Assembly: GCA_947302185.1 (NCBI GenBank)
Contig: CAMYVI010000003.1
Coordinates: 1-33,841, forward strand
Length of the DNA: 33,841 nucleotides
Reading direction: 5' to 3'
Origin: an uncultured Lachnospiraceae bacterium
GTDB lineage: Bacteria; Bacillota_A; Clostridia; Lachnospirales; Lachnospiraceae
A program made the position numbers and the translations under genes. The notes beneath the pieces were generated by a model. It had not been told where the DNA came from, ran no database searches, and saw only the letters and a program-made list of their open reading frames with translations. This document shows positions 1-33,841 of this stretch, in pieces (position 1 is the first letter of the stretch; the number at the start of each line of letters is the position of its first letter).

Positions 1-240
1 TGTCTTGCACAGGAGCCGATCGAGCGGGAACCGTTCAGTTTTGGAGGAGAGGAAATAACACAAAAAGGGTTTCTTATAACGGATGAGTGTATCTGTTGCG
101 GAACTTGCCTGGCATCGTGTCCTCAGAACTGTATCGAAGAAGGTTCTCCTTTTGTAATCAGACAGAATAACTGTCAGCATTGCGGCAGATGTTTTGAGAA
201 CTGTCCGGATTCGGCAATTAAAAGGAAATGTGACGAATGA
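1..240 (+). CDS. C-terminal end of a 4Fe-4S flavoprotein-like protein (5' truncated by window)
   Basis: Frame 1 is open from the first base to a TGA at 238-240, giving the last 79 residues. It contains two ferredoxin-type cluster motifs in tandem, CICCGTCLASCP and CQHCGRCFENCP, each with the CxxCxxCxxxCP spacing that binds a 4Fe-4S cluster. The lead-in QKGFLITDECI resembles, from memory, the tail of clostridial pyridoxamine-5'-phosphate-oxidase-like proteins that carry a C-terminal dicluster ferredoxin; that assignment of the missing N-terminus is an inference. The stop overlaps the start of the next gene as ATGA, so it is probably translationally coupled to the ABC importer. A stand-alone ferredoxin cannot be excluded because the start is outside the window. 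Confidence 0.75.
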   Translation, partial: CLAQEPIEREPFSFGGEEITQKGFLITDECICCGTCLASCPQNCIEEGSPFVIRQNNCQHCGRCFENCPDSAIKRKCDE

Positions 241-875
241 TCGCTGATATCGCAAATTATATATCAACACATTTTGCTCAACTTGCAGTGCAGATCACAG
301 CACATATAGGCATCAGCCTCTTTGCGCTCATAGTGGCTGTGGCAATCGGAGTCCCCTGCGGCTACTTCGCATCGAAATCATCACAGAGCGAAGTTATTAT
401 TACGGCACCGTTTGAGATACTGAGGGTTGTGCCGTCGCTGGCATTTCTGATTCTGCTGATTCCGGTCATGGGAACAGGTGTCCTCCCCGCGGTTACTGCG
501 CTGACAATCCTGGCCATACCGCCTGTGCTTCTTAACACATCGGTCGGGTTTCGGTCGATTCCCGATTTTATGGTCGAATCTGCCAGGGGAATCGGTATGA
601 CGGAGAGGGAAATGCTTTTTAAAGTCAGGATTCCCGGAGCGCTGCCTATGATACTGGCCGGGATCAGGACAGCTCTGATTGAGGTAATCGCAAGTACCAC
701 GCTTGCAGCCAAAATCGGCGGAGGCGGTCTGGGTGAAATTATCTTCACAGGTCTCGGCCTGAACAGAACGGATCTGCTTGTTTTGGGAGGTTTACTTGTT
801 GCGGCTTTGTCTCTTCTGTCCGGGATGATATTTGACGCGGTTACGAGGAAACTCCTGAGATATAAATATGTGTGA
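237..875 (+). CDS. Glycine betaine/choline-type ABC transporter permease 1
   Basis: A 212-residue inner-membrane permease of the ProW/OpuCB family, part of an importer for quaternary amines or related osmolytes. It is very hydrophobic with about five to six membrane segments. The cytoplasmic EAA loop that docks on the ATPase is visible as ESARGIGMTEREMLFKVRIP (about residues 114-133), followed by the GGGGLGEIIFTGL segment typical of this family. The start ATG overlaps the upstream stop by 4 bases (ATGA). The binding-protein gene starts 15 bases downstream and a second, paralogous permease closes the operon, so the channel is probably a heterodimer. Substrate is inferred from family only; choline, betaine, carnitine or a thiol such as ergothioneine would all fit this subfamily. 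Confidence 0.9.
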   Translation: MIADIANYISTHFAQLAVQITAHIGISLFALIVAVAIGVPCGYFASKSSQSEVIITAPFEILRVVPSLAFLILLIPVMGTGVLPAVTALTILAIPPVLLNTSVGFRSIPDFMVESARGIGMTEREMLFKVRIPGALPMILAGIRTALIEVIASTTLAAKIGGGGLGEIIFTGLGLNRTDLLVLGGLLVAALSLLSGMIFDAVTRKLLRYKYV

Positions 876-890
876 TGAGGAGAGGTCATT

Positions 891-1799
891 ATGAAAAAAG
901 TAATAAGACAAATGCTGGCATTAACGATCACAGCAGCATCGATACTGGCTGCAGCCGGTTGCGGCAGTTCCTCTGCACCTGCCGTCGAAACAAAGTCAGT
1001 CGTGGTAGGATCAAAGGATTTCACGGAGAATGAGATTATTGCCGAAATCTATGCACTTGCTCTTGAAGATGCAGGGTTTACGGTAGAGCGAAAGATGAAC
1101 ATTGCAGGGTCTGTCGTTCATACAAGCATTACAAACGATGAAATAGATATTTATCCGGAATATACGGGAACCGGACTTATCACGATACTGGGCATGGATG
1201 CGATGACAGATCAGGATGAGGTTTACCGGACAGTAAAAGATGCCTATAACGAACAGTTCGATATTACGTGGCTTGCATATGCTGAGGCCAATGACGGTCA
1301 GGGTCTGTTCATCAGCCGGAAGGCAAGTGACGAGTACGGTATCACGAATATCTCTCAGCTGCAGGCAAATGCCGATAAACTCAGATTCTGCTCTCAGGGC
1401 GAGTTCGATGAGAGGGAAGACGGTATCCCGGGTCTTGCAAAACTATACGGCGTCTTTAATTGGAAATCTTCAAGAATCTATGATAACGGTCTCAAATGGG
1501 AAGTCATAGAGAATGACGAGGCGGACTGCGCACCGGCCTATACTACTGAAGCGAGGCTTATAGAGACAGATAAATTTGTTCTTTTGGAAGATGACAAGAA
1601 TATGTGGCCGCCTTATAATCTTGCTCCGATTGTAAGGAACGATGTCCTCACGCAATATCCGGAGATTGAGGAGATACTGAATACAGTTACTGCTACGCTC
1701 GACACCGAGACGGTGACACAGTTGAATGCGAAGGTTGATATTGAAGGCGGCGAGTACGAGGACGTGGCAGCGGAGTACTATGAGAGTATTAAGACCTGA
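891..1799 (+). CDS. Quaternary-amine ABC transporter substrate-binding lipoprotein (OpuAC family)
   Basis: A 302-residue extracytoplasmic binding protein. A short basic N-terminus and hydrophobic stretch end in the lipobox AAAGC, so Cys24 should be lipidated and anchor it to the outer face of the membrane. The mature part begins with VVVGSKDFTENEIIAEIYA and includes DIYPEYTGTGLITILG, both typical of the OpuCC/ProX-like fold that closes around trimethylammonium compounds; several Trp and Tyr residues could form the aromatic cage. The start is supported by GGAGAGG upstream. Following the gene is a perfect 7-bp stem (1832-1853) before the ATPase gene, which could stabilise the upstream message and give more binding protein than ATPase. 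Confidence 0.9.
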   Translation: MKKVIRQMLALTITAASILAAAGCGSSSAPAVETKSVVVGSKDFTENEIIAEIYALALEDAGFTVERKMNIAGSVVHTSITNDEIDIYPEYTGTGLITILGMDAMTDQDEVYRTVKDAYNEQFDITWLAYAEANDGQGLFISRKASDEYGITNISQLQANADKLRFCSQGEFDEREDGIPGLAKLYGVFNWKSSRIYDNGLKWEVIENDEADCAPAYTTEARLIETDKFVLLEDDKNMWPPYNLAPIVRNDVLTQYPEIEEILNTVTATLDTETVTQLNAKVDIEGGEYEDVAAEYYESIKT

Positions 1800-1831
1800 G
1801 CAAAGTTCGTGACAATGTAAGAAGAAGTAAT

Positions 1832-1853
1832 CAAGAACGCTTCGATGTTCTTG
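1832..1853 (+). other. Intercistronic stem-loop between binding protein and ATPase genes
   Basis: CAAGAAC and GTTCTTG form a perfect 7-bp stem with an 8-base loop. There is no T-run after it, so it is unlikely to be a terminator; it more resembles an mRNA-stabilising or processing hairpin. A similar palindrome with the same CAAGAAC core occurs at 27418-27439 between repeat copies. Confidence 0.5.
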
Positions 1854-1896
1854 CCGCGCCGCGCAAAGTGCGAAAGGAGACTTGGAGAAACACAGA

Positions 1897-2661
1897 ATGC
1901 CGGTTATTCAATATATTGATGTATGCAAGAAATTTGCGGGAAGCAGCAGATACGCAGTTGACCATGTGAGCGCTGAAATTGAAAGCGGAGAGTTCATAAC
2001 AATTCTCGGTTCCTCAGGGTGCGGTAAGACTACGCTTTTGAAACTGACTAACAGATTATATGATCCGGATGGCGGAAAGATTATCGTGGAAGGAGATGAT
2101 ATTTCAAATGTCGATCCGGTAGAGCTGCGGAGACGGTTAGGATATGTGATTCAGCAGGTCGGTCTGTTTCCCCATATGACAATAAAGGAAAATATCACGG
2201 TTATTCCGGGGTTAATGAAGTGGGATAAGCGACGCATGGATGAGAGAGCGGATGAGCTTTTGGAGTTCGTCGGTCTTGAGCCGACAGAATTCAGAGACCG
2301 ATATCCACATCAGCTTTCAGGCGGTCAGCAGCAGAGAATAGGGCTTGCGAGGGCTCTTGTGCTGAATCCCGATATCATGCTTTTAGATGAGCCCTTCGGA
2401 GCGATTGACGCCATCACGCGTCTGAACCTCCAGAACGAACTTATGCGTATTCATGGTGGTCTCGGAAAGACATTTCTGTTTGTCACGCATGATATTAACG
2501 AAGCCTTCAAACTGGGAAACCGTGTTATGGTCATGAACGAAGGCAGGATTCTTCAATTTGATGAGCCGCATGAGATCGTGAGACATCCGGCGGATGCATT
2601 TGTTCAATCGCTTATTGCATCCACGCGGAGTCAGGAACACTTCTGGAAAGGGACGTTATGA
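1897..2661 (+). CDS. Quaternary-amine ABC transporter ATP-binding protein
   Basis: A 254-residue ABC ATPase that drives the importer. Walker A GSSGCGKTT is at residues 38-46, the Q-loop at VIQQVGLFPH, the signature LSGGQQQ at 140-146, Walker B/DEP at MLLDEPFGA (D164-E165) and the switch His in FVTHD. An upstream TTG at 1882 would extend it by five codons but sits only 2 bases from AGGAG. The ATG at 1897 has GGAG at 1884-1887 with 9 bases of spacing, so 1897 is preferred. The protein ends after the nucleotide-binding domain and lacks the C-terminal CBS pair that OpuCA and ProV-like subunits use for ionic-strength sensing, so osmotic gating by CBS domains is not expected. The stop overlaps the next start as ATGA. 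Confidence 0.92.
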   Translation: MPVIQYIDVCKKFAGSSRYAVDHVSAEIESGEFITILGSSGCGKTTLLKLTNRLYDPDGGKIIVEGDDISNVDPVELRRRLGYVIQQVGLFPHMTIKENITVIPGLMKWDKRRMDERADELLEFVGLEPTEFRDRYPHQLSGGQQQRIGLARALVLNPDIMLLDEPFGAIDAITRLNLQNELMRIHGGLGKTFLFVTHDINEAFKLGNRVMVMNEGRILQFDEPHEIVRHPADAFVQSLIASTRSQEHFWKGTL

Positions 2662-3266
2662 TTGAATATCTCAGGAAACATCCGGAGAAAGTAGCAGGAC
2701 CTCTGATCGAGCATATCGAGCTTGTGATAATTACACTTGTAATTTCTCTTGCAATCGCATCTCTCCTCACACTGCTTGCCATGCGGTCGGAGAAGGTGTC
2801 CGATGTGCTGAACAACTTTTTTTCGGTAGTATACTCGATTCCTTCGCTTGCGCTTTTCGCTCTGCTGATTCCCGTTACCGGACTTGGAAGAACGTCAGCT
2901 GTAATAGTACTGACTTTATATAACCAGTATCTTCTTTTGAAGAGTTTTACGACCGGGCTTCGAGAAGTGGATCCGGTGATCTGTGAAGCTGCGGAGGGGA
3001 TCGGCATGACTGATATGCAGATTTTGACGAAAATCCGGGTTCCGCTCGCTCGCAAAGCGATATTTGCAGGAATCCGCCTTGCGGTGGTCTCGACAATCGG
3101 AATCGGAACGATTGCCGCATCCATAAATGCAGGAGGTCTCGGTACCCTTCTTTTTGAGGGTCTCAGAACTGTCAATACGCCCAAAATACTATGGGGAAGT
3201 GTTTTGTCGGCAGGTCTGGCGGTATTGTTCAACAGGCTGTTGAAGATTGTGGAGAACCGGCTGTAG
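2658..3266 (+). CDS. Glycine betaine/choline-type ABC transporter permease 2
   Basis: A 202-residue hydrophobic permease paralogous to the one at 237-875. The EAA loop reads CEAAEGIGMTDMQILTKIRV (about residues 108-127) and is followed by the AGGLGTLLFEGL segment. It overlaps the ATPase stop by 4 bases, which indicates translational coupling and equal dosing of ATPase and this permease. It completes the order permease, binding protein, ATPase, permease. No convincing terminator hairpin is visible in the 55 bases before the convergent repressor gene. Confidence 0.9.
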   Translation: MIEYLRKHPEKVAGPLIEHIELVIITLVISLAIASLLTLLAMRSEKVSDVLNNFFSVVYSIPSLALFALLIPVTGLGRTSAVIVLTLYNQYLLLKSFTTGLREVDPVICEAAEGIGMTDMQILTKIRVPLARKAIFAGIRLAVVSTIGIGTIAASINAGGLGTLLFEGLRTVNTPKILWGSVLSAGLAVLFNRLLKIVENRL

Positions 3267-3321
3267 GGCCGGATAAACAAAGCAATTTCAGAAAATGACA
3301 GCTCTCTTTCTCGGCAGTCAT

Positions 3322-4077
3322 TCAACTGCAGAGTACCTCTACCCCGCATCCCGCGAGCTCTGCAACAAGCTGCTCATCTATGCTTTGGTCCGTGATTACA
3401 GTCTTCACCTGATCTTTCAGGTTAAGCGGTACCGTGCCGTGTTTCATAAACTTGTCGGATTCTGTCAGGACAATTACCCGGTCCGCCTGTCTCGCCATAT
3501 CGCGGACTGCCTGTGCGCGCATCTGGTCCTGATTGGTAAACCCGGCCCGCGCTGACCAGCCGTCCACACCGATGAAGAATTGGTCTACCCAGAAATTTTC
3601 TGCACACTGGCGGACCATAGGACCGACCATGACCTGAGAATCCTGTTGGTAGATGCCGCCAAGCAGAATGATCTGGAAGTCGGAGGAATGACGTATATAA
3701 TCTGCGATGAACGCGCTGTTGGTAATGATTGTCAGTCCACTGCGTCGTTCTGCCAGCGTTGCAGCCAGGAGGGCGCAGCAACTGCCGCTCTCAATCATTA
3801 TGGTGTCTCCGTCTTGTACAAGTTCTGCCGCACGTAATGCGATCTTGCGCTTTTCCTCGTAATGCCAGGCAAGCCGACCTTTGATGTCGTCTGTGCCTGA
3901 CAAAACGGCAAAACCGTGTTCCCGGGTGATAAGTCCCTGTGACTCCATGGCATCTAAATCTTTTCGGACCGTGACTTGTGACACGCCCAGATGCTGTGAG
4001 AGTTCTGTAACTTCGAGCTTTTTTTTCTCAACTAAAAGATCAAGAATCCGGCTGGTGCGATCTTCTTTTCTTCTCAT
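3322..4077 (-). CDS. DeoR-family transcriptional regulator
   Basis: A 251-residue cytoplasmic repressor. The N-terminal winged helix-turn-helix spans about residues 8-57 with the DeoR recognition segment LGVSQVTVRKDLDAMESQG, followed by a DeoRC sugar-phosphate sensor domain (GDTIMIESGSCCALLA, LTIITNS, LLGGIYQ, FFIGVDGW, LTESDKF). These regulators usually respond to phosphorylated sugars. The start at 4077 is chosen because AGGAGT lies 7 bases upstream on the minus strand; a longer open frame to 4134 has no good ribosome site. It is convergent with the ABC operon and divergent from the Agp-like phosphatase gene. A sugar-phosphate sensor next to a glucose-1-phosphatase-like gene makes that gene a plausible target, but this is inference. 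Confidence 0.9.
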   Translation of the reverse strand: MRRKEDRTSRILDLLVEKKKLEVTELSQHLGVSQVTVRKDLDAMESQGLITREHGFAVLSGTDDIKGRLAWHYEEKRKIALRAAELVQDGDTIMIESGSCCALLAATLAERRSGLTIITNSAFIADYIRHSSDFQIILLGGIYQQDSQVMVGPMVRQCAENFWVDQFFIGVDGWSARAGFTNQDQMRAQAVRDMARQADRVIVLTESDKFMKHGTVPLNLKDQVKTVITDQSIDEQLVAELAGCGVEVLCS

Positions 4078-4181
4078 ATGACATACTCCTCTATTGAAGA
4101 ACGTCCCCGGTCGGGGGCGCTTTTTGGAAAGCACCTCAGCCTTCCGGTCAACGCAAGTACATTAGAATTATTGATAAGGAA

Positions 4182-4190
4182 AGTATAACA
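4182..4190 (-). promoter_or_regulatory. Extended -10 promoter element for the DeoR-type gene
   Basis: On the minus strand the sequence reads TGTTATACT, an extended -10 (TGn plus TATACT). No strong -35 is seen. It would give a leader of roughly 100 bases before the ATG at 4077. Confidence 0.4.
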
Positions 4191-4193
4191 TAA

Positions 4194-4397
4194 ATGCTTT
4201 CATTTTTACTCACAATAATTTCAAACATAAGAAATGCTATCAATAAGCCCTATCTACTCAAAAGCCCCGCTTCTAAGAACTGCATATCAGGTGGATGCGC
4301 TTGTTCATGTGTCTGCCTTGACAATGAAAGAAGAACCCTTCAAAATAAAAAGGCAAGCAGCTTATCGCGGAACGTGTCACTTACGGGTATTGTATGA
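4194..4397 (+). CDS. Possible Cys-rich small peptide (uncertain)
   Basis: A 67-codon open frame whose middle reads NCISGGCACSCVCLD, five cysteines within 13 residues, preceded by INKPYLLKSPASK. A weak AAGGAA lies about 12 bases upstream of the ATG. Cys-rich runs of this sort occur in ribosomally made, modified peptides, but no modifying enzyme is directly adjacent on this strand; the nearest is the radical SAM gene at 6621-8078 (minus). The C-terminal half has no obvious features. It may be a chance open frame in an AT-rich regulatory region. I do not recognise a family. Confidence 0.25.
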   Translation: MLSFLLTIISNIRNAINKPYLLKSPASKNCISGGCACSCVCLDNERRTLQNKKASSLSRNVSLTGIV

Positions 4398-4472
4398 ACT
4401 GCGCATACCATCCTTTTTGTGTACATAGTTCCGCAAACATTTGTGACAGAAAAGATAAAGGAGTAGTTACAC

Positions 4473-6029
4473 ATGAGAAAAAGAACATCACGAATAAAGT
4501 GCGCAGCCGGTATGCTTCTCGTTATGGCAATGCTTGCCGGATGTCAGAATTCCGCAGCGACAGGCGTTACGAACAGCGGATCTTCCGCATCTGCAGAAGC
4601 GGATGTATCCGGCTCCGATGCATCCAAGGTGACAGACACCCGAAGCTCGGATGAGACGCCCTCGGAGTCAAAAATCGATCCGGAGACGGATTCCGCTGCA
4701 GCGCTTTCGACGGACAGTTCCGCATCTGAAGCACAGGAATCGGCTGCCACCGATTCAACCGGAGATGAATCCGAAAAGGATCAGCCGGAAGAAAGTCAGG
4801 AAGAAGAGTCTTCCTATTCATTAAAGCAGGTCGTAGTTCTGAGCCGCCACAATATTCGATCCCCTATGTCCGGCAAAGACACGATCGTTGAATCGGCAAC
4901 GCCCAACGAGTGGTTCAAGTGGACTTCTCCGACAAGCCAGCTCTCTCTCAGGGGAGGAGTTCTTGAGACGATTATGGGTCAGTATTTCCGCAAATGGCTC
5001 GAAAATGAAGGACTTATTCCCGAGAATTACCGGCCGGAAAACGGAGAAGTTCGCTTTTATGCAAATGCTAAGCAGCGTACCCAGGCAACAGCCCGCTATT
5101 TCGCTGCAGGTCTGCTTCCTGTAGCAGATGTAGAAATTGAGCGTCAGGCCGAATTTGACTCGATGGACGAGGTTTTCACGCCGAAGATTCATTTCCTTAA
5201 TGAAAAATTCGAAGAGGATGCAATGGCAGAAGTTGCTGAAAAAGGCGGAGATGCAGGCATAAAGGGAGTCGATGCGGATCTTGAGGAATCCTATGCGCTA
5301 CTTACGGAAGTGCTCGACCTTGAGGATTCCGACGCCTATAAGAGCGGTGAACTTACCGGGTTTACAGTCGGTGACTCAGAGATATCGTGGGAAGTCGGTT
5401 CCGAACCGGCCATGACGGGATCTCTTAAGAGCGCGACCTCATTCAGTGATGCCCTGGTATTGCAGTATTATGAGGAGCCGGATGCCCTCAAAGCGGCTTT
5501 CGGGCATGAACTCACCTGGGAAGACTGGCTGAAAATAGCTGAGATCAAGGACGTTTATCAGGATGTACTGTTCTCATCTCCTCTTATAGCTGTAAATGTT
5601 GCACAGCCGCTTCTGGCGGAGATCAAAGACGAATTGACAAGCGATGAACACATCTTCACATTCCTGTGCGGACACGATTCCAATATCGGAAGTGTGTTGC
5701 CGGCTATGGGAGTGAAAGAATACAGCCTGCCGGATACACTCGAGAGAGAAACTCCGATCGGAGGCAAGCTGGTATTTGAAATTTACGATGATGCTGACGG
5801 GCAGGAACTCTGCGAGATCAGTATGGTGTATCAGACTACTGAGCAGATCCGCAGCATGGAACTGCTTTCAATTGAGAATCCGCCTCAGAAGTACGAACTT
5901 GAATTTGAGGGCATTGAAAAGAACGCAGACGGTTACTACGCACTCCGCGATGTTACAGCCCGAATACAGGAGGCGCTTGACATCTACGATGAGTATGCGC
6001 AGGATGAGGCGCTGGCACCTGCAGCCTGA
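4473..6029 (+). CDS. agp: Exported histidine acid phosphatase, glucose-1-phosphatase (Agp)-like lipoprotein
   Basis: A 518-residue branch-2 histidine phosphatase. The N-terminus has a signal peptide ending in the lipobox LAGC, then a roughly 90-residue Ser/Asp/Glu-rich linker, so the enzyme is probably tethered outside the membrane. The catalytic motif is SRHNIRSP (Arg125-His126, phosphohistidine) and the proton-donor motif is GHDSNIGS (His401-Asp402). The variant RHN instead of RHG, and the segments VLETIMGQY, VYQDVLFSSP, TPIGGKLVFE and MVYQTTEQIR, resemble E. coli Agp strongly as I recall it, so glucose-1-phosphate or phytate-like sugar phosphates are likely substrates. The start follows AAAGGAG with 9 bases of spacing. 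It ends at a strong bidirectional terminator. The divergent DeoR regulator may control it. Confidence 0.88.
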   Translation: MRKRTSRIKCAAGMLLVMAMLAGCQNSAATGVTNSGSSASAEADVSGSDASKVTDTRSSDETPSESKIDPETDSAAALSTDSSASEAQESAATDSTGDESEKDQPEESQEEESSYSLKQVVVLSRHNIRSPMSGKDTIVESATPNEWFKWTSPTSQLSLRGGVLETIMGQYFRKWLENEGLIPENYRPENGEVRFYANAKQRTQATARYFAAGLLPVADVEIERQAEFDSMDEVFTPKIHFLNEKFEEDAMAEVAEKGGDAGIKGVDADLEESYALLTEVLDLEDSDAYKSGELTGFTVGDSEISWEVGSEPAMTGSLKSATSFSDALVLQYYEEPDALKAAFGHELTWEDWLKIAEIKDVYQDVLFSSPLIAVNVAQPLLAEIKDELTSDEHIFTFLCGHDSNIGSVLPAMGVKEYSLPDTLERETPIGGKLVFEIYDDADGQELCEISMVYQTTEQIRSMELLSIENPPQKYELEFEGIEKNADGYYALRDVTARIQEALDIYDEYAQDEALAPAA

Positions 6030-6075
6030 CCATGCAGATATTTGAGATTAAGACATGTTGTGGTTCTAAGCACAC

Positions 6076-6116
6076 AAAAAAGCTGTCGCATTCAGAGCGA
6101 ATGCGGCAGCTTTACT
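6076..6116. terminator. Strong bidirectional intrinsic terminator
   Basis: AAAGCTGTCGCATTC (6079-6093) pairs with GAATGCGGCAGCTTT (6099-6113) over 15 positions with a single G-T wobble and a 5-base loop. T-runs flank it on both strands (TTT on plus; six Ts on minus). It ends the Agp-like gene in one direction and the peptide genes of the radical SAM cassette in the other. Confidence 0.85.
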
Positions 6117-6218
6117 CTTGAAATAATTCACATAGAAACGCTCTTTCTTCAGCCATTTATATACGAAATAACGCGCGTTTATGAATCAAGAGTCAGTTTC
6201 TTTTTCAAAAGGTATCAA

Positions 6219-6344
6219 TTATCTATCCGAGATACATATTTCCGTTGTCGTAATATCTTCATCGTATGTGCAGGAAGTAGCTATAATATCTTCTGTATCA
6301 AAACAGATAATATCAAGTTCCAGTTCTGTGTATTGTTCTTTCAT
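6219..6344 (-). CDS. Candidate RiPP precursor peptide 2
   Basis: A 41-residue peptide beginning MKEQYTELELDIICFDTEDI and ending IATSCTYDEDI...EICISDR. It starts at an ATG preceded by GAGGGG with 9 bases of spacing, and ends in TAA. It is paralogous to the peptide encoded just upstream: the shared pattern is MKE-Y-ELEL-I-F-EDII-SC, with the conserved Cys at residue 25 and a second Cys at 37. A conserved acidic leader followed by a short, divergent, Cys/Thr/Asp-rich tail is the pattern of a substrate for a radical SAM/SPASM maturase, and such an enzyme is encoded directly upstream. I infer a leader of about 21 residues and a core of about 20. No exporter or leader peptidase gene is nearby. Confidence 0.72.
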   Translation of the reverse strand: MKEQYTELELDIICFDTEDIIATSCTYDEDITTTEICISDR

Positions 6345-6388
6345 AGATCATATCCCCTCGAAAACAAAAATTACATTTTCAAATAGTA

Positions 6389-6508
6389 TCATCCTTCATC
6401 GCCCCACAGACAAACATCCTGTGTCAATACAGAACAACTGGAAGTAATAATATCCTCTACTTCAAAACGGATGACCTCAAGCTCCAATTCCTTATATGAT
6501 TCTTTCAT
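6389..6508 (-). CDS. Candidate RiPP precursor peptide 1
   Basis: A 39-residue peptide beginning MKESYKELELEVIRFEVEDI and ending in the tail TSSCSVLTQDVCLWGDEG. The ATG follows AAGGAAA with proper spacing and the stop is TGA. Residues 1-25 align without gaps to the second peptide, 45 bases downstream (MKE.Y.ELEL..I.F..EDII..SC), while the tails differ in length and sequence but each keep Cys25 plus one further Cys (33 here). A leader of the type ELEVIxFxxEDVI is, from memory, common in short clostridial peptides beside radical SAM enzymes. The gene has its own promoter 76 bases upstream, so it can be expressed far above the maturase level. The product, linkage type and activity are unknown. 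Confidence 0.75.
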   Translation of the reverse strand: MKESYKELELEVIRFEVEDIITSSCSVLTQDVCLWGDEG

Positions 6509-6583
6509 TATAAATTTCCTTTCGAAACAATAGTTCAATATATTTCAGTCGAGTATTATTTCGTAATCCCCACGAACGAGTTT

Positions 6584-6612
6584 ATTCTAACACGAAATAA
6601 GCACATGAACAA
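6584..6612 (-). promoter_or_regulatory. Promoter for the twin precursor-peptide genes
   Basis: On the minus strand TTGTTC (6607-6612) and TAGAAT (6584-6589) are separated by exactly 17 bases, a good sigma-A type promoter. It lies immediately after the maturase stop codon and would start transcription near 6577, giving about a 70-base leader before the first peptide. Confidence 0.65.
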
Positions 6613-6620
6613 GCCGGTTT

Positions 6621-8078
6621 TTAATATATTGAATATATTAGTTTTCTCAACTTGCTTTCCGTATCAATCTGTCTGAATTGCGCACAGAATTTATTATAAA
6701 CCGGGCATCCGTTTCTGAAGAATGGCGTGCATTCCGGCAGATAGGGACAATTCCTGCACTTTTCATCTGCTTCTAAAAGTGCCCGACTGTCGCTTTCGAG
6801 CCGGACATCCGCATCGGTTATATGCCCGAAAGAGGTATTATCCGGCAGATGCTCGCAGTGATATAGTGTGCCGTCCGGTGTGATCACCACGCTTTTACCT
6901 TCAGAGTCTGCCATGCACATGTTGACTTTTAATTTATCTGCGTCTTTGCGGAAACACGCTGTCGGGAGCCCGCTTAAGGCTGCTTCATTTTCCAAAAATT
7001 TCATTTTTTCGTATACATGCACACAACTTCTGTCAACCTTTTCCTGAAAGAGCATTGCGGTATAGATAGAAAGCTTTCCGGATGTTCCGTACATTTTAAC
7101 GGCATCATCCCAGAGAGTTCGCATACCTTCCAAATTATTCCGGTCATAATTGCAGCGCAGTGTGACTTGGATATTCTGTTTCAGAAGATAGCCGATACCC
7201 TGCAGCATCGTATCGTAATTGTGTTTAGCAGGATTCAAATACTGTTTCCGGCTCTCATAATCCGTTCGCGCGCCGTCAACGGACACCTGCGCGGATTCAA
7301 GATGCCAGTCAAGTGCAGCCTTTTCGGCCAGTTCGGGAGTGAGCAGGCATGCATTTGTAATGATCCGGGATTTGAATTTTACTCCCCTGTCGCTGAGTTT
7401 TCGGCAGATCCGGGAAATAATTTTCTCGCCGAGAAGAGGCTCTCCGCCGAACCAGGTGAGAATAATCTTATCTTTCCGCCGGGTCCGTTCTATGAAATCT
7501 ACCGTTTGGTCCGCCGTGGCTTCATCCATGGTCAGAACGGGCAATCCTTCCTCGTAGCAGTATACACATCTCGCGTTACAGCCGGTCGTAGGCAAAATGG
7601 TATATGTCTTAACACCGGGCTTTTTTTTCTCCATGATCTTCAGGAGGGAAATGACCGTCTTGTACTGCTGATAATCGTCGGTATCCGGCTCCGTTAGCAG
7701 GCAAAGGGTAATCAGGTCGGACAAACCTGCTTCCCGCAGCACACTTCCCTTAATGGGAGCGCTGCCTCTCTGTATAACAGTCCATTCCTCATCGGAAAGA
7801 GAGGCAGTGATGCCTGTCAGGGTATTATGAAGAAAATGCACCCTCTCCTCCGCACACGGAACAGCGTCGGCACCTGCAGCGCTCATAAACGGTGCGGCGT
7901 CGTTTTCTCCGGCACATGGGGAAGTGCTGTTCTCCGAATGGGCACAGACAGAAAACCTGTCTGCTTTTTCGGAGAAGGGAATGGTATAAACGGACAGCCT
8001 GTAAAGGCTGTCCGGATTGATGTTCTTTTTTTTAAGAATGCTGACGACGCGAAAGTCGCCTTCTTTTATAATTTTCAT
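6621..8078 (-). CDS. Radical SAM/SPASM peptide maturase
   Basis: A 485-residue enzyme. The radical SAM cluster motif is CNARCVYC (Cys167, Cys171, Cys174), followed by WFGGEPLLG for SAM binding. The C-terminal SPASM region supplies auxiliary cluster ligands: Cys388 and GTLYHC (Cys408), then Cys441, 444, 450, 458 and 465 in CRNCPYLPEC...GCPVYNKFC. The N-terminal 160 residues contain FLHNTLTGITASLSDEEW, a type of lead-in seen in peptide maturases. The start at 8078 has AGGA 8 bases upstream; a longer open frame to 8222 runs into the preceding gene and has no ribosome site. Such enzymes install thioether or C-C crosslinks in short peptides; the two peptides just downstream are the obvious substrates. 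Confidence 0.88.
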   Translation of the reverse strand: MKIIKEGDFRVVSILKKKNINPDSLYRLSVYTIPFSEKADRFSVCAHSENSTSPCAGENDAAPFMSAAGADAVPCAEERVHFLHNTLTGITASLSDEEWTVIQRGSAPIKGSVLREAGLSDLITLCLLTEPDTDDYQQYKTVISLLKIMEKKKPGVKTYTILPTTGCNARCVYCYEEGLPVLTMDEATADQTVDFIERTRRKDKIILTWFGGEPLLGEKIISRICRKLSDRGVKFKSRIITNACLLTPELAEKAALDWHLESAQVSVDGARTDYESRKQYLNPAKHNYDTMLQGIGYLLKQNIQVTLRCNYDRNNLEGMRTLWDDAVKMYGTSGKLSIYTAMLFQEKVDRSCVHVYEKMKFLENEAALSGLPTACFRKDADKLKVNMCMADSEGKSVVITPDGTLYHCEHLPDNTSFGHITDADVRLESDSRALLEADEKCRNCPYLPECTPFFRNGCPVYNKFCAQFRQIDTESKLRKLIYSIY

Positions 8079-8130
8079 AAACAAAATCCTCTTGACGGAA
8101 AATCGTCTTGACAGCTCGTTATCCGTTTTA

Positions 8131-8748
8131 TTACAACGGAAGTTCGGGCAGAACGATTTCTCCGTCTTCGTTGACCCAGGCATCATCTTCCGGTTGATTC
8201 TGCTCTGTTTGCTGCGGAGCATCTTCTGACGGTTTATCCGGATTCTGCTGCGTTTCCTGTGAAGAACTCCCGGACGGATTCTTCGGGTTCTGATTTGTAC
8301 CTTCTGATGATTGTTCGGCCGGAGTATCCCCGGATGGAATAGTGATTTCCGGCGTCTCTAGATCAGAACGGTTATCATCGTCAATTATTTCAATATCATC
8401 GTTCCCGCCATCGGAAGGATCGGCAACGTCATCTGACGGAGATGTCGTTTCGCTGCCGTTTTTGGCATTTCCTGTATTGTCTGATTTGGAATCAGGTTTG
8501 TCTGTAGTCTTTTTCTTTGCTTTACCTGTCGGTTTTGGAGTTGCCGTCGCTTTTGCATCTCCCTTTTTCTTTGCTGCGTCGGTCGGACTGACTTTCGGTG
8601 TCGCACTGGGTGTCCCTGTTGCCGCAGGTGAAATGCTTGTTGCGAGAGAAGTGTCTGACGGAGTCTGATTCCCTCCGGCGGAGGGACCGCAGCCTGCTGC
8701 GCAAAAGAGCCAGATACATAATGTAAACAGTATGATAGATATTCTCAT
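8131..8748 (-). CDS. Pro/Ser/Thr-rich lipoprotein, first gene of the radical SAM cassette
   Basis: A 205-residue exported protein. Its signal sequence ends in FCAAGC, a lipobox, so the Cys at residue 20 should be lipidated. The rest is almost entirely low-complexity, rich in Pro, Ser, Thr, Lys and Asp, for example PSATPKVSPTDAAKKKG, and later PSGSSSQETQQNPDKPSE, ending in WVNEDGEIVLPELPL. No enzymatic domain is visible. The start at 8748 has AGGAG upstream; a 16-codon longer frame is possible but lacks a site. It lies 52 bases upstream of the maturase on the same strand and probably shares its message. It might be a surface tether or be unrelated to peptide maturation; I do not recognise a family. 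Confidence 0.75.
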   Translation of the reverse strand: MRISIILFTLCIWLFCAAGCGPSAGGNQTPSDTSLATSISPAATGTPSATPKVSPTDAAKKKGDAKATATPKPTGKAKKKTTDKPDSKSDNTGNAKNGSETTSPSDDVADPSDGGNDDIEIIDDDNRSDLETPEITIPSGDTPAEQSSEGTNQNPKNPSGSSSQETQQNPDKPSEDAPQQTEQNQPEDDAWVNEDGEIVLPELPL

Positions 8749-8807
8749 AATATTTTGATCTCCTTCATGAAAAACTTTGACATTTTCGAGATTCATTATA
8801 ACATCGT

Positions 8808-8816
8808 ATTATAGCA
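8808..8816 (-). promoter_or_regulatory. Extended -10 promoter for the lipoprotein/maturase operon
   Basis: The minus strand reads TGCTATAAT, a perfect -10 with the TGn extension; a second TATAAT lies at 8795-8800. The -35 is weak. It sits about 60 bases upstream of the lipoprotein start at 8748. Confidence 0.55.
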
Positions 8817-8990
8817 TATGCTTCACAAAAACACACAGTAATTAATCTTTGAAGCAGAACTGTAGTGATTTCAGGTACAGGGCACAAGACTGAATCAGAG
8901 ACCGGAGACTTCGGCTGTCCGCATACGTGCAATAAGGAATCATTATGAACTTCGCGCGGTGCTGCAAAAAAGGCTAAAAGGAAAAAGTAT

Positions 8991-9518
8991 ATGAAAAAGG
9001 ATTATCAGCACATCGTTCACAACATTCCGCCTGTATATGATGAGGACTCACGTGTCCTCATTCTCGGCTCCTTTCCCTCGCCGATGTCCCGCGAAGCCCG
9101 GTTCTTCTACGGGCATCCGCAGAACAGATTCTGGAAGGTGATGGCGAGATTGTATGACCGCCCGGACTTTACCGGTATTGAGGAAAAAAAGCGGTTCATC
9201 ACAGAGAAACATATAGCAATGTGGGATTCAATTTACGAATGTGACATACGCGGCGCCTCAGATGCGAGTATCAAAAATGCAGTTCCCACAGATCTCGAAA
9301 AAATTATCCGGTGCGGGAATATTGTGCAGATCTTTACGAACGGAAAAGTATCCGGCCGTGTCTTTGACAAATATCAGGCCAAAAAGCTCGGCCGTACCAG
9401 TATTACGTTACCGTCCACATCACCTGCAAATGCAGCCTGGTCTCTGGAGCGGCTTCTTGAGGAGTGGAAAATCGTGAAGGAGACTCTGGAGGAACAGATA
9501 TATCTCAGTGCGAGATGA
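8991..9518 (+). CDS. Hypoxanthine (deoxyinosine)-DNA glycosylase, uracil-DNA glycosylase superfamily
   Basis: A 175-residue cytoplasmic DNA repair enzyme that removes deaminated bases. The N-terminal active-site motif is LGSFPSPMSREARFFYGHPQ, with NRFW following, and the C-terminal substrate motif is LPSTSPANAAW; both match family 6 (HDG) of the superfamily. Length is normal for the family. The start has AAAAGGAAAAAG upstream. The last six codons and the stop (9501-9518) fall inside a repeated sequence also present at 19652, so the C-terminus YLSAR may derive from repeat insertion and replace the original end. It appears to be monocistronic. Confidence 0.9.
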   Translation: MKKDYQHIVHNIPPVYDEDSRVLILGSFPSPMSREARFFYGHPQNRFWKVMARLYDRPDFTGIEEKKRFITEKHIAMWDSIYECDIRGASDASIKNAVPTDLEKIIRCGNIVQIFTNGKVSGRVFDKYQAKKLGRTSITLPSTSPANAAWSLERLLEEWKIVKETLEEQIYLSAR

Positions 9519-9551
9519 CCCCCGCGCCAAGTCTCGCGAGCGAGTCTTGAA
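9498..9551 (+). repeat. Repeat family 2, short copy
   Basis: ATATATCTCAGTG through CCCCGC (9498-9525) matches 19652-19679 with two differences, and CCCGCGCCAAGTCTCGCGAG onward (9521-9551) matches 19801-19831 with three. The copy therefore looks like the longer copy with its middle removed across the CCCGC sequence. It contains the hairpin-forming core GTCTCGCGAGCGAG and supplies the stop codon of the glycosylase gene. Confidence 0.7.
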
Positions 9552-9652
9552 TGAATTTTCTATTGATTCAAAAGAGCAGATTATTTAAAATTATACTATA
9601 TAGAAACAAAACAGTTCTTGTTAAGAAGTAAAGGTAAAGGAGGAATTATCAG

Positions 9653-10111
9653 ATGTTAACAGGCAGTCTCACTATTTCCGATAAGTATGATTATCTCAGT
9701 GAAAAATTCCGTAAAGTATATGCTTTCCTGAGAGAAAATGATCTGGCTTCTCTCCCGGTCGGAACCATTCACCTGGATGGCGACAATATCTATGCGATGG
9801 TGCAGAGCTATACCACAATGGGACCGGACGAGTGCAAGTTCGAGAGCCACAGAGAATATTTCGACCTGCAATATGTCGTGGAGGGAGAAGAATTGTTCGG
9901 ATATGCTCCTGTAGATACGCTGGAGCCCTGCATGGAGTATGATGCAAATCGCGACCTTATTTTCTACAACGAACCTGAGCTTTTCGGTGCGACGATTTTG
10001 AAGGCGGGTGATTTTGCTATCGTAGCGCCGGAGGACGGACATGCACCGCGCCGCATGACAGCCAACGGACCATGTCCGATCAAGAAAATCGTAGTAAAAA
10101 TTAAGCTTTAA
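9653..10111 (+). CDS. YhcH/YjgK/YiaL family protein
   Basis: A 152-residue single-domain cupin-like protein of the DUF386 family, which includes E. coli YhcH (NanQ, a sialic acid anomerase) and EbgC. Recognisable segments are ESHREYFDLQYVVEGEE (metal-binding His in the cupin barrel), FYNEPELF, and FAIVAPEDGHAPR, where the last His is another likely metal ligand. It probably acts on a sugar or sugar acid in the cytoplasm, but no sialic acid genes are nearby to fix the substrate. The ATG follows AAAGGAGGAAT. A strong terminator follows directly, so it is probably a single-gene unit. Confidence 0.9.
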   Translation: MLTGSLTISDKYDYLSEKFRKVYAFLRENDLASLPVGTIHLDGDNIYAMVQSYTTMGPDECKFESHREYFDLQYVVEGEELFGYAPVDTLEPCMEYDANRDLIFYNEPELFGATILKAGDFAIVAPEDGHAPRRMTANGPCPIKKIVVKIKL

Positions 10112-10120
10112 GTAATACAG

Positions 10121-10156
10121 AGAGCGCCGTCCGGGGTACCGGGACGGCGCTCTTTT
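10121..10156 (+). terminator. Intrinsic terminator after YhcH-family gene
   Basis: AGAGCGCCGTCC (10121-10132) pairs perfectly with GGACGGCGCTCT (10142-10153) over 12 bp and runs into TTT. Confidence 0.9.
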
Positions 10157-10182
10157 GTGCACATGAAACGAAGATTATCTAT

Positions 10183-10210
10183 TTTGCCGATGGTTTAAAA
10201 ATGATATACT
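10183..10210 (+). promoter_or_regulatory. Probable promoter of the secreted metallophosphoesterase gene
   Basis: TTTGCC and TATACT are separated by 16 bases. The leader of about 85 bases that follows contains a CTTCACA/TGTGAAAG stem-loop near 10240-10273 just before the ribosome site. Confidence 0.45.
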
Positions 10211-10301
10211 GATTCCATATTTGCGTGATACAGTCCCAGCGCTTCACAAGAGACGCAGGCGAAAGCTGTGAAAGAAGATAAGGCGTAAGGAGGAGAAACA
10301 A

Positions 10302-13300
10302 ATGAAACGAGCTTTAGTACTGCTTCTGATTACTTCTATGCTGAGTACCGGTACAGTGTATGCGGCCGCTGAGCCGGACGTATGTGCCGACGTGCCCGTA
10401 TATTCAGAGGAAAGCAGCCAAAGTGAAAGCGGTGACTATTCCGATTACGGCGAATCTGAAGATTATTCCTCACAAGAGGAGTATTCTGATTATGATTCAG
10501 GTGATACCGGAATGAGCGGGGAGTCTGACGGCGAAGCATCATCGGCAGATGAAAATGACGTGTATTCTGACAGTGATTCTGCCGGGTACAGTGAAAGCAC
10601 GGCGGACAGCGGCGATAGCGCTGACGTGTCATCTTCTGCCGATGCCGTGTCAGGTGAGGAAAAAGCCGGTGCGGCAGATAGCGCTGCCCCTGCGTCCGTT
10701 TCGGACGGCTCTGAGGTTGACGCTGTATCCGAGTCGAAAGAAGTTAAGGCTGAAGAGGCAAATCCTTCGGAGGAGGGTAAAACCGAAGGACGGTCAGAAG
10801 AGAAAGATACCGAAAGTGAAGAAATACCCGAATCAAGCGATTCTGCCAGAGGAGGAATGTCCGATTCGAAGGATCTTAAAGGTGACGCCGGATATGATAG
10901 CGATGACTCTTATATATCGTCCGGGAACGAACCGGAAGAAATCATCGGAGATGTAAACGGTTCTGCGGATGCTCAAAGCAGGAGTGATGCCGATTCCGCT
11001 GCAGCAGCACCGCTGCTTAAACAAAGCGGGAATACGGATGAGAACTCTAAAAGGACCCGTATTGCAATAATGTCAGACATACACTATGTTACGGACCGGC
11101 TTATTAGCGAACTGGGACGGGATGATCTGAAAAACGCGGCTTTGACAGAGACCCGCCTGATGGAAGAGATAGACGCCATACTGACCGCTGCGCTGAAAGG
11201 CGCGTCAAAGGCAGAGCCGGACGCTTTACTGATCTGCGGTGATCTTGTGAGCAACGGAGAACTGCTCGGGGCAAAGGCACTCGCTGCGAAACTCAAAGCG
11301 GCGAAGGAAAAGGACGGCTTTGAAAACACAGGATTCTATGTCGTAAACGGCAACCATGATATCAACAATTCATACGCTGCCGATTTTACAGGCGAAAAGG
11401 CGACAGGCGCAGACCGTGTACAGCCTTCTGACTTTAAGGAAATATTTTCCGGTCTGGGATACGGAGATGACGATCACTGGGCGGGCGGCAGCCACAGCAT
11501 TTACGTACCTACGAGTGATGATCCGTCTGATACAAAGAACCATGGCGGCCTGTCCTATGCGGCCGACATTGCCGACGGCATAACGCTGATCGTATTAGAT
11601 ACCGGAATTTACCGCACCGATGAAAGCGGGCAGAGCATGTATAACGATGCTCAGAAGACTGCGGGGTATGTGTCTGATGATCTGCTCGCATGGGCAGCGG
11701 CACAGGCAAAGGAAGCCAAAGCCAAAGGCAATCTGGTCCTTGCTATGTCGCATCACGGTCTTTTGCCTCACTACGATGTAGATCTGGAGGATAAAGGTGC
11801 GTGGTATATGAATTCATTCAGAGTTCCGAACTGGGAAAATGTAGCCGAGACTTTGGCGGATGCCGGCGTAACCGCGGTGCTTACCGGCCATACCCACGCC
11901 AATGACATTGCCTCATACGTATCCAAAAACAATAATGTCCTTTATGACGTAGAGACTGCAGCCCTCTGTGCATATCCGTGCATTTGGCGTGCCTTTGATA
12001 TCGTGACCAGCGGCGAGGGTGAGGAAAAGACGTATACCATTTCTATTGACACTACATATATCAATGAGGACCTGGAAGCGGACACCAGCAGCTGGAGCTT
12101 CACAATCGGTGACAAGACCAAGACCTTTGACGGGGACTACAACAGCAACCTGCAGGAGTATTCATATGAAAAGACCGGTATTCACGAGGGAATGCTCGAT
12201 TCCACAGCGATGTATATGGTAAAGAATACTTTATCGGACATCTTGAACCATGAGGGCGGTCTTGCCGGTTATATTAAAGAGCAGTTAAACGTTCCCGAGA
12301 GTATGAGTCTCGGTGACTATGCAGCAGGTGCTCTGCGCAAAATGATCAGTGATTTTCCGGGCTTTACCAAGGAGCTCTCTACCGCACTATTTAAGGGTTC
12401 AGTGGGTATTGAAAATGCTACACAGGAAGGCGATGAGAATCCGACATTGAATATTACTGCCGAGCTGAACGGAGTAACAGAGCACGGCAAGGCTATTCTT
12501 GATATGAGTTATATTCCGACAGCGGTAGATGAGATGACTGCAAAGGCAGAGCAGAAGCTGCTCGAGGGAGAATGGCTGAAAAATCCTTATGCATCGAACC
12601 CGCTGCTCGACGATATTCGGAATCTGATCAAGAACGGTGTTATTCCCGCTTTATCGCAGCCGCTCGAGGAGGATGATCCGGAAAGCTCTGCAGTGAAAAT
12701 GGTAAATGACGCATGGCAGACATTCTCTCTGGGCGATGAAGGTCTGGCTGACGATGCACAGAAAGCAAAATGGGAACATGAACGCGAACTGCTTGGCGGT
12801 GAAGTACTTGCCGGTAAACTGACAGAGGGACTTTGGAAGGAAGTGCTGAAGCTGAATACATCAGCTTATCCGATTTTGAATGAACTTCTTACCCAGCGTA
12901 TTGTAGGGGAGGAAAAAACAGGAATCTTATCGGTCGCAACGGAGAATCCGACTGATTATCTGCTGCCGGCTATAACGAACCTGCTCGGAATCAATAAATT
13001 GGATACATTTTCATCCATTATCCGGACGGCTTCATCGCTGGATATGCTTGGTATGGGGAACCTGATTCCCGCAAGCGCAGTCAAACCGCTCACAGATAAG
13101 GTTGTCGGCCTTCACGAAGTTATGACTACGGATAATAATATTAAGCATGACAACACCTGGGAATTCCGGATGGTGAGGTTTGACGCCAACGGCGGCAGTG
13201 TCGGCAGGACACATGCTTTGACCGTCGAGGATCATAAGCTGGTCAGCCTTCCGACACCTGATGAGAGAGAGGATTATACTTTTGACGGCTGGTTCACGTC

Positions 13301-13985
13301 GGAAACCGGTGGAAGGCAGGTAACGGCCGATGATGATATGACGGGTATAAGCACGTTATATGCACATTGGACATATACCGGAGAAGAGAGAGAGGATCCG
13401 AAGCCTGCAGATGATGACGATGAGAAACCGAAACCCGACGATGAGAAACCGAAACCCGACGATCGGAAAGAAGATGATGGCAGCAGGGAGACACCGGAGG
13501 AAAGAAAGGATGAGAACATCGTCCCGGTAAAGCCCTCTGAGAATGAGAAGACTGCCGCACCGAGTGACAAATCTGACAATCGGAATACAGCAGGAGAGAA
13601 CAGATCAGCCCGGGATCTTCACAGTTACTTTGTTTCCCGCAAGGCGCTGCATGACAAAATATTAAAAGTGGAATACATCGATGTAGAACATGAGAAGTTC
13701 TGTGCCGCCATTGTCTCAGCGCTTAAAAACGGTGAGACGGTCTTCAATATGGGTAAATGGCTGAGTCTGAATGCTGAGGCCGTTGCTGCCATAGAAGACA
13801 GCAAGACAGATGTGACACTCGAATATGTCGGTCAGGGTATCGGATTCCGTGTGGTCATTCCGGCAGGATCAAAGATATCCCGTTTTGCTGACGAGCAAGG
13901 CTCCGTGTGTGTTGTCTGCCTGGCCGAGTCTTACGGTTATGAGACTATTGGAGAGGAAGACATTCTTCGCCGGCCGCTGGGATAA
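10302..13985 (+). CDS. Large secreted calcineurin-like metallophosphoesterase with InlB-type repeat
   Basis: A 1227-residue exported protein. A signal peptide (about residues 1-22, ending VYAAA) is followed by about 225 residues extremely rich in Ser, Asp, Glu and Ala. The metallophosphoesterase domain starts near residue 254: DIH (259-261), GDLVSNGE (Asp314), GNHD (350-353), SHHG (His484/485) and LTGHTHAND (His530/532), all the di-metal ligands expected. Residues about 560-955 are an uncharacterised alpha-rich region. Near residue 965 an InlB B-repeat/Listeria-Bacteroides repeat (VRFDANGGSV...FDGWFTSETGG...LYAHW) begins. A charged DDEKPKPDDEKPKPDD spacer and a 130-residue C-terminal domain follow; no LPXTG anchor is seen. 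It may hydrolyse extracellular phosphate esters. AGGAGG-type site at the start supports 10302. Confidence 0.88.
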   Translation: MKRALVLLLITSMLSTGTVYAAAEPDVCADVPVYSEESSQSESGDYSDYGESEDYSSQEEYSDYDSGDTGMSGESDGEASSADENDVYSDSDSAGYSESTADSGDSADVSSSADAVSGEEKAGAADSAAPASVSDGSEVDAVSESKEVKAEEANPSEEGKTEGRSEEKDTESEEIPESSDSARGGMSDSKDLKGDAGYDSDDSYISSGNEPEEIIGDVNGSADAQSRSDADSAAAAPLLKQSGNTDENSKRTRIAIMSDIHYVTDRLISELGRDDLKNAALTETRLMEEIDAILTAALKGASKAEPDALLICGDLVSNGELLGAKALAAKLKAAKEKDGFENTGFYVVNGNHDINNSYAADFTGEKATGADRVQPSDFKEIFSGLGYGDDDHWAGGSHSIYVPTSDDPSDTKNHGGLSYAADIADGITLIVLDTGIYRTDESGQSMYNDAQKTAGYVSDDLLAWAAAQAKEAKAKGNLVLAMSHHGLLPHYDVDLEDKGAWYMNSFRVPNWENVAETLADAGVTAVLTGHTHANDIASYVSKNNNVLYDVETAALCAYPCIWRAFDIVTSGEGEEKTYTISIDTTYINEDLEADTSSWSFTIGDKTKTFDGDYNSNLQEYSYEKTGIHEGMLDSTAMYMVKNTLSDILNHEGGLAGYIKEQLNVPESMSLGDYAAGALRKMISDFPGFTKELSTALFKGSVGIENATQEGDENPTLNITAELNGVTEHGKAILDMSYIPTAVDEMTAKAEQKLLEGEWLKNPYASNPLLDDIRNLIKNGVIPALSQPLEEDDPESSAVKMVNDAWQTFSLGDEGLADDAQKAKWEHERELLGGEVLAGKLTEGLWKEVLKLNTSAYPILNELLTQRIVGEEKTGILSVATENPTDYLLPAITNLLGINKLDTFSSIIRTASSLDMLGMGNLIPASAVKPLTDKVVGLHEVMTTDNNIKHDNTWEFRMVRFDANGGSVGRTHALTVEDHKLVSLPTPDEREDYTFDGWFTSETGGRQVTADDDMTGISTLYAHWTYTGEEREDPKPADDDDEKPKPDDEKPKPDDRKEDDGSRETPEERKDENIVPVKPSENEKTAAPSDKSDNRNTAGENRSARDLHSYFVSRKALHDKILKVEYIDVEHEKFCAAIVSALKNGETVFNMGKWLSLNAEAVAAIEDSKTDVTLEYVGQGIGFRVVIPAGSKISRFADEQGSVCVVCLAESYGYETIGEEDILRRPLG

Positions 13986-13994
13986 AGTTTATAA

Positions 13995-14039
13995 AAGGAC
14001 GGTTCTTTAAGAAGATTTTACTCCTTAAGAACCGTCCTT
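13995..14039. terminator. Hairpin terminator shared by convergent genes
   Basis: AAGGACGGTTCTT(T)AAG (13995-14011) pairs with CTTAAGAACCGTCCTT (14024-14039), 16 bp with one bulged T. The minus strand continues into TTTTAT, so it works best for the minus-strand peptide gene; the plus strand has only a short AT-rich tail. Confidence 0.75.
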
Positions 14040-14044
14040 CATTA

Positions 14045-14182
14045 TTATACGGATTTCTTCGAATCCTTTGCGGCTTTAATAATGGCATCGATCAGATACA
14101 ACAAGCCGACCTTTCTCTTCTGATAAATCTGTGTTTTGCCGCCTGATACATTTGAAAGCTCCTTCATGCTCATTTCCTTCAT
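14045..14182 (-). CDS. Double-glycine-leader peptide (bacteriocin or pheromone-like)
   Basis: A 45-codon gene. The N-terminus MKEMSMKELSNVSGG has the signature of a double-glycine leader (hydrophobics at spaced positions, ELSxVxGG), with cleavage expected after Gly15. The predicted mature part is 30 residues, strongly basic with an amphipathic stretch (KVGLLYLIDAIIKAAK) and a KDSKKSV end, and has no Cys. GGAG lies 7 bases upstream of the ATG and the hairpin at 13995-14039 terminates it. Such leaders are processed by C39-peptidase ABC exporters, but none is encoded in the window. It is read from the same strand as the dipeptidase gene 138 bases upstream, and may be cotranscribed or use its own weak promoter (TTGTAC, 18 bases, TATAAA). 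Function is inferred from architecture only. Confidence 0.7.
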   Translation of the reverse strand: MKEMSMKELSNVSGGKTQIYQKRKVGLLYLIDAIIKAAKDSKKSV

Positions 14183-14319
14183 AGTGATTCTCCTTCTGAT
14201 TTATAGAAAATAAAGTTTGTTTCATTATTTGTTTGACATCTGTTTATACGTAGGCTTTTAATGAAGGTACAAAGTATCCTGAAAAAAGGAGAGAAAAGTG
14301 AGCAAAGATGATTTACGGG

Positions 14320-14979
14320 TCACCGTCTCAGATAGGACGATGAAACAGGAAAATCAAAATATGTGTCAGGGTACGGTTCATTTTCCAGTGTAAAATGCCA
14401 CCACTCACAGTCAATCGGAATAAATCCCGATTTCATCATAAGGCTCTGAAGCAGTATTCGGTTGTCATACTGTTCTTCGGTGATCCCATGGTAATCCGGG
14501 TGCGAAATCTCGCTGAACATGTCGAACGGACTTCCCATATCAAGTTCCTTCCCCGTGCTCATGTCGAACAGGGTCAGATCGACGGTACTTCCCCGGCTGT
14601 GGCTGGACTGACTCGCTATATAACCTTTGACAAAGAGTTCCTGCTTTTCAAGATCCGGATAAAAGTAGGGTTTCATTCTGAGATCCAGATCTTCAATGCC
14701 CCACAGGACAAAGTGCTTGACGGCTCTCGCCGGTCTGTAAGTGTCAAAAATCTTGAGACGATAGCCTAAGACATTTGCCTCATTCGCCACCGTTTTCAGA
14801 GCTCTTGCCGCTTCCTTAGTCAGCAGAGCGCACGGTTCCTCATACCCGTCTATGCGGTCTCCTATAAAATTGTAAGTGGAATAATAGCGGATTTCCTGGA
14901 TAATGCCGGGTACATAATCGGCCAGAATAACGAAATCAGAAGAATCCATGGTCACATTCTGTATATAGTCTATCATCAT
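14320..14979 (-). CDS. vanX: D-Ala-D-Ala dipeptidase, VanX/DdpX family (M15D)
   Basis: A 219-residue zinc dipeptidase that splits D-Ala-D-Ala. The zinc motif SSHSRGSTVDLTL (His and Asp ligands; the usual Ala before the hydrophobic residue is Thr here) and the second motif EWWHF (catalytic Glu and third His ligand) are both intact. The segment FDTYRPARAVKHF carries the conserved Arg that stabilises the intermediate. No signal peptide is visible, so it is probably cytoplasmic. AGGAGG lies 8 bases upstream of the ATG at 14979; a longer frame to 15075 lacks a site. With no vanH, vanA-type ligase or VanRS in view it more likely recycles or catabolises D-Ala-D-Ala than confers glycopeptide resistance. 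Confidence 0.88.
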   Translation of the reverse strand: MMIDYIQNVTMDSSDFVILADYVPGIIQEIRYYSTYNFIGDRIDGYEEPCALLTKEAARALKTVANEANVLGYRLKIFDTYRPARAVKHFVLWGIEDLDLRMKPYFYPDLEKQELFVKGYIASQSSHSRGSTVDLTLFDMSTGKELDMGSPFDMFSEISHPDYHGITEEQYDNRILLQSLMMKSGFIPIDCEWWHFTLENEPYPDTYFDFPVSSSYLRR

Positions 14980-15088
14980 AAAAAAAGCCTCCTTTACGGA
15001 TTTGCTCCGCCTGTTAATCGTAGCATAAACCGAAAAAATGTGCATCAAAAAACAATACGGAAGATTGGCGGACATATAGAAATCACTA

Positions 15089-15178
15089 AATTATGATAAA
15101 CTTCCGGATGACCGTCTGAACAGAATCGAGAGTAATTTAGATGCATTGGAGATTGATGATATAATCTTCGCCCGTTAA
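15089..15178 (+). pseudogene. Possible remnant of the 3' end of a gene
   Basis: In one frame the sequence reads NYDKLPDDRLNRIESNLDA followed by LEIDDIIFAR and a TAA stop, with protein-like composition but with no start codon; a TAG lies just upstream. It may be the tail of a decayed gene left beside the dipeptidase gene. The parent family is not recognised. Confidence 0.25.
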
Positions 15179-15205
15179 CTTTCGGACTTATAGAGAATCA
15201 AGATA

Positions 15206-15234
15206 TGGACAAATTCGAAAACCGGTGATATTAT
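15206..15234 (+). promoter_or_regulatory. Promoter of the P-type ATPase operon
   Basis: TGGACA (15206-15211) and TATTAT (15229-15234) are each one base from consensus and are separated by exactly 17 bases. Confidence 0.7.
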
Positions 15235-15250
15235 GTTAGAAAATGCTAAC
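15235..15250 (+). promoter_or_regulatory. Operator-like inverted repeat at the transcription start
   Basis: GTTAG and CTAAC form a perfect 5-bp inverted repeat around AAAATG, directly abutting the -10, with flanking TTA and TAAG extending the symmetry. The half-sites resemble DtxR/IdeR-type arms (GTTAG/CTAAC) but the spacing is longer, so a metalloregulator is a guess from context. Confidence 0.45.
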
Positions 15251-15283
15251 TAAGATTTCCTGGTTGGATTGGGAAAATGAACT

Positions 15284-15341
15284 CCTGCACTCCGTTAAGA
15301 GCGGAGTTTCATTTACAGTGCAGGTTGGCTCTTACTAACCG
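15284..15341 (+). other. Structured 5' leader of the metal-transport operon
   Basis: CCTGCAC (15284-15290) pairs with GTGCAGG (15318-15324), enclosing an inner TCCG/CGGA hairpin (15291-15305). A GGTT/AACC hairpin follows before AGGAG. I do not recognise it as a known metal riboswitch (NiCo or yybP class). Confidence 0.4.
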
Positions 15342-15361
15342 GGTAATGAAAGGAGATTATA

Positions 15362-15604
15362 ATGAAATTAAAAGGAATAGGTTTATTTGCACTGGGTACT
15401 TTATTCGGAATGGAGGGAGTCAAGCTGTTGTCTTCCAAGGATGCCAAAAAGGTCTACACACATTGCACTGCAGGCGTTCTGCGGGCAAAAGATTCCGTGC
15501 TCGAACAGGTTACGAACCTTCAGGAAAACTGTACTGATATTTATGAAGAAGCGAAAGCTATAAATGAAGAGAAAAGCAGAAAAGAAGAAGTTGTGGAAGA
15601 ATGA
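15362..15604 (+). CDS. Small membrane-associated partner of P-type ATPase (DUF6110-like)
   Basis: An 80-residue protein. The N-terminus KLKGIGLFALGTLFGMEG is a short glycine-spaced hydrophobic segment, and the remainder is a charged helix (about residues 45-80) ending in EEKSRKEEVVEE. It resembles small proteins encoded immediately before metal P-type ATPases in Firmicutes, and in architecture recalls the mycobacterial PacL scaffolds that stabilise Ctp metal pumps; that analogy is inference. Two Cys and one His (THC at about residues 38-40, plus NC) could contact metal. The start follows AGGAG, and the stop overlaps the ATPase start as ATGA, so the two are made together. Confidence 0.75.
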   Translation: MKLKGIGLFALGTLFGMEGVKLLSSKDAKKVYTHCTAGVLRAKDSVLEQVTNLQENCTDIYEEAKAINEEKSRKEEVVEE

Positions 15605-17694
15605 AATTCACGATTAGGCATGAGATAAAAAACAGGATACGTATACATCTTCCCAAAAGACGTTTGAGCTTCAGAGAAGCAGACGCATTTGAATACTATC
15701 TCAGGAACTTTGAAGAAGTGAGCAATGTGCACGTATATGAGCGCACTGCTGATGCAGTGGTGTTTTTTATCTGTGACAGATCACGTATCATAGAGATAAT
15801 AAAAGCATTCTCTTTCACCGATATCAGGGTTCCGGAGAGGGTATTTGAATGCTCCGGCAGGGAACTTTCGTCAAAGTATTACGAGAAGATCATTGCGACA
15901 GTAATCCTGCATTGCTCAAGGCGGATACTCCTGCCTTTTTCCGTACGGCGGATATGGTGTACTGTCAGAATGATGAAATACATCTGGCGCGGACTCCGGA
16001 GTCTTAAAAGCGGACATCTGCAGGTGGAGCTGCTGGATGCAGCAGCTATTGCCGCTGCAGTACTGACAGCGGATTACAGTACGGCTTCGAATGTAATGTT
16101 CCTCCTTAAAATAGGCGATACTTTGGAGGAGTGGACGCATAAACGCTCTGTAGATGACCTGGCAGGAAGGATGTCCTTAAATATCGAAAAAGTATGGCTG
16201 CATACCGAAAACGGGGAAGTTCAGACGGATTCATCCGAGATCGTATGCGGTGACAGGGTCGTTGTACGAATGGGAAATATGATCCCGTTTGACGGAGAGG
16301 TGGATTCAGGGGAAGCCATGGTCAATCAGGCATCCATGACCGGAGAATCCGCGGCGGTACATAAAGGCACCGGGATGAGCGTGTTTGCCGGAACCGTAGT
16401 GGAAGAAGGCGAATTGACCATACGTGTCACCCAGACGGAAGGATGCGGACGATTTGATAAGATCGTCAAAATGATCGAAGAGTCCGAAAAGCTGAAATCG
16501 TCTCTTGAAAGCAGGGCGGAAAGACTTTCAGACAAGCTTGTACCATATACTCTCTTAGCGGCAGGTTTAACATGGGCGGCAGCCCGGAACATCAGCAAAG
16601 CCGTATCCGTGCTTATGGTCGATTATTCCTGTGCTCTCAAGATGGCAATGCCCCTGTCGGTACTTACGGCCATAAAGGAAGCTTCTGAATATGACATAAC
16701 CGTCAAGGGCGGGAAATTTCTTGAAGCCGCAGCTGATGCGGACACGATAGTCTTTGACAAAACAGGAACGATCACAAAGGCACAGCCTACTGTAGTCAGA
16801 GTCGTATCGTTCTGTGATGAGTCGGAAGATGAGCTGCTGAGACAGGCTGCCTGTCTGGAGGAGCATTTCCCGCACTCCGTTGCGAGAGCAGTTGTTGACG
16901 GTGCAAAAGAAAGGGGACTGTCGCACGAAGAGCTTCATACGAATGTTGAGTATATCGTAGCGCACGGCATCGCTTCTGAAATCGGAGAGCAAAGAGCCGT
17001 TATCGGCAGTTATCATTTTGTTCTTGAAGATGAAGGGGCAATTATAGCAGATGATAAAAAAGAACTGTTTGACTCGCTGCCGGGTGAGTACTCACATCTT
17101 TATTTTGCAAAGAACGGAAAACTGTCGGCATGTATTCTGATCGAGGATCCCATGCGTAAGGAGACCCGCGATGTCGTCAGGCGTCTGCGAGAGCAGGGAT
17201 TCAAGCACATCGTTATGATGACCGGAGACAGTGAAAGAACTGCTGCAAAGATAGCTGCGGAAGCCGGCATCACGGAATATTACGCGGAAGTACTTCCTGA
17301 AGATAAGGCTAAGTATGTGGAAAAAGCAAAAGAAGGAGGACACCGTGTAATCATGGTCGGCGATGGGATCAATGACTCGCCCGCTCTTTCGGCAGCGGAT
17401 GCAGGTATAGCAATCAGCGACGGTGCAGAAATAGCAAGACAGATCGCAGACATCACGATTGGCTCAGACGATCTTGAAAGCATTGTGATATTAAGGGAAC
17501 TGAGCTCGCTCCTGATGAAACGCATCAGGTTCAATTACAGGACGATCGTGAGTTTCAATACAGCGCTTATCGGACTTGGCATTGCCGGTATACTGCCTCC
17601 TGCAACATCTGCAATGCTGCACAACGGATCGACTGTGGCTCTGGGACTGAAGAGTATGACATATTTATTGCCGGAAGGCACTGAGGCGGATTAA
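15601..17694 (+). CDS. P1B-type heavy-metal-translocating ATPase with SCALK membrane motif
   Basis: A 697-residue metal pump. Catalytic motifs are complete: TGES (247-250), DKTG (Asp386 phosphorylation site), a P1B-type HP-like motif in EEHFPHSVARAVV (421-433), MTGDSERTA, and GDGINDSPAL (587-596). The N-terminal 75 residues look like a degenerate HMA domain lacking the CxxC metal site. The transmembrane metal motif is DYSCALKM (341-348) in place of the CPC or SPC of copper and cobalt pumps, so the cargo cannot be read directly; iron, manganese or zinc export are possible. The start overlaps the small partner gene by 4 bases and the stop sits in the loop of its terminator. Confidence 0.9.
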   Translation: MKFTIRHEIKNRIRIHLPKRRLSFREADAFEYYLRNFEEVSNVHVYERTADAVVFFICDRSRIIEIIKAFSFTDIRVPERVFECSGRELSSKYYEKIIATVILHCSRRILLPFSVRRIWCTVRMMKYIWRGLRSLKSGHLQVELLDAAAIAAAVLTADYSTASNVMFLLKIGDTLEEWTHKRSVDDLAGRMSLNIEKVWLHTENGEVQTDSSEIVCGDRVVVRMGNMIPFDGEVDSGEAMVNQASMTGESAAVHKGTGMSVFAGTVVEEGELTIRVTQTEGCGRFDKIVKMIEESEKLKSSLESRAERLSDKLVPYTLLAAGLTWAAARNISKAVSVLMVDYSCALKMAMPLSVLTAIKEASEYDITVKGGKFLEAAADADTIVFDKTGTITKAQPTVVRVVSFCDESEDELLRQAACLEEHFPHSVARAVVDGAKERGLSHEELHTNVEYIVAHGIASEIGEQRAVIGSYHFVLEDEGAIIADDKKELFDSLPGEYSHLYFAKNGKLSACILIEDPMRKETRDVVRRLREQGFKHIVMMTGDSERTAAKIAAEAGITEYYAEVLPEDKAKYVEKAKEGGHRVIMVGDGINDSPALSAADAGIAISDGAEIARQIADITIGSDDLESIVILRELSSLLMKRIRFNYRTIVSFNTALIGLGIAGILPPATSAMLHNGSTVALGLKSMTYLLPEGTEAD

Positions 17695-17708
17695 CATCCG
17701 CCTTTTTT
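17684..17708 (+). terminator. Intrinsic terminator overlapping the ATPase stop codon
   Basis: AGGCGGAT and ATCCGCCT form a perfect 8-bp stem with loop TAAC, followed by a run of six Ts. The TAA stop (17692-17694) lies in the loop. Confidence 0.88.
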
Positions 17709-17771
17709 GTGTCTTGGGAAACTTTGTTCCGGATTCTTTGATTGAGGTGCGGAAAGAATACCTGAGCTTTC

Positions 17772-17801
17772 TTGATTACGGCCTGTTAAGCAATGTATAA
17801 T
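17772..17801 (+). promoter_or_regulatory. Promoter of the M20 amidohydrolase gene
   Basis: TTGATT (17772-17777) and a perfect TATAAT (17796-17801) are separated by 18 bases, about 50 bases before the ATG at 17854. Confidence 0.65.
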
Positions 17802-17853
17802 GTGAATTAACTGACAACACCTGAACTGTAACGGAAATAAGAGGAATTTTTGC

Positions 17854-19032
17854 ATGGATATGAAATTGACAAACAGTGAGATCAACCGCATGCTTGATTT
17901 CCGCCATGAGATGCACATGAATCCGGAGCTCTCACATAAGGAATTCCGGACAACGGAAAATATCAAGTCCTTTCTCCGAACACTTCCCGGAATCGAGATT
18001 CTTCCTCTCAGAAAGGAGATTACAGGTGTCGTTGCCAGACTCATAGGAGGAAGACCCGGGGCTGAAATCGGTCTCCGGGCAGATATCGATGCTATTTGCC
18101 AGAATGAAGAAAATGATCTGCCCTGGAAATCAAAGACAGCCGGAACTATGCATGCATGCGGACATGATTTTCACACGGCCGGGCTTTTGGGTGCAGCCAT
18201 GATCCTGTCGAGGAACAGGAAGGATGTTCCGGGGACGGTAGATTTTCTGTTCCAGGAAGCTGAAGAGACAACAGACGGGGCCCGTGAGATGATTGACGCC
18301 GGACTTTTTGATGTCATACATCCGGAAGCGTTTTTCGGGGAGCACAACAGGCCGGAGGTAGACGCAGGAAAAGTTGTCTGCAAGAAAGGCGCTCTGATGG
18401 CTTCCAAGACGAATTTTGTAATCAGAATTTACGGACGGGGCGGTCACGGATCAATGCCCCATCTCTGCACAGATCCGATTGTAGCCTCCGCAGCAATAAT
18501 ACAGTCCCTTCAGACAATCGTCAGCAGGAATATCGACCCTCTTGACAGTACTGTTCTGTCAGTCGGTTCCATCCATGGAGGGAGCATCGAGAACCTTGTG
18601 CCGGATAAAGTTGAAATGACGGCGAGCATACGGTCATTGTCAACGGCGACTAAGGAAAAGGCTGTGCGGAGAATGGAAGAAATTGTGCTGAGAACGGCTG
18701 AAGCTTATGGATGCACAGCAGAAATCGAGTATAAGGAAATATTGCCTCCGGTTTTTAACAGCGCGGAGATGTACAAAAAAGCGGTGCGTGCTGCCGGGAT
18801 GGCAGTCGGGAGCGGGAATGTGATTGATGTTCCTCCGACTCTTGCAAGCGAGGACTTTTCTGTCATTATGGATCAGGTTCCGTCCTTCTTCTATTGGATA
18901 GGCAGCGGCACGCCGGGACAGCAGGCTTACGCATGGCATCAGAGCAGGTTTCAGGCAGATGATGACGGTGTGAGAATTGCTGCGGAGGTGATGGCGGCAG
19001 TGCCGATTGCTTATGCCGAGCTGTCAGATTAA
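17854..19032 (+). CDS. M20D-family amidohydrolase (N-acyl amino acid / hippurate hydrolase type)
   Basis: A 392-residue metallo-amidase. Metal-site motifs are MHACGHDFHTAGLLG (Cys and two His), the catalytic Glu pair in FLFQEAEETTDGAREMID, and FFGEHNRPEVDAGKV with the conserved His. The dimerisation/lid domain follows with IYGRGGHGSMPHLCTDP, and the C-terminal His is seen in YAWHQSRF. These enzymes release amino acids from N-acetyl or N-acyl derivatives in the cytoplasm. The length is normal. GAGGAAT precedes the ATG; a second Met two codons later could also serve. The small membrane protein gene starts 43 bases after the stop and may share the message. Confidence 0.9.
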   Translation: MDMKLTNSEINRMLDFRHEMHMNPELSHKEFRTTENIKSFLRTLPGIEILPLRKEITGVVARLIGGRPGAEIGLRADIDAICQNEENDLPWKSKTAGTMHACGHDFHTAGLLGAAMILSRNRKDVPGTVDFLFQEAEETTDGAREMIDAGLFDVIHPEAFFGEHNRPEVDAGKVVCKKGALMASKTNFVIRIYGRGGHGSMPHLCTDPIVASAAIIQSLQTIVSRNIDPLDSTVLSVGSIHGGSIENLVPDKVEMTASIRSLSTATKEKAVRRMEEIVLRTAEAYGCTAEIEYKEILPPVFNSAEMYKKAVRAAGMAVGSGNVIDVPPTLASEDFSVIMDQVPSFFYWIGSGTPGQQAYAWHQSRFQADDDGVRIAAEVMAAVPIAYAELSD

Positions 19033-19075
19033 AGCAGATGCGGAACATTATTCGAAAGTGAGGTGACTCAGTAAT

Positions 19076-19549
19076 ATGAAGAGAGCATTGATGTATTTCG
19101 TGATGACTCTTGGGGCAGTATTTGTCGCTCTGGTAACGGTCCTCATGCTGAATATCACAGGGGTGATACATCTTATTTCCTCAGAAGGGGATAAGACAGA
19201 GCGAAAGAGCGATGACGAGAGCATAGTCTGTTATATTGACTCTGACGGTCTGCTGTCGGTTAATATATACGATCCGGGTGAATATGTATGGCGTTATGAA
19301 CCTGAGAACAGCACAGAGGTACTTGTGGAGCATACGGCAGATTTTGACGGGTATCATTTCATGATCAAGCCTGCCGAGGTGAACGGTACCGGATATGCTG
19401 TGGTCGGAGAGTATGAAGACGGAGCGGATGCGGATGCAGCGGCTCATTCCCTGGGAGCAGTAAAATTCAGTTTCAAGTCAGGGAAAATTACGGAGATACT
19501 TGAAGTCAGTCATGTGCAGGAATTGTCTGACATTGACTTTGGCCAATAA
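19076..19549 (+). CDS. Membrane-anchored hypothetical protein
   Basis: A 157-residue protein with one N-terminal membrane segment (about residues 7-30) and no lipobox, so the remainder is probably an extracytoplasmic domain. That domain is acidic, rich in beta-prone stretches, and includes SDGLLSVNIYDPGEYVWRYE and GYHFMIKPAEVNGTGYAVVG, suggesting a small all-beta fold. Two further segments, GEYEDGADADAAA and VKFSFKSGKITEILEVSH, complete it. I do not recognise a family. AGGTGA upstream supports the start. It follows the amidohydrolase closely and precedes the phosphatase leader. Confidence 0.7.
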   Translation: MKRALMYFVMTLGAVFVALVTVLMLNITGVIHLISSEGDKTERKSDDESIVCYIDSDGLLSVNIYDPGEYVWRYEPENSTEVLVEHTADFDGYHFMIKPAEVNGTGYAVVGEYEDGADADAAAHSLGAVKFSFKSGKITEILEVSHVQELSDIDFGQ

Positions 19550-19620
19550 GAAAGCAAATCCGAACAGTTCTGTTTTCTCTTTTGGCGGTGCTTAGTTTGT
19601 ATCGTCTTCCGTTGCCTCAC

Positions 19621-19650
19621 TTGCCCCGACGGGTGCGGCAATGATATAAT
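19621..19650 (+). promoter_or_regulatory. Promoter upstream of the SpoIIE-type phosphatase
   Basis: TTGCCC (19621-19626), an 18-base spacer and a perfect TATAAT (19645-19650). Transcription would begin at about 19657, within the left end of the repeat, giving a leader of about 270 bases. Confidence 0.55.
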
Positions 19651-19651
19651 T

Positions 19652-19831
19652 ATATATCTCAGTGTGAGATGACTCCCGCTTCTTAGCCGGTGGGCAACAA
19701 AATAGTCTCAGTGGCGGGTGTCAATCCCCCACTTAGATATACGCTCCGCGAGGATGCCAGAGATTCGGTTTGGAAGATGTCAGCTAACGCTGACCCCAAT
19801 CCCGCGCATAGTCTCGCGAGCGAGACTTGAA
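19652..19831 (+). repeat. Repeat family 2, long copy
   Basis: The left module (19652-19679) and right module (19801-19831) match the short copy at 9498-9551. A further 121 bases lie between them, bounded by CCCGC on both sides. The left half is an imperfect inverted repeat: TATATCTCAGTG near 19653 is mirrored by CACTTAGATATA near 19731-19742. The right module contains AGTCTCGC and GCGAGACT separated by two bases. No transposase is present. Confidence 0.65.
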
Positions 19832-19926
19832 CTCAGGATCGAGATCCGGAGATTGTCAGAGCACTGTGAACCCGTCGGCACCTTGCATAATAAAAGGCCA
19901 CGGAGAGGAAGAAGGAGAATCGGGAG

Positions 19927-21726
19927 ATGAAACGGCAGCCGCGGCGACGTTCGATACAGCTGAAACTGAATGTACTGGTGATCGGCAGCATCCTTGCCGT
20001 CGCAATAGGACTGACGATAATCAGTTATTATTTCTTCTGCCAGCGCGTGGACAAAGAGTATGATTCTTCTCTTGAGCGGGCCGCAGAGGCATGTGCGCAT
20101 AATGTAGCTCCTCAACTTGTGATGTACTTCTGGGAAGCGGTCAATACCGAAGAGTTCAGAACAATTCGGGAACATGCAGCGGAAGCCGGAGATGAGAAGA
20201 TCATACAAGATTGGCTGAAGAGCAAAACGGGCTGGTATTTCTCGGATTATGAAGAAACGGCTCAGAATGAGGAAGAAGACGAAGCATATGAAGTGATACT
20301 GGGCGAAGATGGAGACTGGAGTCTGTGGGATGACTATCAGCAGATACAGTATTCGCTGACGGCAATCGTAGAATACTTCAATGTGGATTGCGCGTATTAT
20401 CAGATAGATGTGGACGGTGTCACGTATAATATTGCGGATTCCGCTGAAAAGCTCTTTTATATCGGAACAGTGGAAGCACCGATTGATGAGTTTTCGTCCT
20501 ACTCGGATAATGCAGATGTTCCGCCCACGGTCCACCACTCGGAATTCGGCTGGCTTTGTACGGTCATAAAACCGGTCAGAGATCCGGAGACAGGGGAGTC
20601 AGTTGCCATTGCCGGTGTGGATATCGACATGACGGAAATTGTGAGAGTGCGGTATTTGTTCCTGCAGCAGAGTCTTTTGTTTGTCGCTATCCTGTTGGTG
20701 ATTGCGATTCTTATCAGTATCGCTGTGCTTCGCCGCACCGCTATACGACCGCTCCAGGAGCTTGCGAAAGCCACCGCCAGATTTGCCCAAAAGGAAGACG
20801 AACGCGTCACAAAGGAAGACGTCCTCCGGCTGGATATTCATTCCAACGATGAAATCAGTGATCTGTACCGGGAGATTCAGTCCATGGAAAACCGTATTGT
20901 GGACAACATGGAACATCTTACCCTTGCCACGGCTGAAAAAGAGCGTGTCAGCACGGAGCTGCGCACGGCTTCTCAGATCCAGTCAGCCATGTTGCCGAAT
21001 GAATTTCCCGCATTTCCGGATCGGGAGGACTTTGACCTGTATGCCGGGATGACTCCGGCAAAGGAAGTCGGAGGGGACTTTTATGATTTCTTTCTGATCG
21101 ATGAAGATCACCTGGCCGTGCTGATCGCGGACGTCTCTGATAAAGGCGTCCCCGCAGCGCTGTTTATGATGTCGTCAAAGATCCTTTTGAGCTATCGGGC
21201 TCAGCAGGGAGGATGTCCCGGCGAGATTCTGTATTCGGTGAATAACCGGATCTGTAAGAACAACTCCGGAATGTTTGTCACCGTGTGGCTGGGCATTCTG
21301 GATCTGAATACCGGCGTGATGACCTGCGCCAATGCAGGACATGAGTATCCTTTCATACGGGGACGGGACGGTGTGTTCCGAAAACTGAAGGACAAACATG
21401 GGGTAGTCATTGGTGCAATGGAGGGAGCCAGATATAAAGACTATGAGATTCAGATGATGCCCGGGGATGCTGTTTTTGTCTATACGGACGGAATTCCGGA
21501 AGCGAACAATGCAGACGGGGAGTTCTACGGGCTGGAGCGGATGGAGAGCGCGCTGAACAGCATTGCGGATCGAGATCCGGAGGGTATCCTGCAGGGAATC
21601 ACGAAAGCCGTAAAATGCTTTACCGGTGAAGCCAGACAGTTTGACGATTTGACTATGCTCTGCCTGGAATATAAGGGAAAAGGACAGAAAACGGAGCGTG
21701 GAGAACAGACACAGTGTCCGGACTGA
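19927..21726 (+). CDS. Membrane PP2C/SpoIIE-family serine phosphatase with extracellular sensor and HAMP
   Basis: A 599-residue signalling phosphatase. Membrane helix 1 is at about 16-38, then a roughly 205-residue extracytoplasmic sensor region, helix 2 at about 248-270, and a HAMP linker to about 330. The C-terminal SpoIIE/RsbU-type PP2C domain carries the metal-binding Asp residues: KEVGGDFYDF (Asp384), IADVSDKGVPAAL (Asp402), VYTDGIPE (Asp521) and FDDLT (Asp573). Such proteins dephosphorylate anti-anti-sigma (STAS) proteins or related targets in response to an external cue; no partner anti-sigma gene is nearby. AAGGAG precedes the ATG by 9 bases. A strong terminator follows at 21799-21854. 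Confidence 0.92.
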   Translation: MKRQPRRRSIQLKLNVLVIGSILAVAIGLTIISYYFFCQRVDKEYDSSLERAAEACAHNVAPQLVMYFWEAVNTEEFRTIREHAAEAGDEKIIQDWLKSKTGWYFSDYEETAQNEEEDEAYEVILGEDGDWSLWDDYQQIQYSLTAIVEYFNVDCAYYQIDVDGVTYNIADSAEKLFYIGTVEAPIDEFSSYSDNADVPPTVHHSEFGWLCTVIKPVRDPETGESVAIAGVDIDMTEIVRVRYLFLQQSLLFVAILLVIAILISIAVLRRTAIRPLQELAKATARFAQKEDERVTKEDVLRLDIHSNDEISDLYREIQSMENRIVDNMEHLTLATAEKERVSTELRTASQIQSAMLPNEFPAFPDREDFDLYAGMTPAKEVGGDFYDFFLIDEDHLAVLIADVSDKGVPAALFMMSSKILLSYRAQQGGCPGEILYSVNNRICKNNSGMFVTVWLGILDLNTGVMTCANAGHEYPFIRGRDGVFRKLKDKHGVVIGAMEGARYKDYEIQMMPGDAVFVYTDGIPEANNADGEFYGLERMESALNSIADRDPEGILQGITKAVKCFTGEARQFDDLTMLCLEYKGKGQKTERGEQTQCPD

Positions 21727-21798
21727 TTACAAAAGAAAAGCCGGTGCAGAAAAAATATCCGATGGGTGTCATTACAGTGCACCTTGGTTACTAACGAG

Positions 21799-21857
21799 AA
21801 CAGAGTCAGGAATACGGTGGGACACCTCCCGGAATCCTGACTCTGTTTTACTGTTTT
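21799..21857 (+). terminator. Intrinsic terminator after the phosphatase gene
   Basis: AACAGAGTCAGGA (21799-21811) pairs with TCCTGACTCTGTT (21835-21847), a 13-bp stem with a partly paired loop, then TTTTACTGTTTTTT. A copy of repeat family 1 begins immediately after it. Confidence 0.85.
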
Positions 21858-21859
21858 TT

Positions 21860-21928
21860 ATTCTTCATCGCGCAATACTCGTGACTTAAGTCATGAGATA
21901 CGCGCGCAAAGTGAAATTTGGCTTCATC
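21860..21928 (+). repeat. Repeat family 1, copy A
   Basis: It begins ATTCTTCATCGCGCAATACT and contains the near-perfect palindrome CTCGTGACTTAAGTCATGAG, then ACGCGCGCAAAGTGA. Its distal CTTCATC overlaps the stop codon (TCA on the plus strand at 21924-21926) of the convergent lipoprotein gene. Confidence 0.75.
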
Positions 21929-22907
21929 CGATTGCGCTCACCATGGTCGCCACATCTTCTGCGCTCAGTCCGAAGTCATCATCGCCGCCTGCGCCGTAAG
22001 CAACGACTGCATAGTTGTAATCACCCGCCGACCAGATTGTCTTTGTCGCTTCTCCCTCACGGTTTCCAAAGCACTTCACTTCCTGACCGTCCACATCCTG
22101 TCTCCACTCGTACTTATACGGCGTGGAATCCAGAGAAACATCTCCGTCATCGCCGGAGGGTATCCTGCCTTTGATCACGCTCATCTCGACTGCAGCTGCA
22201 GGGCAGAATATCTGTGCAATTCCGTCCATATATCTGTATTTGATATCGCCCATCTCTCCGAGAACACCCAGTGTTATCTGCGTTCCGTTCAGGTCGGCCA
22301 GGGAATCAAGACCTGCGCCTTTACAAGCTTCCTCTGCTGTCGCCGCCTGCGTCCAGTTTGTGTGTCCGCCTTCAGCTGTTTCTTCAGCCGCCGAAGTATC
22401 TGCTCCTTCAGCAGTCTCTTCAGCCGCTGAGATATCCGTCTCGTCTGAATCATTCATATTCTCCATGCCGGCTATGCCGGCGGCGGGCTTTACATTCAAA
22501 GTGACGGTACCTGTGGCTTTGCTTTGAACGGTTACCTTCAGATCATACTCGCCGGGTTCGAGCGTGGCACCCTGTGTTGCCGCCCCTGAGATCATCATCT
22601 CGTACTTTGTATTGTTCATGTCGGGAAGTTTATCCATGCTTTGATCTTCATCTACTGCGATGAATCCTATGAGGACTTGGCCTTCGTCATTGAGGTCGCT
22701 GACAACCTCGATTCCTTCGCCTTCTGCGACACTGATGTATCCGCCTTGTACAAAATCATCTTCTTTGGCACTGTTCAGGTCAAAGGCGGCTGTTTTTTCG
22801 TTAGACATATCCATTGTAATCGGACTCGTTCCGCCTGCTCCGCATCCCGTTGCGAGCATCGCCGTTGCCATTACAGCTGCCGCAAATGCTGCTGTCTTCT
22901 TCAACAT
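21924..22907 (-). CDS. Secreted lipoprotein of unknown function
   Basis: A 327-residue lipoprotein. The signal peptide ends in LATGC, so Cys22 should be lipidated. Residues about 25-150 contain a beta-rich domain (EPGEYDLKVTVQSKATGTV). A 12-residue sequence, DTSAAEETAEGA, is repeated twice with one variant (near 155-180) and links to a C-terminal domain ending AEDVATMVSAIG. No enzyme motif is visible. GGAGGT precedes the ATG. The final codons and stop coincide with the end of repeat copy A. Repeat copy B lies just upstream of its ribosome site region, so its leader or promoter is interrupted by, or derived from, the repeat. I do not recognise a family. Confidence 0.75.
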   Translation of the reverse strand: MLKKTAAFAAAVMATAMLATGCGAGGTSPITMDMSNEKTAAFDLNSAKEDDFVQGGYISVAEGEGIEVVSDLNDEGQVLIGFIAVDEDQSMDKLPDMNNTKYEMMISGAATQGATLEPGEYDLKVTVQSKATGTVTLNVKPAAGIAGMENMNDSDETDISAAEETAEGADTSAAEETAEGGHTNWTQAATAEEACKGAGLDSLADLNGTQITLGVLGEMGDIKYRYMDGIAQIFCPAAAVEMSVIKGRIPSGDDGDVSLDSTPYKYEWRQDVDGQEVKCFGNREGEATKTIWSAGDYNYAVVAYGAGGDDDFGLSAEDVATMVSAIG

Positions 22908-22939
22908 ACTCGTTTACCTCCTGAATTTCTGTTAATTTT

Positions 22940-23024
22940 ATTCTTCATCGCGCAATAGTCGTGACGTAAGTCTGTAATACGCGCGCAAGGTGACACTCGT
23001 CTTCATCATGAGTACGATCCCGCG
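22940..23024 (+). repeat. Repeat family 1, copy B
   Basis: ATTCTTCATCGCGCAATAGT onward, with GTGACGTAAG and ACGCGCGCAAGGTGAC, then CTTCATCATGAGTACGAT ending CCCGCG. Compared with copy C, the terminal GATGAAGAAT end is lost. It lies between the lipoprotein and the alpha-xylosidase gene. Confidence 0.75.
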
Positions 23025-23123
23025 TGTACCCGTCTGTATAGACGAAGTCAGTCTCTCTTACTAATTTATACGATGAAGACTTTCGGACAGCCACTGAGGA
23101 AGACATAAAGGCACTTTCTCTTT

Positions 23124-25514
23124 TCAAAGGACCCTGAACTGCCCCTGTCCGCACACCGTCAGAATCGTGTCCCGACCTTCGTGATGCAGCTCTGCTCCGG
23201 CTGCCTGCTGAAGACGGCAGTTCACAAAACGGATCCTGACGGTTCCGATAATATCGTCTCCTCCGATCGCTCCCGTGATTCCACCGGTCTCTCTGCACAG
23301 TGTAACCGTGCATTTCTTTTCTCCGGATGCGAAGATTTCTGCAGCTGCTTCTCCTTTCAGCTCATATACCCGTACTTCCAGACGGTCTCTATAGTCCTCG
23401 TCCGCGAACTTGGCACCGGGCAATGTCGGAATCAGGCTGTTTTCACGAACCCAGAGCGGTATCGACAGATAATCGCAATGTTCCGTAAACCATTTGCCGT
23501 CCGCGAGCTCCCGCACCTCTCCCGTCAATCCGTTGGTCCAGGTGCCCGCCGGGAGGTAGTAGTGTGCGGTCCCCTCTTCATTAAAGACGGGTGCCGCCAG
23601 AAGACTGTCCCCCAGGACATATTGTTTATCGAGATACCGGCAGCCCGGATCCTCCGGAAATTCAAGTACCATGCTGCGCATGAGCGGAATGCCTGTCATT
23701 GATGACAGGACCGCTCCGCTGTATAAATACGGAATGAGGCTCAGTTTAAGTTTTGTGAAGAAGCGGACTACATCCACTGCCTCCGCATCATAGTTCCACG
23801 GCACGCGGTAGGAACTGCTGCCGTGAAGCCTGCTGTGTGTTGAGAGAAGACCAAAGGCAGCCCATCTCTTGTACACGTCCGGCGTCGAGGTGCTCTCAAA
23901 TCCTCCGATATCGTGGCTCCAGAAGCCGAAACCGCTGCTGGTCAGGGACAGACCTCCCCGCAGGCTCTGTTCCATGGAGACATAGTCGCTGAAGCAGTCG
24001 CCTCCCCAGTGCACCGGGAATTTCTGGCAGCCGGCTGTGGCTGAGCGCGCAAACAGACAGGCCTCGTTCTCACCGCGCACTTCCCGCAGCACTTCATACA
24101 CGGCTTCGTTGTAGAGGTATGTGTAGAAGTTGTGCATTTTCTCCGGATCAGATCCGTCAAAATAGATCACATCTTTTGCAGGAATCCTCTCCCCGAAATC
24201 CGTCTTAAAGCAGTCCACTCCCATGGAAAGAAGGCTGCGCAGACCATCCTGATACCACTTTTTTGCCTCCGGATTTGTGAAGTCGACGATTGCCATGCCG
24301 GGCTGCCACATATCCCACTGCCAGATGCTTCCGTCTGTCCGCTTTATGAAATACCCTTTATCCATGCCTTCCCTGAACAGCTTCGACGCCTGTCCGATGT
24401 AGGGATTGATCCACACGCATACTCGGATGCCTCTCTCATGAATCCTCCTCAGCATGCCCTCGGGATCGGGGAAGACCCTGCTGTCCCAGGTAAAATCCGT
24501 CCAGTGGAACTCACGCATCCAGCAGCAGTCAAAATGGAAGACACTCAGCGGAATGCCCCGCTCCCGCATGCCGTCTATGAAGTGCATGACCGTCTGCTCG
24601 TCATAGTCTGTCGTAAAGGAGGTGGAGAGCCACAGTCCGAAAGACCAGCGAGGCGGAAGCCCGGGTTTTCCCGTGAGGTCTGTATATTTTGACAGAACAT
24701 CCTTCATGGACTCTCCGCCAATCAGGAAGTAGTCCAGATACTCGCCCCGGACACTGAAGCCGACCTTGGAGACCTGCTCCGTCGCCACCTCAAAATCTAC
24801 CTTCTCCGGATGATTTACGAAGACGCCGTATCCTCTGCTCGAGACATAGAAGGGAATATTTTTGTAGGCCTGCTCAGTGCTGGTTCCGCCGTCCTCATTC
24901 CATATCGCCACACTCTGACCGTTTTTCACAAAGGGACCGAAGCGCTCGCCGAGCCCGTAGATCTGCTCATCCACGGAGAGTCCCAGCTGCTCCCGCATAT
25001 AGGCGGTGTCCGCAGGTCCGCGGTCGTATGCGTAATCGCCCCGCCAGTTCGTCTTGATGTATGCCAGGTCGCCGCCCATGCTTTTGGTCAGGAGCTTTTC
25101 ATCGCGGTAGTACCTTATTGTCCAGTTTTTTTTATCAATGACCAGCCGGAGGTGTCCGTTCCTGACGGTGATTTCCTCTTCGGTATCAGTGCATTCCATC
25201 TCAGCATATTCTGTCTCTGAGGTGAGTTTTTCCCCCGTGGCTGAACTCTTAAGACGCTCTCCCGGAATAAACTCCGGACCTTTTTTCAGAGCGCCCAGAT
25301 GATGCCATGTCTGCATGCGGATCACATCCGGCATGGGCGCTGTGATCCTGATTGTCAGATTGACGCCCTTAAGCGTGTCCTCCCGCCCCATGACGAGAGA
25401 CGTCGGCGCACACAGCTCCAGCGCCCCGTCTTCTTTTGAGATCTCATAAACCTGCCTGGGTGAAAAGCAGGCATATCCTTCTTTATACAGCCAATGACCG
25501 TTTCTGAATTTCAT
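23124..25514 (-). CDS. yicI: GH31 alpha-xylosidase (YicI type)
   Basis: A 796-residue glycoside hydrolase that releases alpha-linked xylose from xyloglucan-type oligosaccharides. The catalytic nucleophile lies in KTDFGERIP (Asp439), matching the YicI signature, and the acid/base in HWGGDCFSDY (Asp506). An N-terminal beta-sandwich (to about 250), the (beta/alpha)8 barrel (about 260-610) with FGLWLSTSFTTDYDE and FHFDCCWMREF, and C-terminal beta domains are all present. There is no signal peptide, so the substrate must be imported. GGAGGT precedes the ATG. It is 79 bases downstream of the YdcF-like gene on the same strand. No xylose transporter or isomerase is nearby. Confidence 0.92.
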   Translation of the reverse strand: MKFRNGHWLYKEGYACFSPRQVYEISKEDGALELCAPTSLVMGREDTLKGVNLTIRITAPMPDVIRMQTWHHLGALKKGPEFIPGERLKSSATGEKLTSETEYAEMECTDTEEEITVRNGHLRLVIDKKNWTIRYYRDEKLLTKSMGGDLAYIKTNWRGDYAYDRGPADTAYMREQLGLSVDEQIYGLGERFGPFVKNGQSVAIWNEDGGTSTEQAYKNIPFYVSSRGYGVFVNHPEKVDFEVATEQVSKVGFSVRGEYLDYFLIGGESMKDVLSKYTDLTGKPGLPPRWSFGLWLSTSFTTDYDEQTVMHFIDGMRERGIPLSVFHFDCCWMREFHWTDFTWDSRVFPDPEGMLRRIHERGIRVCVWINPYIGQASKLFREGMDKGYFIKRTDGSIWQWDMWQPGMAIVDFTNPEAKKWYQDGLRSLLSMGVDCFKTDFGERIPAKDVIYFDGSDPEKMHNFYTYLYNEAVYEVLREVRGENEACLFARSATAGCQKFPVHWGGDCFSDYVSMEQSLRGGLSLTSSGFGFWSHDIGGFESTSTPDVYKRWAAFGLLSTHSRLHGSSSYRVPWNYDAEAVDVVRFFTKLKLSLIPYLYSGAVLSSMTGIPLMRSMVLEFPEDPGCRYLDKQYVLGDSLLAAPVFNEEGTAHYYLPAGTWTNGLTGEVRELADGKWFTEHCDYLSIPLWVRENSLIPTLPGAKFADEDYRDRLEVRVYELKGEAAAEIFASGEKKCTVTLCRETGGITGAIGGDDIIGTVRIRFVNCRLQQAAGAELHHEGRDTILTVCGQGQFRVL

Positions 25515-25593
25515 TTGCCACCTCCAAATAGCGGGCTTTAAAGCCTATACAATCAAATCAGAAGGATTTCTGCGCATTTCCGCCGGTCGTATA

Positions 25594-27075
25594 TCAGACG
25601 ATAAGTGTCGCTACACTTGCGAAAAGGATGATTAATATCACCAGTATGATAACTTCCGGAACGATTCTGTTCGCCAGAAGTCCGACGCATTCCCGGATGA
25701 ATGCATTCGGCCAGAACCACCATTTTGTATTGCTGCCGAGACCTTCTGCGCGCAGGTCGGCAAGCCCCGCCCAGACGCCGCTGCGAAAGACATGATAGTT
25801 CGTCGTCACGAAAATGATATTCTTGTCATTCGCATTTCCTTCGCGTTCTTCAATCAGTTTTTTGGAGAATTCCATATTCTGATACGTGTTGCGGGATTTT
25901 TCTTCCTGCAGGATCGCCCTCTCCGGAATCCCGCATTCCCGCAGATATCTTCCCATTGCTTCCGCTTCCGGCATAGGTTCTCCGGTTCCCTGTCCGCCGG
26001 TGGGAAGCAGTATGGCTTCTTTTCCGCCCTGTTCCTGCTGCTTTTTCCAGAACTCGATTGCCTTGTCGACCCGTCCTCTGAGAAGCGGCGGCAGTGTTCC
26101 GTCTTTTCTGAAGCCGCATCCGAGTATCAGAATATAGTCCTGTACAGGTGCCGGAATGTGTCTGGCTGCCCGCAGACCGCAGACTACAGAGCCGATAAGA
26201 ATGCATTCGAAATATGTAAACATCGTATAATACACGCTGCTGAGCGTGTAGATGATATGCACTTGCATTTCTGATCCGCTGAAATCCCAGAACAGGAGCC
26301 TGAAGCCGACTATTTCGCAGATAATCAATGCAAACCCTATCCCCAATCCGAGAACATTCTGTACACGGACTCTTTCATGCCGCAGCAGTTCAATATTGCT
26401 CACGATCATCAAAATAGAAAATGCCAGCATCACCGGTATGAGGATCAGTGAGAATATCCAACCGGAAAGACTGAATGTCTCATAAATGTAGCGCATCCAG
26501 ATCATCTCGGCATGAATAAGACGCCGCAAAAAAATGTTCAAAAAATTCAGCCCGGTTACGGCACAGAATATTCCGACGCCGCAGAGCCAGATCGCATCAT
26601 AGGAGCACAGCTGCGATCCGTCGAGCTTCACAAAACGCCTTATACTGATTATTGCGAGCCCGAGAAAAAGCAGTGTAATTCCGGCGATAACAGCATTGTC
26701 TCCGGTGAAATTTCTGGTCTGCATGGAATACGTCGTCAGCATCCTGCTTACATGCAGTTCGTCATAAAACAATTCTCTCCCGCCGTCATGCATCACATGC
26801 ATAATATAATCTCCGGGTTTGTCCGGACAGAGGACTATCAGAGTTTCATTTTCGCTTCGGATCGAAACATCTATGACCGGTATCTCTCTGCCGTCTTCCC
26901 ATATGATCTGAATATCTTCAGACTGCTTCGCGGTATCATCGTATCCGTAAGGGATACTCATTTCGAACCTGTTCCCGGTCAGGATTATACCTCCGATTAT
27001 TACTATCAGGAAGACTGCCGCCACGGCCGCAATCTGTGTAAAGTACATTTTCTGATGTCTCTTGAGTTTATTCAT
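25594..27075 (-). CDS. YdcF/ElyC-like DUF218 membrane protein with large N-terminal membrane region
   Basis: A 493-residue protein. One membrane helix at 12-32 and an extracytoplasmic beta-like domain (about 35-110) precede a multi-helix region (about 115-310). A C-terminal DUF218 domain follows (about 315-460), recognised by YILILGCGFRKDGTLPPLLR, PTGGQGTGEPMPEAEAM, EEKSRNTYQNMEFS and VTTNYHVFRSGVWA, the usual order of motifs. A final membrane helix closes the protein. DUF218 proteins such as ElyC and SanA are linked to envelope polysaccharide metabolism; a direct activity is not known to me. GGAG lies 10 bases upstream of the ATG. Its roughly 140-base leader contains tandem stem-loops. Confidence 0.85.
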   Translation of the reverse strand: MNKLKRHQKMYFTQIAAVAAVFLIVIIGGIILTGNRFEMSIPYGYDDTAKQSEDIQIIWEDGREIPVIDVSIRSENETLIVLCPDKPGDYIMHVMHDGGRELFYDELHVSRMLTTYSMQTRNFTGDNAVIAGITLLFLGLAIISIRRFVKLDGSQLCSYDAIWLCGVGIFCAVTGLNFLNIFLRRLIHAEMIWMRYIYETFSLSGWIFSLILIPVMLAFSILMIVSNIELLRHERVRVQNVLGLGIGFALIICEIVGFRLLFWDFSGSEMQVHIIYTLSSVYYTMFTYFECILIGSVVCGLRAARHIPAPVQDYILILGCGFRKDGTLPPLLRGRVDKAIEFWKKQQEQGGKEAILLPTGGQGTGEPMPEAEAMGRYLRECGIPERAILQEEKSRNTYQNMEFSKKLIEEREGNANDKNIIFVTTNYHVFRSGVWAGLADLRAEGLGSNTKWWFWPNAFIRECVGLLANRIVPEVIILVILIILFASVATLIV

Positions 27076-27138
27076 TTCCGGTAATCTCCGTATTTCAATA
27101 CTTAATTTTCTTTTCGGCCTCTATACCATCTTATCGGA

Positions 27139-27222
27139 ACCGCTTCGCGAACCCGATAATCAAAATGCTGTCGATAAATCGGTCTTTTATCGGGAGCTGC
27201 TTGCGCAACTTACGATAAGATT
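27139..27222 (-). other. Tandem stem-loops in the leader of the DUF218 gene
   Basis: Read on the minus strand: CTTATCG...CCGATAAAAG around GCGCAAGC, then CGATTTATCG, then TTATCGG...CCGATAAG around CGCGAAGCG. The TTATCG/CGATAA pair recurs three times, making three adjacent hairpins between the promoter and the coding region. No known riboswitch is recognised. Confidence 0.45.
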
Positions 27223-27252
27223 ATTATATACAACTTTTTTCAATGCAAGCAA
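27223..27252 (-). promoter_or_regulatory. Promoter of the DUF218 / alpha-xylosidase genes
   Basis: On the minus strand TTGCTT (27247-27252), an 18-base spacer and TATAAT (27223-27228). It reads toward the DUF218 gene, whose start is about 150 bases downstream. Confidence 0.6.
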
Positions 27253-27259
27253 AGAATTA

Positions 27260-27353
27260 ATTCTTCATCGCGCAATACTCGTGACGTGAGCCTATGATAC
27301 GCGCGCAAAGAGATACTCGTCTTCATCGTGAGTACAATCTCGCGATGAAGAAT
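27260..27353. repeat. Repeat family 1, copy C (complete, with inverted ends)
   Basis: A 94-bp imperfect palindrome. The left end ATTCTTCATCGCG is an exact inverted match of the right end CGCGATGAAGAAT, 13 bp each. Internal TACTCGTGACGTGAG is partly mirrored by TCATCGTGAGTACAAT. The intact ends make this the best candidate for a full-length unit, as in a miniature inverted-repeat element or a REP/BIME-like sequence. Confidence 0.8.
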
Positions 27354-27370
27354 AAAAGCCTCCGGCGGAT

Positions 27371-27439
27371 CGCAGACATGCGCAGTGGAAGGCGCTTACG
27401 CGCCGCGCATGTCGCGTCAAGAACGCCGAGGCGTTCTTG
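27371..27439. other. Two GC-rich palindromes between repeat copies C and D
   Basis: CGCAGACATGCGC (27371-27383) pairs with GCGCATGTCGCG (27405-27416) around an inner GGCGC/GCGCC hairpin. Immediately after it, CAAGAACGCC (27418-27427) pairs perfectly with GGCGTTCTTG (27430-27439). There are no T-runs, so these look like repeat-associated palindromes, not terminators. Confidence 0.6.
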
Positions 27440-27440
27440 A

Positions 27441-27489
27441 ATCTTCATCGCGCAATACTCGTGACGTGAGCCTATGATACGCGCGCAAG
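27441..27489 (+). repeat. Repeat family 1, copy D
   Basis: ATCTTCATCGCGCAATACTC to ACGCGCGCAA, nearly identical to the left half of copy C 180 bases upstream; the right half is missing and is replaced by the promoter of the VanZ-like gene. Confidence 0.75.
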
Positions 27490-27496
27490 CCGCCAC

Positions 27497-27525
27497 TTGT
27501 CTGTCAGCCTTATTAAATATATACT
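27497..27525 (+). promoter_or_regulatory. Promoter of the VanZ-like gene
   Basis: TTGTCT (27497-27502), a 17-base spacer and TATACT (27520-27525), directly after repeat copy D. The leader to the ATG at 27685 would be about 150 bases. Confidence 0.6.
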
Positions 27526-27684
27526 GAAAAGGGAGTGAAAACACGTCGCGGGGGAGAACACCGAGACGCTCCTAAAGGACGGAAATGATTACGGAAACCA
27601 CCGGTAAACACGCCGGATCCCAATGTGAAAATGAATTGGGCTATACAGAAAAAGGAATCAATACAGAAGAGCGGAGAGAATGTA

Positions 27685-28245
27685 ATGATAGAAATATCCT
27701 TTATTAGTTTAGAGCTGGTGTTTACCGGTATCTGGCTGCTGATAAGATTATTCGTATGGGTACGTCAGGGACATATTAACCTGAAACATGAAGCGGTTCA
27801 GGCTTTGATGTATATTAATCTTGCAGTGATCATACGTTTTGTCTTCTTCCCAAGGGAACTGGCAGACGGTCATATACAGCCGCTTGTATTTGATTCTGCC
27901 ACAGCTTTTCCTTTCAGAGTGAATTTCGTTCCGCTTGTTCATCTTTTGGAATATAGCAGTGTACGGGATATCACATGGAACGTAGCCGGAAATGCAGCTA
28001 TGTTCATCCCAAGCGGCATAGTATTACCGATTGCATACAGGCAACTGAACAGTTTTGCAAAAGTAGTTGCTGCAGGTGCCTTCATATCGTTTTGCATAGA
28101 AGTTATTCAGCTTCCGTTCCCACAAAGAGCGTCAGATATAGATGACCTGATTATGAATACGCTGGGAGTAATTGTCGGATATGGTATTTATGCTGCAGTC
28201 AGAGGTCTGAGACGAAAAGTCATTAAACATAAACATCCCGCATAA
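27685..28245 (+). CDS. VanZ-family membrane protein
   Basis: A 186-residue membrane protein with about five helices. Family marks are FRVNFVPLVHLLEY, NVAGNAAMFIPSGIVLP, the conserved Glu in SFCIEVIQLPFPQRASDIDD and the final NTLGVIVGY helix. VanZ proteins are associated with low-level teicoplanin resistance in enterococci but occur widely without that role. The start at 27685 is chosen for GGAG 8 bases upstream; a 20-codon longer frame from 27625 has no site. It is separate from the VanX-like gene by 12 kb and from any van ligase, so a resistance role is not supported. Confidence 0.88.
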   Translation: MIEISFISLELVFTGIWLLIRLFVWVRQGHINLKHEAVQALMYINLAVIIRFVFFPRELADGHIQPLVFDSATAFPFRVNFVPLVHLLEYSSVRDITWNVAGNAAMFIPSGIVLPIAYRQLNSFAKVVAAGAFISFCIEVIQLPFPQRASDIDDLIMNTLGVIVGYGIYAAVRGLRRKVIKHKHPA

Positions 28246-28256
28246 AGCATGGTTAA

Positions 28257-28306
28257 GTTTCATTGTGCGCATTCATCTCATGACTAAAGTCACGAGAATT
28301 CTGCGT
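28257..28306 (+). repeat. Repeat family 1, copy E (degenerate)
   Basis: TTCATTGTGCGCATTCATCT keeps the TTCATYGYGC start, followed by CTCATGACTAAAGTCACGAG, the 20-bp inner palindrome with one central mismatch. It overlaps the last codons and supplies the TGA stop (28290-28292, minus strand) of the PPDK-like gene. Confidence 0.6.
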
Positions 28307-30878
28307 CAGAGATTAAATAGAGCTGCTCATTCCGCAGATCGTTATAGAGTCTGCAGTTCATTTCGCTGACATCACAAATCCGAACCACTGATTCGAGACC
28401 ATCGGCGTCCGGGAGAAGTTCACGGAACAGGTTCGGAACTTCAAGAAGCTTTTCCGGATGAAACGCTTTCGTATGCTTATCTTCAAATACAGCTGTGTAC
28501 AGGATTCCGGCCTCTACTAAATCCTGGAAGATATGGCTGCCGTATGACAGCTCGGGATTGTAACCCACCCCGGACACCGACAGCTCGCAGATTACCTCGA
28601 ATTCACTGATGTCGGCAAATGTCGTCGGAACCCCCAATTCCGGTGATGTCGTTCCGACCCTTCCGGGAACGATCAGCATCATATGTTTTCCCGAGTTGCG
28701 GTACTTCCAGTTGATTCGCCCTATGGCTTTGGCTGCGGAATCCTTCTGTGCATACGGAAGTTTATAATAGGAAATCGGATCAACATATACTATGAGGTCA
28801 AGGGTCAAAGCTCTTGAAAGTCCCATAGAAGCGCCCTCAGAGTGAAGCAGCACATTCTCCTCCGGTATCACCTTCGGAAGCAGAACCTCCCCTGTGTCTT
28901 CAAATGCCTGAAGCGGACGGCACTGCAGTAAGTTGATCATATATTCCCGGTTCTCTGAAAGATTCAGTGTGAATTCAATATCGACCGGCTGATCATATTC
29001 CTTCTGAATAAGATGCATCATCTCCTGAAGTCCTGTCATCATCTCTCTGCGGTTGACAAGTCCCTTGCAGGAAATGAACATCACGGAGCGGTACTGACCG
29101 CGCTCGCTGAAGCGCTGCTCGATCTCATAATCATGCTCTAACAGCGCATTCTTAAGATACTGCGGCAGCTTTGGCTCAATATCCTGCAATTGCAGTTTTT
29201 CCAGACGCCGTTTTTCCTTATCAATAACTTCCAGTTTTCGCTGAGAGAACTGATGCTTCTCCGCTACCGTAACAAAGTTGGTAGACTGCGGACGGTCAAG
29301 GTTTACGAGCCTCGGGTAAGACCCCTCCGTTCTGTCGACAGCTGATGTTCCGAGCCCCATAACAAGGCGCAGCATTCCGGCCGAAGGATCCATATCCTTA
29401 TCGAACCGGTACATGCTGTAAGAATAGCCGACACCTACCGCACAGGGCATATAATAATTGTCGTAGTGAGAGCCGGATACGCGCTGCACCAGAAGTGCCA
29501 TCTGTTCATCGCGGCCTGCCAGATTGCGGCGCTTTCTGTAATCCAATGCCGACAGGCTCATCGTGCTCGCATAGACCTGCCGGACAGCATTTTCAAACTC
29601 TTCGAGTCGTTCTTCGAGGGATCCTGTATTTGCACAGAACACAGATTCATATTTTCCGGCAAATGCATTTCCGAACCCGTCTTCCAATATACTGCTCGAC
29701 CTCACGATGATCGGATCCCTGCCGTAATACTCCAGAAGAAGTAAGAAGCGTTCCTCCATTTCGTGAGAAAACTTTCCGGAAAGGAGGGCCTCCGAAAACT
29801 GCTTTGCAAGTGAAAAGTATTCTTCCTCCCGCCGCTGCCGGATCCGCAGATCCCACAGACCGTTCTCGACAATATAAGAGTAGTATACATCCGACCCCAC
29901 GAACCAGGAATCGTGCGGTTCCATGATATCATATAGATCCGGTCGCTTATTTTCGATGATTTTTCGAGCCAGCAGCATTCCGCAGGCTTTTCCGCCGATC
30001 ATACCGGTCCCGATCATTCGATCGCGGACAAAGAAATAATCCATGGGACCGAAATTTTCACGGATCATTCCCCTCATCTTCTCATCGCGCGTCATCATGA
30101 TCCGGCACATCCGCGCACAGGCCTCCGTAACATCGGCACCCATCTCGTATCTCTGCTTTGTCAGATTAAAAAAGCGATCCCAAAAGTCAGTGTTCTGCTC
30201 ATCCCCCGGTCTTTGATACCGGTTCATGACCTGATAGAAGCGGCTGGCTCGGACACCGTCAAGCAGAGGCGTCACGGTTCCATGTGCACGATCATAGAAA
30301 TGCGGCATGAACATCGTCTCCGAATTACGGTTCCACACCTTATCCGGTCTTATATAGATTGAATCCCCGTATGAATAAACATCCAGAAAAAGTTGCGTCG
30401 TATCCCGGATCTTGCCAATCGCCTGCAGCGAATGTTTTCCCCGAATCAGCGGGAAAAACGCTACCGTGTCCAGAACAAACAAAAAAGGACAGGTCACGCG
30501 GAAAAAGTTACCCATCATTAAGTCCGTGGACCAGGCTGTCTGAAGCTCCGAAAGGCAGTCGAACACATAGAATGCATCCCGGCCTTCCCGGTCGATCAGA
30601 TTGTGGATCTCTACTGTGAAATTTTCGAACCTGTGCGAAAGCTCGATGTGGACTGTCCTGACTTCCGGATGTCCCGTGACCAGGGGCGGATGGCTGGCAA
30701 ATCGCACATAAATAATGTTCCGATGATCCTCAATTGCCTGTTCAATATACGGATCCAGGAAATAGCGGAACTCTTTCAAATCAGAAACACGCCACACTAC
30801 ATTGTCTCCCATTCTGATATTATCGAGAACCTGATCCATGGCGGGTATCCCGGATTTTACACGTTCAAATGCAGCCAT
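28290..30878 (-). CDS. PEP/pyruvate-binding (PPDK N-terminal) protein with degenerate KaiC-like N-terminus
   Basis: An 862-residue cytoplasmic protein. Residues 1-200 read like a KaiC/RecA-type fold (SGIPAMDQVLDNI; AFYVFDCLSELQTAWSTDLM as a Walker B-like strand) but no Walker A is present. An ATP-grasp domain of the pyruvate phosphate dikinase type follows: MIGGKACGMLLA (294-305) and RSSSILEDGFGNAFAGKYES (393-412), with the partner strand EFTLNLSENREYMINLLQCR. The C-terminal part contains NPELSYGSHIFQDLVEAGIL. I do not see the phosphohistidine swivel motif or the PEP-binding barrel, so it is not a complete PPDK or PEP synthase. AGGAGG precedes the ATG. It follows the Amt-PII gene by 87 bases on the same strand. 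The reaction is unknown. Confidence 0.8.
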   Translation of the reverse strand: MAAFERVKSGIPAMDQVLDNIRMGDNVVWRVSDLKEFRYFLDPYIEQAIEDHRNIIYVRFASHPPLVTGHPEVRTVHIELSHRFENFTVEIHNLIDREGRDAFYVFDCLSELQTAWSTDLMMGNFFRVTCPFLFVLDTVAFFPLIRGKHSLQAIGKIRDTTQLFLDVYSYGDSIYIRPDKVWNRNSETMFMPHFYDRAHGTVTPLLDGVRASRFYQVMNRYQRPGDEQNTDFWDRFFNLTKQRYEMGADVTEACARMCRIMMTRDEKMRGMIRENFGPMDYFFVRDRMIGTGMIGGKACGMLLARKIIENKRPDLYDIMEPHDSWFVGSDVYYSYIVENGLWDLRIRQRREEEYFSLAKQFSEALLSGKFSHEMEERFLLLLEYYGRDPIIVRSSSILEDGFGNAFAGKYESVFCANTGSLEERLEEFENAVRQVYASTMSLSALDYRKRRNLAGRDEQMALLVQRVSGSHYDNYYMPCAVGVGYSYSMYRFDKDMDPSAGMLRLVMGLGTSAVDRTEGSYPRLVNLDRPQSTNFVTVAEKHQFSQRKLEVIDKEKRRLEKLQLQDIEPKLPQYLKNALLEHDYEIEQRFSERGQYRSVMFISCKGLVNRREMMTGLQEMMHLIQKEYDQPVDIEFTLNLSENREYMINLLQCRPLQAFEDTGEVLLPKVIPEENVLLHSEGASMGLSRALTLDLIVYVDPISYYKLPYAQKDSAAKAIGRINWKYRNSGKHMMLIVPGRVGTTSPELGVPTTFADISEFEVICELSVSGVGYNPELSYGSHIFQDLVEAGILYTAVFEDKHTKAFHPEKLLEVPNLFRELLPDADGLESVVRICDVSEMNCRLYNDLRNEQLYLISDAEFS

Positions 30879-30965
30879 CTCTACCTCCTCGTTCCGGCAG
30901 CCTTCCGGACAAAATTTAGGTTTTTGTGCGGAAGGCCGCCTTACATTTACAAATGTGAAATGACA

Positions 30966-32765
30966 TCACTCTACATCCTGCAGAGCTTCAGGACCCTCTT
31001 CTCCGGTCCTGACTTTTACGACCTTGCTTACAGGGTAAACAAAGATTTTTCCGTCACCGATGTGACCTGTGTACAATGCTTTCTTCGCTGCCTCAATGAC
31101 TTTGTCGACAGGGATCTGGCTGACTACGACCTCAACTTTTACTTTCGGAAGCAAGGTCATGTCAATCTCAATGCCTCTATATTTCTCACCGGATCCTTTC
31201 TGTATTCCGCAGCCCATGACCTGTGTAACTGTCATTCCTGTTACGCCGAGTTCGTTCATAGCTTTGCGAAGTTTGTCATATCTCGACAGCTTCGCGATAA
31301 TGACCACTTTCGACATGCCTGTATTGATTGCCGTCAGAGCAGATGATTCCCCTTCCGCTGCATAACCGTCCGCTCTCACTACCGAGACAGCCGCGTCACG
31401 CTTCGCCTGCGATGCTTCCTCATATACATCCGACCCGAGATTTGTGTTCTCGTTGATACTCATTGTCATGGTATTGGAAATATCCATGATCGCAAATCCG
31501 GAATAAGCTGACGGAAGTCCGTACTCTGTAGAATCGAGACCCGTGATTTCTTCCTCTTCAGACACCCTGAGACCGACTGTAAGCTTAATGACAGTAAACG
31601 CAATATAGATCATAATGACCGTCCATGCAGCCGTCACGAACATACCGCCAAGCTGTCTGCCCAGCTGGAACAATCCTCCGCCGTAGAAAAGACCTTCACG
31701 GATTCCTGCCGAAGCAAATCCCGGCGCGGCCTGCGTAGCAAAAAGCCCGACTGCAAGCGTTCCCCATATGCCATTCACCATATGGACAGCCACTGCACCG
31801 ACCGGATCATCGACATGGGTCACGTTGTCATTGAACCATACGCCGAACACTACAAGGAGTCCGGAAACCACTCCGATTATCGCTGCGCCCGCGCAATCCG
31901 CCACATCACAGGGTGCTGTGATGGCGACCAAGCCTGCCAGGGAAGCATTGAGGCACATGGAAACATCAGGCTTGCCGTATCTCAGCCAGGTAAAAATCAT
32001 GCAGGTCACCGTCGCGACTGAAGGAGCGACCGTCGTTGTAAGAAAAACAGATCCGAGGGTGGGGACATCCGTCGCCGCTGCTCCGTTGAATCCGTACCAG
32101 CCAAGCCAGAGAATAAAAACACCAAGAGCTGCAATGACAAGATTGTGGCCGGGGAATGCGTTTACCTTGGTTACTTTTCCGTTCTTATCTCTGTCGAACT
32201 TGCCGATTCGCGGTCCCAGCATCCAGGCGCCGATAAAGGCACAGATGCCTCCGACCATATGAATGCAGTTGGAACCTGCGTAATCATGAAATCCCCACTG
32301 TGCGAGGAAGCCGCCGCCCCATGTCCAGTGCGCTTCAATCGGGTAGATCAGAGCGGAAATGATAGCTGAATAGATACAATAACTTGAGAATTTTGTTCTC
32401 TCAGCCATGGAACCCGATACGATCGTTGCCGTCGTCGCGCAGAATACAAGGTTAAAAACAAACGATGAATAGTCAAATGTGCTGTAATGCGTGAACACAT
32501 CGAAACTGAATCCGCCCATGAATCCATGAAGAACATTTTCCCCTAACATCAGTGAAGCGCCGCATATGAACCACATCACTGTACCGATACAAAAATCCAT
32601 CAGGTTCTTCATAATAATGTTGCCTGCGTTTTTTGCTCTGGTGAACCCTGCCTCGCACATTGCAAATCCTGCCTGCATCCAGAAGACGAACGCCGCCCCG
32701 ATGAGGAACCAGACAGCAAATATCTGCCCGTCAAGTATTTTCAAAACCTCACTTGTTATCTCCAT
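30966..32765 (-). CDS. amt: Ammonium channel fused to a C-terminal PII (GlnB/K-like) domain
   Basis: A 599-residue fusion. Residues 1-420 are an Amt/Mep/Rh channel with about eleven helices: FWMQAGFAMCEAGFTRAKN near the N-terminus, AHWTWGGGFLAQWGFHDYAG, and the twin-His helices in GGICAFIGAW and AVHMVNGIWG. After a linker of about 65 residues, a PII domain starts near Met484 (SKVVIIAKLSRYDKLRKAM, CGIQKGSGEKYRG in the T-loop, TGHIGDGKIFV, VRTGE). The T-loop Tyr that is uridylylated in E. coli GlnB/GlnK (Tyr51, in YRGAEY) is Ile here (YRGIEI). The fused PII probably gates the channel in cis by sensing ATP/ADP and 2-oxoglutarate. GGGAG precedes the ATG. Repeat copy F lies in its upstream region. 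Confidence 0.92.
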   Translation of the reverse strand: MEITSEVLKILDGQIFAVWFLIGAAFVFWMQAGFAMCEAGFTRAKNAGNIIMKNLMDFCIGTVMWFICGASLMLGENVLHGFMGGFSFDVFTHYSTFDYSSFVFNLVFCATTATIVSGSMAERTKFSSYCIYSAIISALIYPIEAHWTWGGGFLAQWGFHDYAGSNCIHMVGGICAFIGAWMLGPRIGKFDRDKNGKVTKVNAFPGHNLVIAALGVFILWLGWYGFNGAAATDVPTLGSVFLTTTVAPSVATVTCMIFTWLRYGKPDVSMCLNASLAGLVAITAPCDVADCAGAAIIGVVSGLLVVFGVWFNDNVTHVDDPVGAVAVHMVNGIWGTLAVGLFATQAAPGFASAGIREGLFYGGGLFQLGRQLGGMFVTAAWTVIMIYIAFTVIKLTVGLRVSEEEEITGLDSTEYGLPSAYSGFAIMDISNTMTMSINENTNLGSDVYEEASQAKRDAAVSVVRADGYAAEGESSALTAINTGMSKVVIIAKLSRYDKLRKAMNELGVTGMTVTQVMGCGIQKGSGEKYRGIEIDMTLLPKVKVEVVVSQIPVDKVIEAAKKALYTGHIGDGKIFVYPVSKVVKVRTGEEGPEALQDVE

Positions 32766-32806
32766 AATAATTCTCCCTCTCTTTTGTTAAGTCCCGCACA
32801 TAAGAC

Positions 32807-32895
32807 CTCATGTGAGACTGCAGTCACGATGAAAATGAATGTCACCTTGAGCGCATATCACAGACTTACGTCACGAGTATTGTGCGATGAAGAAT
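32807..32895 (-). repeat. Repeat family 1, copy F
   Basis: On the minus strand it reads ATTCTTCATCGCACAATACT, CGTGACGTAAGTCTGTGATA, GCGCTCAAGGTGAC, then TTTTCATCGTGACTGCAGTC near its distal end. It is close to full length but the distal inverted end has diverged. It lies in the upstream region of amt. Confidence 0.7.
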
Positions 32896-32946
32896 AAAAC
32901 AACGGCATTTCAAGAGTGGACCGATCTCTTAAAACGCCGTTGTTTT
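32896..32946. terminator. Bidirectional hairpin terminator adjoining repeat copy F
   Basis: AAAACAACGGC...AAGAG (32896-32916) pairs with CTCTT...GCCGTTGTTTT (32926-32946), 21-base arms with two mismatches and a 9-base loop; T or A tracts lie on both sides. No annotated transcript obviously needs it, which suggests an unseen small transcript or a relic of a lost gene. Confidence 0.6.
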
Positions 32947-32973
32947 ACAGGTGCGATATTAATTTGCCATGCC

Positions 32974-33060
32974 CGATGTGCACTGTGCCGGCCGGCTACG
33001 GACATCGTCTAAGTAAAAAGAAGGCGCCCCGGAATTTCTTCCAAGACGCCTTTGCCTTTT
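32974..33060 (+). other. Structured intergenic segment, possible small RNA
   Basis: CGATGT/ACATCG encloses a self-complementary GCCGGCCGGC. A second hairpin (AAGGCG/CGCCTT with an inner GGAA/TTCC) follows and ends in TTTGCCTTTT. Adjacent hairpins with a terminal T-rich tract could be a short RNA, but no promoter is evident. Confidence 0.25.
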
Positions 33061-33345
33061 ATGGTTTCACATTCTACCTATTCTGTCCGCCTGTGTCAAT
33101 AGCCGCTTTGTTTTTTATCCGGTACAATCGAACTTACATCGGTGATAGATTTTTCATTTCCTGGACACACCCTGCTCGCTTATGAGTCGCTCGTGCTCTG
33201 TTCGTATTTTGTCTGCGACACAATAAGGGAGCATATCAAGGTATCTTACTTACTCTCATTACAGAAGGACCTATGGATAGAATTTGAAGTAGGTATATGT
33301 TAGAATTTAAACAACTTTATTTCAACTCAAAGCAAGGAGGTTGTT

Positions 33346-33841
33346 ATGCGGCACCGGATAAGAAAGTTTCTGAGTTTTATACTTGCGCTGGCTATCGTGA
33401 ACGGAACGATACCTGCTGCTGAACTTATGGCAATGCCGGAAGAGGCAACGGGAGTCTATGAGGATTCCTTTATTTTGGATGGTGTGGCAGGTGTAAGGGG
33501 TGCATCTGAGGAAGCGGTTAAGGAAGACGATTCCACAGAAGCCGGGGCAGCAGCCAGGGAGGACAATTCCGTTGAAGCTCCGGCAGCGGCAGATGAATCA
33601 GATGTCTCTGCAGGAAATCAGGCAGTAAGAGATGAATTCAAAGATTCGGAAGAAGCCATTTCAGCAGCAGATGAGGAAGCCGATTCTGTGGAAGGCCTGT
33701 CAGAGGAAGATGCAGCTTTGGAGGAACTGATAGCTTCGTCATCAGGTGATCTGCCGGCCAGCTATGACTTGCGTGACTATGGTCTTGTGACTCCCGTAAA
33801 AAATCAGCTGCCATGGAATACATGTTGGGCCTTTGCTACCA
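33346..33841 (+). CDS. Secreted papain-family (C1) cysteine peptidase, 5' part
   Basis: The first 165 residues of an exported peptidase that runs off the window. A basic signal peptide (MRHRIRKFLSFILALAIVNG) is followed by about 100 residues rich in Glu, Ala, Asp and Ser. The catalytic domain then begins: LPASYDLRDYGLVTPVKNQ, with the oxyanion-hole Gln154 and the nucleophile Cys160 in WNTCWAFA, at the canonical six-residue spacing. AAGGAGG lies five bases upstream of the ATG at 33346. Clostridial relatives usually continue with cell-surface or Ig-like domains, which cannot be seen here. Confidence 0.88.
   Translation, partial: MRHRIRKFLSFILALAIVNGTIPAAELMAMPEEATGVYEDSFILDGVAGVRGASEEAVKEDDSTEAGAAAREDNSVEAPAAADESDVSAGNQAVRDEFKDSEEAISAADEEADSVEGLSEEDAALEELIASSSGDLPASYDLRDYGLVTPVKNQLPWNTCWAFAT

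Follow-up and report, generated by a model that had tools for sequence, protein, structure and literature searches.

In ranthipeptides, cysteine is linked to a carbon in the side chain of Asp, Glu or Thr. In the PapA/PapB (freyrasin) system, the precursor PapA has the spacing CX3D; in vitro, PapB tolerates spacings from CX0D to CX6D as well (PMC9413430). SCIFF peptides carry six cysteines over roughly 45 residues, and links between Cys and Thr have been reported for them (PMC8326336).

Here, we describe a radical SAM/SPASM cassette from an uncultured Lachnospiraceae bacterium, a gut or rumen dweller judging by its relatives, in a stretch of 33,841 nucleotides (contig CAMYVI010000003.1 of assembly GCA_947302185.1; hereafter, the window). 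On the minus strand, a lipoprotein gene is followed by a gene for a radical SAM/SPASM enzyme of 485 aa, the coding sequences of two peptides, 39 and 41 aa long, and a terminator. As the best explanation of the cassette as a whole, we consider it probable that it yields a small peptide product stapled by Cys-acid thioethers. The features, in the order of transcription, are:

8131..8748, minus strand: lipoprotein gene, 205 aa, opening the apparent operon; the signal contains LFCAAGC and is followed by a Ser/Thr/Pro/Asp-rich part
6621..8078, minus strand: radical SAM/SPASM peptide maturase, 485 aa (PF04055, PF13186, homologues, invariant Cys, AF2 model)
7704..8015, minus strand: N-terminal part resembling a recognition domain, about residues 22-125 (in the model, strands followed by helices; 5wgg and 8vpo alignments)
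7557..7580, minus strand: CX3CX2C radical SAM cluster motif (C167, C171, C174)
6684..6917, minus strand: SPASM region with seven Cys, C388, C408, C441, C444, C450, C458 and C465 (alignment and PF13186)
6515..6522, minus strand: ribosome-binding site of P2, AAAGGAAA, purine-rich (read from the sequence)
6389..6508, minus strand: P2, precursor peptide, 39 aa; core Cys 25 and 33, C33-x3-D37 (leave-window-out profile)
6437..6508, minus strand: P2 leader, residues 1-24, ending in TSS (conserved leader positions)
6354..6359, minus strand: ribosome-binding site of P1, GAGGGG, purine-rich (read from the sequence)
6219..6344, minus strand: P1, precursor peptide, 41 aa; core Cys 25 and 37, with Asp three residues after each (leave-window-out profile)
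6273..6344, minus strand: P1 leader, residues 1-24, ending in ATS (conserved leader positions)
6261..6272, minus strand: C25-T-Y-D28 motif of P1, predicted crosslink site (C-x2-[DE] enrichment)
6225..6236, minus strand: C37-I-S-D40 motif of P1, predicted crosslink site (C-x2-[DE] enrichment)
6087..6105, minus strand: terminator-like hairpin, then a T run, downstream of P1

This layout agrees with the initial annotation, which had placed two peptides of 39 and 41 residues directly after an enzyme of this type on the same strand, with good ribosome sites and a common terminator: both peptides are encoded on the minus strand, each behind its purine-rich site, and the hairpin follows the second of them. 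The cysteines likewise lie where they had been given, at 25 and 33 in the upstream peptide (called peptide 1 there, P2 here) and at 14, 25 and 37 in the downstream one (peptide 2 there, P1 here). The right edge of the region delimited in that annotation, 8748, is the start of the lipoprotein gene, which lies upstream of the enzyme and had not been named. Going by gene order only, the lipoprotein may be tied to the peptides. A family-model search returned no convincing match for it, and a role as recurring partner was not supported: among ORFs of 90-350 aa, a lipobox occurs in 4 of 62 close to peptides and in 10 of 410 elsewhere (p 0.098). No RNA family exceeded its gathering score at positions 5900-9000. 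Nor was there a sign of a mobile context: relatives of the enzyme were absent from viral contigs and, at 1e-30, from plasmids and phages.

Translation of the enzyme from the ATG at 8078, with GAGGAT in front, gives 485 aa; the longest ORF, of 533 aa, extends further upstream. The protein matches PF04055 (5.5e-14) and PF13186 (2.9e-4, just at its cut-off), and scoring of 7994 candidates yielded 790 proteins at E<=1e-3. The CX3CX2C motif and the seven SPASM cysteines are invariant across 56 aligned sequences, and the enzyme has the combination of radical SAM core and SPASM auxiliary cluster ligands that is a feature of ranthipeptide systems. Its AF2 model (pLDDT 88) matches the ranthipeptide maturase CteB over almost the full length; structures 5wgg and 5why are those that we take to be CteB. 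Structure alignments start at enzyme residue 29 for 5wgg and 22 for 8vpo, most other matches spanning residues 151-476 only, and within the N-terminal part of the model an insert at residues 44-75 is poorly modelled. Because the structure comparisons (Foldseek, VIA lists) also match anSME, SkfB, SuiB, EpeE, viperin and MoaA, the fold alone leaves the chemistry unfixed.

Short reading frames are common in this DNA, with 52 of at least 25 aa overlapping positions 5500-9500, and the peptides might accordingly be chance ORFs. A leader profile was built from 13 seeds, none of them from the window, and applied to the 973 window frames of at least 20 aa; the top two were P2 (E 9.1e-13) and P1 (E 7.1e-11), and the next frame had an E-value of 2.6. 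Since a profile free of window sequences puts these two, and no other frame, at the top of the 973, the chance explanation is refuted, and its probability can be treated as negligible. The two 24-residue leaders align without gaps and are identical at 15 of 24 positions, compared with 1 of 15 in the tails, bearing out the shared ungapped leader and divergent tails described in the initial annotation. Leader positions Y5, D19 and S24 are invariant or nearly so (alignments A1, A2 and A4). Among the relatives, P0167 has a leader identical to that of P2, and P0122 keeps both C-x2-D motifs of P1. Searches with Pfam and NCBIfam fired no family model on either peptide.

The association of enzyme and peptide recurs across genomes. 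Leader-matching peptides are present at 48 of 58 related-enzyme loci, in 44 cases within 1.5 kb and on the strand of the enzyme; counted by peptide, 55 of 62 matches at these loci lie on the same strand at most 1.5 kb away. These counts support the earlier reading of the peptides as RiPP precursors beside a radical SAM maturase, which was to be abandoned if homologous maturases consistently occurred without such peptides; the loci do not show this. Of the ten loci that have no peptide match, three (L004, L022, L038) have an enzyme match that begins at most 250 bases from the locus start, L006 breaks off shortly behind the enzyme match, and four (L054, L056, L057, L058) encode distant enzymes (23-28 % identity); L013 and L046 have usable flanks, yet no peptide, and are real misses. 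A looser pattern, applied to the ten and also to L047 and L055, gave no convincing peptide, and three enzyme-bearing genomes (G179, G203, G316) have no peptide at E<=1e-4. Short precursors with a conserved leader and a variable core, encoded beside a maturase in genome after genome, are what is expected of a RiPP with its maturase, and the RiPP reading of the cassette is well supported; P1 and P2 are very probably substrates of the window enzyme. The leader family extends beyond the enzyme, 29 of 32 peptide-bearing genomes from two family surveys lacking a close relative of it, and leader and maturase are not an obligate pair. Because the leader family is found mostly where the enzyme is absent, a leader by itself is no proof of a substrate relation.

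Core cysteine is found in 45 of 48 enzyme-adjacent cores and in 0 of 49 peptides from enzyme-less genomes; this genome comparison shows that the core cysteines come with the enzyme. Cys-free peptides also occur away from the enzyme in enzyme-bearing genomes (9 of 14), and at one locus (L010, genome G008) the enzyme-nearest peptide is Cys-free (TTSDPERQGNVD). With similar cores removed and no further correction for shared ancestry, cores chosen by leader alone have Asp or Glu three residues after 47 of 110 cysteines, against 24.7 expected (0 of 5000 shuffles), the remaining 63 having no acid at +3. Enrichment of Asp/Glu at +3 was seen in all three sets (in set 2, Asp 66 versus 19.3 expected), and free shuffles of set 2 indicated an excess of Pro at +1, Thr at +1 (29 versus 11.8) and Ser at +2 (16 versus 5.4) as well. 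CX3D was considered as the core spacing and rejected, the counts giving CX2D instead. P2 and P0167 are without C-x2-D.

A thioether from Cys to an acid side chain is the crosslink that we predict, with moderate confidence. The putative N-terminal recognition domain of the enzyme would hold the common 24-residue leader, as the fold and the leader conservation suggest, and the radical SAM core would take hydrogen off a side-chain carbon of Asp (or Glu). The Cys three residues earlier, activated by the SPASM iron-sulfur cluster, would then form the thioether at that carbon, a step that we infer from the motif and from PapB and CteB chemistry. P1 would thus acquire two rings, C25-D28 and C37-D40; P2 may use C33-x3-D37 or another acceptor. 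Leader removal near the conserved Ser 24 and export of the product would follow. Genes that could serve these steps occur in several relatives and encode a signal-peptidase-like protease, PqqD and HPr-kinase-like proteins, and an ABC transporter; none of these adjoin the window cassette. The earlier view that the peptides are not sactipeptides of the subtilosin type appears reasonable, given the recurring core motif Cys-x2-Asp/Glu and a score of 40.6 of 625 bits for the sactipeptide maturase model listed, StsB. The suggestion that the crosslink type could be new holds for the spacing, which differs, whereas both the motif and a fold like that of CteB suggest established ranthipeptide chemistry. 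Among the papers listed by searches of open-licence PubMed Central, no title or abstract start described this leader or cassette, and none combined CX2D with radical SAM. For a precursor family on which no Pfam or NCBIfam model fires, C-x2-D offers a concrete crosslink prediction.

The enzyme might act on P1 and P2 by another radical reaction, such as an alpha-carbon thioether of the sactipeptide type, a Cys-Thr thioether like that of thermocellin, epimerisation or carbon-carbon closure. The fold class spans these chemistries (anSME, SkfB, SuiB and EpeE are among the matches), the cores are rich in Thr and Ser, P2 departs from the motif, SCIFF enzymes use Thr (PMC8326336), and set 2 has the excess of Thr and Ser close to Cys. 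We nevertheless regard this as possible but rather unlikely: +3 Asp/Glu is the spacing whose enrichment the three sets have in common, the Cys-adjacent Thr, Pro and Ser agree with a recurring C-[TP]-x-D motif, and the link between cysteines and enzyme makes Cys-free chemistry unlikely. The leader could also serve a general export or phosphorylation pathway involving the PqqD, HPr-kinase-like, protease and transporter genes, the target of the enzyme lying elsewhere. This would suit the 29 surveyed genomes that have the leader and no close enzyme relative, and the accessory genes that accompany the leader in the loci looked at; it is improbable, however, in view of core cysteines that track the enzyme and of a window enzyme that is accompanied by two peptides but by none of those accessory genes. 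Ruminal lasso clusters are accompanied by HPr kinase, PqqD and nucleotidyltransferase genes (PMC7533575), and many leaders here end in Thr-Thr-Ser or Val-Thr-Ser, placing Thr near the cut site as in lasso peptides. That identity was rejected, and we give it hardly any credence: none of the 32 peptide-bearing genomes has a match above the cut-off for the leader protease family PF13471, with weak matches under it in 4, and the window cores start with Cys beside a radical SAM enzyme.

In genomes without a close relative of the enzyme, the peptides often lie directly behind large proteins with a common unnamed C-terminal domain of ~310 aa. In Ruminococcus sp. FC2018 (locus L010), the enzyme, several peptides and a protein of this kind occur together on one contig. 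This link is known from relatives alone, the window containing no such domain (best E 0.2), and no convincing solved relative of the domain was found by sequence (best E 0.83). Of 17 complete proteins encoded upstream of peptides, 9 have a signal peptide by a simple rule, as do 16 of 40 controls, so that the label 'surface type' draws on domain content and on reading and not on this rule. It is conceivable, as a speculative and rather doubtful extension, that the peptides are a branch of an undescribed system of gut Clostridia, in which a 24-residue leader and variable tail are encoded behind large proteins, many of surface type. The peptide, plain or, in the presence of the radical SAM enzyme, stapled by Cys-Asp rings, would be delivered to the ~310-aa domain and bound by or attached to it, surface proteins thus being decorated with small made-to-order peptides and the window being a maturase-carrying stand-alone copy. 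RiPP-like leaders tied to such large-protein genes raise the possibility of a peptide role other than that of a free antibiotic.

The thioether-stapled product that we favour can be set against the described systems as follows. Genes of the HPr-kinase-like, PqqD, nucleotidyltransferase and ABC types are common to relatives of the window system and the ruminal lasso clusters. The lasso leader is a different one, the lasso protease family is above its cut-off in none of the 32 peptide-bearing genomes, and the window has a radical SAM enzyme. The enzyme is not a member of the TIGR04463 maturases (122.1 bits, cut-off 525), considered here together with the TigE structure 8vpo. SCIFF/thermocellin maturation by CteB differs in that the window peptides have only two and three Cys and in that the enzyme scores 40.2 bits against TIGR03974, below the cut-off of 425. 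Compared with PapA/PapB, the enzyme falls below the NF047865 cut-off (80.9 versus 340 bits) and the spacing is mainly C-x2-D/E; both systems combine a radical SAM maturase with a leader peptide and a Cys followed at short spacing by Asp or Glu.

The cassette, read from the sequence, is a minus-strand unit running from 8748 to 6087, with a gene on the plus strand at either side:

8748-8131, minus strand: lipoprotein gene, 205 aa
8078-6621, minus strand: radical SAM/SPASM enzyme
6508-6389, minus strand: peptide P2, 112 nt from the enzyme gene
6344-6219, minus strand: peptide P1, 44 nt from P2
6105-6087, minus strand: terminator-like hairpin
4473-6029, plus strand, left of the cassette: histidine-type phosphatase, lipoprotein-like (PF00328 above cut-off)
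8991, plus strand, right of the cassette: gene start

Their order and spacing suggest that the lipoprotein, enzyme, P2 and P1 genes are carried on a single transcript. The enzyme is 485 aa long (most homologues among the matches listed have about 440-460 aa), and a low-confidence, Ser/Ala/Cys-containing insert is predicted in its N-terminal part (residues 44-75, window 7854-7949). The phosphatase is phytase/glucose-1-phosphatase-like, matching PRK10173 at 9.5e-105, yet below the cut-off of that family.

Both peptides stand out as genuine members of a family. A profile of 13 seeds, all from other genomes and with P1 and P2 excluded, was run against the window's 973 stop-to-stop frames and ranked P2 (9.1e-13) and P1 (7.1e-11) first, with 2.6 for the best of the other frames. 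The initial annotation had described a shared leader with divergent tails, and this is borne out by identities of 15/24 between the leaders and 1/15 between the cores. Among related peptides, the metagenomic P0122 has a P2-like leader (22/24) and a P1-like core (14/16), and P0167 carries the P2 leader (24/24) with a diverged P2 core (9/15), so that leader and core behave as separate modules; the mixed make-up of P0122, P2-type in its leader and P1-type in its core, suggests leader/core shuffling.

A genome scan recovered 58 loci with enzyme relatives, mostly from assemblies labelled Clostridia, Clostridiales, Lachnospiraceae or Ruminococcus, many of them from ruminants, and a few otherwise labelled. 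The peptides proposed to accompany homologous maturases were indeed found by profile in 48 of these loci (62 matches, E ≤ 0.05); 55 matches, in 44 loci, lie on the same strand within 1.5 kb of the enzyme, a zone that makes up 13.4 % of the strand-bases searched. The ten loci that lack a match comprise three that start at the enzyme, one that stops shortly after it, four with distant enzymes and two real misses. Recurrent neighbours in these loci and the window include an HPr-kinase-like protein (18 loci), an ABC transporter (14, including one generic match in the window), an NTP_transf_5 nucleotidyltransferase (13), an S24/S26 signal-peptidase-like protease (13) and PqqD (5); PqqD and NTP_transf_5 pass the Pfam cut-offs, and the protease and HPr-kinase-like labels are below-cut-off matches. 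None of the five adjoins the window cassette. Locus L166 has two paralogous radical SAM enzymes about 4 kb apart (6526-7830 and 11996-13324), in the neighbourhood of a single peptide and of a 2055-aa protein that carries the C-terminal domain discussed below; L011 and L046 also have two enzymes each.

A Cys-x2-Asp/Glu motif is enriched in the cores. In 56 cores (64 before similar ones were dropped; one member, from L055, had a wrong start), C-x2-D occurs 37 times versus 14.0 expected (0/2000 shuffles) and C-x2-E 20 times versus 8.6 (2/2000). A second set, drawn from the 120 listed of 1341 matching proteins, retained 79 cores, 69 with Cys, after removal of 7 already in the first set and 34 too similar to it or to one another; here, with Cys positions fixed, Asp or Glu stands at +3 for 80/143 Cys versus 37.3 expected (0/5000). 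Because both sets were picked by profiles that include core columns, the count was repeated with a leader-only profile: in 48 enzyme-adjacent cores, made non-redundant and including those of the window, 47/110 Cys have Asp or Glu at +3 versus 24.7 expected (0/5000). Both core Cys of P1 carry the motif, and P0122 retains the motif at each; P2 lacks it, having instead C33-x3-D37, in common with P0167.

Core Cys also tracks the enzyme. At E ≤ 1e-4, peptides occur in 14/197 genomes of a first family survey and 18/299 of a second; enzyme relatives were found in 9/197 at E ≤ 1e-20 (four at E ≤ 1e-50) and in 2/299 at E ≤ 1e-40, weaker relatives being possible in the second survey. Three of the 32 peptide-bearing genomes have the enzyme (G005, G008, G101), and 7/9 of their peptides have core Cys, versus 0/49 from the other 29 (58 distinct readable peptides; seven second-survey rows have no locus of their own). 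The association has p 9e-7, computed at 1/49, that one being a misplaced leader end. Counting against a simple picture are two of five G008 peptides without Cys, one of them nearest its enzyme; peptides away from the enzyme in enzyme-bearing genomes, with core Cys in only 5/14; and three genomes (G179, G203, G316) with the enzyme and no peptide at E ≤ 1e-4.

Many peptides follow large genes. For 44/73 distinct peptides, versus 35/197 control genes, an ORF of 400 aa or more on the same strand ends within 200 nt upstream, and 25 of the 44 sit 11-39 nt behind it; 16/73 have no such ORF or lie at a contig edge. Among 45 upstream proteins scanned, we detected Flg_new (10), Flg_new_2 (10), BspA-type LRR (5), Ig-like (2) and cohesin (2) domains, and Pfam/NCBIfam gave no family common to these proteins; the set is not pure, as it contains one DNA ligase and one VanZ-like protein. 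A profile built for an unnamed C-terminal domain of ~310 aa (L001:3901-4893, L010:10968-11918, L097:521-1468 and others) matched 48/2136 segments, overlapping loci being counted more than once, and 43 matches stop within 7 residues of the protein end. It is shared by large proteins encoded immediately ahead of leader-type peptides, both where the genome has the radical SAM enzyme and where it does not. In clusters L160-L165, L168 and L169, which lack that enzyme and in which no ring-forming enzyme was recognised by eye, a large protein is often found with a leader peptide free of Cys and with a subset of HPr-kinase-like protein, S24/S26 protease, ABC transporter and NTP_transf_5.

A bolder reading is that the peptides, plain or stapled, decorate surface proteins via this domain. 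By genome, peptide and domain co-occur (peptide 14, domain 16, both 11 of 197 genomes, p 4.5e-12; 18, 13 and 9 of 299, p 6.7e-10); the link is not strict, with a peptide within 500 nt behind 13/30 domain loci (37 domain rows). The profile search did not find the domain in the window, for which the large-protein pattern is therefore context only, and we consider decoration unlikely. The window also encodes a 1227-aa protein (10302-13982) whose N-terminus is signal-like and which has a metallophosphatase domain as well as a Listeria-Bacteroides repeat; the profile matched no leader peptide behind it. A lasso peptide was rejected, the leader protease family PF13471 being over cut-off in 0/32 peptide-bearing genomes.

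We favour a thioether-forming pathway, in which the enzyme, with its predicted radical SAM/SPASM fold class, would bind the leader and form thioethers on the core, after which the leader would be cut off and the product exported. By family cut-offs the enzyme differs from the PapB, SCIFF and TIGR04463 families, being a member of none. Among known systems, the proposed pathway would be most like the ranthipeptide pathway in its working; PapB forms Cys-Asp links at CX3D spacing and in vitro tolerates spacings from CX0D to CX6D (PMC9413430).
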